A stretch of DNA of 64,000 nucleotides from Leptotrichia buccalis C-1013-b (GTDB taxonomy: Bacteria > Fusobacteriota > Fusobacteriia > Fusobacteriales > Leptotrichiaceae), in NCBI RefSeq assembly GCF_000023905.1, contig NC_013192.1, forward strand, positions 496,001-560,000, written 5' to 3'. Made by a program: the position numbers and the translations under genes. Below, in pieces: positions 1 through 64,000 of the stretch. The notes under the pieces are model-generated. The model was not told the origin of the DNA. It saw nothing but the letters and a program-made list of their open reading frames with translations, and did no database searches. The stretch's first letter is position 1, and each line of letters starts with the position of its first letter.

Positions 1-1
1 A

Positions 2-517
2 TCAGAAATTTCACAAAAGGAGTTAAAAAAAGTACGAATTATTGGAATAGTAAAAAATGTAAAAAAATTTGCAACACGAGCTGGAAAAGAGCCGATGGTA
101 AAATTTGAAATGGAAGATTTTCAAAAAAACATTGAAGTTGTTTGTTTTCCAAGAGAATACGTAACTTTTGGCTATAAAATTACGGAAGGGCAGATTATGG
201 TGCTGGAAGGAATTGTAAATTCTGAGCAAAATAAAAATACAGTTATTTTAAATAATATTTGTAACATTGAAAATCTGGAAGAAAATAAAAATCTAAAATT
301 ATACATCTTAATTGACGAAGAAGTGAAAGAAAAAAATCAAAAACTAAAAGAAATTATTTTAAAAAATAAAGGAGATAATCAAGTATTTTTGGCATTTAAA
401 ACGAATGAGAAAAAGGAAGTTGTGAAATTATCTAAGAAATATAATGTGAATTTGTCGCTGAAATTTATTAGGAAAGTTGCAAAATTATTTGGAATTGAGA
501 GAATAAAATTAAGATAA
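2..517 (+). CDS. dnaE: DNA polymerase III alpha subunit DnaE, C-terminal end (5' truncated by the window)
   Basis: The reading frame is open from base 2, so the first internal ATG at 95 is not the start; this is the tail of a longer gene. The visible 171 residues begin with an OB-fold typical of the DnaE C-terminus (VRIIGIVKNVKKFATRAGKE, then IEVVCFPREY), followed by a lysine-rich region. In DnaE this part contacts single-stranded DNA and other holoenzyme subunits, while the polymerase core lies upstream, outside the window. A separate PolC-type polymerase is at 34137-38516, so the organism carries both alpha-subunit types, as Firmicutes do. The family call rests on the OB-fold pattern only. 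Confidence 0.8.
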   Translation, partial: SEISQKELKKVRIIGIVKNVKKFATRAGKEPMVKFEMEDFQKNIEVVCFPREYVTFGYKITEGQIMVLEGIVNSEQNKNTVILNNICNIENLEENKNLKLYILIDEEVKEKNQKLKEIILKNKGDNQVFLAFKTNEKKEVVKLSKKYNVNLSLKFIRKVAKLFGIERIKLR

Positions 518-714
518 ATAGTTTTATAAAATAGATTTTATTATAAAAATTATGGTTAAGAAAATTTAAAAATAATTTAATTAAATAGGAATAAGTTTAA
601 TCTTAATTTTTTTTAATGAAATTAAAATTTATATTATTGAATAGTTCTGATATATTTATTTGATTTTAAGAAGAATTAGTTATATAATAAGAAAAAATTT
701 AAAGGAGCGAGAAG

Positions 715-1482
715 ATGAATTTTTTTGCAAAAAAATTGAAAAACTTTTTTTCAGTAATATTTGTTATCGCGATATTTATTACATTTACTGTTCTAACGTT
801 TTCAGAAAATTCAGAATTTCTGGCAATTGGGAATTTAAAAATTGTACGGCAAGAGCCATTAGTAATAAAAAGGGAGGATTTAAATATTACAATTGAAAAA
901 AATAGGACAATAAAAGTAAATAGTGTCTATACATTTGAAAACATTGGAAATTACAATGTAAAATCAACATTTATGTTTTGGCTTGATACAAATGTGGAAA
1001 AGACTGATAAAAAGGATTTTAGTAATAAAAATACAAATAATCGAGGAAAATTTGTAAAAAACATAAAATTTTTGACAGATTATAAAAAAGCACAAAGTCT
1101 GCGAGCAGTCATTAACTTTGATGAAAGTATTTATGAAAATCAGGTTACAGACAATATTCAGCGTGAATGGTTTGCCATTTCAAAAGTAATTCCATCAATG
1201 GAAGAAGGAAAAGTGGCTGTTTATTATGACTTAATAAATACTAAATTTTCAAGAAATAAAGATTTTGTGTATAGTTTTGATTTAGTGGAAAACTTTTTTA
1301 ATAAGAACAAAGCAGAAGTTTTATACGTAAATATTTATAATAAATCAGATTTAAAAATTAAGAATATAGATTTTAAAGGTTATGAATTTAAAAATATCAG
1401 TAAAAATAATAAAAAAGAGCATTACCAGCTGCTTGAAGGCGGCGTAAACTTAGATGGAAAACTTGTAATAAAATTTGAGTAG
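715..1482 (+). CDS. Exported or membrane-anchored protein of unknown function
   Basis: 255 residues starting with a lysine-containing n-region and a hydrophobic stretch (about residues 12-30), a signal peptide or single membrane anchor. The rest is polar and looks like a beta-rich extracytoplasmic domain, with no catalytic motif I can name. A good ribosome binding site (AAAGGAGCG) precedes the ATG. An overlapping ORF from 660 in another frame lacks these properties. It lies between dnaE and rsmD and is probably read with rsmD. No family recognised. Confidence 0.7.
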   Translation: MNFFAKKLKNFFSVIFVIAIFITFTVLTFSENSEFLAIGNLKIVRQEPLVIKREDLNITIEKNRTIKVNSVYTFENIGNYNVKSTFMFWLDTNVEKTDKKDFSNKNTNNRGKFVKNIKFLTDYKKAQSLRAVINFDESIYENQVTDNIQREWFAISKVIPSMEEGKVAVYYDLINTKFSRNKDFVYSFDLVENFFNKNKAEVLYVNIYNKSDLKIKNIDFKGYEFKNISKNNKKEHYQLLEGGVNLDGKLVIKFE

Positions 1483-1535
1483 ATTTTAAATTTATTTGAG
1501 ATAAAAATTAAATATAAAAAACGAAAAGAGGAAAA

Positions 1536-2090
1536 ATGAGAATTGTAGCAGGAGTACTGAAAAATAGGAGAATAAAATCAAGGGAAGGAAGAGAAACTAG
1601 ACCTACGCTAGAAAGAATAAAAGAGGCAATTTTCAGCATAATTGGAGAAAAAGTTGCAGATGCCAAATTTTTGGATTTGTATTCAGGAACTGGGAATGTT
1701 TCGTTTGAAGCACTTAGCCGTGGGGCAAAAAGAGCAATTATGATTGAGGAAGATAAGGAGGCTCTTAGAATAATTATTGAAAATGTAAATCATTTAGGCA
1801 TAGAAGAAAAATGTCGTGCCTATAAAAATGATGTTTCTCGTGCGATAGAAATTCTAGCGAGAAAAAATGAAATATTTGACATAATATTTTTGGATCCGCC
1901 TTACAAGGAAAATATTTCAACAAAAACGATTGAAAAAATATCAGAAGAAAATCTTTTGGAACGAGATGGAATTATAATTTCAGAACACAGCACGTATGAG
2001 AAAATGGCTGATAAAATAGGTAATTTTGTGAAGTACGACGAGAGGGATTATAATAAGAAGGTGGTTAGTTTTTATAGGTTTGAGAATTAA
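1536..2090 (+). CDS. rsmD: 16S rRNA (guanine(966)-N2)-methyltransferase RsmD
   Basis: 184 residues, the usual RsmD length. The N-terminus MRIVAGVLKNRRIKSREG and the TRPT box are typical of the family. The SAM-binding loop is DLYSGTGN (47-54) and the catalytic motif is DPPY (120-123), as in N6-adenine/N2-guanine methyltransferases. RsmD methylates G966 of 16S rRNA during assembly of the small subunit. The gene is followed 28 bp later by xseB on the same strand, so the two are probably co-transcribed. GAGG precedes the ATG. Confidence 0.92.
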   Translation: MRIVAGVLKNRRIKSREGRETRPTLERIKEAIFSIIGEKVADAKFLDLYSGTGNVSFEALSRGAKRAIMIEEDKEALRIIIENVNHLGIEEKCRAYKNDVSRAIEILARKNEIFDIIFLDPPYKENISTKTIEKISEENLLERDGIIISEHSTYEKMADKIGNFVKYDERDYNKKVVSFYRFEN

Positions 2091-2118
2091 ATAAAAAATA
2101 TGAAGGAGAAAAATAAAA

Positions 2119-2340
2119 ATGGCAGTAAAAAAACAAAGTTATGAAGAAAATATTGCACAAATTGATGAAATTTTGGAAAAATTGGAAAGTGAAGAATTGT
2201 CGCTAGATGATTCGATTTCTGAATACGAGAAGGCGATTAAGCTCATTAAAGATTCGGAAAAATTGCTTGAATCTGGAGAAGGGAAAGTTATGAAGGTGCT
2301 TGAAAAAAATGGGAAACTGGAAATGGAAAAGTTTGAATAA
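2119..2340 (+). CDS. xseB: Exodeoxyribonuclease VII small subunit XseB
   Basis: A 73-residue acidic helical protein with the XseB pattern (YEENIAQIDEILEKLES, then LSLDDSISEYEKAIKLI). XseB forms a complex with the catalytic subunit XseA, which degrades single-stranded DNA to oligonucleotides. xseA is not in the window. In many genomes xseB sits directly before a farnesyl diphosphate synthase gene, and the same order is seen here with ispA next. The start is preceded by GAAGGAG. Confidence 0.9.
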   Translation: MAVKKQSYEENIAQIDEILEKLESEELSLDDSISEYEKAIKLIKDSEKLLESGEGKVMKVLEKNGKLEMEKFE

Positions 2341-2458
2341 AGATAGGCAGATTTTCAAAGATAGTAGAATATTTAAAATTTTTGAGTTCAGTTTTGAAGT
2401 AAATTTATTTTAAGAAGATTGTTTTTTAAAAATAAAAATTTGAGTGATTGGGGGTAAA

Positions 2459-3349
2459 ATGTTACGGGAATATTTGGAAGATAAAAAGAAAATTGTAGAA
2501 GGCAATTTAAAGGAATTACTTGGCAATTATGAAAATAAATATCCTGAAAAATTGTCGGAGGCAATGGAATATGCGGTTATGAACGGAGGAAAGCGAATAC
2601 GTCCTATTTTGATGTATATGATTTGTGATTTGTTTGAAAAAAATAATTGTAAAAGTTATGATAAAATTAAGGAAATTGCTGCTGCACTTGAGTTTATACA
2701 TTGCTATTCACTTGTTCACGATGATTTACCAGCGATGGACAATGATGATTACAGACGTGGTAAACTTACAGTTCACAAAAAATACAATGAAGCAATTGGG
2801 GTTCTTGTGGGAGATGTTCTTTTGACAGAAGCCTTTGGAATAATTGCTAATTCTAAAAGTTTAGGAGATAAAAATAAGATTGAAATTATTTCGAAATTGT
2901 CTGAATATGCAGGATTTTTTGGAATGGTTGGCGGGCAGTTTGTGGATATGGAGTCTGAAAATAAGAAAGTGGAAATTGACACATTAAAATATATTCACGC
3001 TCATAAGACTGGAAAATTACTGACTGCTGCGATTGAATTGCCAATGATTGCTTTGGATATTGAAAGTGAAAAGCGTGAAAAAATGGTAGAATATTCAAAA
3101 TTATTGGGAATTGCCTTTCAGATTAAGGATGATATTCTGGATATTGAAGGGAATTTTGAGGAAATTGGTAAAAAATCGAATGATGCTCAAAATGAAAAGA
3201 CGACTTATCCGAGTATTTTTGGGCTTGAGAAAAGCAAAAAGTTGTTGCAGGAATATTTGGAAAAAGCAAAAAAGATTATTGAGAATGAGTTTGAGGGAAA
3301 TCAATTATTTTTGGAATTAACGGATTATTTTGGGAATAGAAAAAAATAA
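2459..3349 (+). CDS. ispA: Polyprenyl synthetase, probably farnesyl diphosphate synthase IspA
   Basis: The first aspartate-rich motif DDLPAMD lies at 88-94 within HCYSLVHDDLPAMDNDD, which closely follows the bacterial IspA pattern, and the second, DDILD, lies at 224-228. GGKRIRP near residue 43 binds diphosphate. The enzyme condenses isopentenyl diphosphate with allylic diphosphates in the cytosol, feeding quinone and undecaprenyl lipid synthesis. I chose the ATG at 2459 because GGGGGT precedes it; an in-frame GTG at 2444 would add five residues but has no ribosome binding site. Product chain length cannot be fixed from sequence alone. Confidence 0.9.
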   Translation: MLREYLEDKKKIVEGNLKELLGNYENKYPEKLSEAMEYAVMNGGKRIRPILMYMICDLFEKNNCKSYDKIKEIAAALEFIHCYSLVHDDLPAMDNDDYRRGKLTVHKKYNEAIGVLVGDVLLTEAFGIIANSKSLGDKNKIEIISKLSEYAGFFGMVGGQFVDMESENKKVEIDTLKYIHAHKTGKLLTAAIELPMIALDIESEKREKMVEYSKLLGIAFQIKDDILDIEGNFEEIGKKSNDAQNEKTTYPSIFGLEKSKKLLQEYLEKAKKIIENEFEGNQLFLELTDYFGNRKK

Positions 3350-3445
3350 TAAAAGATTTCTGATGATTTTTTCGATAATTTTAGGTTATGTGATAATGAC
3401 GTTTTTATAAAAAATAAAAAAATAGTTAGAAGGAAGTGAGATATT

Positions 3446-4156
3446 ATGAAAATAAAAAAATTACTGATGATGGTATTAGTGCTGTTATCTGTACAAATGT
3501 GTGGGCCTGAACCTAAATTGGACTACAACGTTACAAAAAGTGAAAGTTACAAAATTTCTGAAAAAAAAATGAAAAAGAATTCATTAGAAGTAAAAAAAGG
3601 TTTTGAAGCTGACAATGATAAATTTAGAAATAAAGCTAAAGAAGTCACTAAAAAATTTATAGAAGATATGATGGCAAAAGAATTTCAAAATAAAAATGAA
3701 ACATTTGCTACTCAGGCAATGAAACAAATGGTAGTTAATATGATAGAAAAAGGTATCGAGTATCAAAAAAGTAAAATAGAAGAAATTAGATTTTTTAATG
3801 ATGAAGAAGTGCAAATTACTCAGAAAGTAAAAGTTTTTGATAATAGCAAAGGGAACATTGCAAAACTTCAAAATGAATATGAACTTTTAAAGCTTGTTGC
3901 ACAAAAATTGCAATATAAAGATATACAAGATATGTCATCTCAAATGGAAAAAATGGATAAGAAAGAAGCTTTTTCTAAATTTATGAATGGTATAAGCGGA
4001 GTTATAGAAGATGAATTTAAAAAAGAAGAAAATTATACAGAAATGACTACAACTGTTAATATGAATAAAGTAAATAATACTTGGCATATAAAAAATTTAG
4101 ATGAACAAATTAAAGCGATAGAAATGATATTTTCAAATTTATCAAACAGTATGTAA
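3446..4156 (+). CDS. Putative lipoprotein or secreted protein, unknown function
   Basis: 236 residues with a basic n-region and hydrophobic core (about residues 6-17) followed by Cys19-Gly. The residues before the cysteine (SVQM) fit the lipobox poorly, so lipidation is uncertain. The mature part is lysine and glutamate rich and mostly helical, like small DUF4878-type lipoproteins, but I cannot assign a family. A good AGAAGGAAG site precedes the ATG. pgeF follows after 23 bp and may be co-transcribed. Confidence 0.65.
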   Translation: MKIKKLLMMVLVLLSVQMCGPEPKLDYNVTKSESYKISEKKMKKNSLEVKKGFEADNDKFRNKAKEVTKKFIEDMMAKEFQNKNETFATQAMKQMVVNMIEKGIEYQKSKIEEIRFFNDEEVQITQKVKVFDNSKGNIAKLQNEYELLKLVAQKLQYKDIQDMSSQMEKMDKKEAFSKFMNGISGVIEDEFKKEENYTEMTTTVNMNKVNNTWHIKNLDEQIKAIEMIFSNLSNSM

Positions 4157-4179
4157 AAAATATAAAAGGATAGATAGTT

Positions 4180-4959
4180 ATGTTTATAGAAAATAAAAGT
4201 TATTATTATATTGAAGAATTTGAAAAATACGGTATTACGGCAGTTTATACAAAGAAAATCGCTGGAAATATGTCTGATTATTGCCCAATCGAAAATCAGG
4301 AAGAAGGAATACAAAAAAAAAATCGTGAAAAGTTATTAGAAGACTTGAATTTAACAGATAAACAGGAAGTGATGGCATTTCAGACACATTCTAACAATGT
4401 AAAAACCATTGATGAAGATACAACGAAATATTATTATGAAAAAGAAGAAGATATTGATGGATTTCTGACAAAAAGGAAAGATATTGCAATTTTTACATTT
4501 TATGCGGATTGTTTGCCGATTTTTGTATATGATAAGGAAAATCAGGTTATTGGGGTGTGGCATTCAGGATGGCCGGGGACATTTAAGGAAATAATGAAGT
4601 CAGGACTTTTGGAAATGAAAAAAAATTATGGAACGAAAATTGAGAATGTAATAATGGCATTAGGAATTGGAATCGGACAAAAGGACTATGAAGTTGGAAA
4701 TGAGTTTTATGATAAGTTTATGGAAAAATTTGGAAAAAGTGATGGCAAAATTGTAGAAGAATCATTCTGGTTTAATGAAGAAACAAAAAAATATCATTTT
4801 GACAATACAAAATTTAATGAACTTATGGCATTGAAATTTGGGATAAAAAAGGAAAATTTGATTATAGCAAATGAAAGCACATTTAATGAGAAATTTCATT
4901 CTTATAGAAGGGATGGAAAAAATGCTGGAAGGGCTACAGCAATGATTAGTTTTAAATAA
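4180..4959 (+). CDS. pgeF: Laccase-domain protein (PgeF/YlmD/YfiH family)
   Basis: 259 residues with the family's metal-binding motifs: QTHSNNV, the FYADCLPIFVYD segment with its cysteine, and GVWHSGWPGT with a histidine (usually HAGWRGT). Members have been reported as peptidoglycan editing factors that remove misincorporated serine, and also as purine nucleoside phosphorylase or adenosine deaminase-like enzymes; sequence cannot decide between them. HSGWPGT instead of HAGWRGT is a slight deviation. A weak AAGGA precedes the ATG. Confidence 0.85.
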   Translation: MFIENKSYYYIEEFEKYGITAVYTKKIAGNMSDYCPIENQEEGIQKKNREKLLEDLNLTDKQEVMAFQTHSNNVKTIDEDTTKYYYEKEEDIDGFLTKRKDIAIFTFYADCLPIFVYDKENQVIGVWHSGWPGTFKEIMKSGLLEMKKNYGTKIENVIMALGIGIGQKDYEVGNEFYDKFMEKFGKSDGKIVEESFWFNEETKKYHFDNTKFNELMALKFGIKKENLIIANESTFNEKFHSYRRDGKNAGRATAMISFK

Positions 4960-4991
4960 ATAAAAAATATATTTTAAGAAAGGAAAAATTT

Positions 4992-5552
4992 ATGAAAAAG
5001 ATTTTAACATTAGCATTTTTAGTAATTGGAGTGACAACATTTTCTGCTAGCTGTGACTGGTTTAAAGAGAATACAGAATATGCAGATAAAATGGTGGAAC
5101 TTGTAAAGAAAGAGAGATTGACAAACAAGGTTTATTGTGATACGGACCAAAAAAAAATGGTTTATGAAACTGTGGATAACGATACTAATGAAAAATATAT
5201 AGAAATAGGATTAAGTTACAACAAGAACAAGAAAAATAGTTTTACTTATGAAGATATTTTAAATTCTTTTGTGGAATTTGAAAAAGATGTAGATAAATTA
5301 TACCCTTGGGTAAATTTAACAAAACTAGAGTATCAAAATGCTCCAAGATACTATAATTACAGAATGTACGTATATAATCCCGAAACTCAAAATGAATACA
5401 TGGCTTTCCTAGTTACCTATGATACATCTAATGGAACTTGGAATAAATATTACAGTAATGAATTTTGGAACGGAGAAAATGAAAATGAAAAAGAAATAAT
5501 AAACGTAATAAAAGAAACTGGATTAAAAGAAACAGATGATATAATTTACTAA
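4992..5552 (+). CDS. Secreted protein of unknown function
   Basis: 186 residues with a clear signal peptide: MKK, a hydrophobic core, and probable cleavage after TFSA near residue 18. The mature protein is rich in Asn, Tyr and Glu and has no motif I recognise. A good AGAAAGGAAAA site precedes the ATG. It is the last gene of the plus-strand group and is followed by a terminator shared with the convergent cyclo-ligase gene. Confidence 0.7.
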   Translation: MKKILTLAFLVIGVTTFSASCDWFKENTEYADKMVELVKKERLTNKVYCDTDQKKMVYETVDNDTNEKYIEIGLSYNKNKKNSFTYEDILNSFVEFEKDVDKLYPWVNLTKLEYQNAPRYYNYRMYVYNPETQNEYMAFLVTYDTSNGTWNKYYSNEFWNGENENEKEIINVIKETGLKETDDIIY

Positions 5553-5558
5553 TTAAAT

Positions 5559-5609
5559 TACGCCAAAGCACTCATAGTATTAAAAATGAGATGAATGGCG
5601 TATTTTTTC
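5559..5609. terminator. Bidirectional terminator between convergent genes
   Basis: Arms TACGCCA and TGGCGTA enclose an inner CTCAT/ATGAG pairing and are followed by a run of T. On the other strand, A-rich sequence gives a weaker U-tract. The position between two convergent genes fits use in both directions. Confidence 0.75.
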
Positions 5610-5620
5610 TAATAATTTAA

Positions 5621-6199
5621 TTAAATAACTTTATTTTCACTAACTATAAAATTTAAAATCATATCATGACTTTCTGTTGGAACTTCATCAACTATTTGAA
5701 AATCATAACATATACCAATAAACAAAACTTTTTTATTTTTTTCTCTAACTTTTTTCAAAAACGTATCATAATATCCACCGCCAAATCCAATTCGATTTTT
5801 TTCAAAATCAAAGACAACTGCTGGAACAATTACAATATCCAAAATGTTTTCGTTATAAAAATCGCTGGAAGAAGATTCATAATATCCAAATTTATGTAAT
5901 ACAAGCTCATTTTCGTTATATTTATTAATTTTCATTTCTCTATTTTTACTATCTGTAATTTTTGGAATAAAAAAACTTTTCTCAGGATAAAGTTTCATCA
6001 ATTTTGTGATTCTCACTTCATTTTTCATATCCATAAAAATCATTATATTTTCAGCATTTTTTATAAATTTTTCTAAATTTTGAATAATTAAATCACTTTT
6101 TTTTTCTACTTCTTCAGTGGATAAATTATTTCTTTTTTTCAAAATTTCTTGTCTAATTTTATCCTTTTCTAGCTGTAAGTTTAACTTTTCATTTTTCAT
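5621..6199 (-). CDS. 5-formyltetrahydrofolate cyclo-ligase (MTHFS family)
   Basis: 192 residues. The N-terminal QEILKKRNNLS segment and the C-terminal RIGFGGGYYDTFL (GFGGGYYD is the family signature) identify the enzyme, which converts 5-formyl-THF to 5,10-methenyl-THF using ATP. It returns storage folate to the one-carbon pool, which also involves Fhs (39782) and MetF (25173) in this window. AAAAGGGGAG lies upstream of the ATG on the minus strand. Confidence 0.92.
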   Translation of the reverse strand: MKNEKLNLQLEKDKIRQEILKKRNNLSTEEVEKKSDLIIQNLEKFIKNAENIMIFMDMKNEVRITKLMKLYPEKSFFIPKITDSKNREMKINKYNENELVLHKFGYYESSSSDFYNENILDIVIVPAVVFDFEKNRIGFGGGYYDTFLKKVREKNKKVLFIGICYDFQIVDEVPTESHDMILNFIVSENKVI

Positions 6200-6236
6200 A
6201 CAAAAATCTCCCCTTTTATAAAAAATATTTTTTAAA

Positions 6237-6827
6237 TTATTTAATTTTCATTGGAATGCCAGACACCACAAAATAAACTTCATCAGCCCTTTTTGCCACA
6301 GCCTGATTCATTTTTCCTGCAATTTCACGAAAATAACGTCCCAATGGATAACTCGGCACAAGCCCCAATCCCAGCTCATTTGACACAATTATCGTATTTT
6401 CAAATTGATTTGTTATATTCAGCAGTTCATTTACTGTGTTTTCCACATTTTTGTCCAACTTTTCCACAATTTTTACATAAGATTTTTTGTCAAAATTATC
6501 CCAGTCAACATCCTTTTCCTCAAAAATTATGTTAGTAATCATAGTTGTAAGACAGTCCACAAGCATATTATTCTTAATGCCATTTTTTGTTTTAGGAAAA
6601 TATTCATTTAAACTATTTTCAAAATTTTTATAAGTTTCCACAGTTCCCCAATTGTTTTTCCTTCTCTCCTTATGCAACCTCACCTTTTCCTTCATTTCCT
6701 CATCAAACACAAGCGATGTTGCCAAATACACATTTTCCTGCTTCCCATTATTCAAACTTAAAATTAACTCTTCAGCAAACTTGCTTTTCCCACTTTTTGC
6801 CCCGCCAGTAACAAAAATTAATGCCAT
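6237..6827 (-). CDS. cobU: Adenosylcobinamide kinase / adenosylcobinamide-phosphate guanylyltransferase CobU
   Basis: Begins MALIFVTGGAKSGKSKFAEE with the P-loop GGAKSGKS at 8-15, followed by a VDCLTT block, SNELGLGLVPSYPLGRYFRE and a RADEVYFVVSGIP end, all typical of CobU. It phosphorylates adenosylcobinamide and attaches GMP in the nucleotide-loop branch of cobalamin synthesis and salvage. I place the start at 6827; an in-frame start at 6863 would add 12 residues that overlap the terminator hairpin. No other loop-assembly gene is nearby; the only other corrinoid gene in the window is cbiE at 50679. Confidence 0.9.
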   Translation of the reverse strand: MALIFVTGGAKSGKSKFAEELILSLNNGKQENVYLATSLVFDEEMKEKVRLHKERRKNNWGTVETYKNFENSLNEYFPKTKNGIKNNMLVDCLTTMITNIIFEEKDVDWDNFDKKSYVKIVEKLDKNVENTVNELLNITNQFENTIIVSNELGLGLVPSYPLGRYFREIAGKMNQAVAKRADEVYFVVSGIPMKIK

Positions 6828-6863
6828 TCCTTTCACTCCCTTTTCACAATTTTCTATAAACAA

Positions 6864-6895
6864 AAAAACAACCTCATATAAAAGTTGTTGTTTTT
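6864..6895 (-). terminator. Terminator-like hairpin between the CRISPR array and cobU
   Basis: AAAAACAAC at 6864-6872 pairs with GTTGTTTTT at 6887-6895 around a 14-nt loop. On the minus strand the stem is followed by a U-run, so it should end transcripts of the minus-strand CRISPR array before cobU. Confidence 0.6.
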
Positions 6896-6903
6896 AATTT
6901 TTT

Positions 6904-7089
6904 GTTCCAATCCTTGTTTTAATGGATTCACTATTCTTACAATATAAAGAAGAAATAAAAAGGGCAATCAGGACCATGTTTCAATCCTTATTTTAATGGA
7001 TTCACTATTCTTACGAGCTTGGATTTGCTTTAAAAGAAATTCAAGAAATTCAGTCTCAATCCTTGTTTTAATGGATTCACTATTCTTAC
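6904..7089 (-). CRISPR. Short CRISPR array: three 37-nt repeats, two spacers (37 and 38 nt)
   Basis: Repeats lie at 6904-6940, 6978-7014 and 7053-7089; spacers at 6941-6977 and 7015-7052. On the minus strand the middle repeat starts GTAAGAATAGTG and ends ATTGAAAC, the usual 8-nt handle of type I and III crRNAs, so the array reads leftward with its leader on the right. The outer repeats carry single changes in the handle (ATTGAGAC at the leader end, ATTGGAAC at the far end). No cas gene is in the window. The repeat does not resemble Cas13a repeats of Leptotrichia. Subtype cannot be assigned from this alone. Confidence 0.9.
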
Positions 7090-7327
7090 ATCCCGTACTT
7101 TTGAGAAAACCCTTTACTTATCAATGTTACAAGAATTTTTTCAGACATTAAAATCGCATTTTTTTGATTAATTTTTGTCATTTTTTGCTGTTTTTTTAGC
7201 ATTTTCCGTAACTCCTAACTAGCATTTTTACTGGCTTTAAGTGGATTTTTCTCTGCATTTTTAATTTTTAGTAGTGGTAGGAATTTTTTCTACAAACTTA
7301 TTGTACCATATTTTTTTGATTTTTCAA
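7090..7327 (-). promoter_or_regulatory. CRISPR leader with promoter
   Basis: The sequence to the right of the last repeat is A/T-rich and non-coding. On the minus strand a promoter is visible: -35 TTGAAA (plus 7322-7327), 16-nt spacer, -10 TACAAT (plus 7300-7305) with an extended TGG before it. Transcription would start near 7293 and run about 200 nt before the first repeat, a normal leader arrangement. Confidence 0.7.
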
Positions 7328-7380
7328 AGTTTTTTATAAAAATTTCCCCGTCTAAATATTTTATATTAAACTCCATTTAA

Positions 7381-7535
7381 AAAATAGAAATAAAATTTTA
7401 CAACAATTAATTTGGTAGTCTTGTTAAAAAAAATCTAATTTTTAAGTATCCGTCTTAGAGACTTTTATAATTTTATTTATAAATATTATGATTAATAAAT
7501 ATTTTTTCGTATTTTATTTATATGTTTTTTTAACG
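7381..7535 (+). repeat. Dispersed intergenic repeat R, copy 1
   Basis: The segment 7381-7451 matches the reverse complement of 39350-39414 almost base for base, including the core ACAATTAATTTGGTAG and the end CTAATTTTTAAGTATCC. Similarity resumes further on around GATTAATAAATATTTTT, where copy 2 carries extra sequence. It has no coding capacity. Both copies lie within about 250 nt of the two-hairpin element. Confidence 0.75.
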
Positions 7536-7614
7536 AAATTTTTCTTATTTAATATTTTCTAAAATTTAAGAATTTAAATATAATAATTTTTATAATTTTA
7601 TGTAGAATGTCGTG

Positions 7615-7749
7615 ATTTTTTTGGAATAAAAACGATTGTCTGAGCGTCAGCGAGTTTCGTTTTTGTTTCAAAAAAATGCTTAGACGAGCCAGGGTTGCAA
7701 GGGAAATGGCGATTGATTTCCCTTGCTTATATAAAAAGAAAAAACATAG
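7615..7749 (+). ncRNA. Two-hairpin structured element S, copy A
   Basis: Hairpin 1 has a 21-bp stem (7615-7635 with 7657-7677, two G-U pairs) and a 21-nt loop containing GTCTGAGCGTCAGCGAG. A 19-nt linker with TAGACGAGCC follows, then hairpin 2 with an 11-bp perfect stem (7697-7707 with 7716-7726), then an A-rich 23-nt tail. Copy B at 39115-39249 has the same layout and nearly the same segment lengths, but different, still complementary stem sequences. A short minus-strand ORF across it (7549-7764) is a by-product. Whether it acts as RNA or as a DNA element is not known. Confidence 0.6.
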
Positions 7750-7917
7750 AATTAAGAAAAACATTTGTTAACAATAAGCAGTTTTTTAAAATCTGAATAA
7801 AAATCCTTATATGGATAATTAAAGACATTTTAATAGTTAAATAGATTGTATAATAGTATAGTAGTATTAAATTTCTCTCTTTTCTCAAACTATATAAAAA
7901 ATATTTTTAGTTAAATT
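7750..7917. other. A/T-rich intergenic stretch downstream of the EF-G-like gene
   Basis: No gene, terminator or clear promoter is seen here. The minus-strand EF-G-like gene ends at 7918. Confidence 0.5.
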
Positions 7918-9906
7918 TTATTTTTTTCTGCTGTCAATTACTTTTTGTGCCAAGTCTCCCATTAATTCTTCGTACCTTACAAGTTTCATTTCAAAGTATC
8001 CACGTCCTTGAGTGATGGCTTTCAATTCGTTGGCGTATTTGAATGTTTCTGACATTGGGGCTTCGGCTATTATTTTTTGTTTTGTGCCTTTGTGAGCTTC
8101 CATTCCCATTACTCTACCACGTTTTTTGTTGATGTCGCCCATTACATCTCCAATATATTCTTCTGGAATGATAATTGTAAGCTCCATAATTGGTTCAAGT
8201 AAAATTGGTTTTGCTGCCAGCATTCCCTTTTTGAAAGCCAAGTTTGCGGCAATTTTAAAGGCTAATTCTGAAGAATCTACGTCGTGATATGAACCATCGT
8301 ATAAAACGGCTTTTATGTTAGTTACTGGATAACCAGCTAGAACTCCCTCTTTTAGTGATTCTCTTAATCCTTTTTCTACCGCTGGAATGTATGATTTTGG
8401 AACGCTTCCACCTGTAATTGTTTCTTCAAAGACAAAGTCTTCGTCTACGTGCGAAAATTTGATTAGGACATCTCCGTATTGTCCGTGTCCTCCTGATTGT
8501 TTTTTGTGTTTTCCTTGAACTTCGGAAGTTCCTTTAATTGTTTCACGATATGGAACCTTTAATTCGATAGTTTTTATTGATATTCCAAATTTAGCTTTTA
8601 ATTTTTCGATAACTGTTGCAGAATGAAGTTCTCCTTGCACTCCAAGTACTGTCTGCCCTGTTTCAAGGTTTCTATGCCAAGTGAAAGATGGATCTTCTTC
8701 CATCAGTCGATTTAATCCAGATGACATTTTTTCATCATCATTTTTGTTTAATGGCTCTATTGCTACGAATAGCTGTGGTTTTGGGAAAGTTATGTCTTTT
8801 ACTGAAGCTTCTTTTTCATTAGTTGAAAGGGTATCAGAAGTTTTTGTGCTGTTAAATTTTGAAAATACGACAATATCTCCAGCAATCGCCTTTTGAAGTT
8901 CGTCCATTTTATTTATTACAAATGTATGAATTTTTCCAATTTTTTCCTTTATTTTTTTATTTACATTGAAAACTTCACTATCTTGCTTAATTTCACCAGA
9001 ATAAACTTTTGCGTAGGAAACTTTTCCTAAGAAAGAGTCAATTGTAGTTTTGAAAATTTGGCATACAAATGTATTTTTTTCAGGCTGAATTTTTTCAATA
9101 TCAATTGGTGCTGGTAAATAGTCCTTTACCATATCAAAAGTCGTATGAAGTCCAATATTTTTCAATGTTGAACCACAAATAACAGGAATTACGGAACAGT
9201 CAAGCACTCCTTGTCTAAGTCCACGATGAATTTCAGCTGTTGTAAATTCTTCGCCGTTAAAATATTTATCCATTAGTTCTTCATCAGTTTCAGCTACCGC
9301 TTCTAAAAGCATTTCCCTAATTGGATTTATTTCATCATCCATATCGGCTGGCATATCTACAGTCGCACATTCATTTTTATTTTTATCAAATTCCCTTGCA
9401 AACATATCAACTACATTAATATGTCCACGAAATTCGTCTCCACGTCCCCAAGGCACATGAAACGGTGCGATTCTTTTACCGTATTTTTCTCTTAATTGTG
9501 AAAGAATTTTTTCATAATCGGCTTTTTCATTATCAATTTTATTTACAAAAATAAATCTTGGAATATTTCTGCTGTCCGTCAGCTCCAAAGCTGTTTCTGT
9601 CCCAACTGTTAAATCAGTAGTTCCGTCAACAATGATAATTGCTCCGTCAACTGCCGCAAGTCCCGATTCAACTTCACCAAAGAAATCTCCATATCCAGGA
9701 ATATCCACAAAATTAAATTTTGAAGTCTGATATTCTATCGCGTGTAAACTTAAGGAATTTGTAATTTTAGTATCATTTTCGTTATTTACAATACGGTTGG
9801 TAAGCCCAGCCGTAAATTCCAGCCCTTCCACCATATTACTTTTTCCTGAACCGCTATGCCCTAAAATTCCGACATTTCTAATGTTATTGCTGTCATATAT
9901 TCTCAT
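7918..9906 (-). CDS. EF-G-like translational GTPase (EF-G paralogue)
   Basis: 662 residues, somewhat shorter than canonical EF-G. The G domain has GHSGSGKS at 16-23 (canonical AHIDAGKT), DIPGYGDF at 68-75 (canonical DTPGHVDF) and NKID at 122-125, followed by EF-G domains II-V, including the KQSGGHGQYGDV and GSVPKSYIPAVEKG blocks of domain IV. The histidine that activates water in EF-G and EF-Tu is replaced by Tyr72. This pattern fits the EF-G-2/EF-G-like family, whose role is poorly defined, rather than the housekeeping fusA. A strong AGGAGG precedes the ATG. It stands alone, with non-coding DNA on both sides. Confidence 0.88.
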   Translation of the reverse strand: MRIYDSNNIRNVGILGHSGSGKSNMVEGLEFTAGLTNRIVNNENDTKITNSLSLHAIEYQTSKFNFVDIPGYGDFFGEVESGLAAVDGAIIIVDGTTDLTVGTETALELTDSRNIPRFIFVNKIDNEKADYEKILSQLREKYGKRIAPFHVPWGRGDEFRGHINVVDMFAREFDKNKNECATVDMPADMDDEINPIREMLLEAVAETDEELMDKYFNGEEFTTAEIHRGLRQGVLDCSVIPVICGSTLKNIGLHTTFDMVKDYLPAPIDIEKIQPEKNTFVCQIFKTTIDSFLGKVSYAKVYSGEIKQDSEVFNVNKKIKEKIGKIHTFVINKMDELQKAIAGDIVVFSKFNSTKTSDTLSTNEKEASVKDITFPKPQLFVAIEPLNKNDDEKMSSGLNRLMEEDPSFTWHRNLETGQTVLGVQGELHSATVIEKLKAKFGISIKTIELKVPYRETIKGTSEVQGKHKKQSGGHGQYGDVLIKFSHVDEDFVFEETITGGSVPKSYIPAVEKGLRESLKEGVLAGYPVTNIKAVLYDGSYHDVDSSELAFKIAANLAFKKGMLAAKPILLEPIMELTIIIPEEYIGDVMGDINKKRGRVMGMEAHKGTKQKIIAEAPMSETFKYANELKAITQGRGYFEMKLVRYEELMGDLAQKVIDSRKK

Positions 9907-10217
9907 AACACTTCCTCCTGTGATTATTATTCAAAAAAATTTACTCTATATTAAATTTTAACTTGAAATGAAAAAAAATCAAGTTAATTTTAAAAAATAA
10001 TTTTAAAAGGTTAAAAATTATAAATTTGTAAGCCTCATTTTAAAGCAGTTATGAAAAATAAAAAAATAAATTTTTTCCTTGAAATAATAAAAAAAAAATG
10101 ATAACATATATAGTCAAATTAAATATAACAAACTTTAAAATTAAAATAGTCGAGATTTACTCTAAAAGTACTAATAAATACAAAATTTTAAAGTTTTTGG
10201 ACGTATTGGTCAAAAAT
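9907..10217. other. Intergenic region between divergent genes
   Basis: About 310 nt of A/T-rich DNA between the divergent EF-G-like and Spherulin4-like genes. Apart from the ribosome binding site of the minus-strand gene next to 9907, I see no ORF, repeat or convincing hairpin. Confidence 0.5.
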
Positions 10218-10247
10218 TTGAAAATTGTTTTAGAATAATAATATTAT
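10218..10247 (+). promoter_or_regulatory. Putative promoter of the Spherulin4-like gene
   Basis: TTGAAA at 10218-10223 and TATTAT at 10242-10247 are separated by 18 nt, 22 nt before the start codon at 10270. Moderate match only, in A/T-rich DNA. Confidence 0.4.
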
Positions 10248-10269
10248 TGTAAATACAAAAGGGGAAAAA

Positions 10270-11454
10270 ATGGAGAGAAAAGTAAAAAATGAAAATAAAG
10301 GATTGGAAGCTTTTGGAAATGATGAAATTTTTGATATTATTAAGAATAATTTGAAAAATGATAAGGAATACAAGGTAAATTTTGGATATATGAATGGTTT
10401 TCACAAAAGTAAAATTGATAATAGCCAAAAACTTTTCAAAAATTCTTCATTTAATCAAAATATTTCTGATTCAAGTGAAAAAAATCAGTTTAATTTTTCA
10501 TCTGAAAATTCAATTCCTTATGTTATAATCAATCTTTCTGATGATTTTTCATATGAGAACAGTTCTAAATATATTACTCAGATAAAAAAAAATAACAAAT
10601 TAGGCATAAAAAATCTTGGTTACGTTACAACAAACGAATATTTAAAAAGTATTGACAAAATTTATTCTGAGATTGATAAATATATGGAATTTTTTGGTGA
10701 AAACTATATTTCAGGAATTTTTTTTGATGAATTATCTTCTGGAAAAAACTTATCAGAAGTAAAATACATGTCCCAGCTATACAATTACGTTAAAACTAAA
10801 TATCCTGATTCATTAGTTGTCGGAAATCCTGGAGGAACTATTACAGATGAGATGTCAAAATATGCTGACTTATGGCTGACAAGCGAAGTTTCCGCTGATG
10901 ACTATATTAACAACTGGATTCCCAGAAATTATGAATTTGAAAATAATCCTGCAAATTCGAGTCATATTGTTCACGTTATCCATTCTGCAAAGCCAGAGCA
11001 GTATGAAACTCTGGTAAATTTGTCAAAGGAGCGGAATGCAGGTTTTTTGATGATTATAAATGCTGATGAAAATGTGGAAAATGAAGATTTAATTGATGAA
11101 GATGATTGTGATGATGAAATTTTGGATTTTGACAAAATGGAGATTATAGAAAATGATGAAAACATTTCACATGAATTTGTATCATCAGGAAAATATAATA
11201 TTGCTGGAGATTTAAAAATAAGCAATTTGGATTTGTTTACACTTTTGAATGATTATTATAAAAATAGCACAAAAAGAGATTTTTTTAAAAATATGTTTAA
11301 TAACAATTTCGATTTTGGATATAATATTTCAAATGAATTTAAAATTGATTATTCATATAAAATAAAAGATGAAATTGGAAATTTTGAAATTAAATTGACA
11401 AAAAATAAAAACTTTAGTTTTTTTTACTCTTCAATTTTTAAAAATGTAATATAA
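10270..11454 (+). CDS. Spherulin4-type (spherulation-specific family 4) protein
   Basis: 394 residues. The segment from about 85 to 260 follows the Spherulin4 pattern: IPYVIINLS, then IKNLGYVTTNEY, ISGIFFDELS, LVVGNPGGT and the ADLWLTSEVS strand, a TIM-barrel related to GH114-type polygalactosaminidases. Residues about 263-297 form a very acidic insertion. Unusually there is no signal peptide, so the protein seems cytosolic unless exported in another way. AAAGGGGAA precedes the ATG. It is a single-gene unit with its own terminator. Substrate unknown. Confidence 0.65.
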   Translation: MERKVKNENKGLEAFGNDEIFDIIKNNLKNDKEYKVNFGYMNGFHKSKIDNSQKLFKNSSFNQNISDSSEKNQFNFSSENSIPYVIINLSDDFSYENSSKYITQIKKNNKLGIKNLGYVTTNEYLKSIDKIYSEIDKYMEFFGENYISGIFFDELSSGKNLSEVKYMSQLYNYVKTKYPDSLVVGNPGGTITDEMSKYADLWLTSEVSADDYINNWIPRNYEFENNPANSSHIVHVIHSAKPEQYETLVNLSKERNAGFLMIINADENVENEDLIDEDDCDDEILDFDKMEIIENDENISHEFVSSGKYNIAGDLKISNLDLFTLLNDYYKNSTKRDFFKNMFNNNFDFGYNISNEFKIDYSYKIKDEIGNFEIKLTKNKNFSFFYSSIFKNVI

Positions 11455-11491
11455 AATTAGCTATAGGAAATCCCATTTAAATTTTTATATA

Positions 11492-11538
11492 AAAAAGCTT
11501 ACTAAAATGATTAGAGTAATCATTCAAATAAGCTTTTT
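11492..11538 (+). terminator. Strong terminator downstream of the Spherulin4-like gene
   Basis: A 10-bp outer stem AAAAAGCTTA/TAAGCTTTTT encloses an 8-bp inner stem AATGATTA/TAATCATT with a 3-nt loop. It is symmetric enough to serve the minus-strand SemiSWEET unit as well. Confidence 0.8.
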
Positions 11539-11563
11539 AGCAAAAACTATATATCAGATTTAT

Positions 11564-11640
11564 TTAGAGTGCTGTAATTGTTGCAAACAGTCCGAAAATT
11601 ACAGAAAGTGCTGTTCTAATTCATCCTAAGATTTTTAAGT
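11564..11640 (-). pseudogene. C-terminal remnant of a second SemiSWEET gene
   Basis: On the minus strand this segment reads KILG, an in-frame TGA, then IRTALSVIFGLFATITAL and a stop. The end aligns with the C-terminus of the intact neighbour (GVILGFLTFITAI, stop), and the DNA around ATTACAGCA is shared. No start or upstream helices remain. It looks like a decayed tandem duplicate; short length keeps confidence low. Confidence 0.4.
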
Positions 11641-11727
11641 TTTTTTCGTTTATTTGTCTTTACTATCTTTTCTGTTAAAGTAAACTGTTCTCTTTTATTG
11701 CATTGAAGACTGAGCTTCTTGCTATAG

Positions 11728-11991
11728 TTAAATTGCTGTAATAAAAGTCAAAAATCCTAATATTACTCCTGCCGCATTTGGCACAATTAAAATATAATCT
11801 TTTTTAGGTTCTTTAGTCCATCCGTAAATTACCCATATTAAACATGAAATTGAGGCGGAAAGTGGTTGCCACGGCTGTGCTTTTTGTCCACCTATATTGG
11901 CAATAATTTGGGGAATATATGTTATAAATACAATTATCCCTATAAATGCTCCTATTGAGCCAACTAGTGTGTTAATTTTCTTTTTGTTCAT
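11728..11991 (-). CDS. SemiSWEET-family sugar transporter
   Basis: 87 residues in three hydrophobic helices with the PQ motif in TYIPQII (Pro27-Gln28) and the ASISCLIWVIYGW segment typical of bacterial SemiSWEETs, which work as homodimers carrying sugars across the membrane. AAGGAGAG precedes the ATG and a good promoter lies upstream. It diverges from glpK across a 130-nt region. Substrate not predictable. Confidence 0.85.
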   Translation of the reverse strand: MNKKKINTLVGSIGAFIGIIVFITYIPQIIANIGGQKAQPWQPLSASISCLIWVIYGWTKEPKKDYILIVPNAAGVILGFLTFITAI

Positions 11992-12040
11992 TTTTCTCTC
12001 CTTGTGTTTAAAAAGTTTAGTAATTTTTACTACATTTTAT

Positions 12041-12069
12041 ATTTTATCACAGATTCTATCGCTTTACAA
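12041..12069 (-). promoter_or_regulatory. Promoter of the SemiSWEET gene
   Basis: On the minus strand: -35 TTGTAA (plus 12064-12069), 17-nt spacer, -10 TAAAAT (plus 12041-12046), about 50 nt before the start codon. Confidence 0.6.
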
Positions 12070-12078
12070 GTTAAAAAT

Positions 12079-13642
<1,564 letters not shown>

Positions 13643-13662
13643 AAAATATAACAAATAATACA

Positions 13663-13700
13663 AAAAACAGTGAAAGTAAAATTCCACTGTTTTTATTTTT
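13663..13700. terminator. Bidirectional terminator between glpK and the ClC gene
   Basis: AAAAACAGTG (13663-13672) pairs perfectly with CACTGTTTTT (13685-13694), with U-tracts on both strands. It separates convergent genes. Confidence 0.8.
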
Positions 13701-13721
13701 TCAAGTATATTATTTTTTACA

Positions 13722-15404
13722 TTATTCCACTATCTTCATCCCTTTTTCTTTCAATTCCCCAGCATACTTTTGCGCCGTCGTATAATCCGTAATAATCACA
13801 AGCTGATTTCCACTCTGAATCAATGTATCTCCACGTGCAATGCTGTCCTTCCCAGCTTTACGCACACTTACAATCAGAAGATTTTCAGGCAAATTCAAAT
13901 CTTTAACTGTCTTATTATCAAATTCTGAATTTGCACCCACAGGAATCAAAAGCGTAACAATTTTATCTTTCGCGTTTTTCCTATTTGATTTTACACCAAT
14001 ATCAATTTTTTTGTTTTTCCACCATTTTTCAAGCATTTCAAGCCTTCTGGCATGCTTTTCATTTTCACTATTCTGTTTATCTTCTGCCAAAATTTGCTTA
14101 TGAAACATATTGAAATAAAGCCGTTCATAAATAGGTTCCATTTTCAATAATTCTGTAAAAATATAAGTTATTGTACAGACAATTATTAGCATATACAAAT
14201 ATGAAAAATTCCCTGTCATTTCCAAAATCAATGTAATTCCTGTAATTGGCGCTCTTACAACCGCTGTAAAATAAGCCGCCATTCCCAACAGCATAAAATG
14301 TACAATGATTTCATTTGGAATCGAAAAATAATGGTTCAAAATTTCTCCATACACTTTTCCTGTCAAAGCCCCTATTACAAGCATTGGCAAAAAAATTCCT
14401 CCTGGTGCTCCTGTTGCGTAGCAAAGCATTGTATAAAAGAATTTTAGGACTAAAATTATAATAAGTGTTCTAAGAAGCACATTTTTTCCAAACATTTCTT
14501 CAATAAGTTCGTGCCCACCGCCTGTTATATCGCTAAAAAACACAGCTATAGCATAGGCGATAATCATAAATAACAACATTTTCACATATTTATTTAATTT
14601 CCATTTTTTATATTGTCTTTGAATAAGCAGCAAAAAATAACTGAATGCTTTTCCAGTAATTGTGATTATAATGCAAAAGATCACTGTTATAATTGCAAAT
14701 ATATAATATGGTATATCTTTTGGAAGCATAAAATTATATTGAAAGGATGTATGCGAGCCTAAAATCATTCTTGAAATAAAATTTGAAGTTCCACTTGCCA
14801 CAAGAGTACAAATTAACAGTAACGGCGAGAAAAATTTATGCAATTCTTCCAGTGAAAAAATTACTCCTGCAAGTGGCGCGTTAAATGTAGACGAAATCCC
14901 AGCACTTGCTCCACACGTCACCAAATATTTTTCTTCTACTTCTGAACGCTTTGTAACTTCCTTAATTCCAGAACCTACCAAAGCCCCCAAATGCACCGAA
15001 GGCCCTTCACGCCCCATAGACATTCCAGTCCCAATTGCCAAAATTCCTCCCACAAATTTTGTAACCAGTTCTCCAAACCACTTAAACTTAACCTTTTTCG
15101 TAAGTAATCCGCTAACCTGCGGAATTCCGCTCCCGCTAATCAGTGGATATTTTGATAGCATAAACTGCACTGCCATTCCCATCAGAATAAAAACAATTAT
15201 CCCAATAATTATTTTTGGAAGTTCCAGATTTGTTGTAAAAAATTCCCGAAATATTGACATTTTTTTTAATAATAAAGTATACGTTCCTACGATAATTCCT
15301 GAAAAAATTCCCACGAGAAAACATAGAAATATCAATACTATGTTATTCCGTCTTGACTTTAACGAGCTTATATCCCGCAGTTCATGTAAAACATCTTTTG
15401 CCAT
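13722..15404 (-). CDS. ClC-family chloride/proton exchanger with C-terminal TrkA-C (RCK-C) domain
   Basis: About ten hydrophobic segments with the ClC filter motifs GSGIPQV (91-97), GREGPSV (131-137, with the gating Glu133) and GAPGGIFLPML. A Glu pair in SLEEL matches the internal proton-transfer glutamate, so an exchanger rather than a channel is likely. The last 80 residues form a TrkA-C domain that probably binds a cytosolic ligand. I chose the start at 15404 because AGAAGGA precedes it; an in-frame ATG at 15422 lacks such a site. It follows the apbE-like gene closely and is probably co-transcribed with it. Confidence 0.92.
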   Translation of the reverse strand: MAKDVLHELRDISSLKSRRNNIVLIFLCFLVGIFSGIIVGTYTLLLKKMSIFREFFTTNLELPKIIIGIIVFILMGMAVQFMLSKYPLISGSGIPQVSGLLTKKVKFKWFGELVTKFVGGILAIGTGMSMGREGPSVHLGALVGSGIKEVTKRSEVEEKYLVTCGASAGISSTFNAPLAGVIFSLEELHKFFSPLLLICTLVASGTSNFISRMILGSHTSFQYNFMLPKDIPYYIFAIITVIFCIIITITGKAFSYFLLLIQRQYKKWKLNKYVKMLLFMIIAYAIAVFFSDITGGGHELIEEMFGKNVLLRTLIIILVLKFFYTMLCYATGAPGGIFLPMLVIGALTGKVYGEILNHYFSIPNEIIVHFMLLGMAAYFTAVVRAPITGITLILEMTGNFSYLYMLIIVCTITYIFTELLKMEPIYERLYFNMFHKQILAEDKQNSENEKHARRLEMLEKWWKNKKIDIGVKSNRKNAKDKIVTLLIPVGANSEFDNKTVKDLNLPENLLIVSVRKAGKDSIARGDTLIQSGNQLVIITDYTTAQKYAGELKEKGMKIVE

Positions 15405-15428
15405 TTTATTTCCTTCTTCCATTCTGTT

Positions 15429-16397
15429 TTAAAAATATTTCTCCATATTAAAATAAAAAATTTCCCCATCTTTATCAATCAAAAATCCTGAAATCTCCAT
15501 TTCTTTAGACAATTTTCCCATAATTTCATAAAATTTTTCAGGTGTCTGGTTATACATTCCTGTCGAAATAATATCGCCAAAAAAAGCATTTTCTGTAATT
15601 ACTCCAACTTGCTTATTTTGAGATGGAAATCCTGTTTTGGGACTTATAATATGCCCGTATTTTTCGTTATTTATCAAAAGATATGTATTTTTTTGATTGG
15701 AAGTTGAATAACTTTTATTTTTTATTTTTATTTCAAATAAATCGTTGTATTCATCGTCGCCAGCATATTGATTTTGAGTTATTTTAATCGGCATTCCCTT
15801 TTTATTTCGCAATATTTCCCTTTCCTCTTCAGGATTTTCAGCGATAATCCCCCATTCATCAATAGCAATGATACTACTCCCGCCAGCATTTACAATTGCG
15901 TCCTTTATTCCAATTTTTTTCATTTCTTCAACTATTTTTTCTATTGCGTATGCCTTTATAAATGAACCTGTTATAATTTCCTGATTCTTTTCAATTTTTA
16001 TCCGATTTCTCTTTTTATCAATAATTATTTTTTTGTAATCCACAAGCCTTTTTGCTTTTTTTATTTTATCCAAAGACGGCAAAATAGGATTTTGTTTATA
16101 AAATCCCCAAAGTCTTATGAGAGGCATTATCGTAATGTCATATTCTCCGCCAATAATTTTTGACAAATGAATAATTTTGCTCAAAATTTTTATAGTTTCA
16201 TCATTTACTTTTACAAAATGCCCGCTATTTTTATTTATTTTATCAATGTACGAATTTTCTGAATATGAATTATACTTTTCATCTATATCTTCCAAAATCC
16301 CAAATAATTTGTCAAAGATAGAATCATCATAAATTTCAGGAATTTTAATTTTTATGTCTGAATGGAATAAAAATCGTACTTGAACTTTATACATCAT
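15429..16397 (-). CDS. ApbE-family FAD:protein FMN transferase (divergent)
   Basis: About 322 residues with the ApbE layout: YNSYSENSYIDKIN, GGEYDITIMPLIRLWGF, the TGSFIKAYAIEKI block (canonical GGIAKGYA) and NAGGSS (canonical NLGGD). ApbE proteins attach FMN covalently to threonine in proteins such as NqrB/RnfG. The expected aspartate after NAGG is Ser here, and no lipobox or signal peptide is present, so activity and location are uncertain. The ATG at 16397 follows AGGTGA; a GTG at 16406 is the alternative. Confidence 0.75.
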   Translation of the reverse strand: MMYKVQVRFLFHSDIKIKIPEIYDDSIFDKLFGILEDIDEKYNSYSENSYIDKINKNSGHFVKVNDETIKILSKIIHLSKIIGGEYDITIMPLIRLWGFYKQNPILPSLDKIKKAKRLVDYKKIIIDKKRNRIKIEKNQEIITGSFIKAYAIEKIVEEMKKIGIKDAIVNAGGSSIIAIDEWGIIAENPEEEREILRNKKGMPIKITQNQYAGDDEYNDLFEIKIKNKSYSTSNQKNTYLLINNEKYGHIISPKTGFPSQNKQVGVITENAFFGDIISTGMYNQTPEKFYEIMGKLSKEMEISGFLIDKDGEIFYFNMEKYF

Positions 16398-16418
16398 ATT
16401 TTTCACCTATTTAATACA

Positions 16419-16886
16419 TTATTTTTTCGATGTATCAAGTTTAAATTTATCTTTAACATCAGTATCGTCTAGTTTTAAATCACCACTATTTTTAGGCTGC
16501 TGTTGTGTATTTGAGTTTTGGTTATTCTCGGATTTTTTTTCATTTCCGCTTTGTTCATTTTGATTGACGGGTTTGTTTTGTGGCTGTTGAGCAGATTTTG
16601 CTTCTGTGGGATTTCCATTATTTTGAGGTTTTTGATTGCTTCCAGCTGATGAAGTTGCCTGTTCACTGTTTTTGCCTTCAGTTCCTGTTTTTGCTCCTGC
16701 AGATGAAGTTGCTTTTTCACTGACTTTTCCTTCTTTAGCAGTTCCATTTACTGACGATGTGGCTTTTTCGCTAGTTTTACCTTCTACTGTAGTTTGTGCT
16801 TTATTTTTTGTAAATTGTTTGTAATTTCCGAATGCAATTAACGAAACTGCCCCTAAAAATAATATTATTTTTTTTTTATTGCTCAT
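16419..16886 (-). CDS. Repeat-containing, Q/N/S-rich exported or anchored protein
   Basis: 155 residues: a basic start and hydrophobic anchor (residues 7-19), then low-complexity sequence. Three tandem copies of a roughly 18-20 residue unit centred on EGK-x-SE-(K/Q)-ATSS occupy about residues 35-82, followed by a Gln/Asn/Pro-rich tail. No enzyme motif is present. The repeats resemble surface-exposed spacers. It is first in a leftward unit with the apbE-like and ClC genes; AAAAGGAGAG precedes the ATG. Confidence 0.65.
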   Translation of the reverse strand: MSNKKKIILFLGAVSLIAFGNYKQFTKNKAQTTVEGKTSEKATSSVNGTAKEGKVSEKATSSAGAKTGTEGKNSEQATSSAGSNQKPQNNGNPTEAKSAQQPQNKPVNQNEQSGNEKKSENNQNSNTQQQPKNSGDLKLDDTDVKDKFKLDTSKK

Positions 16887-16940
16887 TGTTTTTCTCTCCT
16901 TTTTTTATAAATTACATTTATATTTTTTTTCATTTATAAC

Positions 16941-16946
16941 ATTATA
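16941..16946 (-). promoter_or_regulatory. -10 element of the 16419-16886 gene
   Basis: On the minus strand TTGTATAATG contains a consensus TATAAT about 55 nt before the start codon. The -35 region is weak. It lies only 35 nt from the right end of the IS element, so the element has left this promoter intact. Confidence 0.45.
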
Positions 16947-16980
16947 CAACATTTTCCATTTTTTTTCATTTATAAATTAT

Positions 16981-17091
16981 GTGAACTACTCCCGCTTTTA
17001 GAAGCGGAAGCTTCTTGGGAAGTATCTTCTTTTGTTAGCCAAATATATTTACCAAGCTCTTCGGGCAGTTCCTACCCTGTCTTTCTATTTC
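16981..17091 (-). ncRNA. Probable omega (reRNA) scaffold at the IS right end
   Basis: In IS605 elements the sequence from the end of tnpB to the right terminus forms the scaffold of the TnpB guide RNA, with the guide lying just outside. Here 110 nt follow tnpB, containing GC-rich pairing segments and the terminal hairpin. By this rule the guide would be the complement of the bases left of 16981. Position-based inference. Confidence 0.5.
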
Positions 17092-18189
17092 CTAATATTT
17101 CAACATCTCTTTTCCAATGTTTTTTATATTCAGTGCCGCATTGTAATCTCTATCAATTTCAATTCCACAGCACTCACATTTATAACTTCTTTCTGATAAT
17201 TTCAGTTCCTCTTTAACGTTTCCACATTTACTACAAGTTTTCGATGACGGAAACCACTTATCTATTTTCAAAAATTGTTTCCCTGAAAACATCAGTTTAT
17301 ACTCAAGCATTCTCAAAAACATTCCCCATCCATTATCTCCTACACTTTTCCCAAAATTTAATGCCTGGCTCATCCCTTTCATATTCAAATCCTCAACAGC
17401 CACAGTATTATACGCTTCAGACAATTTTTTCGATAATTTATGTAGAAAATCTCCTCGGCAATTCTTGATATACTCATGTAATTTTGATATTTTCTCTTTT
17501 TGCTTATACCAATTTTTAGAAAATTTCACTTTTCTCGATAATGATTTCTGCAATTTTTTCAATTTTTTCTCCAACATCTTAAAATACCTTGGATAATCAG
17601 CCCTTTGGTTTTCAGAACTGACAAATAATTCAGACATTGAAAAATCAAGTCCAATTACTTTATCATTACTTGGCATTTTTTGAATTTCTTTTTCAAATTC
17701 CGTCAAGACAGAAACATAGTAATTTCCATTACTGTTTGTCAATGTTACTGACTTTATCTTGTAATCTTTCGGTATTTCTCTATGATATTTTAATTTAATT
17801 TTTTTCAATTTTGGCAAAACCAAATATTTGTTTTCCTCAATTCGTATTGAATTATTCACACAATTTGTCGTATAACTTTTAACACTAGTCTTTTTAGATT
17901 TGAACTTTGGAAACTTTGCTCTCTTCTGAAAGAAATTCGTAAACGATCGTTTTACATTCAATTGAGCATTTGAAAGTGCCAGACTGTCTACTTCTTTCAA
18001 AAATTGGTTTTCACTTTTCAAACTGGCAGGTGTAATTATTTTATTTTTTCCAGTTTCTTCATAAATTTTATTCGCAGTGTATAAAATTGTATTGTAAACA
18101 AAACGAACACATCCAAAAGTCTTGTTTACCAATAATTCTTGCTCCTTATTTGGATAAATTCTGTATTTGAATGCTAAATTATATTTCAT
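17092..18189 (-). CDS. tnpB: RNA-guided endonuclease TnpB
   Basis: 365 residues. N-terminal helix-turn-helix region (KYRIYPNKEQE, CVRFVYN), then a RuvC-like nuclease with Asp182 in VIGLDFS, Glu266 in AVEDLNM and Asp349 in DRDYNAALN, and a zinc ribbon with Cys319/Cys322 and Cys338-Cys341 between the last two. All catalytic residues are present, so it is predicted active. TnpB cleaves DNA guided by RNA from the element's right end and helps retain the transposon. The ribosome binding site AGGAGGTG overlaps the end of tnpA, suggesting translational coupling. Confidence 0.93.
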   Translation of the reverse strand: MKYNLAFKYRIYPNKEQELLVNKTFGCVRFVYNTILYTANKIYEETGKNKIITPASLKSENQFLKEVDSLALSNAQLNVKRSFTNFFQKRAKFPKFKSKKTSVKSYTTNCVNNSIRIEENKYLVLPKLKKIKLKYHREIPKDYKIKSVTLTNSNGNYYVSVLTEFEKEIQKMPSNDKVIGLDFSMSELFVSSENQRADYPRYFKMLEKKLKKLQKSLSRKVKFSKNWYKQKEKISKLHEYIKNCRGDFLHKLSKKLSEAYNTVAVEDLNMKGMSQALNFGKSVGDNGWGMFLRMLEYKLMFSGKQFLKIDKWFPSSKTCSKCGNVKEELKLSERSYKCECCGIEIDRDYNAALNIKNIGKEMLKY

Positions 18190-18193
18190 AAAA

Positions 18194-18592
18194 TTACACC
18201 TCCTTTTGATTTTGAATATATTTTTTAATTATCTCTAACGGTGCACCTCCAACACTTACAACTAAGTAACTTCTACTCCAAAAATATTCTTTCCACAATC
18301 TTCTCCTTATTTCAGGAAATTCTTTTTTTATCAACCTGCTGGAAGCACTTTTGTAAGTATTTACAAACTTAGAAAGTTCAGTATTAGGCATAGCATTAAT
18401 CAACATATGAATATGATCAACATCATGTTCCCATTCTTTAAGAACAATGTTATACTTCGGACATATTTTTTCAAAAATCTCTTTCAATCTATTAGAAATT
18501 TCATCATTAATGACTACTCTTCGATATTTTATACAAAAAATCATATGATAATTTATATCAAATACTGAATGATAATTACTATTATATGACAT
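18194..18592 (-). CDS. tnpA: IS200/IS605 Y1 transposase TnpA
   Basis: 132 residues with the HUH motif at His60-Ile-His62 (DVDHIHMLI) and the nucleophilic tyrosine at Tyr125 (IIKKYIQNQ). It cuts and joins single-stranded ends at subterminal hairpins. The length and motifs match functional members. It is the first gene of the element, read leftward from a strong promoter just inside the left end. Confidence 0.94.
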   Translation of the reverse strand: MSYNSNYHSVFDINYHMIFCIKYRRVVINDEISNRLKEIFEKICPKYNIVLKEWEHDVDHIHMLINAMPNTELSKFVNTYKSASSRLIKKEFPEIRRRLWKEYFWSRSYLVVSVGGAPLEIIKKYIQNQKEV

Positions 18593-18628
18593 TATTATTA
18601 CCTACTTCTATATTATTTCACTGAATAA

Positions 18629-18657
18629 ATTATATCATAAATATATCCTTTTTTCAA
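18629..18657 (-). promoter_or_regulatory. Promoter of tnpA-tnpB
   Basis: On the minus strand: -35 TTGAAA (plus 18652-18657), 17-nt spacer, -10 TATAAT (plus 18629-18634), about 35 nt before tnpA. Confidence 0.7.
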
Positions 18658-18771
18658 TTTTTTTTTACAAAAAAAAAAGCAATTCATCTCCCGCTTGTAG
18701 AAGCCGGAGACTTATTGCTATCTTTTGTTAAAAATTATTTTAGAAAATTTATGGAAAAAAAAGTCTAAAAA

Positions 18772-18780
18772 TGGTACAAT
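18772..18780 (+). promoter_or_regulatory. Extended -10 promoter of nadK
   Basis: TGGTACAAT at 18772-18780 is an extended -10 box, 80 nt before the nadK start. The IS left end is about 40 nt upstream, so insertion left this promoter in place. The -35 is not convincing. Confidence 0.45.
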
Positions 18781-18860
18781 ATTCCACAAAGGCAAGTGAG
18801 CAAAAAAAATTTTAAAAAAGTATAATTTTTAATATTTTAAGAAAAAAAGAGGCATTTATT

Positions 18861-19700
18861 ATGGAAAAATCTGAAAAATTGAAAAATAATGATTTAAATA
18901 GAAAAAATAAAGTAGAAAAAGTTAGAATTGTAAAAAGCGGATATGGAAACGAAAATTTGTTGAAGGATTTTTATGATTATTTAAAGGAAAAAAATATTCA
19001 GGAAGTTTTCGGAGTGGAAGAAGCGGATTTGATAATTTCACTTGGTGGTGATGGAACAATGCTTATTGCGGCAAAAGAAGCGATTACAGGAAACATACCT
19101 GTGCTTGCAGTAAATATGGGTTCACTGGGATATCTGGCCGAAGTGAAGCCTCAAAATGCGGTTAAAATGTTGGAAGATTATGAAAATGGAAATTATAAGA
19201 TAGAAGAAAGAGCATTTTTAGAAGTAAAATACGAAGATAATATCTTTTATGCATTAAATGAGCTTGTAATAACAAAAGGTGGACATGAGGCACATTTAAT
19301 ACAAGTTGAAGTCTATTCAAACGATATTTTTGTAAATAAATACAGAGCTGACGGAATTATTGTGGCAACTCCCACAGGATCCACAGCCTACTCACTTTCA
19401 GCAGGCGGTTCAATTGTTCACCCTGGATTAAATGCCCTGTCAATAACGCCATTAGCTCCACAAAGCCTAACAGCACGTCCAATTATCGTAGATGGCTGTG
19501 AAGTACTTAGTTTTAAGGCAACTTCCAGAGATGAGGCTGTTCACTTGAATATTGACGGAAATCAGTGGTTCCAAATTCAGCAAAATGATCTTGTATCAGC
19601 AAGATTGTCGAAGAAAAAAATTAGAATAGTAAAACCAATGGATAGTGATTATTACAGTATTTTAAGACAAAAATTAAAATGGGGAGATTCTGTATTATAA
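18861..19700 (+). CDS. nadK: NAD kinase
   Basis: 279 residues with the GGDGT motif at 62-66 (ISLGGDGTMLIAA), the NELVI block, and ATPTGSTAYSLSAGGS, the glycine-rich site of NAD kinases. It phosphorylates NAD to NADP in the cytosol. The first 20 residues are lysine/asparagine rich and poorly conserved, so a later start is possible, but no better site is seen; GAGG lies upstream of the ATG. recN follows after 112 bp. Confidence 0.93.
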   Translation: MEKSEKLKNNDLNRKNKVEKVRIVKSGYGNENLLKDFYDYLKEKNIQEVFGVEEADLIISLGGDGTMLIAAKEAITGNIPVLAVNMGSLGYLAEVKPQNAVKMLEDYENGNYKIEERAFLEVKYEDNIFYALNELVITKGGHEAHLIQVEVYSNDIFVNKYRADGIIVATPTGSTAYSLSAGGSIVHPGLNALSITPLAPQSLTARPIIVDGCEVLSFKATSRDEAVHLNIDGNQWFQIQQNDLVSARLSKKKIRIVKPMDSDYYSILRQKLKWGDSVL

Positions 19701-19812
19701 TTATTAAAATAAGAAATATAAATGAAAAATTAATTATTAAATTAAAATAGCATAAAATATAATTTACAGGTAAATTTGTAATTATAAAAAATAAAATAGT
19801 GAAAGGAAGGAA

Positions 19813-21492
19813 ATGCTAAGAGAATTAAGATTAAATAATTTAGCGATAATAAAAAATCTGGACTTGGAATTTAATGAAAAATTTATTGCATTGACTGGAG
19901 AAACTGGGGCTGGAAAATCAATTATTTTAAATGGAATTTCACTATTAATTGGTGAAAGAAGTCATATTGACATGATTAGAAATGGGGAAGAAAACCTTTT
20001 TGCAGAAGGTATTTTTGAATTAAATGAAAATCAGAAGAAAAGGCTAAATGAGCTTGGATTTGAAATAGAAGATGACGAGCTGATTATAACTCGTTTTTTT
20101 GACAGAAGTTCAAAATCTAAAATAATGGTAAATGGGAAAAGACAGACTTTATCAAGATTAAAGGAGCTTATGGTAAACATTATTGATTTAGTCGGGCAGC
20201 ACGAACATCAGTTTTTGTTAAATAATGAATATCATTTGCATTTACTGGATAGATTTTTGAATGATGAAGGAAAGGAGCTTTCCAGAAAGATTCGTGAAAA
20301 TGTAAGTGAAATCAAGAAATTAAATTTAAAAATAAAAAATATTGAAGATGAAAAATCTAAAATTGCAGAAAAAAAAGATGTACTGGAATTTCAATTTAAT
20401 GAAATTAATGAACTGGATTTAAAAGAAGATGAAGATAATGAACTGGAAGAAGAATACAGAATTTTGTTTAATGCTGGAAAAATTAGCGAAAAACTGGAAG
20501 AAACTTCTCAATTGCTAAAAGAGGGAGAATTCTCCATTCTGACTGCACTAGGGCGGGCAAAAAGAAATTTGGAGCAGCTTTCAGATTTGTCAGAGTCCTA
20601 CAGTGAACTTTCTGAAAAAATAGAGTCTGTTTTATACGAAATTGAAGAAATTTCCTATTCTGTGGACAATTCTATCGGGGACGTTGAAATAAATGACACT
20701 AAACTGGAAAAAATTGTGGAAAGAATTGATAAAATTAATAAATTAAAAAGAAAGTACGGCTCGACAATTACGGAAATTCTGGAATTTAAAAATAAAATTG
20801 AAAAAGATTTGTCGCTAGTAAATTTTGAAAATGAAGAGCTGGAAAATCTTAAAATTCAGAAAAAAGAGCTTGTAAACCAGTATTTTCAGGATAGTGAAAG
20901 ATTGAGCGAAATTCGGATGAAAATTGCAGAAAATCTGCAAAATACAGTGGATATTCAATTAAGCGACTTGAATATGGAAAATGCAAAATTTAAAGTGGAA
21001 ATAATCAAAAAAGAAGAAATCACAGCTCACGGAACAGACAATGCAGAATTTTTAATTACAACAAATGTCGGAGAAACTTTCAAGCCGCTTGCTAAAATTG
21101 CGTCAGGTGGAGAAATTTCACGTATAATGCTTGCTCTAAAAAGTGTATTTTCTGAAGTTGACAATATTTCAGTATTGATTTTTGATGAAATTGATACTGG
21201 TATTTCTGGAGAAACAGTACGAAGAGTGGCGGAAAAATTAAGAGAACTTTCAAGAAATACACAAATTATCTGCGTAACCCATTCTCCGCAAATCGCTGGA
21301 AAGGCTCAGCAGCAGTTTTTTATCAAAAAGGAAATTGAAAATAATTTTACGGAGACAAAAGTTCGAGAACTAAATACAGAAGAGAGAATAAGGGAAATTG
21401 CAAGAATTATTTCAGGAGATAACATTACTGAAGCATCTGTAAGCCACGCCAAGGAGATTATGGGATTATGGGACAAAAAAGTGCTGATATAG
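19813..21492 (+). CDS. recN: DNA repair protein RecN
   Basis: 559 residues, SMC-like: Walker A GETGAGKS at 29-36, a long coiled coil (about 150-370), then LAKIASGGEISRIMLALK (signature) and LIFDEIDTGISG (Walker B), and a THSPQIAG H-loop. RecN acts at double-strand breaks with RecA. GAAAGGAAGG precedes the ATG. The 3' end overlaps the next gene by 25 bp. Confidence 0.95.
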   Translation: MLRELRLNNLAIIKNLDLEFNEKFIALTGETGAGKSIILNGISLLIGERSHIDMIRNGEENLFAEGIFELNENQKKRLNELGFEIEDDELIITRFFDRSSKSKIMVNGKRQTLSRLKELMVNIIDLVGQHEHQFLLNNEYHLHLLDRFLNDEGKELSRKIRENVSEIKKLNLKIKNIEDEKSKIAEKKDVLEFQFNEINELDLKEDEDNELEEEYRILFNAGKISEKLEETSQLLKEGEFSILTALGRAKRNLEQLSDLSESYSELSEKIESVLYEIEEISYSVDNSIGDVEINDTKLEKIVERIDKINKLKRKYGSTITEILEFKNKIEKDLSLVNFENEELENLKIQKKELVNQYFQDSERLSEIRMKIAENLQNTVDIQLSDLNMENAKFKVEIIKKEEITAHGTDNAEFLITTNVGETFKPLAKIASGGEISRIMLALKSVFSEVDNISVLIFDEIDTGISGETVRRVAEKLRELSRNTQIICVTHSPQIAGKAQQQFFIKKEIENNFTETKVRELNTEERIREIARIISGDNITEASVSHAKEIMGLWDKKVLI

Positions 21493-22445
21493 ATAATTCG
21501 GAGAAAAAATTAGAAATTTCTGAAAAGAAAAAGTTAAATTTGATAAAAGATAATTTTGATAAAAAAAGTAAAATATCAGTTAAAAATCAAATGCAGCTGA
21601 AAAACTTCCTGGAATTTCTAAAATTTGAAAAAAGAAGTTCCCAAAACACATTAAATGGGTATAATCGTGATTTAACACAATTTTTTCTGTTTGTAAAAAA
21701 AGATTTTTCTGAAATTGGAGAAAAAGAAATATCTAGTTATATTGATAATTTGAATAAAAAATTGAGAAAAAATTCAGTTTTGAGAAAAGTTTCAGTATTA
21801 AAGACATTTTATAAATTTTGTTATTTGAATAAGTTGATTACAAAAGACCCTGCTGGAATAATAAAAAACTTAAAGCGTGAATATCAGCCGCCTGAAACTT
21901 TAACATTAGAAGAAATAAAGCAGATTGTGGATAATTGCCCCAACACACCTGCTGGAATACAAAATCGACTAATTATTAAGTTACTAATTGTAACAGGAGC
22001 AATGATTTCAGAAATTTTAAATTTGAAAATAAAGGATATTGAAAATCAGTATGATAAATTTATAAAAACTCTTGGAAAAAATTCAAAATATCAGATAAAA
22101 TTAATTGACAATAGTTTTGAAATAGAAATTAAAAATTATCTGGAAATTTACAGACCAAAGTTAAAAAATGCAAATGAAAGTTTAAAAATATTTCCCGATA
22201 TTCGCCGCGAAAAGTTTTGGAAAAACTTAAAAATTATTGCCCAAAATGCAAAAATTGAAAAAAATGTATATCCGCATATTTTTAGAAATTCTTTAGTTGG
22301 AATTTTATCTGAAGCTAATGCTGATATTTGCATTATTCAGGAAGTATTGGGAAAAGTGAATATTACAACGGCAAAAATTAAAAAAAATGTGGAAAAATCT
22401 AAATTAAAAATGATTTATAACAATATAAAGTTGGGAGATGATTAA
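21468..22445 (+). CDS. Tyrosine recombinase (XerC/D-like) with missing catalytic residues
   Basis: 325 residues: a lysine-rich N-terminal extension of about 40, a SAM-like core-binding domain (NFLEFLKFEKRSSQNTLNGY, a classic Xer start), and a catalytic-fold domain. Lys204 (LGKNSK), His270 and Arg273 (HIFRNS) are kept. The box I Arg is Met179 (VTGAMISE), the second His is Lys296 (VLGK), and the nucleophilic Tyr position is Lys305. It should bind DNA or a partner recombinase but not cut DNA. The frame is fully open, and the gene overlaps recN, so translation is probably coupled. Confidence 0.85.
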   Translation: MGQKSADIDNSEKKLEISEKKKLNLIKDNFDKKSKISVKNQMQLKNFLEFLKFEKRSSQNTLNGYNRDLTQFFLFVKKDFSEIGEKEISSYIDNLNKKLRKNSVLRKVSVLKTFYKFCYLNKLITKDPAGIIKNLKREYQPPETLTLEEIKQIVDNCPNTPAGIQNRLIIKLLIVTGAMISEILNLKIKDIENQYDKFIKTLGKNSKYQIKLIDNSFEIEIKNYLEIYRPKLKNANESLKIFPDIRREKFWKNLKIIAQNAKIEKNVYPHIFRNSLVGILSEANADICIIQEVLGKVNITTAKIKKNVEKSKLKMIYNNIKLGDD

Positions 22446-22449
22446 GTAG

Positions 22450-22869
22450 ATGAAAGAAAAACGTGAATTAAAAAAAGATAGGGATGAAAAAATAAGAATA
22501 CTAATAATTACAACTATGGTATATTTTATATTTTTCCTTATAGAGAAAATGGAACTAATAACTTCATATCTGGGAATAATTATACTGATTTTATTATACA
22601 TGTATGCAAATTTTAATTTGATAAACTTATTTTTTACAAGTAAAAGAACTACTTTTAAAGTATATGCTTTTCTACTTTTGGAAGTAATTTATTTGTTTAC
22701 AGGAAATATTTCAATGTTAGGGTCAATATTGTACATAATATTGTTTTCACTCTTGATTTTTTCCATAAGAAAAGACGAAGGACGGGAAGAGATTCCTAAA
22801 ATAACTAAATTTGTTCAAATATTTATTGTATTTAAAGTTGTTTTTGTTTTATCAATGTTGATTTTTTAA
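22450..22869 (+). CDS. Small integral membrane protein, unknown function
   Basis: 139 residues with a charged N-terminus (about 16 residues) and four hydrophobic helices (about 17-35, 38-60, 70-86, 88-105), plus a fifth near the C-terminus. It starts 4 bp after the Xer-like gene, so it is probably the last gene of the recN unit. No recognised motif. Confidence 0.6.
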   Translation: MKEKRELKKDRDEKIRILIITTMVYFIFFLIEKMELITSYLGIIILILLYMYANFNLINLFFTSKRTTFKVYAFLLLEVIYLFTGNISMLGSILYIILFSLLIFSIRKDEGREEIPKITKFVQIFIVFKVVFVLSMLIF

Positions 22870-22905
22870 TTTTCTTTTAAACTATATAGAAGTTATAAAA
22901 AATGG

Positions 22906-22934
22906 TTGAGAAATATAAAAAAAAGTAGTATAAT
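22906..22934 (+). promoter_or_regulatory. Promoter of the yueI-like / murA unit
   Basis: TTGAGA (22906-22911), 17-nt spacer, TATAAT (22929-22934), about 80 nt before the start at 23014. Confidence 0.6.
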
Positions 22935-23013
22935 GACAAAATGTAATAAATTTTTAAAGAGTTAAAATATATTAAAATTTTTGATATTTATTTAAATGAA
23001 TTGGAGAATTAAA

Positions 23014-23607
23014 ATGGAAACTAGCATTAACAGTAGTAGAACTGATGTTATGAAATATATGGAAGAAGTGACAGATAGAGCGGTAAATGCACAAGTTGAA
23101 AAAAATCTATTTCTTGGAGAATACAAAGAAAGAATTATAAAAGCCCTTACATTTGATGAAATTAGAGAAAAAGGTATTTATTATGAAATAGAAAAAGCTT
23201 TGGAAAATAAAGAGGTTGCAAAAATGGTTATTTCAAGACATGCAAATTTTGACGATATAAAAAAATATATTGAAATAGCTAAAAGAAAAAAAATACCATA
23301 CAAAATGATAGACAATTTACTCTGTGAGGGTCAAATAGCATTGGTGGTAGTGGCAAAGGATGCCATTACTCATGAAGATGGAGATGAAATTGTGGTAACC
23401 TCAAAACTGGAAACTTGTCATATAAAACATTTACCAGATGTATACTATGAAGCTATGGAAAGTGCAATTTGTGATTTTCATATGAATATCATAAATAAAG
23501 AAATGCCAGAATATGCAAAAAATTATAAAAACTTAACTTTTATGGATAAACTATTAGGATCAAAATGTCCAATATGTCAAAAATTAGGAGGAAAAAAACG
23601 TGGTTGA
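23014..23607 (+). CDS. YueI-like (DUF1694) protein
   Basis: 197 residues resembling B. subtilis Yue[17 protein letters not shown], the [15 protein letters not shown] strand-helix pair and [14 protein letters not shown]. The function of the family is unknown; the fold is thought to be related to ribosomal L7Ae-like proteins. A C-terminal CPICQ pair is present. I chose the ATG at 23014 (TTGGAG site) over the one at 22996. Its last 8 bp overlap murA, indicating co-expression. Confidence 0.7.
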
Positions 23608-24868
23608 TGGATTTAGAATAACAGGAAAAACGCCTTTAAACGGAGTAATAAAAGTAAGTGGAGCTAAAAATGCAGCTCTTCCAATAATTATCGCAACTCT
23701 TGTTGCAAAAGGGGAATATATCTTAAAAAATGTTCCAAACTTGAGAGATATTAGAGTAACAATGAAATTGCTTGAAGATTTGGGAATGATAACTGAAAAA
23801 TTAGATAACAATACTTATAAAATTATAAACAATGGCTTTAAAAGAACTGAAGCAAGCTATCAGATTGTAAAACAGATGAGAGCCTCATTTTTAGTAATGG
23901 GACCAATGATTGCAAATTTAGATGAAGCAGTAGTTTCACTTCCTGGAGGATGTGCAATAGGTTCAAGACCTGTCGATTTACATTTAAAGGGATTTGAAAT
24001 GCTAGGTGCCGATATTACGAGAGTACACGGATATGTTCACGCAAAATCTGATAATTTAAAAGGAGCCGAAATTCCTTTAGGTTTCCCAAGTGTAGGAGCA
24101 ACACAGAATATCATGATGGCAGCTGTAAAAACACCTGGTAAAACTATCATTTCAAATGCAGCAAGAGAGCCTGAAATCGTTGATTTAGGAAATTTCTTAA
24201 ATAAAATGGGAGCAAAAATTACAGGACTTGGAACACCAAACATTGAAATTGAAGGAGTGGAAGAGCTTCATGCAGTAGAATATTCAATTATGCCAGATAG
24301 AATTGAAGCAGGAACTTATGTAATAGCAGCACTAGTTACAGAAGGAGATTTAAAAATTCAGGATGCAAGACTTGAAGATTTGGGAGTATTTAAATCCGAA
24401 CTTGAAGCTATGGGCGTAAAATTCAAACAGGATGGAGACATATTATCTGTAATCGGAAAAGTGAAAGATTTGAAGCCATCAAAAATAAAAACATTGCCGC
24501 ATCCAGGATTTCCAACAGATATGCAGCCTCAAATGATGTTATTACAAACATTAGTAAATGGTGGAAGCTCAATGGAAGAAACTGTCTTTGAAAACAGGTT
24601 TATGCATGTGCCTGAATTTAACAGAATGGGTGCAGATATTACGATAAGACATGGAGTTGCTTTTGTAAATGGAGGATTGCCATTAACTGGAGCGGAAGTA
24701 ATGTCTTCGGATTTACGAGCAGGAGCTGCACTGGTTCTGGCGGCACTTGCGGCAGATGGAGAAACAATTGTAAACAGAGTTTATCATATTGACAGAGGTT
24801 ATGACAGACTGGAACTGAAATTAAACACTGTTGGAGCAAAAATTGAAAGAATCAAACTAGATATTTAA
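23600..24868 (+). CDS. murA: UDP-N-acetylglucosamine 1-carboxyvinyltransferase MurA
   Basis: 422 residues. Lys23-Asn24 in SGAKNAALP and the active-site Cys118 in [15 protein letters not shown] are present, so the enzyme should be fosfomycin-sensitive. It transfers enolpyruvate from PEP to UDP-GlcNAc, the first step of peptidoglycan synthesis. The start is GTG, with AGGAGG 8 nt upstream, and overlaps the yueI-like gene. Confidence 0.96.
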
Positions 24869-24897
24869 CTTTATATAAAACTGAAAAAATTTAAGAC

Positions 24898-24945
24898 GTG
24901 GGTATATTTTAGAAAAAAAACTAGAAAATACCCACAATTTTAATT
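24898..24945 (+). terminator. Terminator after murA
   Basis: GTGGGTATATTTTAG pairs with CTAGAAAATACCCAC across an A-rich loop (one mismatch), followed by a T-rich stretch. Confidence 0.65.
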
Positions 24946-25020
24946 TTATTTTATTACTTTTCTTTTTCCAAAAAATCAAACATTTTCTAAAAACTTTAAA
25001 AAACAAATTTAAAAACTTGG

Positions 25021-25037
25021 TATAACTAAAATTTATA
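25021..25037. promoter_or_regulatory. Putative regulator box upstream of metF
   Basis: TATAACTAAAATTTATA differs at two of 17 positions from the perfect palindrome upstream of metE at 58235-58251. It ends 32 nt before the metF -35 box. The position suits an activator of LysR type. A/T-rich background makes chance matches possible. Confidence 0.4.
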
Positions 25038-25069
25038 TTAAAGAAAAGCTAAAAAATATAATTAAAAAA

Positions 25070-25098
25070 TTTACAAAACATATTTTTTGTAGTACAAT
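25070..25098 (+). promoter_or_regulatory. Promoter of metF
   Basis: TTTACA (25070-25075), 17-nt spacer, TACAAT (25093-25098), giving a 5' leader of about 70 nt before the start at 25173. No SAM or cobalamin riboswitch pattern is seen in it. Confidence 0.6.
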
Positions 25099-25172
25099 AT
25101 GTTTGGAAATACAAATTTAAATTATTCTTAGAAAAGATAAATGTAAAAAAAATTTGAAATTGGGAGGTTTTA

Positions 25173-26048
25173 ATGAAAATAAAAGATTTATTTGAAAAAA
25201 AGGAGCGTTTAATTTCTTTTGAGATTTTTCCGCCAAATAAAAATTTTTCGGAAGAGAAATTAAAGAATGTAACTGCTGAATTAGTGGAGTACAAGCCTGA
25301 TTTTATTAGTGTTACATATGGTGCTGGCGGGAAAACTAAAGGCGGGACTATTGAAATGGCTTCTCACATTAAAAATAATTTGAAAACGGAAGTTTTGGCT
25401 CATTTGACTTGTGTTGGAAGTAAAAAAAGTGAAATTCACGATTATTTGCAGGAAGCAAAAAGTAAAAATATAAAAAATATCTTGGCACTTCGTGGAGATG
25501 TACCACAGGGAGAAACGGAAGAAATTTACGATAAAGGTGATTATAAATATGCTTCTGAGTTAATTAGCGATTTGAGAAAAAACAGCGAATTTAATGATTT
25601 TTCAATTGGCGGGGCATTTTATCCTGAAACTCATTATGAAAATAATGATTTAGTTGATCTGTTCCATTTGAAAAATAAAGTTGAAGCTGGAACGGATTTT
25701 TTGGCTTCCCAAATGTTCTTTGACAATGACGTTTTTGTAAAATTTAAGGAGCAAGCTGAAAAACTGGATATCAAAGTTCCATTGATTGCGGGAATTATGC
25801 CAGTTACAAATGCCAAACAAATAAAAAGAATTATAGAACTTTCCAAATGTTCTGTACCTGAAAAATTGGATAAATTGCTGGAAAAATATGGAGATAATCC
25901 AGAATCTATGAAAAAAGCTGGAATAATGTATGCAAGTGAGCAAATTATAGAACTGTTGGCCTATGGAATCAAGGGAATTCATATTTATACGATGAATAAA
26001 CCTGAAATTGCAAAGGAAATTATGAAAAATATTGAATTTGCAAGATAA
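25173..26048 (+). CDS. metF: Methylenetetrahydrofolate reductase MetF
   Basis: 291 residues, TIM barrel: FEIFPPNK (with the catalytic Glu), FISVTYGAGG, HLTCVGS, NILALRGDVPQG (folate/FAD site), and a C-terminal KGIHIYTMN. It reduces 5,10-methylene-THF to 5-methyl-THF using FAD, supplying the methyl donor for MetE (58425). GGGAGG precedes the ATG. Confidence 0.95.
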   Translation: MKIKDLFEKKERLISFEIFPPNKNFSEEKLKNVTAELVEYKPDFISVTYGAGGKTKGGTIEMASHIKNNLKTEVLAHLTCVGSKKSEIHDYLQEAKSKNIKNILALRGDVPQGETEEIYDKGDYKYASELISDLRKNSEFNDFSIGGAFYPETHYENNDLVDLFHLKNKVEAGTDFLASQMFFDNDVFVKFKEQAEKLDIKVPLIAGIMPVTNAKQIKRIIELSKCSVPEKLDKLLEKYGDNPESMKKAGIMYASEQIIELLAYGIKGIHIYTMNKPEIAKEIMKNIEFAR

Positions 26049-26188
26049 ATTTTAAATATTTATTTAACAAATTAATTTTTGAAATATTTGATTGTATAGC
26101 CATTTTTATTTATGTTTTTTTTTATAAAAAAAAGGTTATTGATAATTTGAAACTGAAATAATTAAAATACAAAACAGGAGGTACCAAA

Positions 26189-27001
26189 ATGTCTATAAAA
26201 AAAGTATTAACAATTGCAGGATCTGATACAAGCGGAGGAGCTGGTATACAGGCGGATCTGAAGACGTTTCAGGAAAGAGGAGTGTATGGAATGAACGCTC
26301 TAACAGTTATTGTTACAATGGATCCTAAAAATAGCTGGGCTCACAAAGTTTTTCCAATTGAATTGAATGTTATAAAAGAACAAATTGATACTGTTGTAAA
26401 TGGAATTGGAGTGGATGCATTAAAAACTGGTATGCTTCCAACGGTGGAAATTATTGAATATGTGGGTTCTGTCTTGAAAGATTTAAAAAATCCGATTGTA
26501 ATAGATCCAGTTATGGTTTGTAAAGTAAATAGCGGATCAACTGAAAATCTTTTTCCAGAGAATGTAACAGCAATGAAAAAACATTTACTGCCTTACGCAA
26601 CTGTCGTTACACCAAACTTATTTGAAGCCGCACAGTTAGCTGGAATGGAAAAAATTGACACGCTTGAGGAAGCTAAGGAAGCAGCTAAAAAAATATGTGA
26701 CTTAGGTGCAAAAAATGTTGTTATAAAAGGAAGAAAGTTTTTCGCTGGAGAAAAATCAATTGATTTCTTATACAATGGAAAAGATTTTGAATTTTTTGAA
26801 TCTGAAAAAATTGATACAGAATGGAATCATGGTGCAGGATGTACTTTCTCCGCCTCAATCACAGCAGAACTGGCAAAAGGTGCCACAGTAAGCGAAGCAG
26901 TCTCCACTACAAAAAAATTAATCACAGAAGCCTTGAAACAGTCCTTTAAATTAAACAACTATACTGGACCTTTAAATCACAAGGCATTTGCTTTAAAATA
27001 A
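26189..27001 (+). CDS. pdxK: Pyridoxine kinase PdxK (ThiD-like ribokinase family)
   Basis: 270 residues. TIAGSDTSGGAGIQADLKTF is shared by ThiD and PdxK, but the continuation (GMNALTVIVTMDPKNSWAHK, DALKTGMLPTVEIIE, DPVMVCK) matches the B. subtilis PdxK type rather than HMP-phosphate kinase. The anion hole and catalytic region is HGAGCTFSASI, with the Cys typical of the PdxK/ThiD-like group. It phosphorylates pyridoxine, pyridoxal or pyridoxamine. An alternative annotation is ThiD. A strong AGGAGG precedes the ATG; the gene stands alone with its own terminator. Confidence 0.85.
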   Translation: MSIKKVLTIAGSDTSGGAGIQADLKTFQERGVYGMNALTVIVTMDPKNSWAHKVFPIELNVIKEQIDTVVNGIGVDALKTGMLPTVEIIEYVGSVLKDLKNPIVIDPVMVCKVNSGSTENLFPENVTAMKKHLLPYATVVTPNLFEAAQLAGMEKIDTLEEAKEAAKKICDLGAKNVVIKGRKFFAGEKSIDFLYNGKDFEFFESEKIDTEWNHGAGCTFSASITAELAKGATVSEAVSTTKKLITEALKQSFKLNNYTGPLNHKAFALK

Positions 27002-27025
27002 TAAGTAATAAAAATATGTTTTTAA

Positions 27026-27069
27026 AAAGTATTCTCTTTGGAGTAGGTGTTTAAGAGGATACTTTTTTT
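27026..27069 (+). terminator. Terminator after pdxK
   Basis: AAAGTATTCTCTT pairs with AAGAGGATACTTT (12-13 bp with one irregularity), followed by a run of seven T. Confidence 0.8.
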
Positions 27070-27132
27070 GTAAAATTTTAACTTATACAAATAAAATTTT
27101 TTTATCTGAAAATCAACAGGAGAATATAAATA

Positions 27133-27657
27133 ATGGAAAAAATTAGTCTTGAAAAACTGAAAAATTTAATGTTGAAAAAATATAGAAAAGAAATAAATTT
27201 TCGACAGTTACAAAAAGAGTTTTTTAAAAATGATGATGAAAGAATAGAGTATATAAAAACAGAGTTGGAGAAAGCATATAATGAAAAAAATGGAAAAAGT
27301 ATAAATACTTTGATTTTAGCAATATATATGTTTGAATTACATAGTGAAAAATTTGTTGATATTTTATGCAAATTAACAAAAGAAGAATGGCATGGAAAAC
27401 ATGAAGATATAGTGTTTTATCTCCAGCAACTAGAATTACCTTCTACAATAGACTGTATATACGAACTGGCAATTTCAAATTTTGAAAAATATAGTTGGGA
27501 TGATAATTTTGCATTAGTGAGAAAATGCTGTTTTGCTTTGGGAGATATTAATACTCTTAAGGCGAAAGAAAAGCTGGAATTACTCTTGCAGAGTGATGAA
27601 GAAATGATAAGGAAACATGCAATGGAACAGTTGGAAAGATGTGATTTTTCAGATTAA
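27133..27657 (+). CDS. HEAT-repeat-like protein, probable immunity protein
   Basis: 174 residues, all helical. The C-terminal part (VRKCCFALGDINTLKAKEKL, then EEMIRKHAMEQLER) looks like HEAT repeats. Small HEAT proteins often serve as immunity partners of polymorphic toxins, and the next gene is an Imm49-like protein. No toxin is adjacent. The function is inferred from context. Confidence 0.5.
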   Translation: MEKISLEKLKNLMLKKYRKEINFRQLQKEFFKNDDERIEYIKTELEKAYNEKNGKSINTLILAIYMFELHSEKFVDILCKLTKEEWHGKHEDIVFYLQQLELPSTIDCIYELAISNFEKYSWDDNFALVRKCCFALGDINTLKAKEKLELLLQSDEEMIRKHAMEQLERCDFSD

Positions 27658-27695
27658 GCAAATAATAAAAATTAGAGTGGAAATGAGGAATATAT

Positions 27696-28586
27696 GTGAA
27701 TGTTTTAATTGATGAACAAAAGTTCAAAGAAAATTATGAAATTTTATCTGATTATAAATTTGATTTTGAAATGGAAAAAAGATGTATAGATTACATTAAA
27801 AATAAAAAGGGAAATCAATTATCCTGTATGAGAACATTATCATCAGAGTATAAAGTACTTGCTTCAAAAAATTTATTGATAGAAAATAATTTAAATTCTT
27901 TTAGGTTAAACTGCCATATTTCAGAAAAATTAAAAATTTTAGGAACTTCTAAAGAATCAAAACTTTATAAGGCTAGCTATAGTTTATTTGGATTAATTAT
28001 GTCAAATAATAAAGAATGGATAAGTTTTTTAAAAAATAATTTAAACTATATAACTTCAAATGATTTTAATTCAAAAGAGAACACCTATATAAAATCAAAA
28101 GATTTACATCGAAATTCTTTTTTATCAAAAACAACTATTTTAGCACTATTAGGAGATTTTGAAGAAGTAGAAAAAAGAAGCAAAAAATATTTGGAAGAAC
28201 CATTAACTAAAAGTTATTATGCATATACAAAATATGATTTTATGTTTTTTGAAGCATTAGTAAATAAAAATACAGAAAAAATGAAACGAGCAATACATAA
28301 ATTATTAGAACCTAAAATAGCTAAAAAAATTCTTTTTGATACAGATATTAATTATAGTTTTTATTTGAATATTTATGTATTAATGTATTCTAAAATAGCA
28401 TTATTACATGGATTTGACTTAGGAATTAATGATAAAATGGCTCCTAAAAATTTAATTGATAATACCTCACTACAAAGTTATGAAGAACCATACGATTTTA
28501 TGAAAAAAATAGATTTGGTAACATTGACACCTGAAAAATGGAAAGAATGGACAGAAGATTACTCAATAATTGTACCGATTACTTAA
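27696..28586 (+). CDS. Immunity 49 (Imm49)-like protein
   Basis: 296 residues, helical. The block LALLGDFEEVEKRSKKYLEE, the FFEALVNKNTEKMKRAIHKLL helix pair and the end YEEPYDFMKK resemble the Imm49 family of polymorphic-toxin immunity proteins. The start is GTG, with GAGGA 7 nt upstream. With the preceding gene it forms an orphan immunity pair between pdxK and the suf operon. It is visibly richer in A/T than the suf genes, fitting acquisition. Confidence 0.6.
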   Translation: MNVLIDEQKFKENYEILSDYKFDFEMEKRCIDYIKNKKGNQLSCMRTLSSEYKVLASKNLLIENNLNSFRLNCHISEKLKILGTSKESKLYKASYSLFGLIMSNNKEWISFLKNNLNYITSNDFNSKENTYIKSKDLHRNSFLSKTTILALLGDFEEVEKRSKKYLEEPLTKSYYAYTKYDFMFFEALVNKNTEKMKRAIHKLLEPKIAKKILFDTDINYSFYLNIYVLMYSKIALLHGFDLGINDKMAPKNLIDNTSLQSYEEPYDFMKKIDLVTLTPEKWKEWTEDYSIIVPIT

Positions 28587-28691
28587 TTTAAATATTAAAA
28601 TACAAATTATTATATAGAAAAATATAAATAAATTATTTTCACAATTGATTTTATTACAATTTTTTGATAAAATATATAAGTACAATTTGAT

Positions 28692-28720
28692 TTGATAAAC
28701 AAATAAATTTATGATAAAAT
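28692..28720 (+). promoter_or_regulatory. Promoter of the suf operon
   Basis: TTGATA (28692-28697), 17-nt spacer, TAAAAT (28715-28720). The predicted leader is about 100 nt and contains the hairpin at 28749-28792. Confidence 0.55.
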
Positions 28721-28748
28721 CAGTTTACGAAATAATTAAAAAATTGAT

Positions 28749-28792
28749 ATGTTTCACTCAAATTTTTGATTTGATTAAGTTTGGTGAAATAT
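28749..28792 (+). promoter_or_regulatory. Hairpin in the suf leader
   Basis: ATGTTTCACTCAAA pairs with TTTGGTGAAATAT (about 12 bp with one bulge). No U-run follows, so it is not a simple terminator. It could be a regulator's operator or an mRNA structure. Confidence 0.4.
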
Positions 28793-28829
28793 TAGATATA
28801 TTTAGAAAAATTTTGGAGGTAAAATTAAT

Positions 28830-29576
28830 ATGAGTTTGTTAGAATTGAAAAACGTAAAATCTGAAGTAGAGGGGAAGGAAATCTTAAAAGGACTGAACTT
28901 GACTATAAATAAAGGAGAAGTTCATGTAATTATGGGTCCTAATGGGGCAGGAAAATCTACACTTGCAAGTATTCTTGTGGGACATCCAAAACACGAGCTT
29001 GTTGATGGAGAAATTATTTTGGATGGAGAAAATATTAATGAAGATGCTGTTGACGAAAGAGCTAAAAAAGGTATTTTCTTGTCATTCCAATATCCTGAGG
29101 AAATACCAGGACTTACAGTAGAGGATTTTTTGAGAACTGCAAAAGAGGCTGTTACTGGGGAAAAGCAGTATTTAATGCAATTTCATAATGAATTAGTGGA
29201 AAAAATGGAAAAACTTCACATTAATCCTGAATATGCGGATAGACATTTAAATGTTGGATTTTCTGGTGGAGAAAAGAAAAAGAATGAAATTTTACAGATG
29301 GCAGTTTTAGAGCCAAAATTGGCTATTCTGGATGAAACTGATTCTGGGCTTGATATTGACGCAACAAAGATTGTATTTGAAGGAGTCCAAAAATTAAAGA
29401 CTAAGGATACGGCTTTGCTTATAATTACACACTATGATAAGGTTCTTGAATATATGAAGCCTGATTTTGTTCATATTCTGATGGATGGAAAAATTGTTAA
29501 GACAGGTGGACAGGAATTAGTGGAAAGCATTGAAAAAGATGGTTATGCTAAAATGAAAAAAGACTTGGGATTATAA
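28830..29576 (+). CDS. sufC: Fe-S cluster assembly ATPase SufC
   Basis: 248 residues, ABC-type: Walker A GPNGAGKS (36-43), signature FSGGEKKKNEI, Walker B LAILDETDSGLDID, and an H-loop His in IITHYDK. SufC drives conformational change in the SufBCD scaffold. It is the first gene of the suf operon; TTGGAGG precedes the ATG. Confidence 0.97.
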   Translation: MSLLELKNVKSEVEGKEILKGLNLTINKGEVHVIMGPNGAGKSTLASILVGHPKHELVDGEIILDGENINEDAVDERAKKGIFLSFQYPEEIPGLTVEDFLRTAKEAVTGEKQYLMQFHNELVEKMEKLHINPEYADRHLNVGFSGGEKKKNEILQMAVLEPKLAILDETDSGLDIDATKIVFEGVQKLKTKDTALLIITHYDKVLEYMKPDFVHILMDGKIVKTGGQELVESIEKDGYAKMKKDLGL

Positions 29577-29604
29577 TTAATACAGGATAGAAAGTGTGGG
29601 AAAA

Positions 29605-31017
29605 ATGGAAAATAGAAAAAAAACGTATGTTGCGGATATTGAGCGTGGTGTATATGATATAAAAGATGAAGGGCATTACAGATATAAAGTTGATAAGGGG
29701 CTTACAGCAGAAATTATTAATAAAATTTCAGATAGAAAAAATGAGCCTGATTGGATGAGAGAATTTAGATTAAAAGCGCTAGAAGTTTATGATTCAAAGC
29801 CAATGACTGATTGGGGTCCTGACTTGTCAGATCTTGATGTGAATGATATTGTGCATTATTTAGAGCCTGATTCGGCACCTATGAATGAAAACTGGGATGA
29901 CGTACCAAGTTACATAAGAGATACTTTTGATAGACTTGGGATTCCCGAGGCTGAGAAACAATCGCTTGCAGGAGTAGGGGCGCAATATGATTCAGAAGTG
30001 GTTTATCATAGTATCCATAAGGATTTGGAAGAACAAGGAGTAATTTATACCGATATTGAAACTGCTATTGTGGAATACGAGGATATAATGAAGGAACATT
30101 TTATGAAATTAATTTCAATTAATGATCATAAATTTGCCGCATTGCATGGAGCTGTGTGGTCAGGTGGGTCTTTCATTTACGTACCAAAAGGAGTAAAAGT
30201 AAAAATGCCACTTCAATCGTATTTTAGATTAAATGCGCCTGAAGCTGGACAATTTGAGCATACACTTATAATTGTAGATGAAGGAGCCGATTTGCACTTT
30301 ATTGAAGGATGTTCAGCACCAAAATACAAAAAAAATGTACTTCATGCAGGAGCAGTGGAATTGATTGTAAAAAAAGGAGCAAGATTACGGTACTCTACAA
30401 TTGAAAACTGGTCAAGAAATATGTATAACTTGAATACAAAAAGAGCATTAGTTGAAGAAGATGGTGTAATAGAATGGGTCTCAGGATCCTTTGGTTCAAG
30501 AGTTTCCATGCTTTATCCAATGAGCATTTTAAAGGGAGATCGTTCAAGATGTGAATTTACAGGAGTTACATTTGCTGCAGCTGGACAATATCTTGACACA
30601 GGATGTAAAATTATTCACCAAGGAAAACAGACAAGCTCAACTGTTCACTCGAAATCAATTTCAAAAAATGGTGGAACAGCTTTTTATAGAGGACTTTTAA
30701 AAGTATTGCCAGAAGCAACAGGATCAAGGTCAACTGTGGAATGTGAATCGCTAATGCTGGATAATCTGTCAAGTTCCGACACTATACCAATAATTGATAT
30801 AAATAACGACAGCGTAGATATTGGGCATGAAGCAAAAATTGGAAGAATAAGCGATGAAGCGATATTTTACCTTATGTCAAGAGGTATCAGTGAAGATGAA
30901 GCGAAGGCGATGATTGTAAGAGGATTCGTTGAGCCAATTTCTAAGGAGCTTCCGCTTGAATATGCTGTAGAGCTTAATAAATTGATAGAGCTGGAACTTG
31001 AAGGAACTATTGGATAA
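29605..31017 (+). CDS. sufB: Fe-S cluster assembly scaffold SufB
   Basis: About 470 residues: the N-terminal KKTYVADIERGVYDIKDE and the long beta-helix with QFEHTLIIVDEGADLHFIEG, SAPKY and SSDTIPII are typical. SufB with SufC and SufD builds the nascent Fe-S cluster. I chose the ATG at 29605; a GTG at 29596, with AGGAT upstream, would add three residues and is equally possible. The spacing from sufC is under 30 bp. Confidence 0.96.
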   Translation: MENRKKTYVADIERGVYDIKDEGHYRYKVDKGLTAEIINKISDRKNEPDWMREFRLKALEVYDSKPMTDWGPDLSDLDVNDIVHYLEPDSAPMNENWDDVPSYIRDTFDRLGIPEAEKQSLAGVGAQYDSEVVYHSIHKDLEEQGVIYTDIETAIVEYEDIMKEHFMKLISINDHKFAALHGAVWSGGSFIYVPKGVKVKMPLQSYFRLNAPEAGQFEHTLIIVDEGADLHFIEGCSAPKYKKNVLHAGAVELIVKKGARLRYSTIENWSRNMYNLNTKRALVEEDGVIEWVSGSFGSRVSMLYPMSILKGDRSRCEFTGVTFAAAGQYLDTGCKIIHQGKQTSSTVHSKSISKNGGTAFYRGLLKVLPEATGSRSTVECESLMLDNLSSSDTIPIIDINNDSVDIGHEAKIGRISDEAIFYLMSRGISEDEAKAMIVRGFVEPISKELPLEYAVELNKLIELELEGTIG

Positions 31018-31053
31018 TTTAAAGACATTGCTTAAAAAATGAGAGGAGTAAAA

Positions 31054-32181
31054 ATGTTAGAAAAATCAAGCATACAAAATCTTGATAACAGTGATTACAG
31101 ATTAAAAATTTTTGAAGAATATAAAACACTTGAAAAAGTTAATTGGAAAAGGGTTGGCTACAAATATGAGGAGCCTGAAACTTTTAAGGAATTTAATAAT
31201 CTGGAAGTTAAAAATGAAAATCAAGATGGAGTTGTTATAAAAAATATAAATGATTCCCTGCAAGAACTTGAAAGTTTGAAAAACGATAATGATTATGGAT
31301 TGGGAGATTTTTTCAAGAAACAGAACTTTGCTTTTTATAATGAAGGTAAATATTTGAAAATAAAAGAGAGAAAAACTGTTGAAAAGCCAATTTACTTAAA
31401 TTATCGTGCAAATAAAGAAAATAATTTTTTAGTTGACTACAATGTTATTGAAGTGGAAGATTTTGCAAAAGTTACAGTAATAATTACTTATGATTCAGAA
31501 GATGATACACCAGTTTATCACAATGGGATTATAAAAGTGTTTACAGGACGAAATGCAGAAGTAAAAATTATAAAAATACAAACTTTAAATACAAATAGTT
31601 CCAATTTTGAATCATCTAAGATAGAAACTTTGGGACAAGGAAAAACTCAATATTACAGCGTTGAACTAGGTGGAAAGATTAATGCAATAAGTCATAAATC
31701 TTATCTTGAGGAAGATTCAGCAGAAGTTTATGTATGGCCTGCATACCTTGCTGATGAGGATAGAAAGCTGGACTTGGAATATTCTGTAGTTTTCCGTGGA
31801 CGTAGAACAATTGGAGAGCTTCAAGGAAGAGGGGCTGTAAAAGATACGGCTAAAAAAGTATTTCGTGGAAACCTTTACTTTAAGCAAGGTTCTAGTAAAT
31901 CTGAAGGACGTGAAGGGGAATTTGCTATCTTGTTAAATGATAAAATAAAGGCTGACTCTATTCCAACATTATTCTGTAGCGAAGATGACGTTATCGGAGA
32001 ACATGCCGCTTCTGTCGGAAAAGTTGATGAATCAAAATTATTTTATCTAATGAGCCGTGGACTTTCTGAAGGAAGGGCAAAAAAATTAATAGTAGAATCT
32101 TCGTTCCGTCCAATAATGGATAACATTGATGACGAAAAGTTAAGGGAAAAATTATTTGAAGAACTGGAAAGAAGAATTTAA
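31054..32181 (+). CDS. sufD: Fe-S cluster assembly protein SufD
   Basis: About 375 residues. The C-terminal half shares the SufB/SufD beta-helix (RRTIGELQGRGAVKDTAKKV, then the EGEFAILLNDKIKADSIPTL region and GEHAASVGKVDESKLFYLMS). It forms the SufBCD complex with its neighbours. I chose the ATG at 31054, preceded by GAGAGGAG; the ATG at 31039 overlaps that site. Confidence 0.93.
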   Translation: MLEKSSIQNLDNSDYRLKIFEEYKTLEKVNWKRVGYKYEEPETFKEFNNLEVKNENQDGVVIKNINDSLQELESLKNDNDYGLGDFFKKQNFAFYNEGKYLKIKERKTVEKPIYLNYRANKENNFLVDYNVIEVEDFAKVTVIITYDSEDDTPVYHNGIIKVFTGRNAEVKIIKIQTLNTNSSNFESSKIETLGQGKTQYYSVELGGKINAISHKSYLEEDSAEVYVWPAYLADEDRKLDLEYSVVFRGRRTIGELQGRGAVKDTAKKVFRGNLYFKQGSSKSEGREGEFAILLNDKIKADSIPTLFCSEDDVIGEHAASVGKVDESKLFYLMSRGLSEGRAKKLIVESSFRPIMDNIDDEKLREKLFEELERRI

Positions 32182-32207
32182 GAACTTAAAAATATGAATT
32201 TGAAAAA

Positions 32208-32249
32208 TTACCCACTAAGTGATATAATTTTTGTATTGCTTGTGGGTAA
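32208..32249 (+). other. Hairpin between sufD and sufS
   Basis: TTACCCAC (32208-32215) pairs with GTGGGTAA (32242-32249), with further partial pairing inside. No U-run follows, so read-through into sufS is expected. It may be an RNA processing or stability point within the operon. Confidence 0.45.
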
Positions 32250-32269
32250 AATTGTATAGGGAGAGAAAA

Positions 32270-33475
32270 ATGAATTACAGAAAAGAATTTCCAATATTTA
32301 AGAACAGAAATAATCACTATCTTGATACAGCGGCAACTTCACAAAAGCCAAAAAGAGTGCTGGATAAAATTATGGAATATTATGAAAAATATAATGGTAA
32401 TCCAGGACGTGGTTCGCATACTTTGTCTATGGAAGCCTCAAACTTGATGGCAAACGCACGTAAAACTGTACAGAAATTTATTAATGCAAAATATCCTGAA
32501 GAAGTGATTTTCACAAAAAGTACGACAGAATCAATCAATTTGATAGCCTATTCCTATGGAATGGAATTTATAAACGAAAACGACGAGATAATTCTAGGAA
32601 TTTCAAATCATCACGCAAATATTGTCCCTTGGCAATTTGTAGCTAAAAAGAAAAATGCTAAGATAAAATTTGTTTATCTTGCTGAAAATGGACAATTTGA
32701 TATTGAAGATTTTAAAAATAAACTGTCAGATAAAACAAAACTTGTGGCTATTTCTGCTGTGGTAAATGTTACAGGAGTTATTCAGCCAATAAAGGAAATT
32801 ATTGAAATTGCACGAAATAAAAATAAAAATATACGTATTCTTGTGGATGCTGCACAGTCGATGCTACATTTTAAACATGATGTTCAAGAACTGGATGCAG
32901 ATTTTCTTGTATTTTCAGGACATAAATTATTTACTCCAATGGGAATTGGAGTTATGTACGGAAAAAAGGATATTCTTGATAAAATGCCGCCTTTTTTATA
33001 CGGTGGAGATATGATTGAGTTTGTAACGGAGCAAGAATCAACATTTGCACCACTTCCAAATAAGTTTGAAGGCGGGACTCAAAATGTGGAAGGTGCAGTA
33101 ACTCTGGAAGAAGCAATTAATTTTATTGAAGAAATTAGTTACGAAAAAATTAATGAAATTGAAAATTCGCTTACGAAAATTGCTTTGGAAAAATTGAAAA
33201 AATTGGATTTTGTGGAAACATATTTTACCAAAAATGTTGAAAGTGCTGGAATTATTGCCTTTAATGTAAAAAATGTGCATTCTCACGATGTGGCATTTAT
33301 ACTGGATTCTTATGATGTGGCAGTTCGTTCGGGGCATCATTGTGCACAGCCTTTAATGAAGTATTTGGGAGTGTCGTCTTGCTGTCGTGCAAGTTTTAGC
33401 ATTTATAATAATGAAGAAGACATTGATAAATTAATAGAGGGACTTCTGAAAGTGAAGGAAGTTTTTGAATTATAA
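32270..33475 (+). CDS. sufS: Cysteine desulfurase SufS
   Basis: 401 residues, fold-type I PLP enzyme: the N-terminal YLDTAATSQKP, FTKSTTESINL, the PLP lysine in FSGHKLFTPMG, and the catalytic cysteine in RSGHHCAQPLM. It takes sulfur from cysteine and passes it to SufU. The start at 32270 is preceded by AGGGAGAG; the frame is open further upstream but without homology. Confidence 0.96.
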   Translation: MNYRKEFPIFKNRNNHYLDTAATSQKPKRVLDKIMEYYEKYNGNPGRGSHTLSMEASNLMANARKTVQKFINAKYPEEVIFTKSTTESINLIAYSYGMEFINENDEIILGISNHHANIVPWQFVAKKKNAKIKFVYLAENGQFDIEDFKNKLSDKTKLVAISAVVNVTGVIQPIKEIIEIARNKNKNIRILVDAAQSMLHFKHDVQELDADFLVFSGHKLFTPMGIGVMYGKKDILDKMPPFLYGGDMIEFVTEQESTFAPLPNKFEGGTQNVEGAVTLEEAINFIEEISYEKINEIENSLTKIALEKLKKLDFVETYFTKNVESAGIIAFNVKNVHSHDVAFILDSYDVAVRSGHHCAQPLMKYLGVSSCCRASFSIYNNEEDIDKLIEGLLKVKEVFEL

Positions 33476-33663
33476 AAAAGTACAAAAATTAGAGATATAA
33501 AAAATTATGAAATTTAAATAATAAAAGTGTTTACGAAGCAAAAAGGCAAGATTCCTTGTCAAAAATGAAGAAAAATAAGAAAAGTTAAAATTGAGAAATG
33601 TTTTTAATAAGACTTTATAAATTTTACAAATTACTAAAGAAATAATTGAAAAGGAGGTTTAAT

Positions 33664-34104
33664 ATGAATTTAGAAAAAATATACCAACAGACAATACTGG
33701 AATACAGTAGACGTAAGGAACTGAATCGTGAAATTGAAAATCCGACGTTTGCAGAGCGTGGACATAATCCAAACTGTGGAGATGACTTGACGCTGGAAAT
33801 AAAAACTGATGAAAATGATGTAATAACAGATGCGGCTTTTATTGGAAGCGGATGTGCTATTTCAACGGCTTCTATGGCTATGCTAATTGACTTGGTAAAG
33901 GGAAAGACAATGGAAGAGGCGAAGGAAAAAGTGGATTTATTTTTTAAAATGATGAAGCAGGAAGAAAAATTGACAGGTGAGGAAAGTAAAAAGCTGGGAG
34001 ATGCGGTGCTTATGGAGTATGTGGCTCAAATGCCTGCGAGAGTTAAATGTGCAACGCTTAGTTGGCATTCGTTGAAAGTTATTGTAGAGAAAAACGAAAA
34101 ATAG
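33664..34104 (+). CDS. sufU: Sulfur-transfer protein SufU (NifU-like)
   Basis: 146 residues with the three SufU cysteines: GHNPNCGDD, GSGCAIS and VKCATLSW, and the Asp in the first motif. In Firmicutes SufU is a zinc-dependent sulfurtransferase that accepts persulfide from SufS. AAGGAGG precedes the ATG at 33664; the in-frame TTG at 33646 lies upstream of that site. It completes the C-B-D-S-U order. The 188-nt gap from sufS has no gene. Confidence 0.95.
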   Translation: MNLEKIYQQTILEYSRRKELNREIENPTFAERGHNPNCGDDLTLEIKTDENDVITDAAFIGSGCAISTASMAMLIDLVKGKTMEEAKEKVDLFFKMMKQEEKLTGEESKKLGDAVLMEYVAQMPARVKCATLSWHSLKVIVEKNEK

Positions 34105-34136
34105 ATTTTGTTTAAATCAGAGATTGAGGGGATAAA

Positions 34137-37100
34137 ATGAGTACAAAGTATTTGAAAATCAAGCCTTCGAAAGATTTTTCCAGAAAATATGAAATTAGAA
34201 ATTTTGAAATTGAATATGTTAGCCTATTTTCCAGAAAAAAAGAAATGCAGGTGTTTATAAAAGTTAATAGCTTTAATGCGGATAATGAGATACAGGATTT
34301 GAGACAGCTGCTTTATAAAAATTTTGAATCTGAAGGATTGAAATTGCGGATGAAGATGGATATTAATTCAGAACTGATAAAAAAGGATGTTGTTGGCTTT
34401 ATAAAATTTGCAATTGAAAGTTATAAATGTGAAAGCCAGAGATACCAGTACATTTTTGCAAGTTATGAAGTTGAAAATCTGGAAGATACGATATTTATAA
34501 AATTGCCGTCACATCATTTGATAGAAGAGGCAAAAAGAGTTGAAATTAAGGACAGACTTACGCAAAGGATTCATGATTGTGTGGACAATTTAATAAAAAT
34601 TGAGTTTGTAAATGGGGATTTTAAAGAAATTAAAGAAAAAATAAAAGCTCAAAATGAATTAAATTCAATAAAATCGAGCGAATTGCCTCAATATGAAAAT
34701 AGTAACGGAAATTTTAACAACGGGAATAGCAATAGTAATTTTTCAAATGGTGGAAATTTCAGTAATAATAACAATAATGGTAATAATAATGGAAATGGAT
34801 TTAGACGAAAACAAATTCCTGATATGGATGCAGTGGCTTTTTCTACGCTTGATATTTTGAATGATGGAGAAAATGTTGCATTGGAAGGTAAAATCTTTAA
34901 TTTGGATATGAGAGAAACTAAAAATGGGAAATTAATGTGTGATTTTATGATTACAGATTATACAAATTCCGTTAGCTGCAGAATTTTCTTTAGTACAAAA
35001 AAAGATGTTCAGGTTAAACTTGGCGACTGGGTAAAAGTTACAGGAACATTTGAATCGGATATGTACACTGGGGAAAAATATATAAGAACTCAGAAAGTGG
35101 AAGCCATTGACTCCAAAGATGTGAAAAAAGAAGACAATGCTCCAAAAAAAAGAATAGAACTTCATGCACATACAAATATGAGCGAAATGAGCGGAGTTAT
35201 GTCAATCAAGGATTATGCAAAAAGAGCGAAAGAATTTGGACATAGCGGGATTGCTGTGACAGATTATGGAGTGGTGCATTCGTTTCCGTTTGCATTTAAG
35301 GAGGCAAATGAGGATTTTAAGGTTATTTTTGGGATGGAGGCGTATGTAGTCGATGATGAGCAGGACTTGATTACAAATCCTAAGGACAAGATGATTGAAG
35401 ATGAAATTTATGTTGTATTCGATATTGAAACGACTGGATTTGATCCGTTTAATGACAAGATAATTGAAATTGGAGCTGTAAAAATGCGTGGAAGGGAAGT
35501 TATTGGAGAATTTTCTGAATTTGTAAATCCTGAAATTCCAATTCCTCAAAAAATAACAGAACTTACAACAATTACTGACGAAATGGTTGCAAATGCTGAA
35601 AAAATAGAAACTGTGTTGCCAAGATTTCTGGAATTTTGCACAGGCACGACAGTAGTTGCTCACAATGCGAAATTTGATGTGGGATTTATCAAGCAAAAAA
35701 CTATTGATCAAGGACTTGAGTATTCCCCAAGCGTAATTGATACGTTGCCCTTGGCTAGAACATTGCTTCCAGAGTTGAGAGGATATGGACTTGCTAATTT
35801 GGTAAAATATTTTGGAATTACACTTGAAACACATCACAGGGCTGTTGATGATGCGAAGGCGACTGCGGAAGTTTTTCAGAAATTTTTAAATATGATTTTA
35901 AGTAAGGGAATTTTGAAACTGATTGAAATTAATACGGATTTACAGCCGAATATTCAAAATTCTGAAACATTGAATACGATGATTTTGGTAAAAAATCAGG
36001 CTGGGCTTCGTGACTTGTACGAGCTTGTATCACGTTCACATATAGAATTTTTCGGGAAAAGAAGACCTAGAATACCAAAAAGCTTATTAAACAGCATGAG
36101 AGAAAATTTGTTAATTGCAAGTTCTGCTTCGGCTTCTGAAAGAAATAGGGGTGAATTGGTAAATCTTTATTTACGTGGAACTGAAAAAGATGATATTGAA
36201 GAAAAAGCAAAATTTTATGACTACATTGAAATTCATCCTACTGCAAATTATACTGACAGAGTAGAAAAAAGAAGCAAGGAAATTGAAAATTACGATATAA
36301 TCAGGGAAATGAACAAATATTTTTACGAACTTGGGAAAAAACTGAATAAAATTGTGGTTGCGACAGGAGATACTCATTATCTGGAAGAACGTGAAGTAAT
36401 TAACAGAAATGTCTTGCTTCTGGGAAGTGGAACGATGTGGAAAACTGAAGTTGCAGAAGGTGTTAAAGAATATGAATTTTTTGACAGAAAACTTTATTTC
36501 AAAACTACTGAAGAAATGCTGGAAGAGTTTAAATATTTGGGAGAAGAAACGGCTCAGGAAGTCGTTGTGGAAAATACACATAGAATCAGTGATATGATAG
36601 AACAAGTGCGACCAATTCCGACTGGATTCTATCCGCCGAAAATTGAAGGTGCTGAAGATGAAGTAAGGAAAATGACTTATAGTAAGCTGAAAGAGCTTTA
36701 TGGCGAAAATATTGACCCAGATTTGAAGGAAAGAGTGGAAAAAGAGCTTAATTCGATTATTCAAAATGGATTTGCGGTACTTTATCTGATTGCACAAAAA
36801 CTTGTACATAAATCGGTGGATGCAGGTTATCTTGTAGGTTCACGTGGTTCAGTTGGATCTTCAATAGTTGCCTATCTTATGGGAATTACCGAAGTGAACG
36901 GACTTTATCCACATTACAGATGTCCTAAATGTAAGCATACGGAATTTATGAACGAGGAAGGAAGCGGAGTTGACTATCCTGATAAAAATTGTCCAGAATG
37001 TGGTACAAAATATATAAAAGATGGACACGCCATCCCATTTGAAGTATTTATGGGATTTAATGGAGATAAAGTGCCAGATATTGACTTGAACTTTTCTGGG

Positions 37101-38516
37101 GAATATCAAGGGGAAATTCATAAATATACGGAAGAGCTGTTTGGAAGCGACAATGTCTTTCGTGCGGGAACGATTTCTACGCTTGCTGAAAAGAATGCTT
37201 TTGGATATGTGAAAAAGTATCTTGAAGAAGTGGAAGGAACGCCTGAAATAAAGGAAAGAAAAGCGGAAGTTATGAGAATTGCAAAAGGCTGTGAAGGTGC
37301 GAGAAAAACTACTGGACAGCATCCTGGCGGAATGATAGTAGTTCCGAAAGACAAGTCAATTTACGATTTCTGCCCAATCCAGCGTCCTGCCAATGATATG
37401 AAAGCTACTTCAAAAACAACCCATTTCGATTATCACGTAATGGACGAACAGCTTGTAAAACTGGATATACTGGGACACGACGATCCGACAACACTTAGAA
37501 TTTTACAGGATTTGACAGGTGTTGATATTTATACGATTCCGCTTGATGATAAGGAAGTAATGAGTTTATTCAGCGGTACAGAGGCACTTGGTGTAACTCC
37601 AGATGAAATCGGCTCTCCGACAGGTACATCAGGAATACCTGAATTTGGTACATCTTTTGTAAAACAGATGCTAGTTGACACACGTCCAAAAACTTTTGCG
37701 GAATTAGTCAGAATTTCTGGACTTTCACACGGAACAGACGTTTGGCTGAATAATGCACAGGATTACGTAAGAAGTGGAATTGCAACCTTGAGTCAGATTA
37801 TCACGGTGCGGGATGACATTATGAATAAACTGATTGATGATGGACTGGATAAATCATTAGCCTTTTCCATAATGGAGTTTGTCAGAAAAGGACAGCCTAC
37901 GAAAAATCCTGAAAAATGGCGGGAATTTTCTAAAACGATGAAGGAACACGGTGTAGAGCAGTGGTACATTGATTCATGCGAAAAAATAAAATATATGTTT
38001 CCGAAAGGACACGCTGTGGCTTATGTAATGATGGCAGTGAGAATCGCCTACTTCAAAGTCCATTACCCAATCGAATTTTATACAGCTTTCCTAAATAGAA
38101 AAGTCGGAGATTTTAAAATGACAACAATGTTCAGACCAGTAGAAGACTTGAAACAGGCAAAAATGGAGTTGGACAGAAAAGGAACTTTAAATGTGAAGGA
38201 AAAACAAGAATTATTTTTGTATGAAATTTTAATTGAAATGCACTACCGTAAAATCGAGCTGGAACAAATTGACATTTATAAATCTGAAGCGAAACTTTTC
38301 ACAATACAGGACGGGAAAATCAGAATGCCATTAATCGCAATGGATGGACTAGGAGAAGCTGTTGCTGAAAATATTGTTTCTGAACGAAAAGTTGACTTTT
38401 TATCAATCGAAGATTTAGTAAAACGTACAAAATTGAATAAAACGATTGTGGAACTGATGAAAGAATATGGATGTTTGAAGGATTTGTCAGCAACAAATCA
38501 GCAGACATTATTTTAG
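34137..38516 (+). CDS. polC: DNA polymerase III PolC-type alpha subunit
   Basis: 1459 residues, the full PolC layout: N-terminal domain, an Asn/Gly linker (187-222), an OB-fold, a PHP domain (RIELHAHTNMS) into which a DEDD 3'-5' exonuclease (FDIETTG, AHNAKFDVGF) is inserted, a zinc-binding CPKC...CPEC pair, and a polymerase core with PDIDLNFSGEYQ and GQHPGGMIVVP. It is the replicative polymerase in Firmicutes and Fusobacteria, working with DnaE, whose end is at 2-517. GAGGGG precedes the ATG. The 36-residue Asn/Gly tract is a low-complexity linker. Confidence 0.97.
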   Translation: MSTKYLKIKPSKDFSRKYEIRNFEIEYVSLFSRKKEMQVFIKVNSFNADNEIQDLRQLLYKNFESEGLKLRMKMDINSELIKKDVVGFIKFAIESYKCESQRYQYIFASYEVENLEDTIFIKLPSHHLIEEAKRVEIKDRLTQRIHDCVDNLIKIEFVNGDFKEIKEKIKAQNELNSIKSSELPQYENSNGNFNNGNSNSNFSNGGNFSNNNNNGNNNGNGFRRKQIPDMDAVAFSTLDILNDGENVALEGKIFNLDMRETKNGKLMCDFMITDYTNSVSCRIFFSTKKDVQVKLGDWVKVTGTFESDMYTGEKYIRTQKVEAIDSKDVKKEDNAPKKRIELHAHTNMSEMSGVMSIKDYAKRAKEFGHSGIAVTDYGVVHSFPFAFKEANEDFKVIFGMEAYVVDDEQDLITNPKDKMIEDEIYVVFDIETTGFDPFNDKIIEIGAVKMRGREVIGEFSEFVNPEIPIPQKITELTTITDEMVANAEKIETVLPRFLEFCTGTTVVAHNAKFDVGFIKQKTIDQGLEYSPSVIDTLPLARTLLPELRGYGLANLVKYFGITLETHHRAVDDAKATAEVFQKFLNMILSKGILKLIEINTDLQPNIQNSETLNTMILVKNQAGLRDLYELVSRSHIEFFGKRRPRIPKSLLNSMRENLLIASSASASERNRGELVNLYLRGTEKDDIEEKAKFYDYIEIHPTANYTDRVEKRSKEIENYDIIREMNKYFYELGKKLNKIVVATGDTHYLEEREVINRNVLLLGSGTMWKTEVAEGVKEYEFFDRKLYFKTTEEMLEEFKYLGEETAQEVVVENTHRISDMIEQVRPIPTGFYPPKIEGAEDEVRKMTYSKLKELYGENIDPDLKERVEKELNSIIQNGFAVLYLIAQKLVHKSVDAGYLVGSRGSVGSSIVAYLMGITEVNGLYPHYRCPKCKHTEFMNEEGSGVDYPDKNCPECGTKYIKDGHAIPFEVFMGFNGDKVPDIDLNFSGEYQGEIHKYTEELFGSDNVFRAGTISTLAEKNAFGYVKKYLEEVEGTPEIKERKAEVMRIAKGCEGARKTTGQHPGGMIVVPKDKSIYDFCPIQRPANDMKATSKTTHFDYHVMDEQLVKLDILGHDDPTTLRILQDLTGVDIYTIPLDDKEVMSLFSGTEALGVTPDEIGSPTGTSGIPEFGTSFVKQMLVDTRPKTFAELVRISGLSHGTDVWLNNAQDYVRSGIATLSQIITVRDDIMNKLIDDGLDKSLAFSIMEFVRKGQPTKNPEKWREFSKTMKEHGVEQWYIDSCEKIKYMFPKGHAVAYVMMAVRIAYFKVHYPIEFYTAFLNRKVGDFKMTTMFRPVEDLKQAKMELDRKGTLNVKEKQELFLYEILIEMHYRKIELEQIDIYKSEAKLFTIQDGKIRMPLIAMDGLGEAVAENIVSERKVDFLSIEDLVKRTKLNKTIVELMKEYGCLKDLSATNQQTLF

Positions 38517-38708
38517 AAAATAATACAAAATTAATTCCGTTTTCAATATAAATAAAATTTTGAAAATAACAAATTGAAGAAATACAGAAACACCTTGTAT
38601 TCCAACATAAAATATTGTAAAATAAAAATATAAAAACATAAGCAGTTAATACATAAAATGAAATAATAATTTGACACGGATATTTAAAACAGAAGGAGAT
38701 GATGTGCG

Positions 38709-38888
38709 ATGTTTAAGAAAATTTTACTGATGATTATTCTTGCAATGTCTGTTGTGGGGTGTGAGCTGTTTGATGCAAAAAGATGGGATAGAATAAATCG
38801 AGAAGATGCTGAAAGAGGAGAAACATGTTATAGGAGGGCTAGTGGTGAGTATTACTGCAAGGATAGATACGGAAACAGAACATACTAG
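38709..38888 (+). CDS. Short lipoprotein, 59 residues
   Basis: A small gene with a textbook lipoprotein signal: MFKKILLMIILAMSVVGC, lipobox VVGC with Cys18. The mature part is about 41 charged residues with two more cysteines (Cys40 and Cys50), which may form a disulfide. An in-frame stop three codons upstream fixes the start at this ATG; AAGGAG lies 10 nt before it. A terminator follows. It has no recognised family; it resembles small lysis- or entericidin-like lipoproteins only in size. The lipid would be added by Lgt (62024). Confidence 0.65.
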   Translation: MFKKILLMIILAMSVVGCELFDAKRWDRINREDAERGETCYRRASGEYYCKDRYGNRTY

Positions 38889-38949
38889 CTATGTGTGATA
38901 TGAAAGAGATAAGACGAATAACGGCAGTTTAAAAACAATGAATTTGAAG

Positions 38950-38994
38950 GACAGGGGGCTTTCCAGATGAGGGGAATGTGTTCCTGTCTTTTTT
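38950..38994 (+). terminator. Terminator after the short lipoprotein gene
   Basis: GACAGG (38950-38955) pairs with CCTGTC (38983-38988), with inner TTCC/GGAA pairing, followed by six T. Confidence 0.75.
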
Positions 38995-39114
38995 GGTTTA
39001 AGTATCGGATTTATTACAAACTTTTCTGATAAGGGGTATAAATCTAATATTTTCAAATAATTAAAATATAATTTTCATTTTTCAATCAGATTCTAGTATA
39101 AATAATCCGTCGGA
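38995..39114. other. Non-coding A/T-rich stretch
   Basis: Between the terminator and element S copy B. No gene or clear signal seen. Confidence 0.5.
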
Positions 39115-39249
39115 GCATTTTTCTGTGCTGGCAAAACTGTCTGAGCATAGCGAGTTTTTTGTCAGTGCAGAAAAATGTCGTAGACTAGCCATAGGTTGTA
39201 GGATTTGCGGCAATGAGCAATCCTACGAAAATAAAAAGAAAAAACATAG
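39115..39249 (+). ncRNA. Two-hairpin structured element S, copy B
   Basis: Hairpin 1 has a 22-bp stem with G-U pairs (39115-39136 with 39157-39178) and a 20-nt loop containing GTCTGAGCATAGCGAG. A 19-nt linker with TAGACTAGCC follows, then hairpin 2 (39198-39205 with 39219-39226), then the tail ending AAAAAGAAAAAACATAG. Against copy A (7615-7749) the loop, linker and tail are nearly identical while both stems differ in sequence and still pair, strong evidence for conserved structure. Confidence 0.6.
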
Positions 39250-39414
39250 TAATATGAAAAAATATTTATTAATCAAAATATCTAAAAAATAATTTAATTT
39301 AATGATTATGAATTGGCTATTAAACAACCCTATTATGAAAATCTTGTATGGATACTTAAAAATTAGATTCACAAAACTACCAAATTAATTGTTATAAAAT
39401 TTTATCTCTATTTT
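39250..39414 (-). repeat. Dispersed intergenic repeat R, copy 2 (inverted)
   Basis: The reverse complement of 39350-39414 matches 7381-7451, and similarity continues to the edge of element S, with extra internal sequence relative to copy 1. Relative to R, the orientation of S is opposite at the two loci. Confidence 0.7.
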
Positions 39415-39546
39415 GCCTGTTATCTTTAATATAATTTAATTCTCCGTTATTTTACATTCTTCCAAATTTGAAGGTTAAATCTCGTATTTATTCTTGTAAA
39501 GACAGGTTTTTTGAAAAATGAAAAAGACGAATTGCAGTTAAAAATA

Positions 39547-39575
39547 TTGACATTTATAAAAAGATATAATATGAT
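39547..39575 (+). promoter_or_regulatory. Promoter of fhs
   Basis: TTGACA (39547-39552), 17-nt spacer, TATGAT (39570-39575). Transcription would start near 39582, giving a 200-nt leader before fhs. Confidence 0.55.
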
Positions 39576-39581
39576 GTATTT

Positions 39582-39781
39582 ATGATAATATAATGTTATT
39601 TAGAATTGTAGGTTAATTTAGAAAAATAGCCTCAGTTGTAGAAGTTAAGAACTAATATGAATTTCTAAAGAAAAAGTTATAAAAAGTGAACAAATTATAA
39701 ATGAATATCGGAAAAGTCTCTTAATTAACATGACTTTTTCGATTTTTATATAAATAATAAAAAATATAGGAGGATATAAGG
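39582..39781 (+). promoter_or_regulatory. Long fhs leader with terminator hairpin
   Basis: ATCGGAAAAGTC (39707-39718) pairs with GACTTTTTCGAT (39732-39743), 12 bp with one G-U pair, followed by T-rich sequence; the fhs start is 35 nt further on. A terminator inside a leader suggests attenuation. I see no THF, ZTP, SAM or T-box consensus in the upstream part. Confidence 0.5.
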
Positions 39782-41452
39782 ATGACAGATATTGAAATTG
39801 CTCAAAATGCGAAATTGAAAAAAATCGGTGAGATTGCAGAAAGTATTGGACTTACAGAGGATGATTTTGAGCCGTACGGGAAGTATAAGGCTAAGGTTAG
39901 TTTGGAAGTGTTAAAGAGAAATGCAGGGAAAAAAGATGGGAAATTGATTTTGATGACGGCTGTCACTCCTACGCCTCCGGGGGAAGGAAAGTCCACTGTT
40001 ACTGTTGGATTGACTCAGGCGTTGAACAAGTTTGGATATAAGTCGATTGCGGCACTTAGAGAGCCGTCTTTAGGGCCTGTGTTTGGGATGAAAGGTGGAG
40101 CTGCCGGGGGTGGAATGTCGCAAGTGGTACCTATGGAAGAGATAAATTTACATTTTACAGGGGATATTCACGCAATTTCGGCTGCACATAACTTGATTTC
40201 TGCGTGCATTGACAATCATATACATTTTGGAAATGAACTTGATATTGATGTGAATAATATTACTTTTAAACGTGTGCTTGATATGAATGACAGAAATTTG
40301 AGAAGTATTGTTGTTGGGCTTGGGCCAAAGGTAAATGGCGTGCCTCGTGAAAATTCGTTTCAGATAACAGTTGCTTCAGAAATTATGGCGATTTTCTGTC
40401 TTGCCGACTCTATTACTGACTTGAAGGAAAGAATTGGCGAAATAGTTTTTGCATATAACAGAAAAGGGGAAATGCTTAAAGTTAAGCAGCTCAATATTCA
40501 AGGGGCAGTAGCGGCATTACTAAAAGATGCGATAAAGCCTAACTTGGTACAGACTTTGGAAAACACACCTGTATTTATTCACGGTGGGCCTTTTGCGAAT
40601 ATTGCACATGGATGTAATTCGTTGCTGGCTACAAAAATGGCTTTGAAATTGTCGGATTATGTGGTTACGGAAGCTGGATTTGCGGCTGATTTGGGGGCTG
40701 AGAAATTTTTGGATATAAAAGCTAGGCTTGGGAACTTGGAGCCAAATGTTATTGTAATCGTTGCGACAGTTCGTGCGTTAAAGCATCACGGCGGAGATAA
40801 GGACTTGAAGTCGGAAAATATTGAAACATTGACAAAAGGGCTTGTAAATCTTGAAAAACATATTGAAAGCATGCAAAAGTACAATTTGCCAGTTGTTGTG
40901 GCAATCAACAAATTTATAACTGATACTGACGCTGAAATTCAAGTGATAAAAGACTTTTGTGCAAAAATGGACGTGGAAGTTGCCAATTGCGAAATTTGGG
41001 AAAAAGGTGGAGAAGGTGGAAAAGAACTTGTGGAAAAAGTTATGAACGCTATTGAAAAGAATGAAAAATCAGATAAAAAATATACTCCACTTTATGATTT
41101 AAACTTGTCGATTCAGGAAAAAATAGAAAAAATTGCAAAAGAAATTTATGGAGCGGATGGAGTGAACTTTGCACCAAAAGCACTTAACAATATTAAAAAA
41201 TACGTAGAAAACGGCTATGACAAATTGCCAATATGTATCTCAAAAACACAAAAATCATTGTCAGATAATCCAAATCTGCTAGGACGGCCAACAGGCTTCA
41301 CAATTACAATCAATGAAGTAAGATTATCAGCTGGAGCAGGATTCTTGGTGGCAATGGCTGGAGAAATTATAGATATGCCGGGGTTACCTAGAAAGCCAGC
41401 GGCAGAGTTAATTGACATTGATGAAAATGGGGTGATTTCAGGATTATTTTAA
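39782..41452 (+). CDS. fhs: Formate--tetrahydrofolate ligase
   Basis: 556 residues, full length. [20 protein letters not shown] carries the P-loop; [26 protein letters not shown] and [10 protein letters not shown] are family blocks. It makes 10-formyl-THF from formate, THF and ATP, feeding purine and formyl-Met synthesis. TAGGAGG precedes the ATG. Confidence 0.97.
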
Positions 41453-41491
41453 ATTTAATATACAGATATAATAGAATGGAAAAACATAAAA

Positions 41492-41986
41492 ATGGAAAAT
41501 ACAAAAGTAAAAATGCGAAGACGGGACAGAGAAATTACAGACAATGAAAAAATAAAAGAAATTATAAAAGCCTGTGACTGTTGCCGTCTTGGCTTAAATG
41601 ACAACGGAAAAGTCTACATTGTCCCACTAAATTTTGGCTTTACCGAAGAAAACGGAAACTATACATTTTACTTTCATGGTACAAGAACAGGGAGAAAACT
41701 TGATATAATAAAAGAAAATAACTATGCAGGATTTGAACTTGACACAAATCACGAAATTTACACAAAAGGTGATAAAGCCTGCAATTATACCGCCAGATTT
41801 CAAAGTGTAATCGGAAATGGGAAAGTTGAGATTATTGAAAATTCGCAGGAAAAAATAAAGGCGTTGCTGGAACTGATGAAGCATAATACCGGAAAAACAG
41901 AATGGGAGTTTGATGAGAGAATGTTGAAGACAGTTTGTGTGTTTAAACTTGTAGTTGAGGAGATGAGCTGTAAGGAGCATGATTAG
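41492..41986 (+). CDS. Nim-type pyridoxamine 5'-phosphate oxidase-family flavoprotein
   Basis: 164 residues, split-barrel flavin-binding fold: MRRRDREITDNEKIKEIIK, CRLGLNDNGKVYIVPLNFGF and FHGTRTGRKLDIIKENNYAG follow the NimA pattern, including the histidine before GT. Nim proteins are associated with reduction of nitroimidazoles, but most members have unknown substrates. There is no clear ribosome binding site before the ATG. It lies 39 bp after fhs and may be co-transcribed. Confidence 0.85.
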   Translation: MENTKVKMRRRDREITDNEKIKEIIKACDCCRLGLNDNGKVYIVPLNFGFTEENGNYTFYFHGTRTGRKLDIIKENNYAGFELDTNHEIYTKGDKACNYTARFQSVIGNGKVEIIENSQEKIKALLELMKHNTGKTEWEFDERMLKTVCVFKLVVEEMSCKEHD

Positions 41987-42011
41987 AGAAAAAAAGATGT
42001 GAGGAGGGAAG

Positions 42012-43133
42012 ATGTTAAAAAAATTCACAGTTCAAAATTTTAAAAATTTTGAAGATATTACATTGGACTTTGGAAATATTAGAAATTATAATTTTAAAGA
42101 AAATGTAATAAAAAATAATATAATTTCTAAAATGTTGATATTGGGAAAAAATGGAAGCGGTAAATCAAATGTCGGGCTTGCAATTTTTGATATTATTAAC
42201 CATTTAACAGATAAAGAGAAAAGACTTAATGAATACAAAAATTATTTAAATTATAATTTAAGCAATAAAGATAATGCTTTTTTTTGCTACATTTTTCAAT
42301 TTGATAGTGATAGGGTAAAGTATGAATATAAAAAAATTGACAGTGAAACAATAGTAGAAGAAAAACTTTATATAAACGATAAATTATGCATTGAGTATAA
42401 CAAAAATAAAAAAATAGTAAAAATTGAAATAGAAGAATATGTTAAAAATTTTGAAAATTTTAATAAGGATTTATCTGTTAATGAATTTGAAAAAATATCA
42501 TTAGTAAAGTATATTAAAGGAAATATCTTGCTTATAAAAGAAAAGGCATTATATAAATTTTTTGATTTCATTGACAATATGTTATGGATTCGTTCCTTGC
42601 AGGAAGGCAATACATATATGGGTTATAGTAATGGGAGCGAGAAAATATTAAAAGGGATAATAGATTTAAATAAAGTTAAAGAATTTGAGAAATTTTTAGA
42701 AGAAGCTGGAATAAAGCAAAAATTAGTACAAAATGAGGATAGAATACTGATAGAGTTTAAGTCAGGAAAACAAGTGGATTTTTATAAAATTGCTTCAAGT
42801 GGAACTAAAATTTTGGCATTGTTATTTTTTTGGATGGAAATTTCCATAAAAAACGTAAGTTTTTTATTTATAGATGAGTTTGATGCCTATTTTCATTATT
42901 CATTATCAAAATTCATACTTGAAAGATTATTTTCAAATGACAATATAAAACAAGTAGCATTATCTTCACATTCGACAAGTTTGATAGATAATGAAATTTT
43001 ACGTCCAGACTGTTATTTTGTTTTAAATGATAAAGGTAAAATTAAACAATTTTCAGAAATTACTGATAAAAAAATAGAGGAATACCACAATATAGAAAAA
43101 ATGTATCGTACAGAGGTATTTGAATATGAGTAA
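42012..43133 (+). CDS. AAA-family ATPase, AbiLi/RloA-like (defence pair 1)
   Basis: 373 residues. An SMC/OLD-like start (LKKFTVQNFKNFEDITLDF), Walker A GKNGSGKS at 45-52, an ASSGTKILALLFF signature-like segment, Walker B FLFIDEFDAYF, and ALSSHSTSLI with the H-loop His. It overlaps by 8 bp with a TOPRIM-like gene. The pairing matches AbiL and RloAB-type abortive-infection systems. GAGGAGG precedes the ATG. A/T-rich compared with flanking fhs and patB, fitting acquisition. Confidence 0.75.
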   Translation: MLKKFTVQNFKNFEDITLDFGNIRNYNFKENVIKNNIISKMLILGKNGSGKSNVGLAIFDIINHLTDKEKRLNEYKNYLNYNLSNKDNAFFCYIFQFDSDRVKYEYKKIDSETIVEEKLYINDKLCIEYNKNKKIVKIEIEEYVKNFENFNKDLSVNEFEKISLVKYIKGNILLIKEKALYKFFDFIDNMLWIRSLQEGNTYMGYSNGSEKILKGIIDLNKVKEFEKFLEEAGIKQKLVQNEDRILIEFKSGKQVDFYKIASSGTKILALLFFWMEISIKNVSFLFIDEFDAYFHYSLSKFILERLFSNDNIKQVALSSHSTSLIDNEILRPDCYFVLNDKGKIKQFSEITDKKIEEYHNIEKMYRTEVFEYE

Positions 43134-43866
43134 AATTTTGATGCTTACGGAAGGGAAAGATCCTGATAAAAAACTTATAGAGCACGTAGTAGAAAAATTT
43201 CAAATAAAAGGGGAAGTTATTTGGGCAAAAATTGGAACAATTTATGCTTTTTATAAAGATATTAAAGAAAAGTATGATGAAAATATGGACATTATCAGAT
43301 ATATAAAATACAAATATTCAGATAAAATCAGTAAAGAATTTAAAGCAAGTGAAATATCTTATGTATATTTATTTTTTGATTATGATTTACATTCAAAATT
43401 AAATGAAGAATATAAAAATATTGAAAAAATATATGAAAGAATAAATGAAATATCAGAAATAAACAGTTTTTTTGAAAATGAAACTGAGAATGGTAAGTTA
43501 TATTTAAGTTTTCCGATGATAGAGGCATACCATAAACCTATTGGTTGCAATTATATTTATGAAAAAAATAACTTTGAAGAAAAATTAGAAGATTTTACGG
43601 ACTTTAAAAAGAAAATAAAAAACGAAACTGGAAATATGGGAATGAAAGCTATTAAATCTCAATATAAAAAAGTCATAAACTTTTACATTGATAATTCAGA
43701 AAACATATTGGAAATGAAATTTAAGGATGTAGAAAAAAATAAAATATTAAAATTTCAAAATGAATTATTGAAAGAGGAAAATAAAGTAAAGATTTATCCA
43801 TCAATACCAATATTTCTAAATGAATATTATGAAATTGAAAAATTACAGGAAAAACTAAAAATTTAA
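43126..43866 (+). CDS. TOPRIM-like nuclease partner, AbiLii/RloB-like (defence pair 1)
   Basis: 246 residues. ILMLTEGKDPDKK has the TOPRIM glutamate (Glu9), and YLFFDYDLH has the D-x-D pair (Asp85, Asp87), followed by LSFPMIEAYH. These fit a RloB/AbiLii-type TOPRIM domain. The start codon overlaps the ATPase stop (ATGAGTAA), so translation is coupled. An in-frame TTG at 43120 is an alternative start. Predicted role: effector nuclease controlled by the ATPase; untested. Confidence 0.65.
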   Translation: MSKILMLTEGKDPDKKLIEHVVEKFQIKGEVIWAKIGTIYAFYKDIKEKYDENMDIIRYIKYKYSDKISKEFKASEISYVYLFFDYDLHSKLNEEYKNIEKIYERINEISEINSFFENETENGKLYLSFPMIEAYHKPIGCNYIYEKNNFEEKLEDFTDFKKKIKNETGNMGMKAIKSQYKKVINFYIDNSENILEMKFKDVEKNKILKFQNELLKEENKVKIYPSIPIFLNEYYEIEKLQEKLKI

Positions 43867-43899
43867 TGTAAATTCGTTTAAAAAGAAAGAAGTGAAAAA

Positions 43900-45126
43900 A
43901 TGTCAAAAAAATATGATTTTGAAATAATCCTAAGTAGAAAAGGGCAAGGTTCGTATAAATGGGAACAGATGTATGAAGTGCTTCCAGAGCTGGAAGACGA
44001 TATTGTTCCGTTTTCTGTGGCGGATATGGAGTTAAAGATTGCTCCTGAGATAACAGAAGGAATGAAAAAATATATTGATGAAGCGGTTTTAGGGTATTCG
44101 GGGACTTATCCTAAATATTATGAGGCTGTTATAGGCTGGATGGAGAGAAGGCACGGTTTTAAGGTGGAAAAAGACTGGATTTTGTGTACTCCTGGCGTGG
44201 TTTCAGCTATATATGTTGCAATTAAGGCTTTTGCGAAGGAAAATGAAGGTGTGATTATGTTTACGCCTGTTTATTATCCGTTTTATAGTGCGATTACTTC
44301 AAATAAGAGAAAATTGGTGGATTGTGGCTTAGTTGAGAGTAAAAATGAGAATGGGGAAATCAAGTATTCTATTGATTTTGAGAAGTTTGAGGAATTTGCA
44401 AAGGATGAAAATAATAAGGTACTACTTTTGTGCAGTCCTCATAATCCGCTTGGAATTGTGTGGAGCAGGGAAGATTTGAAAAAGATTGGGAAAATTGTGG
44501 TTGAGAATGATTTGATTGTGATTTCTGATGAGATTCATTTTGATATTGTGATGGCTGGGCATAAACATACGGTTTTTCAGACTTTATCAGAAAAATTTGC
44601 TGAGATTACAATAACATGCACTGCCCCTACAAAGAGTTTTAATCTAGCTGGAGCAGGAATCTCAAATATAATTATCAAAAATGAGAAACTACGTAAAAAA
44701 TTTAAGGCTGAAATGGAAAAAATGTCTATGCATGTTTTTGCAACATTATCATATAAGGCATGTGAACTGGCTTATGCAGAAGCAGAAGAATGGCTGGATG
44801 AATTTTTGCTGTTGATTGATAAAAATCAGAAATTGGTAAATAAATTTTTTGAAGAGAAGTTTATCAATTTAAAAGCCCTGTTAATTCAAGGGACTTATTT
44901 ACAATGGCTGGATTTTCGGTCGTTGGGGCTTAAAAATAAAGAACTTGCAGAGTTTATGAATAAAAAAGCAAGAATATTTTTTAGTGAAGGATATACGTTT
45001 GGGAAAGCTGGAGGCGGATTTGAGAGAGTAAATCTGGCTGTACCAACAGAATATTTGGAAAAAATGCTGGAAAGGCTTTATGAAGTGTTAAAAATTGAAT
45101 TTCCTAAATTTTGCAAGAATAAGTAA
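43900..45126 (+). CDS. MalY/PatB-family aminotransferase, probable cystathionine beta-lyase
   Basis: 408 residues, fold-type I PLP enzyme: FSVADMELKIAPEI, LCSPHNPLGIVWSREDL, ISDEIHFDIV and the PLP lysine in TAPTKSFNLAGAG (canonical SKTFNLAG). PatB-type enzymes cleave cystathionine to homocysteine, pyruvate and ammonia, which would supply MetE in this window. AAAGAAAGAAG precedes the ATG. Confidence 0.88.
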   Translation: MSKKYDFEIILSRKGQGSYKWEQMYEVLPELEDDIVPFSVADMELKIAPEITEGMKKYIDEAVLGYSGTYPKYYEAVIGWMERRHGFKVEKDWILCTPGVVSAIYVAIKAFAKENEGVIMFTPVYYPFYSAITSNKRKLVDCGLVESKNENGEIKYSIDFEKFEEFAKDENNKVLLLCSPHNPLGIVWSREDLKKIGKIVVENDLIVISDEIHFDIVMAGHKHTVFQTLSEKFAEITITCTAPTKSFNLAGAGISNIIIKNEKLRKKFKAEMEKMSMHVFATLSYKACELAYAEAEEWLDEFLLLIDKNQKLVNKFFEEKFINLKALLIQGTYLQWLDFRSLGLKNKELAEFMNKKARIFFSEGYTFGKAGGGFERVNLAVPTEYLEKMLERLYEVLKIEFPKFCKNK

Positions 45127-45166
45127 AAAATAAACTAATTTATAATTTACTTTTTTAGGGGTATTG

Positions 45167-45175
45167 TGGTATAAT
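45167..45175 (+). promoter_or_regulatory. Extended -10 promoter of the L,D-transpeptidase pair
   Basis: TGGTATAAT is an extended -10 box. The predicted leader is about 180 nt and holds a 10-bp hairpin (CAACTTTAAA 45183-45192 with TTTAAAGTTG 45216-45225) and a 20-codon ORF. Confidence 0.55.
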
Positions 45176-45285
45176 ATACCGACAACTTTAAAGTAGAAAT
45201 GATTACTATTTTTGTTTTAAAGTTGGAAATTAGAGGCTGAATTTTTTTACTTAAAATAAATCTTTAATAAAAAAGGATGGAAAAA

Positions 45286-45348
45286 ATGAAAGAAGTAAGT
45301 AGCTTGTTAACTCATAAGCAGAAATCTCAAAGAAAGAATAATAAATGA
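45286..45348 (+). CDS. Possible 20-codon upstream ORF
   Basis: ATG at 45286 with AAAAGGATGG upstream, coding MKEVSSLLTHKQKSQRKNNK and a TGA stop just before the ribosome binding site of the next gene. The peptide is basic and has no known match to me. It may be a leader peptide or chance. Confidence 0.3.
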   Translation: MKEVSSLLTHKQKSQRKNNK

Positions 45349-45364
45349 AGATGGAGGGGAATTT

Positions 45365-47032
45365 GTGACAAAAAAATTAAATAATATAATTGAAACAGGG
45401 AAAGAAAAAATGAAAGTAAAGAATTTAAAAAAAATAGAGATTGGATTATTGGCATTAATTAATGCTATTATAGGATTTAATGCAAATGCAGCTAACAATA
45501 ATACAAAAATAGAGTTACCTAAAGAATATTCAGAAAATATTACTATCGAAGGTCAAGAAAAAGATGTATTTGACTATGATTTTAATAATGATGGAATAAA
45601 TGAAAAAGTTGTTGTGAGTTATAGTGCAGTGGATAATTTACTTAATGCAGTTGTTTCCATTTATACAAATCAGGGTGGTAAGGACATTTTAACTTATCAG
45701 GTAGCTTTTGATAAGAAATTTAGTATTAAAGAAATTCAGGAAATGCAGAAAATGCTTGATAAAGTGAAAGAATATTATCCTGAATACTCTAAAAATATTC
45801 AGCCAAATGAAACTAGATATGTTACAATTTACGGAGATAACAGAAATAGTGATATTTCATTTGATAAAGTAAAATTTGACAATCATTCTCCAAAAGATTT
45901 GAATAATTTTTTATTTATCAAAAAATCATCAGCTATGCTAGATGCTCCAAATGGAAATGCAGTAGCCAGTTTAAAATTCAGTGAAAAACCGCTAATATTA
46001 TTTGACATGGTATCTGATGCATCAAATTCTCAGACAAAATGGTATTATACAGAATTTACTAAAAGAAACGATACTAACATGGCAAGAAAAGTTAAAAAGG
46101 ATAAAGATGGTAAAACAGTTGCAGAAAATTCTACACCTGTTAGAGGATTTGTCGCAGGAAGTGAAGACAATGTTAGCAGAAGAGGGTTCTATTGGGATAA
46201 GATGGTTAAAAGAATGGAACTTATAAATAGATTTATTACTGAAACAATAAGCTCTGGAAAAGATTTGTATATTATTACAGAATATAAACCTTTATCGCAT
46301 GATAAACCAAGTGAAAAGGATAAATTTGGAAATAAAAATAATCAAAGTATTGTTGGATATACAAATTCAAAACGGGAAGGGGAAAAAATAAATATTCCTG
46401 ACCAGACTGTATTCAGAGTAATTGGCGAAGAAAATAAAATGCTAAAAATTGAAACACCATTTTATGGAGGACCTTATTATATTGAAAAAGTTGAAGGAAC
46501 TTATCAAAAAGCAGAAAATATAAAAGGTGAAGTAAATAAATTTATAGCAATTGACCCAAGTAGCCAGACTGAAGCAATTTTCCAAAGAGATCCTAAAACT
46601 GGGAAATATGATGTTATAACATATTCATTTGTAACTACAGGAAAAGATGGATACGGTTCATATGAAACACCGCACGGAGCATTTCAAGTGGCATTTACAA
46701 GACCATACATGACCTTTACAAGAAGAGCAAGGGGAGGCGACAGAACAATTGCTGGAAGATCTGATCTGGCGATTGCAGGAAGTGCCAGATATGCAGTAAG
46801 AATCAGCGGTGGAGGTTATATGCACGGAATTCCTGTAGGACTTAACTTCAAAGGATCTACACTAAATACGGGAATTGCAAGTAAAATTGGAACATACAAA
46901 GATTCTCATAAATGTGTAAGACATTTTGATGATCAAATTGAATTTATCGTTGGATGGGTAAATGCAGACAGTAAAATTAAGGATAAAGATAATACAATAC
47001 CTGAAGAACCTGTAATAGCATTAGTTTTATAA
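45365..47032 (+). CDS. Secreted YkuD-type L,D-transpeptidase-like protein, copy 1
   Basis: 555 residues: a signal peptide (cleavage after NANA), a calcium-loop-like DFNNDGINEKV segment, an SH3-like domain (about 170-260), and a C-terminal YkuD domain with GGGYMHGIP and SHKCVRHFDDQ. The cysteine, both histidines and the arginine of the HG...SHGC-x-R site are present, but the glycine before Cys is Lys. Such enzymes make 3-3 peptidoglycan cross-links or attach proteins. The GTG start follows GGAGGGG; the ATG at 45410, giving a shorter signal peptide, is an alternative. Paralogue at 47071. Confidence 0.8.
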   Translation: MTKKLNNIIETGKEKMKVKNLKKIEIGLLALINAIIGFNANAANNNTKIELPKEYSENITIEGQEKDVFDYDFNNDGINEKVVVSYSAVDNLLNAVVSIYTNQGGKDILTYQVAFDKKFSIKEIQEMQKMLDKVKEYYPEYSKNIQPNETRYVTIYGDNRNSDISFDKVKFDNHSPKDLNNFLFIKKSSAMLDAPNGNAVASLKFSEKPLILFDMVSDASNSQTKWYYTEFTKRNDTNMARKVKKDKDGKTVAENSTPVRGFVAGSEDNVSRRGFYWDKMVKRMELINRFITETISSGKDLYIITEYKPLSHDKPSEKDKFGNKNNQSIVGYTNSKREGEKINIPDQTVFRVIGEENKMLKIETPFYGGPYYIEKVEGTYQKAENIKGEVNKFIAIDPSSQTEAIFQRDPKTGKYDVITYSFVTTGKDGYGSYETPHGAFQVAFTRPYMTFTRRARGGDRTIAGRSDLAIAGSARYAVRISGGGYMHGIPVGLNFKGSTLNTGIASKIGTYKDSHKCVRHFDDQIEFIVGWVNADSKIKDKDNTIPEEPVIALVL

Positions 47033-47070
47033 TCCAACTTTAAAATAATTAAGGTAAGGAGATGAACTAT

Positions 47071-48855
47071 ATGATAAAAAGAACAAAATTAAAAAAATCA
47101 AAATTTTTTATTGCAGCATTGACTATGCTTTCTATAATGTCTGCAAACAGTTTTTCCGCTTCAAAAAAATCTTCACAACAAAAACAACAGCATACAGAAT
47201 GGAAACAAATTACATTGGAACCTGATTTGGATGGAGATGGAATTAAAGATAAAATAGATGTGGAGTATGCAGAAATGGGTGGTAACATTTACTTAAAATT
47301 TACTCCATATGTATTTACTGAAAAAGCTAAATTTGAAAAAGGAAAGCAAGTGGAAAAAACAATAACTAAATCTGATTTTGAAGAAAAATTTGATAATTTT
47401 GTTAAAGGATTTATAGCAGAATATCCAAAGAAAAATGGAGGCTCACAACCAGCTGTAACAGAACAGCCAATTGAAACTCAAGATACAAATGCAGAAACTC
47501 CAGCTCCGGCTGTAGAAAATAAACCTGAAGAAACAGCAACAACAATAAATAACAAGACTGACGAAACGGATAAAAAACCTGTTTCGCAAAAAAAAAATAC
47601 AGTCAATTCTGAGGGGAATACGGAAAACGATAAAGCATTAGACAGTCTAAGAGAAAGTAATATGGTAAAAGCCCAAAATACAGTGTTGGATAATAAAAAT
47701 AATGATAACTCAAATAATTCTGCTCAAAATCAAAATATAAATAGTTCATATTCTTATATCAAACAGTATTTTGGCAAAAGGACAGAAAACCTTACTTTCA
47801 ATTTTGGATACGATAAACATTCTCCAAGAGATATGGATGAATTTGTATTCATAAAAACTGCAACAAGCATAAGAAAAGAACCAAATTCTAATGCCAAAGT
47901 CATAAAATCGGCTACTTATTCACAAAAATACAAAACTACAGGAATCGTTAAAACAAATGTGGGAAATAAATCAGATGAATGGTACGAAGTATTTTTTGAT
48001 AATCAGCTTGGCTACATTCCAAAATCAGCTGTGGAAAAAAGGGAATTTGACTGGAATGACATGATGAAAAAAGTTGATAAGACAAATAAATTTATAAAAG
48101 AAGCAGTTAGCGCAAATAAAAAAATATATGTCTTAGACGATTATGTTCCACTTGGTGGCGGTGAATCTGGAAAACGAGATAAATTTGGGAATCGTGCTAA
48201 TCAAAGTGAGTTTGGATATATAGATAAAAGTTTTAAGGATTATATAAATATTCCAGATAGAACGATTATGGTTGTAGAAGAAGAAAATGATAAATATGTA
48301 AAAGTTAAGATAGATGCGTATGACAACGGTGTCTATTATTTAAAACCTTCTTCAAAAAAATATTTAAAAGAAGCGGGAATTACTGGTGAAGTAAGTAGAT
48401 TCATCTATGTCGATAGATCTAGTCAGAATGAAATGATTATTGAAAAATCAGGAAATGGATGGAATGTCGTAACTTCTTCATTTGTAACAACTGGAAAGGA
48501 TGCTGGAAATTCATTTGCTACACCATATGGAACATTCTTAATTGCTTATTCAAAACCTGTAATGTCATATACAGGTTCTGGAGGTGGCGTCGTTGGCGAT
48601 GCTAAGTATGCAGTAAGATTTAGTGGCGGTGGATATATGCATGGCATTCCCTCCGTTTTTGAGCCAAAGAACACAAGAGAACAACGAAAAGCTGCGACAG
48701 CTAAGAAAATTGGGACTTATCCAGAATCACATAAATGTATAAGACACTATGATGACCAGATTAAATTTATTTATGAATGGTTAGGAAATTCGAGTCCAGG
48801 ACATTCAGAAGGATTTAGAGTACCTAGCGTTCCAACAGTTATGCTGGTAAAATAG
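47071..48855 (+). CDS. Secreted YkuD-type L,D-transpeptidase-like protein, copy 2
   Basis: About 594 residues with the same layout as the preceding gene: signal peptide (cleavage near SFSA), DLDGDGIKDKI calcium-loop-like segment, a Gln/Asn/Thr/Glu-rich linker (about 130-225) not found in copy 1, an SH3-like domain, and a YkuD domain with GGGYMHGIP and SHKCIRHYDDQ. The unusual Lys before Cys is shared with copy 1. AAGGAG lies 9 nt before the ATG at 47071; the ATG at 47062 is too close to that site. Confidence 0.8.
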   Translation: MIKRTKLKKSKFFIAALTMLSIMSANSFSASKKSSQQKQQHTEWKQITLEPDLDGDGIKDKIDVEYAEMGGNIYLKFTPYVFTEKAKFEKGKQVEKTITKSDFEEKFDNFVKGFIAEYPKKNGGSQPAVTEQPIETQDTNAETPAPAVENKPEETATTINNKTDETDKKPVSQKKNTVNSEGNTENDKALDSLRESNMVKAQNTVLDNKNNDNSNNSAQNQNINSSYSYIKQYFGKRTENLTFNFGYDKHSPRDMDEFVFIKTATSIRKEPNSNAKVIKSATYSQKYKTTGIVKTNVGNKSDEWYEVFFDNQLGYIPKSAVEKREFDWNDMMKKVDKTNKFIKEAVSANKKIYVLDDYVPLGGGESGKRDKFGNRANQSEFGYIDKSFKDYINIPDRTIMVVEEENDKYVKVKIDAYDNGVYYLKPSSKKYLKEAGITGEVSRFIYVDRSSQNEMIIEKSGNGWNVVTSSFVTTGKDAGNSFATPYGTFLIAYSKPVMSYTGSGGGVVGDAKYAVRFSGGGYMHGIPSVFEPKNTREQRKAATAKKIGTYPESHKCIRHYDDQIKFIYEWLGNSSPGHSEGFRVPSVPTVMLVK

Positions 48856-48892
48856 GAGAGCTATAAATTTTAAACAAAAATAAAATTGATTC

Positions 48893-48968
48893 AGATGTTT
48901 GGGAGAAGCCATCTATAAAAAAAACCTTTTGGAAACACATATTATTCAAAAGGATAGTATGTGTTTTT
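48893..48968 (+). promoter_or_regulatory. preQ1-I-type riboswitch with terminator/antiterminator
   Basis: P1 is AGATG (48893-48897) with CATCT (48910-48914), a 12-nt loop of the same length as in the B. subtilis queC aptamer and ending in the C that pairs with preQ1. The A-rich tail carries CC(T) at 48925-48927, able to pair with GGG (48901-48903) as pseudoknot P2. The same CC starts an antiterminator stem (CCTTTTG 48925-48931 with CAAAAGG 48947-48953), which excludes the terminator AAACACATA/TATGTGTTT (48933-48966) plus U-run. Ligand binding should therefore switch the downstream gene off. Confidence 0.75.
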
Positions 48969-49029
48969 AATTTGTCTAAAAAATAGGGAAAAATTTAATA
49001 AATAATAAAAATTATAAGGAGGAAAAATT

Positions 49030-49749
49030 TTGGAATTTTTTAGAAATTTTCAGTTTGGAGTAAATGAATTAATGTGGCTAGGCTACTTGCTGCTGAATTT
49101 TACAGCGGTAATATTAGCTTATAGATTTTGGGGAAAAGCAGGATTGCTTTCAGTTGTACCGCTTTCAATAGTTATTGCGAATATTCAGGTTGGGAAAATG
49201 ATGACTTTGTTTGGTGTGGATACGACGATGGGAAATATTGCATTTGGTGGGATTTACTTAGCATCAGATATACTTTCGGAAAATGAAGGGAAAAAGTATG
49301 CTAGAAAAGTCGTTTCACTTGGTTTTGCTTCAATGCTGTTCACAACATTTATTATGCAAATCGTCCTAAAAATACAGGTAGCACCGTCTGATACTATGCA
49401 AGGGGCTTTAAATCAAGTGTTTGGATTTATGCCAAGACTGGCAGTAGCAAGTGTGACTGGATTTGCAGCTTCACAGGCATTTGACATTTGGTCTTATCAA
49501 GCGATCAGAAAATTACGTCCAGACTTTAAAGATATTTGGATTAGAAATAATGCAAGCACAATGTTGAGCCAAATACTTGATAATATAGTATTCTCATTTA
49601 TGGCATTTTTAGGAGTTTATTCAATGAAAGAAATAATTGTAATTATATTTTCAACTTATTTCCTAAAAGTAGTAATTGCATTATTGGATACACCGTTCGT
49701 GTATATTGCAACAATTTGGAAAAATAATGGAAAAGTAAATGAAGAGTAA
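49030..49749 (+). CDS. Queuosine-precursor transporter (YhhQ/VUT family)
   Basis: 239 residues with six or seven hydrophobic helices and the family blocks IANIQVGKMMTLFG, GGIYLASDILSENEGKKYAR and ASQAFDIWSYQAIR. YhhQ-type carriers import preQ0/preQ1 or queuine. The upstream preQ1-I riboswitch supports a queuosine-precursor substrate. The start is TTG, supported by AAGGAGG 8 nt upstream; no in-frame ATG near the start is available. Confidence 0.85.
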   Translation: MEFFRNFQFGVNELMWLGYLLLNFTAVILAYRFWGKAGLLSVVPLSIVIANIQVGKMMTLFGVDTTMGNIAFGGIYLASDILSENEGKKYARKVVSLGFASMLFTTFIMQIVLKIQVAPSDTMQGALNQVFGFMPRLAVASVTGFAASQAFDIWSYQAIRKLRPDFKDIWIRNNASTMLSQILDNIVFSFMAFLGVYSMKEIIVIIFSTYFLKVVIALLDTPFVYIATIWKNNGKVNEE

Positions 49750-49764
49750 GAAAAAGGAAGAGAA

Positions 49765-50469
49765 ATGATAAGATATAGTGTAATAAAAGAAAAGAATCCT
49801 AGAGAAATAGTGCTTTTAAAAGGATTCAGCTGTGCATACGGGAAATGTGCATTTTGTAATTATATTTTGGACAATACAGATGATGAAGAGGAAATGAATA
49901 GAGTAAATTTGGAGGCGATTAATCAAATTACTGGAGAAACTAGAGCTTTGCAAGTTATAAATTCTGGTTCTGTCTTTGAGCTGAATGATTTTACACTTTC
50001 TAAAATTAAAGAAGTCTGTCAAGAAAAAAATATAAAAATATTGTATTTTGAAGCATATTTTGGATATATAAATAGGCTTGATGAAATTCGAAAATATTTT
50101 AGTGAGCAGGAAGTTCGGTTTGCTATTGGAATTGAAACTTTTGACAATGAATTTAGAACAAAAGTTCTGACAAAAAACTTTGTTACAAATGATAAAGTTT
50201 TAGAAAAAATAAAAAAAGAATATAAAATGGGACTTTTTATGATTTGCATAAAAGGACAGACAAAGGAAATGATTTTGCGTGATATAGAACTTGCTCAAGA
50301 ATACTTTGATGAAATTGCACTTAGTGTCTTTGTAAATAACGATACAAAAGTGGAGCGTGATGAGGAACTTGTAAAATGGTTTTTGACTGAAATTTATCCA
50401 GAATTGAATAAAAATCAGAATATTGAAATTTTGGTAGATAATAAAGATTTTGGAGTATATGTGCAGTGA
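49765..50469 (+). CDS. Small radical SAM protein, possible queuosine-salvage lyase (QueL-like)
   Basis: 234 residues with CAYGKCAFC near residue 23, a C-x4-C-x2-C iron-sulfur motif slightly different from the usual C-x3-C-x2-C, followed by a partial TIM barrel (VINSGSVFEL, FAIGIETFD). It starts 15 bp after the transporter and shares its riboswitch. Reported queuine lyases (QueL) are radical SAM enzymes acting with such transporters, so salvage of queuine is a reasonable guess. AAGGAAG precedes the ATG. Confidence 0.6.
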   Translation: MIRYSVIKEKNPREIVLLKGFSCAYGKCAFCNYILDNTDDEEEMNRVNLEAINQITGETRALQVINSGSVFELNDFTLSKIKEVCQEKNIKILYFEAYFGYINRLDEIRKYFSEQEVRFAIGIETFDNEFRTKVLTKNFVTNDKVLEKIKKEYKMGLFMICIKGQTKEMILRDIELAQEYFDEIALSVFVNNDTKVERDEELVKWFLTEIYPELNKNQNIEILVDNKDFGVYVQ

Positions 50470-50500
50470 TAGTTTTAATTTTTAGAGAAAAAACGAAAAG

Positions 50501-50529
50501 CAGTGGAATTTTAGTTTCACTGTTTTTTT
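50501..50529 (+). terminator. Terminator after the radical SAM gene
   Basis: CAGTGGAA pairs with TTTCACTG (one G-U pair), followed by seven T. Confidence 0.75.
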
Positions 50530-50633
50530 AGATATTTCTATTATTATTTTAAATGCTGTTTTTTTTTAAATTATGTTCAAATTCCTTTAATATCGAACTA
50601 ATATTTTTTCTTTAATTTTTCACATATTTGGGG

Positions 50634-50639
50634 TATAAT
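50634..50639 (+). promoter_or_regulatory. -10 element of the cbiE unit
   Basis: TATAAT, about 40 nt before the cbiE start; the -35 is weak. Confidence 0.45.
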
Positions 50640-50678
50640 AAACACATAAAAAAATGAAAAAATAATATTAGGAGAAAA

Positions 50679-51317
50679 ATGAAAAATAAAATAAATGTAC
50701 TTGGTTTAGGACCGGGAAATTTGGACTATACTTTGCCAGTTGTATTAAAAGAAATTGAAAAATCAGATATAATAATTGGTGGAAAAAGACATATCGAAAG
50801 TCTTGGAAAATATGCAGAAAATAAGGAATATTGTTATATTAATGCTGATTTGCAAAGAGTTTTAGATTTTATCGAAGAAAATCGAAATAAAAAAATATCA
50901 CTAATCTTATCTGGTGATACAGGTTTTTATAGTATGTTAACATTTATGAGAAAACATTTTGAAGCAAAGGAACTTAACGTAATACCTGGAATTTCTTCAA
51001 TTCAGTATATGTTTGCTAGAGTTTCTGAATATTGGAACGATGCTTTTGTATCAAGTGTTCATGGACGAGAAGTTGAGTATGTTCAAAAATTACGTGAATT
51101 TGGGAAAATTGGACTTTTAACAGATAACAAAAATACACCTCAAAAAATAGCGGAAATACTGCTTGAGAATGGCATGGAAAAGGCTATTATTTTTGTTGGA
51201 GAAAATCTATCTTATGAAAATGAGAGGATTTTAGAATTTTCAGCAAAAGAAATGGTGAAGGTTGATGAAAAATTTGAGATGAATGTGGTTGTTATTTATT
51301 GGAATGGGAAGGAATAA
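50679..51317 (+). CDS. cbiE: Cobalt-precorrin-7 C5-methyltransferase CbiE
   Basis: 212 residues, tetrapyrrole methylase fold: VLGLGPGNLDYTLP, DIIIGGKRHIE, LILSGDTGFYSML and VIPGISSIQYMFARVSE. CbiE methylates C5 of the corrin ring using SAM. Its usual partner CbiT and the other cbi genes are not adjacent. AGGAG precedes the ATG. Defence-like pair 2 starts 16 bp downstream and may share its transcript. Confidence 0.9.
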   Translation: MKNKINVLGLGPGNLDYTLPVVLKEIEKSDIIIGGKRHIESLGKYAENKEYCYINADLQRVLDFIEENRNKKISLILSGDTGFYSMLTFMRKHFEAKELNVIPGISSIQYMFARVSEYWNDAFVSSVHGREVEYVQKLREFGKIGLLTDNKNTPQKIAEILLENGMEKAIIFVGENLSYENERILEFSAKEMVKVDEKFEMNVVVIYWNGKE

Positions 51318-51332
51318 TGATTGGAGAGGAAT

Positions 51333-52730
51333 ATGAAAATAAAATTTAAAAATTTAGGTCCTATTGAAAGTGGAGAGATAGATTTTAATGATTTAAAAGG
51401 AATTAATTTGATAATTGGGAAGAATAATACTGGGAAGACTTATTTGAGTTACTTAATTTATAGTTATTTTAAATTTATGGATAAATTTAACATTACAAGT
51501 TTTACATTTTTAAATAACATTGTATTAAATGAAAAAAAAATTATTGATTATGATTGGTTTCAAAAAAATTATGAAGAAGAAATAAAAATAAAATTGAGAA
51601 AAGAATTAATTACAACATTTCATGTACATAATGATTTTTTTAGAAATTTTGAAATAGTTAATATAGATTTAACTGATGAAATGAAAAAATTTAAAGAAAA
51701 AGACGCTGAAAGTAGAATATTGGTAGCATCAAAAAATAAAATTAAAGAAAATAAAACTATAATAACTAAGAAAAAAGAACATGAAATTATTTTTGAGATA
51801 AAAGATTATTTTAAAAATTATGAAGATGAATTTAAATCGGACTCATTTGATGCAGAAATAATAGGTATAAGTCGAAATTTTAAAGAAAAAGAGATGAAAC
51901 AGTTTGGATTAGAATATCTTTTTAGAAAATTATTATTAAACATTTTTATTAAAATATATTTTTTTCCAGCAGAAAGAAGCGGTGCTGTTTTATTTTATAA
52001 TCAATTATTAGAAAATAGAAATAATATTTTAAGAAATTTGGAACTATCACAAGATATGAATTTATTAAAAGATGTTTCAAGATATTCTGAACCTGTAAAT
52101 GAGTATATAATACGATTAAATCAATTGGAAGAATATGAAAACAGGGAAGAAACAGAAATTTATAAAAATCTTGTAAAAGATATTGATATTCAAAATATAA
52201 TTGAAGGAGAAATAATAATAAAATCTAACCAGATTATTTATAAAAATGAAAATGATGTTGAATTAAATATGGGATTAGTTTCTTCAACTGTAAAAACTTT
52301 AGCGGGGTTCTTTTTATATTTAAAATATCAGGCACAAAAGGGAGATATAATTTTTATTGATGAAATTGAATTGAATTTACATCCTGAAAATCAGAGAAAA
52401 ATAATGAAACTTATAAACTATTTATCAAAACAAGGATTGAAATTTGTTATTAGTACGCATAGTCCAGTAATTACGCAGGAAATGAATAATATGATTATGT
52501 TTGAAAAATGTAAGGATAAAATTGATGATGAAATAATAAAAGAATATTCTATTGATAGACAAAATTATGGATTAAGACAGGAAGATGTTAATATTTATTT
52601 TTTAAATAATAAAACGATAGAGCAGGCTGAATTTGGAGAAGATGGGGTAATAACGGAAACATTTAATGAAGTTTTAGGAGAAATAGATAATTTGTATCAG
52701 GAATTATTATTTGCAATGGAGGAAGAATAA
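51333..52730 (+). CDS. OLD-like AAA ATPase (candidate defence pair 2)
   Basis: About 465 residues. MKIKFKNLGPIESGEIDF is an SMC/OLD-like start; Walker A GKNNTGKT near 32-39, a long helical insertion (about 60-200), the PAERSG block, SSTVKTLAGFF, Walker B IIFIDEIELNLHPE, and ISTHSPVIT with the H-loop His. No TOPRIM domain is fused, unlike OLD nucleases. Its stop abuts the ATG of the next gene. I chose the ATG at 51333 over the TTG at 51321, which overlaps the GGAGAGGA site. Visibly A/T-richer than cbiE and leuS. Confidence 0.75.
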   Translation: MKIKFKNLGPIESGEIDFNDLKGINLIIGKNNTGKTYLSYLIYSYFKFMDKFNITSFTFLNNIVLNEKKIIDYDWFQKNYEEEIKIKLRKELITTFHVHNDFFRNFEIVNIDLTDEMKKFKEKDAESRILVASKNKIKENKTIITKKKEHEIIFEIKDYFKNYEDEFKSDSFDAEIIGISRNFKEKEMKQFGLEYLFRKLLLNIFIKIYFFPAERSGAVLFYNQLLENRNNILRNLELSQDMNLLKDVSRYSEPVNEYIIRLNQLEEYENREETEIYKNLVKDIDIQNIIEGEIIIKSNQIIYKNENDVELNMGLVSSTVKTLAGFFLYLKYQAQKGDIIFIDEIELNLHPENQRKIMKLINYLSKQGLKFVISTHSPVITQEMNNMIMFEKCKDKIDDEIIKEYSIDRQNYGLRQEDVNIYFLNNKTIEQAEFGEDGVITETFNEVLGEIDNLYQELLFAMEEE

Positions 52731-53411
52731 ATGTTTGATTTTATAAATAATAATTTTGATAATTCATTTTCAGAAATAATAAAAGAAGAATTATATTTAG
52801 AAGAAAAAAAGAATAAAAGAGCAAATAATAAAAGAGTAAATAATACTGGACTTCATAAAGTAAAAGTTTTGTTTAATCCAGACAAATATCAGGTCTTGAA
52901 ATTGACTTTGGACATAAATAATATTGATGAAAATTTAAAAAGGTTATTGCCATTTTTTAAAAAAGAAATTAGTTCAGTTGATAATGTATTATTTGTAAAA
53001 AGATTAAAAGATAATAAATATTTTTTATTTCATATTGAATTAAAATCTAAAACAATAGATAATAAACTTGTGAAAAAATATTATTCATCAGCAAAGTTGT
53101 TGTACTTTATATTTGAAATGTTGTATTTAAATTATAGAGATGAAAAAGAAAAGGAAAAAAGGATATTAGATTTTGATTTTCCTAAAAAAATTTATAACAT
53201 TCCTGTATTAATTGCATCAAAGAGTAGTAGTGGAGGTGTCGAAGAAATAAAAGTAAGGAATAAAGAGGATATTTTTTACAATAATCAGAATTTTAAATAT
53301 CTTTGTCGTTATTGTGGTTTGAAATCACAAAAAGGAATTATAATTCTTGAAAAGATGTGCAATAAAGTAAATACATTTGAGAGTTCATTGGATGAAATAG
53401 AATTTTTTTAA
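52731..53411 (+). CDS. Candidate PD-(D/E)XK nuclease-like partner (candidate defence pair 2)
   Basis: 226 residues of no family I recognise. Asp84 in SSVDNVLFV followed by Glu103-Leu-Lys105 in FHIELKSKT, spaced as two beta strands, and the following helix (KKYYSSAKLLYFIF) match the D...(E)xK core of PD-(D/E)XK nucleases. A CRYC pair (192-195) follows. It begins directly after the ATPase stop (TAAATG), so the two proteins are translationally coupled. Nuclease activity is inferred from motif spacing only. Confidence 0.55.
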   Translation: MFDFINNNFDNSFSEIIKEELYLEEKKNKRANNKRVNNTGLHKVKVLFNPDKYQVLKLTLDINNIDENLKRLLPFFKKEISSVDNVLFVKRLKDNKYFLFHIELKSKTIDNKLVKKYYSSAKLLYFIFEMLYLNYRDEKEKEKRILDFDFPKKIYNIPVLIASKSSSGGVEEIKVRNKEDIFYNNQNFKYLCRYCGLKSQKGIIILEKMCNKVNTFESSLDEIEFF

Positions 53412-53521
53412 GCAAATTAATTTTTGAAAAATCTACTAAATATGATAAAATAATAGATATTATAAGTTAAACTAAAAACCAAAATTTTAAAAATAAATAT
53501 TGAAAAAAATGGAGGAAAATA

Positions 53522-56200
53522 ATGATAAAGGAATACAAACCGTCGGAAATTGAGAAAAAGTGGCAGGATAAGTGGTTTGAAGAGGATGTTTTTAAATCGG
53601 AAAATAAGATTGAGGGGAAAGAGAATTATTATGTGCTTGAGATGTTTGCGTATCCATCTGGAAAGCTTCATGTCGGGCATTTGAGAAATTATGCGATTGG
53701 AGATGCGATTGCAAGATACAAGAAGATGAAAGGGTTTAATGTGCTGCATCCGTTTGGATGGGACAGTTTTGGACTGCCTGCGGAAAATGCTGCAATTGAC
53801 AATGGGGCACATCCTGGGAAATGGACTAAAGCGAACATTGACAACATGAGAAGACAGATGAAGCTTATGGGGCTTTCTTATGACTGGAACAGGGAACTTA
53901 GTACTTATACTCCAGAATACTATAAGTGGAATCAGAAATTTTTTATTGAGATGTATAAAAAAGGGCTTGTTTACAAGAAAAAATCTTATGTAAACTGGTG
54001 TCCTGACTGTAATACGGTTTTGGCGAATGAACAAGTTGAAGACGGGAAATGCTGGCGTCACGGTAAAACTGATGTTATTCAAAAGGAATTGTCGCAATGG
54101 TACTTTAAAATTACAGAATATGCAGAAGAATTGCTGCAGGGGCATGAGGAACTTAGAGGACATTGGCCAGAGCAAGTATTGACAATGCAGAAAAACTGGA
54201 TTGGAAAATCAACAGGATCTGAAGTTGACTTTATTTTAGATTATAAATTTGAAAATGATGGAAATTCACATTTAAAATTGAATGATAATGGAGAAGTTGT
54301 GATTTCTGTGTTTACAACAAGACCTGATACGCTTTATGGAGTTACGTATGCAACTGTTGCACCAGAACATCCGTTAGTTGAGGAAATTATTTTGAAAGAA
54401 AATCCTTCGATAAGAGAAGCTGTTGAAAGAATGATAAATGAGGATAAAATTGCACGTACAGCCGAAGATAAGGAAAAAGAAGGAGTATTTTCTGGACTTT
54501 ATGTGATTAATCCTGTGAATGGTGAAAAAGTGCAGTTATGGATTGCAAATTATGTGTTAATGGATTATGGGACTGGAGCGGTAATGGCAGTGCCGGCACA
54601 TGATGAAAGAGATTTTCAGTTTTCTAAAAAATATAATTTAGATTTGAAAATTGTTGTAAATCCTGTTGATAAAAATGGGAATTTGGAAGAAGTTTCCGTT
54701 GAAAAAATAGAAAATGCTTTGGTAAATTCAGGAGTATTAGTAAATTCAGAAGAATTTAACGGATTAAATAGTAATGAAGCAAAAGAGAAAATTACTGAAA
54801 AATTGGAAAAAATTGGACTAGGTAAGAAAACAGTAAATTACAGACTGCATGACTGGCTAATCAGCAGACAAAGATACTGGGGAACTCCAATTCCTGTGAT
54901 TTATGATGAAGATGGGAATATTTACTTGGAAGAGGAAGCAAACTTGCCTGTGAAACTGCCTACAGATATTGAGTTTAGCGGAAAAGGGAATCCACTTGAA
55001 ACTTCTGAGGAATTTAAAAATGTGATTTTACCAAATGGGAAAAAAGGGAGAAGAGAAACCGACACAATGGACACTTTCGTTGATTCTTCATGGTACTACT
55101 TGAGATATTTAGATTCTCACAATGATAAAGAGCCGTTTAAAAAGGAAGATGCAGATAACTGGACTCCAGTTCACCAATATATCGGTGGAATTGAGCATGC
55201 GGTAATGCACTTGCTTTATGCAAGATTTTTCCACAAATCATTAAGAGATTTGGGATATGTTGACACAAATGAGCCATTTAAACGTCTTTTGACACAAGGA
55301 ATGGTTTTAGGACCTTCTTACTATTCTCAAAATGAAAGAAGATACTTGTTCCCAAGAGAAGTGGAAATGAAGGATGGAAAGCCTGTTTCTAAGGAAACTG
55401 GAGAAGAATTAGCAACAAAAGTTGAAAAAATGAGTAAATCTAAAAATAACGGAGTAGATCCAGAAGAAATCGTGAAGGAATACGGATCTGACTCTTCAAG
55501 AGTGTTTACATTATTTGCTGCGCCGCCTGAAAAAGAGCTTGAATGGAATATGAATGGTCTTGCTGGAGCTTATAGATTTATAAACAGACTTTATCTGTTA
55601 ATTTCATCAACAGCTGATTTTGCTGATAAAAATGTATCAAAGGAAAATAATTACGGAATTAATTTGGATGCGAGAAGTGAGAAAGACAAGGAAATTCAGA
55701 AAAAATTACATCAGACAGTGAAAAAAGTTACAGACAGCATTGAGGACGATTTCCACTTTAACACAGCAATTGCTGCAATAATGGAACTTCTAAACGATAT
55801 GACAACTTACAAGCAAAATGTAATCGACAAAAACGATATTTCGTCAGAAAGTAAAAAAGTATGGCACGAAGTTCTTGAAAAAGTGATTTTATTAATTGCA
55901 CCTTTTGCACCGCACGTGGCAGATGAATTATGGAGTGATTTAGGAAATACAACATTGACTTTTGAGGAAGAGTGGCCAGCATTTGATGAAAAATTAACTG
56001 TGGAAAATAACTTTAACTTGGTTTTACAAGTAAATGGAAAAGTTAGGGATATGCTGCCTGCACAAATTGGAATTTCAAAAGATGATGCTGAAAAATTGGC
56101 ATTTTCTTCGGAAAAAGTTCAGAAATTTATTAAAGGGAAAGAAGTTGTTAAGGTAATTGTTGTGCCTAATAAGCTGGTTAATATTGTTGTAAAGGGATAA
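53522..56200 (+). CDS. leuS: Leucyl-tRNA synthetase
   Basis: 892 residues, class I synthetase: the HIGH box is HVGH in PSGKLHVGHLRN, the CP1 editing domain follows (TTRPDTLYG, AVPAHDERD), and the KMSKS loop is intact (VEKMSKSKNNGVDPEE). The C-terminus carries the LQVNGKVRD domain. It charges tRNA-Leu in the cytosol. ATGGAGG precedes the start. Confidence 0.97.
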   Translation: MIKEYKPSEIEKKWQDKWFEEDVFKSENKIEGKENYYVLEMFAYPSGKLHVGHLRNYAIGDAIARYKKMKGFNVLHPFGWDSFGLPAENAAIDNGAHPGKWTKANIDNMRRQMKLMGLSYDWNRELSTYTPEYYKWNQKFFIEMYKKGLVYKKKSYVNWCPDCNTVLANEQVEDGKCWRHGKTDVIQKELSQWYFKITEYAEELLQGHEELRGHWPEQVLTMQKNWIGKSTGSEVDFILDYKFENDGNSHLKLNDNGEVVISVFTTRPDTLYGVTYATVAPEHPLVEEIILKENPSIREAVERMINEDKIARTAEDKEKEGVFSGLYVINPVNGEKVQLWIANYVLMDYGTGAVMAVPAHDERDFQFSKKYNLDLKIVVNPVDKNGNLEEVSVEKIENALVNSGVLVNSEEFNGLNSNEAKEKITEKLEKIGLGKKTVNYRLHDWLISRQRYWGTPIPVIYDEDGNIYLEEEANLPVKLPTDIEFSGKGNPLETSEEFKNVILPNGKKGRRETDTMDTFVDSSWYYLRYLDSHNDKEPFKKEDADNWTPVHQYIGGIEHAVMHLLYARFFHKSLRDLGYVDTNEPFKRLLTQGMVLGPSYYSQNERRYLFPREVEMKDGKPVSKETGEELATKVEKMSKSKNNGVDPEEIVKEYGSDSSRVFTLFAAPPEKELEWNMNGLAGAYRFINRLYLLISSTADFADKNVSKENNYGINLDARSEKDKEIQKKLHQTVKKVTDSIEDDFHFNTAIAAIMELLNDMTTYKQNVIDKNDISSESKKVWHEVLEKVILLIAPFAPHVADELWSDLGNTTLTFEEEWPAFDEKLTVENNFNLVLQVNGKVRDMLPAQIGISKDDAEKLAFSSEKVQKFIKGKEVVKVIVVPNKLVNIVVKG

Positions 56201-56223
56201 ATGGAAAAATAGGAGAAGATAAA

Positions 56224-57060
56224 ATGGCTAAAATAGCAGTAACTGGAGTGACAGGAAATTTAGGTGGCATGGTTTCAAGATTATGCAAAGAAAATGGGAT
56301 AAAAGTGAGAAATTTGGCTAGAAATAAGGAAAAAGCTGAAAAAATGGGATTTTCTGATGTTTTTAAATCAAATTATGATAAATCAGAGGATACTATAAAA
56401 TCATTGGAAGGAATTGATGTGCTTTTTATGGTGTCAGGTTCAGAAAATTCTGACCGTGTTCAACAGCATAAGGATTTTATTGATGTGGCTAAAATGGCAG
56501 GAGTTTCGCAAATTATTTATCTTTCCTTTTACAATGCTTCAAAAAACTCTGTATTTACACTAGGAAGAGATCATTATGCAACTGAAGAATACATTAAAGA
56601 AAATGGCTTTAAATATACGTTTTTGAGAGATAATTTTTATGCGGATTTTTTTGTAAATTTATGCAGAGAGTATGGTGAAATAAAAGGGCCTGCTGGGAAC
56701 GGGAAAGTTTCAGTTGTGGTGTGTTCAGATGTTTCGGAAGTAGTTGCAAAAATTTTAGAAAATCCAGAAAAATGGGAAAATCAAGTTTTAAATATGACAG
56801 GACCTGAAGACTTAACGATGGAGGAAATTACAAAACTTGCAAGTAAATATTTAGGTAAAGAAATTAAGTATATTGCTGAAACGGTAGATGAGGCTTACGA
56901 ATCACGTAAAATCTGGAAAGCTGAACAATGGGAATACGATTCGTGGGTTTCAACTTATACTGCAATTGCCGAAAATGAGCAATCAGGAGTTTCAAACGAT
57001 ATTGAGAAAGTTTTAGGACGGAAAGCTACTTCATTGATGGAATATTTGAAACAATTGTAG
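56224..57060 (+). CDS. NmrA/QOR2-like NAD(P)-binding oxidoreductase
   Basis: 278 residues, atypical short-chain dehydrogenase: Rossmann motif VTGVTGNLGG at residues 6-15, LARNKEKAEKMGF, and FTLGRDHYATEEYIKENG. Relatives include quinone reductase QOR2 and NmrA-type redox sensors. Substrate unknown. It starts 24 bp after leuS with AGGAG upstream and may be co-transcribed. Confidence 0.8.
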   Translation: MAKIAVTGVTGNLGGMVSRLCKENGIKVRNLARNKEKAEKMGFSDVFKSNYDKSEDTIKSLEGIDVLFMVSGSENSDRVQQHKDFIDVAKMAGVSQIIYLSFYNASKNSVFTLGRDHYATEEYIKENGFKYTFLRDNFYADFFVNLCREYGEIKGPAGNGKVSVVVCSDVSEVVAKILENPEKWENQVLNMTGPEDLTMEEITKLASKYLGKEIKYIAETVDEAYESRKIWKAEQWEYDSWVSTYTAIAENEQSGVSNDIEKVLGRKATSLMEYLKQL

Positions 57061-57224
57061 TTAAAAAAATAACAAAGTAATTTAATAAATTTTTGCAATT
57101 TATACTATTCCTTATTTTAAGTAGCAGAATTGTTATAAATCTTGAATAACATACTATTTAGTAAAGGATTGATTCAGTTTTGGATAAATAAACATTATTT
57201 TTTAAATGGAATTTTAGTATTAAT

Positions 57225-57254
57225 TTGACAAATCAAACTACGTAAATAGATAAT
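57225..57254 (+). promoter_or_regulatory. Possible promoter of the LysR gene
   Basis: TTGACA (57225-57230) and GATAAT (57249-57254) with an 18-nt spacer. The terminator-like hairpin just downstream makes its use uncertain. Confidence 0.35.
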
Positions 57255-57257
57255 GAA

Positions 57258-57283
57258 AAGTCGGCATTAAAGCTGGCTTTTTA
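57258..57283 (+). terminator. Terminator-like hairpin upstream of the LysR gene
   Basis: AAGTCGGC pairs with GCTGGCTT (with G-U pairs) and a T-run follows. It lies 200 nt after the oxidoreductase gene and 24 nt before the LysR start. Confidence 0.6.
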
Positions 57284-57306
57284 TTGTATTTAAGAAGGAG
57301 GTTAAA

Positions 57307-58221
57307 ATGACATTGCAACAGTTAAAGTATGTAGTTACAGTCGCTGAAAAAGGAACATTAAGTGATGCGGCGAAAGAGCTGTTTATTTCACAGCCAGCAT
57401 TGACTAAAGCTATAAAAGAGCTAGAAGATGAGATGAATATCAGAATTTTTAGCAGAACGAATAAGGGGGTTATTGTTTCTAGGGAAGGGGATAGATTTCT
57501 TGGATATGCAAGGCAGGTTTTGGAACAGACAAATTTGCTGGAGGAAGAGTATAAGAAAGGGAATAAGATAACTCGGAGATTTTCGGTATCAACTCAACAT
57601 TATTCCTTTGCAGTGAATGCTTTTGTGGATGTGATTAAGAAGTTTGGGGAAAATAAATATGATTTTACGCTTAGGGAAACGCAGACAAATGAGATTATTG
57701 AGGATGTGAGCAAGAGGAAAAGTGAAATTGGAATTTTGTACACTTCTGGGGCGAATAAAAATGTAATTGAGAAAATGATAAAAAGAAATAACTTGAAATT
57801 TATCGAACTGTTTACAGCAAAACCGCATGTTTTCATCAGCTTTAATCATCCGTTAGCAAAAAAGGAAAGCATTAGCCTTGAAGATTTGAAGGAATATCCG
57901 TATTTATCGTTTGAGCAGGGAGATTATAATTCTTTTTATTTTTCGGAGGAGATATTGAGTACACTTGACAGAGATAAAAATGTAAAAGTGAGAGACAGAG
58001 CGACTTTGTTTAATTTGGCAGTTGGGCTTAATGGGTATACGGTAAGTACAGGAATAATCAGTAAAGAGCTGAATGGGGAAAATATTATTGCAAAACCACT
58101 GGAAGTGGACGAGTATATGAAAGTTGGAATTATAATGCAGAAAAATATTGAACTGAGTGTTTATGGGAAAGTTTATGTTGAGGCTTTGAAGGAGCATTTG
58201 AAATATACTGAAATTCCGTAA
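57307..58221 (+). CDS. LysR-family transcriptional regulator
   Basis: 304 residues: winged helix-turn-helix (residues 1-60, TLSDAAKELFISQPALTKAI) and a periplasmic-binding-like ligand domain. It lies directly before metE in the same direction, and the intervening DNA holds a 17-bp palindrome, so control of methionine genes (MetR/CmbR-like) is likely, though the ligand is unknown. AGAAGGAGG precedes the ATG. Confidence 0.9.
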   Translation: MTLQQLKYVVTVAEKGTLSDAAKELFISQPALTKAIKELEDEMNIRIFSRTNKGVIVSREGDRFLGYARQVLEQTNLLEEEYKKGNKITRRFSVSTQHYSFAVNAFVDVIKKFGENKYDFTLRETQTNEIIEDVSKRKSEIGILYTSGANKNVIEKMIKRNNLKFIELFTAKPHVFISFNHPLAKKESISLEDLKEYPYLSFEQGDYNSFYFSEEILSTLDRDKNVKVRDRATLFNLAVGLNGYTVSTGIISKELNGENIIAKPLEVDEYMKVGIIMQKNIELSVYGKVYVEALKEHLKYTEIP

Positions 58222-58234
58222 ATTAAAAAAATGA

Positions 58235-58251
58235 TATAACTAATAGTTATA
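58235..58251. promoter_or_regulatory. 17-bp palindrome upstream of metE, putative LysR operator
   Basis: TATAACTAATAGTTATA is a perfect palindrome containing the T-N11-A pattern of LysR sites. In form it resembles the MetR/MtaR box of streptococci. It lies about 115 nt upstream of the metE -10 box. A near copy lies upstream of metF at 25021-25037. Confidence 0.5.
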
Positions 58252-58363
58252 ACAAACTGAAAAATAAATATATTTTACAGAAATTAAATATTTGTATATA
58301 ATAATTTCATCAAAAATAGTTAGTAATATTAAATTAGAATTTTAAAATTAAAAGGTGTTATGC

Positions 58364-58372
58364 TGATATAAT
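58364..58372 (+). promoter_or_regulatory. Extended -10 promoter of metE
   Basis: TGATATAAT is an extended -10 box, 52 nt before the metE start. The poor -35 suits activation by an upstream-bound factor. Confidence 0.5.
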
Positions 58373-58424
58373 TTTATAAACTTTTGAAAAGGACAGATAT
58401 TACTATAATAAAGGAGATGAGATT

Positions 58425-60713
58425 ATGAAAACAGCAATTGTTGGATACCCTAGAATTGGGGAAAATAGAGAATTAAAATTTGCAATAGAAAAATATTGGA
58501 GAAATGAAATTACAGAAAATGAACTTTTGAAAATAGCGAAAGAGCTTAGAAAAAATCAATGGTTAAAACAAAAGGAAGAAAAAATTTCATTTATTCCAGG
58601 AAATACATTTTCATTTTATGACGGAATACTGGACACAATAATTTTATTAAATGCGATCCCAAAGCATTATAGAGATTTAGGGTTAAATGAACTGAATACA
58701 TATTTTGCAATTGCTAGAGGTTATCAAGGGGAAAAAGGAGATGTAAAGGCTCTTTCAATGAGAAAATGGTATAACACAAATTATCATTATATGGTGCCTG
58801 AACTGGATGATTATGCAGAAATTAAGTTAAATTCAGATAAAATATTTAATGAACTTGAGGAAGCTGAGAAATTAGGAGTGAATACTCATCCGTCAGTGAT
58901 TGGACCATTTACATTTTATAAATTGGCTAAAACAACTGGAAATAAAGATAAAAAAGATTATTTAGATGATATTGTCAATGCTTATGTAGAATTGTTGAGA
59001 AAGTGTAACAAAAAAAATATCGAGTGGATTCAAATTGAAGAACCGCAATTGGTAACAGATCAGACAGAGGAAGATATTAATTTGTTTGAAGAAATTTATA
59101 TGGAGATTTTGAAAAATAAGAAAGATGTAAAAGTATTACTTCAAACATATTTTGGAGATGTGAGAGATTGCTACAAGACAATAACAGAACTTGATTTTGA
59201 TGGGATAGGTCTTGATTTTGCTGAGGGAAGACAAACTCAGAAATTAATAGCTGAAAAGGGATTTCCAAAAGATAAAGTTTTATTTGCAGGAGTTGTAAAT
59301 GGGAAAAATATTTGGAAATGTGACTATAAAAAAGTTTTAAATATATTGAATAATTTAAAGGAAAAGGTTAAAAATGTAGTAATAACGACATCTTGTTCAT
59401 TGCTTCATGTGCCTTATACTTTGAGAAATGAAAAAAAATTATCAGAAAATATATTAAGACATTTCTCGTTTGCTGAGGAAAAATTATCAGAATTAAAAGA
59501 ATTGGGAGAATTGAGTCAAATTCTTTGGGAAAGTTCATTGGAAAAAGCACAGGAAAATGAATTTTATATAAAAAATCAGGAAATCATAACTTCTGAAAGA
59601 GGCATGGAAGACAAGGAAGTCAGGGATAAAGTTGAAAAATTGACGGATAATGATTTTGTAAGAAAAGGTACAAGAAAGGAAAGACAGATAATACAAAGAG
59701 AAAAGTTGAATATTCCTTTACTTGCAACAACTACAATAGGATCTTTTCCACAGACGAAGGAAGTGAAGCTAAACAGAAGTAAATTTAGAAAAGGCGAAAT
59801 TAATAAGAAAGAATATGATAAAAATGTATTCAGTTTCATAAAAGAATGTATTGAATTACAGGAAGAAATAGGGCTTGATGTGCTTGTACATGGAGAATAT
59901 GAAAGAAATGACATGGTTGAATTTTTTGGAGAAAATTTGGCAGGATATATATTTACAGAAAAAGCGTGGGTTCAGTCTTATGGAACAAGATGTGTAAAAC
60001 CGCCAATAATTTTTGGAGATGTGAAAAGAACTAAACCAATTTCAGTTCTATATTCAGAATATGCTCAAAAATTAACTGAAAAACCTGTTAAAGGAATGCT
60101 TACAGGGCCTGTAACAATACTAAACTGGTCATTCCCAAGAGAAGATATTTCATTAAGCGAAATGGCATTTCAAATTGGACTTGCCATACGAGAAGAAGTA
60201 TTGGATTTAGAAAAAGCAGGAATAAAAATAATTCAGATAGATGAAGCTGCACTTAGGGAAAAATTACCGTTAAGAAAAGAAGATTGGCATAAGGAATATC
60301 TTGATTGGGGATTGAAGGCATTTAGACTTTGCCATAGCGGAGTAAAAGTGGATACACAGATTCATACACATATGTGCTACAGCCAGTTTGAAGATATAAT
60401 AAAAGATATTGATAATATGGATGCTGATGTTATAACTTTTGAAGCCTCAAGATCAAAATTGACAATTCTCGATTTCTTGAAAGAAAATAATTTTGAAACA
60501 GAAGTAGGGCCTGGAGTTTACGATATTCATTCTCCTAGAGTACCTTCAGTTGAAGAAATTGTAGTAGCTTTGGAAATAATGATTGAAAAAATTGGAAAAG
60601 AAAAATTATGGGTAAATCCTGATTGCGGATTAAAGACAAGAGGAATTGTAGAAACGGTAAAAAGTTTGGAAAATCTTGTGAAAGCTACGGAAATTGTGAA
60701 AAGCAGATTATAA
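58425..60713 (+). CDS. metE: Cobalamin-independent methionine synthase MetE
   Basis: 762 residues, two TIM barrels. The C-terminal barrel has TTIGSFPQTKEV, the zinc ligands His-x-Cys (IHTHMCYSQF) and Cys in VNPDCGLKTRG, and IQIDEAALREKLPL. It transfers a methyl group from 5-methyl-THF-(Glu)n to homocysteine without B12. AAAGGAG precedes the ATG. The MetE-like gene follows 74 bp later. Confidence 0.97.
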   Translation: MKTAIVGYPRIGENRELKFAIEKYWRNEITENELLKIAKELRKNQWLKQKEEKISFIPGNTFSFYDGILDTIILLNAIPKHYRDLGLNELNTYFAIARGYQGEKGDVKALSMRKWYNTNYHYMVPELDDYAEIKLNSDKIFNELEEAEKLGVNTHPSVIGPFTFYKLAKTTGNKDKKDYLDDIVNAYVELLRKCNKKNIEWIQIEEPQLVTDQTEEDINLFEEIYMEILKNKKDVKVLLQTYFGDVRDCYKTITELDFDGIGLDFAEGRQTQKLIAEKGFPKDKVLFAGVVNGKNIWKCDYKKVLNILNNLKEKVKNVVITTSCSLLHVPYTLRNEKKLSENILRHFSFAEEKLSELKELGELSQILWESSLEKAQENEFYIKNQEIITSERGMEDKEVRDKVEKLTDNDFVRKGTRKERQIIQREKLNIPLLATTTIGSFPQTKEVKLNRSKFRKGEINKKEYDKNVFSFIKECIELQEEIGLDVLVHGEYERNDMVEFFGENLAGYIFTEKAWVQSYGTRCVKPPIIFGDVKRTKPISVLYSEYAQKLTEKPVKGMLTGPVTILNWSFPREDISLSEMAFQIGLAIREEVLDLEKAGIKIIQIDEAALREKLPLRKEDWHKEYLDWGLKAFRLCHSGVKVDTQIHTHMCYSQFEDIIKDIDNMDADVITFEASRSKLTILDFLKENNFETEVGPGVYDIHSPRVPSVEEIVVALEIMIEKIGKEKLWVNPDCGLKTRGIVETVKSLENLVKATEIVKSRL

Positions 60714-60786
60714 AAGTGTTGCCAAGTATACTTTTAACAGAATTTTTGATAATTTTATAAAATGAAAAATAAGGGAGTTGATAAAT

Positions 60787-61929
60787 ATGTGTACAATAAA
60801 TGCACCTCACAGACACGATACAGTAGGAAGTTTTTTAAGACCTGAAAGATTGAAAAAAGTTAGAAATGATTTTGAAAAGGGAAGAATTGACAGGGAAGAA
60901 TTGACGAAAGTTGAGGATGAAGAAATTAAAAAAATTGTGGATAAACAAATTGAATTGGGATATACAAGTGTAACAGATGGTGAGTTTAGACGAAGTTACT
61001 GGCATTTGGACTTTTTCTGGGGATTTAATGGAATTGGGCATATTCATGCTGATAAGGGGTATGAATTTAATGGAGTTGTTACTCGTGACGATACTGCGAT
61101 TGTTACTGGAAAAATTAGTGGGGAAAATCATCCATTTGTGAAACATTATACGTTTTTGCGAGATTTGGTAAAAGATAAAAGAGGTGTAGAAGCTAGATTT
61201 ACAATACCTGCTCCAGCACAGTTTTATGCAGAACTAGTAAGAGAAGATAAGCACGTTGCGGCACTTTTGAAAGTTTATCCTGATTTTAAAGGTTTGGAAG
61301 ATGATATTGTGAATGCTTACAAAACTGTTATAAACGATTTGTATAATGAAGGGCTTAGAACTTTGCAAATTGATGACTGTACTTGGGGATGTCTTGTAGA
61401 TGACAACTTCATTGCTTCATTTATTGAAAAAAGTGACAGAGATAAAGAAGTTATTAGGCATGAATTTTCAGAAAAATTTTTGAATATAAATAATAGGGTA
61501 TTTCAAAATAATCCAAAAGATTTGGTGATTAATACACATGTTTGCCGTGGAAATTATGCGTCAACTTGGTTTGGGCAAGGCGGGTATGACAAGATTGCGG
61601 ATGAACTTTTTGGAAAAGAAGATGTGAATGCTTATTATTTGGAATTTGATACAGAAAGAGCGGGTACTTTTGAATCGCTTGCAAAGGTTTCTGGAGATAA
61701 AAAAGTTGTTTTGGGATTAATAACTTCTAAAAATCCAACATTGGAAGAAAAAGAAGTTATAATTGCTCGTATAAGAGAGGCTTCAAAATATGTGCCACTT
61801 GATAGGCTTTATCTGAGTCCGCAGTGTGGATTTGCTTCGACAGAAGAAGGAAATAGACTTACAGAAGAGGAGCAATGGGCAAAATTGAGATTTATTAAAG
61901 AAATTGCAGATGAAGTATGGGGAAAATAG
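60787..61929 (+). CDS. MetE C-terminal-domain-like methyltransferase (YxjG/YxjH type)
   Basis: About 380 residues, a single MetE-type barrel: HRHDTVGSFLRPERLKK, SVTDGEFRRSYWHLDFFWG, LQIDDCTWG, THVCRGN (zinc Cys) and LSPQCGFAST (zinc Cys). YxjG/YxjH-type proteins methylate homocysteine from other donors; the true donor is unknown. I chose the ATG at 60787 with GGGAG upstream; an in-frame TTG at 60778 is the alternative. Likely co-transcribed with metE. Confidence 0.88.
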   Translation: MCTINAPHRHDTVGSFLRPERLKKVRNDFEKGRIDREELTKVEDEEIKKIVDKQIELGYTSVTDGEFRRSYWHLDFFWGFNGIGHIHADKGYEFNGVVTRDDTAIVTGKISGENHPFVKHYTFLRDLVKDKRGVEARFTIPAPAQFYAELVREDKHVAALLKVYPDFKGLEDDIVNAYKTVINDLYNEGLRTLQIDDCTWGCLVDDNFIASFIEKSDRDKEVIRHEFSEKFLNINNRVFQNNPKDLVINTHVCRGNYASTWFGQGGYDKIADELFGKEDVNAYYLEFDTERAGTFESLAKVSGDKKVVLGLITSKNPTLEEKEVIIARIREASKYVPLDRLYLSPQCGFASTEEGNRLTEEEQWAKLRFIKEIADEVWGK

Positions 61930-61937
61930 TATATTAA

Positions 61938-61979
61938 AAAAGGAGATGTTTCGTTTTATAGAGACAACTCCTTTTATTG
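61938..61979 (+). terminator. Terminator after the MetE-like gene
   Basis: AAAAGGAG pairs with CTCCTTTT and an inner TGTTTC with GAGACA; T-rich sequence follows. Confidence 0.8.
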
Positions 61980-62023
61980 TGTTTATAATGTTTAATCAAT
62001 GTATTAAATAGTTAGTTATAAAA

Positions 62024-62935
62024 TTAATTTTTATTATTTTCAGAATTTTCCTTTTCTGCAGGTACAAATTTTCTTTCAGGACGACTGAAATATTTTATAC
62101 CGACAATTCCAATGATAATCATAATTATGCTTATTATATATGGAAGCCTTATTCCAAAAATTAATAAATCTTCTGCTCTGAATGTACTTACAAATGTTCT
62201 GATAATTGCATATATAATCAAATAAATCATTGATAGAACACCAGGATTATATTCTTTTTTTCTAAAGTAGAACCAGAGTATTAAAAATCCAATTAAATTT
62301 AAAGCTCCTTCATAAAGCATAGCGGGATGTAATGGTAAATTTGGAAATTCTGATCCTGCAGGAGTGTCTAGCGGAAAAGTCAGTCCCCAAGGTACTAATT
62401 GCTTAAATTGTGCCTGTTCAGCAACTCCTAGTGTTTGATATTTTGCCCACCATTCGCTAAATTTTCCTGAAAAAATTACATTCCATGGGGTAAATGTAGG
62501 AACTCCATGGACTTCTCCATTTGCTAGGTTTCCAAATCTTCCTAAAAATTGTCCAAATAACAAAGGTCCAACTCCCATATCTGTAAGAACCCATAAATTT
62601 ACTTTACTTTTTCTTGCAAACAGGCAGGCTCCTACAAATGCACCGATAATTCCTCCATGAATTGCAAGTCCACCTTGCCATATGTAAAAGATGGATAAGG
62701 GATCGCCAGCATAATCAGAAAATTTGAAGATAACATAATATAATCTGGCACCAATTAATCCTGCCACTATCGTCGCAAAGACAAAATCTTCAATAGTTTT
62801 TCTGTCGTCAACGCCTCTTTTTTCGGCAACATCATCCGCAAGGCAAATAAACATTCCAAAAAGAAAAGCTAGAATATACATCAAACTATAAATTCTAAGT
62901 TCAAAACCTCCAATTTTAAATAAATATGGTCTCAT
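62024..62935 (-). CDS. lgt: Prolipoprotein diacylglyceryl transferase Lgt
   Basis: 303 residues, seven hydrophobic helices. The Lgt signature is GRFGNLANGEVHG, and GARLYYVIF and GGLAIHGGIIG are conserved blocks. It adds the diacylglyceryl group to the lipobox cysteine, for example of the small lipoprotein at 38709. AGGAGC precedes the ATG. It is 38 bp downstream of the aminotransferase gene on the same strand. Confidence 0.96.
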   Translation of the reverse strand: MRPYLFKIGGFELRIYSLMYILAFLFGMFICLADDVAEKRGVDDRKTIEDFVFATIVAGLIGARLYYVIFKFSDYAGDPLSIFYIWQGGLAIHGGIIGAFVGACLFARKSKVNLWVLTDMGVGPLLFGQFLGRFGNLANGEVHGVPTFTPWNVIFSGKFSEWWAKYQTLGVAEQAQFKQLVPWGLTFPLDTPAGSEFPNLPLHPAMLYEGALNLIGFLILWFYFRKKEYNPGVLSMIYLIIYAIIRTFVSTFRAEDLLIFGIRLPYIISIIMIIIGIVGIKYFSRPERKFVPAEKENSENNKN

Positions 62936-62973
62936 TTATTTATGCTCCTATATTTCTTTTATTTTGTATCATT

Positions 62974-64000
62974 TTACAATTGTTTTTTTATTTCTTCCTC
63001 AAAAATTACGAAGAAATCATCAATCTGCTCTTTTGAGATTTGTCCTAAAATTCCAATTCTCATAAGGCTTTCTGCATATTTTCCTTTTCCACCTGTAACA
63101 GTGTATCCTTTTTCTTCAAGTGCAGTAATAACAGATTTTATTATAATTCCTTCTCTGTATACTGAGATTAAGGTATTTGTTCTATTTTCTTCATTTTTTA
63201 CTAATAGTTCAAATCCTAATTTTTGTGCTTTTTCTTCAACATATTTTCTCAAATCACGTTTTTGATTAATTGTATTTTCAATTCCATTTTTTACCAAGTC
63301 TTTTAATGATTGGTTCAATGCCAAAATTAAAGCAATTGCTGGAGTGTACGGTGTTTCTGCACTAGCGTCAAAATATTTTTCATATTGTTTTAAATCAAAA
63401 TAATATTTTGGCAAATCAGATGTTTCCATAGCTTTTTTAGCTTTATCACTTACTGCTACAAACGCCAATCCTGGTGGTATTAAAAATGCTTTTTGGCTTC
63501 CTGCAATTGCAACATCTACGTGCCAGCCATCAAAATCAAATTCATTTACCACAAGTCCACTAATTGTATCTACAACTAATAAAATTTCAGTATTTTTAGT
63601 CAAATCTCCAAGTGCTTTTATATTATTCAAAATTCCAACTGAAGTTTCACTGTGAGTTGCTAAAATTCCCTTTAAATCAGGATTTTCAGCTATTACTTTC
63701 TTTACATCGTCTAAATTATAGCTTTCTCCAAATTCATATTGAAGATTAATCATATTTAAGCCATAAATCTCTCCAATTTTTCTAAATCTGTCTCCAAAAT
63801 ATCCAGTATTTATAGCCAAGACTTTATCGCCTTTTGAGAAAAAGTTTACGATTGCGGCTTCCATTGAACCTGTTCCAGATGAAGTAAGGATTGCTACATC
63901 ATTTGTAGTTTTGAAGATTTTTTTCAAGTTTTCATTATTTTCTTTCATAATTTCTCTAAATTTAGGCGTTCTGTGATGAATAATATCGCTTCCTAAAATT
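62974..64000 (-). CDS. Class V aminotransferase, serine-pyruvate/alanine-glyoxylate type (5' end outside the window)
   Basis: The frame is open to the window edge and includes the conserved HHRTPKFREIM upstream of the first internal Met, so the gene starts beyond 64000. The PLP lysine is in AGSQKAFLIPPGL; TSSGTGSMEAA, ATHSETSVGI and VVDTISGLVV are family blocks. The pattern fits the alanine-glyoxylate/serine-pyruvate group. The exact substrate is undetermined. Confidence 0.9.
   Translation of the reverse strand, partial: ILGSDIIHHRTPKFREIMKENNENLKKIFKTTNDVAILTSSGTGSMEAAIVNFFSKGDKVLAINTGYFGDRFRKIGEIYGLNMINLQYEFGESYNLDDVKKVIAENPDLKGILATHSETSVGILNNIKALGDLTKNTEILLVVDTISGLVVNEFDFDGWHVDVAIAGSQKAFLIPPGLAFVAVSDKAKKAMETSDLPKYYFDLKQYEKYFDASAETPYTPAIALILALNQSLKDLVKNGIENTINQKRDLRKYVEEKAQKLGFELLVKNEENRTNTLISVYREGIIIKSVITALEEKGYTVTGGKGKYAESLMRIGILGQISKEQIDDFFVIFEEEIKKQL

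Follow-up and report, generated by a model that had tools for sequence, protein, structure and literature searches.

Organization of the xerD region

The stretch of DNA analysed here (the window, 64,000 nucleotides of the Leptotrichia buccalis C-1013-b genome, G000) belongs to a complete chromosome of 2,465,610 bp. It contains xerD as a single 325-codon frame that begins within recN and overlaps its end by 25 bp, in keeping with the intact Xer-like ORF described by an earlier note on this DNA. The features of the region are listed in Table 1. The last xerD codons (GGGAG, 22433-22437) double as the likely ribosome-binding site of orf139, whose hydrophobic product matched no Pfam family, and an Rfam search around xerD returned no RNA. 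Elsewhere in the window (17092-18592), adjacent ORFs were seen by eye to resemble tnpB and an IS200-type tnpA.

Table 1. Features of the recN-xerD-orf139 region (window positions)
Feature	Position	Strand	Basis or remark
recN	19813..21492	+	upstream of xerD, 25 bp overlap
xerD orthologue, 325 aa, predicted catalytically dead	21468..22445	+	ORF map, domain search, alignment
Core-binding SAM-like DNA-binding domain PF02899, residues 44-119	21597..21824	+	domain search; confident in model
Catalytic domain PF00589, residues 144-304	21897..22379	+	domain search; residues 190-220 low-confidence in model
Codon 179, Met replacing box I Arg	22002..22004	+	alignment
Codon 204, beta-strand Lys retained	22077..22079	+	alignment
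Codons 270-274, H-I-F-R-N; first His and second Arg retained, next His lost	22275..22289	+	alignment
Codon 296, Lys replacing second His	22353..22355	+	alignment
Codon 305, Lys replacing nucleophile Tyr	22380..22382	+	alignment
C-terminal tail, residues 306-325, little changed	22383..22442	+	alignment
orf139, predicted hydrophobic 139-aa protein	22450..22869	+	starts 4 bp past xerD stop

The XerD product matched Phage_integrase (E 1.7e-19) and the N-terminal SAM-like domain (E 1.3e-12). Its best NCBIfam model was TIGR02225 (XerD), with an E-value of 3.8e-56 and 190.6 bits against an equivalog cut-off of 329.6 bits. Codons 36-325 aligned without gaps to the intact Leptotrichia copies. The gene is judged from synteny and alignment to be XerD by vertical descent.

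Catalytic residues and structural model of XerD

The window XerD was aligned with 28 other full-length orthologues and with the solved structures of XerD (1a0p), XerA (5hxy) and an archaeal Xer (4a8e). At the R-K-H-R-H-Y positions it reads M-K-H-R-K-K, and the residue numbers given earlier (Met179, Lys204, His270, Arg273, Lys296 and Lys305) were correct. The His after Arg273 is also replaced, by Asn274, changing HxxRH to HxxRN. In the alignment with orthologues and solved structures, neither the nucleophile position nor its immediate neighbours (LGKVNITTAKIKKNV) hold a Tyr, and no alternative alignment rescued one. Tyrosine-recombinase chemistry is predicted from these residues to be impossible for the window XerD.

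In an AlphaFold model made with a six-sequence alignment, the DNA-binding domain was confident (block means about 83-93), the catalytic domain was weak (pLDDT 39-59 around residues 190-220) and the whole-chain pTM was 0.49. When this model was searched with Foldseek, the top solved structures by E-value were XerD and XerA. The intact fold claimed by the earlier note is therefore upheld for the DNA-binding domain, whereas the catalytic domain was modelled too weakly to bear it out.

XerD and XerC in Leptotrichiaceae

The xerD gene was present in all 33 Leptotrichiaceae genomes examined. It adjoins recN in 30 of them, recN not being detected within the 1.5 kb examined beside xerD in G030-G032, and orf139 lies next to it in all Leptotrichia. 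The G004 gene is interrupted by a contig end, and 28 full-length orthologues besides that of the window could be scored. A complete catalytic set was retained by 26 of the 28, showing that the replacements are not fixed across the family. The other two are Leptotrichia proteins: in G010 the second Arg is changed to Lys and the following His to Tyr, and in G016 the following His and the second His are both changed to Tyr and the nucleophile to Cys. Three further Leptotrichia (G009, G011 and G013) have xerD ORFs of 166-180 codons in which the N-terminal DNA-binding domain is present and the catalytic domain deleted; the C-terminal tail is present in two of these and was lost through a frameshift in G013. 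As far as the sequences tell, XerD losses are limited to part of one genus and vary in form, and the replacements in the window are best read as a lineage-specific event, not as the mark of an ancient non-catalytic subfamily. The XerD of G005 is 97% identical to that of G007 while recN is only 89% identical, a likely case of between-species recombination.

The sole other Xer of the window genome is a 363-aa protein whose gene lies between topA and yqeH; its set of catalytic residues is complete and its best model is XerC. On this evidence it is the genuine partner of XerD and is predicted to be active. The remaining integrases of the genome resemble mobile-element types. XerC residues are kept in the aligned family members except in G011, a genome with truncated XerD, where the beta-strand catalytic Lys reads Arg (IGRGGKER).

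Presence and loss of dif

GC-skew switches were located in G000, G006, G017 and G020, and intergenic 28-mers within 25 kb of them were compared. A canonical 28-mer dif candidate, AAGTCCGATAATGTATGTTATGTATATT, was found in G017, and G020 and G006 have sequences closely matching it. Sites with at most 3 mismatches in 22 positions were detected in 23 of the 33 genomes, one in each except the incomplete G003, which had two; the 24 sites give NWGTCCGATAATRTATSTTATGTATATT. A reversed dif used as a control matched once in the 33 genomes, in G024. Among the 28 genomes at least 90% complete, 21 carry dif. The seven with no site within 3/22 mismatches, called dif-less here in a sense by which a strongly diverged dif (>3/22) would be missed, are all Leptotrichia: the window genome, G009, G010, G011, G013, G015 and G016.

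All six genomes with damaged XerD are among these seven. The remaining one, G015, retains every XerD residue, yet its XerD is already relaxed. The association between absence of dif and damage to XerD had a Fisher p of 1.5e-5 family-wide and 0.005 within Leptotrichia, with relatedness ignored. Over the 400 kb surrounding its terminus, the window genome matched the dif profile at best as well as shuffled sequence does, and no XerC-XerC symmetric sites were found near this terminus. The search for a genuine XerC and dif suggested by the earlier note thus yielded an XerC beside topA with complete residues, but a dif that is undetectable in the window genome. In several dif-less genomes the old dif locus is still recognisable, a helicase gene and an integrase remaining while the dif between them is gone.

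Several other dif candidates were rejected. A dif with an 8-bp centre had the wrong spacing and matched a coding motif; when strict patterns of the E. coli/B. subtilis type were used with a 6-bp centre, the matches were either recurrent and coding-like or scattered. The window genome has a good-looking match at 1199143, which is coding, the dif-like 28-mer that precedes xerC shows no conservation in other species, and a palindrome at the terminus accompanies the integrase, the true dif being another sequence. Text searches of the literature turned up no article dealing with Xer/dif in Leptotrichia or Fusobacteria. The GC skew of the window genome flips sign several times before the terminus (1.03-1.19 Mb), whereas the profiles of G017 and G020 are smooth; these repeated sign changes suggest that the terminus region of this dif-less genome has undergone inversions.

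Evolutionary rates and constraint on xerD

Branch topology was fixed from recN, xerC, yqeH and orf139, and omega (dN/dS) was estimated with a codon model written for this analysis (GY94-like, with branch classes) using branch lengths from other genes. The terminal branch of the window XerD had 0.575 amino acid substitutions per site, compared to 0.071 for recN and 0.080 for XerC, and the XerD branches of G010 and G016 were accelerated too. XerD omega was 0.033 on the background, 0.135 in G010, 0.228 in G016, 0.078 in G015 and 0.195 in the window lineage, the last value being approximate since the synonymous length of that branch is high. Both domains of the window XerD were similarly relaxed, with an omega of 0.199 for the DNA-binding and 0.209 for the catalytic domain. 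Relaxation in G015 gave a 2ΔlnL of 6.5 overall and of 11.1 for the catalytic domain (omega 0.103 vs 0.022). In the species with truncated XerD, omega of the DNA-binding domain was about 0.10-0.14 on the terminal branches vs 0.053. XerC was also relaxed in the dif-less lineages (0.081 vs 0.050, 2ΔlnL 28.2); the same comparison showed no relaxation of recN and yqeH.

An omega of 1 was rejected for the window, the other damaged-XerD and the G015 lineages tested, and, when branch lengths were left free, again for the window branch (2ΔlnL 61). The window xerD has about 85 excess amino acid changes, with no stops and no indels in codons 36-325, whereas neutral accumulation of this excess predicts about 7 nonsense mutations. 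Since its domains are free of stops and indels, its omega is well below 1 and the DNA-binding domain of the truncated clade is constrained, the decay of the window xerD is judged to differ from that of a free-running pseudogene. The persisting constraint exceeds what pure decay predicts, and both protein function and mere operon coupling would fit it. The dN/dS comparison proposed earlier gave a divided answer, with neutrality rejected but the lineage clearly relaxed. The earlier note had favoured a retained role over simple decay; orthologues that keep the catalytic residues, the very finding by which that note said it would be refuted, and the strong relaxation of the window copy count against that preference, while the persisting constraint leaves it partly supported.

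The branch joining the window species with G010, G015 and G016 had 38% support, and this weak placement makes it uncertain how many times dif was lost independently. As a separate observation, constraint on orf139 is stronger in the dif-less Leptotrichia lineages than in the others (omega 0.046 vs 0.092).

Integrase and palindrome at the terminus

A lambda-type integrase lineage was present as one copy in 13 of 13 Leptotrichia and in G002, which belongs to another genus; no other genus among the family genomes had a copy above 45% identity. Where integrase and dnaA share a chromosome-sized contig, they are about 49-54% of the chromosome apart, and in G000 and G006 the integrase lies at the GC-skew switch. 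The palindrome TTCTATTTATGTTTNACATAAATAGAA or a variant of it was found 87-894 bp downstream of the integrase in 14 of 14 carriers, and direct repeats of ATAGAACTTTT stand in front of it. Where a single contig of a dif-plus genome holds every part, dif comes first, then the integrase and then the palindrome. A palindrome search loosened to 3 mismatches yielded nothing informative.

Purifying selection on the integrase is strong (omega 0.057), and equally so in dif-plus and dif-less genomes. Its ORF is intact in 7 of 7 dif-less genomes, and the sole broken copy, a frameshifted one, is in G006, which has dif and an intact XerD. The protein carries an arm-binding domain, and the cargo genes beside it vary. 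Its relatives in phage and plasmid records were 31-41% identical among the best-ranked matches, and none were found in viral contigs. Judged by sequence, copies have evidently moved horizontally between species (G013, G002), and the integrase may represent a mobile element with a preference for the neighbourhood of dif. The G013 copy is 91% identical to the type of the window genome, while the type carried by its clade-mates G009 and G011 shares about 66% identity. Ten Leptotrichia have in common a conserved stretch of 76 bp next to the palindrome, with a possible bidirectional terminator stem at its end.

Probable decay of XerD after loss of dif

The XerC/XerD pair resolves chromosome dimers at dif, with XerD activated by the gamma domain of FtsK, and few systems of circular bacterial chromosomes are as highly conserved as XerCD/dif. 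Its loss or replacement is known mainly from end points, in streptococci, epsilon-proteobacteria and Legionellales. In Leptotrichia this normally conserved system appears to have been caught during dismantling, perhaps during replacement. We consider it probable that loss of dif released XerD catalysis from selection and so led to the dead XerD of the window. The canonical dif would have disappeared from the terminus, and XerD catalysis, with no site to act on, would have escaped selection. Three catalytic residues would then have been replaced in the window XerD, and other point changes or loss of the whole domain would have followed in other dif-less Leptotrichia. Selection on XerC would have weakened too, its residues being kept in the window genome. 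The single intermediate genome, G015, suggests that the loss of dif came before the decay of XerD. The leftover XerD may at most bind DNA or XerC, and its frame may stay open through such a DNA-binding or XerC-contact role or through the recN-xerD-orf139 gene string. A single genus spans dif-plus genomes, a dif-less genome with intact XerD, point-dead XerD and truncated XerD, and so offers the intermediate stages.

The frame and part of the constraint do persist, as the earlier note had emphasized, and a dead XerD that binds DNA and/or XerC and aids an active partner at an unrecognised site could account for the absence of stops and indels, the rejection of neutrality, the almost unchanged C-terminal tail and the constrained DNA-binding domain of the truncated relatives. 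However, the DNA-binding domain of the window protein is not specially protected relative to the catalytic domain, the known target is missing and XerC is relaxed as well, and we regard such a role as somewhat unlikely. As dif is undetectable in the window genome, its loss explains the changed residues better than recruitment to a helper role. The frame might instead be kept only for the operon, with translation through xerD protecting or coupling orf139 expression and the protein itself useless. The 4 bp between the xerD stop and the orf139 start, the likely ribosome-binding site within the last codons and the stronger constraint on orf139 in dif-less lineages agree with this; but coupling alone leaves the amino acid constraint in the DNA-binding domain (omega 0.1-0.2) unexplained and the G013 copy lost its tail by frameshift, which makes it an improbable account. 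A very recent inactivation, or a defect of this isolate or its sequencing, is hardly credible: although one genome of the species was examined, its XerD branch is eightfold longer than that of recN, three separate catalytic codons are changed and XerD is damaged in five other species.

What made dif and XerD redundant, and hence losable, could have been the integrase with its palindrome acting as a single-recombinase module, a reading we hold to be possible though doubtful. A single copy opposite dnaA with the palindrome and repeats in every carrier, its strong purifying selection and its breakage only where dif persists fit such a takeover, as does the placing of a recombinase beside its own site, a described hallmark of XerS/difSL and XerH/difH (PMC5357621, PMC9765430). 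On the other hand, mobile-element integrases typically have such an arm-binding domain and arm-like repeats, horizontal exchange is evident, the cargo varies and omega is the same whether or not dif is present. We offer only tentatively the fuller scheme in which a mobile-element-type integrase and its palindrome at the former dif locus took over dimer resolution, XerCD/dif is being lost stepwise in several species and what is left of XerD persists in a DNA-binding capacity. If it is true, the successive stages are visible as the intact system, loss of dif with relaxed XerD, point-dead XerD and deletion of the catalytic domain, and Leptotrichia supplies a candidate replacement open to knockout and assay.

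Comparison with known systems

The window XerD is orthologous to that of XerCD/dif systems (TIGR02225; E. coli XerD, 1a0p) by synteny and alignment, has TIGR02225 as its best model, at a score below the cut-off, and shares the two-domain layout, and the dif of Leptotrichiaceae is canonical in form. Unlike in those systems, three of the six catalytic residues are absent from the window protein and dif is missing from the genome. Streptococci reportedly keep a degenerate 'XerD-like' protein beside XerS/difSL, which would likewise be an impaired XerD retained beside another recombinase. XerS/difSL is established there, whereas Leptotrichia has no more than a candidate replacement, and its XerD decay is young and still differs from one species to another.

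As in XerS/difSL, XerH/difH and XerL/dif (PMC5357621, PMC2731167, PMC9765430), one recombinase of similar size lies beside an inverted-repeat site at the terminus in Leptotrichia; the dif of Legionellales has long uninterrupted inverted repeats (PMC5357621, PMC9765430). The Leptotrichia integrase differs in having an arm-binding domain and direct repeats, in moving between species and in coexisting with XerCD/dif in several of them. As in mobile elements that use dif or insert there (IMEX; PMC5357621, PMC9765430), integrase and variable cargo lie next to dif, near which there is a second partial inverted dif; unlike in those elements, the integrase is the module's own, and the site beside it is not a copy of dif. 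In dif-plus genomes with the integrase this second inverted, partial dif-like site (mostly ACGTCCGATAAAATACTTTAT...) was found within about 50-350 bp of dif, and an integration event there could have left it behind.
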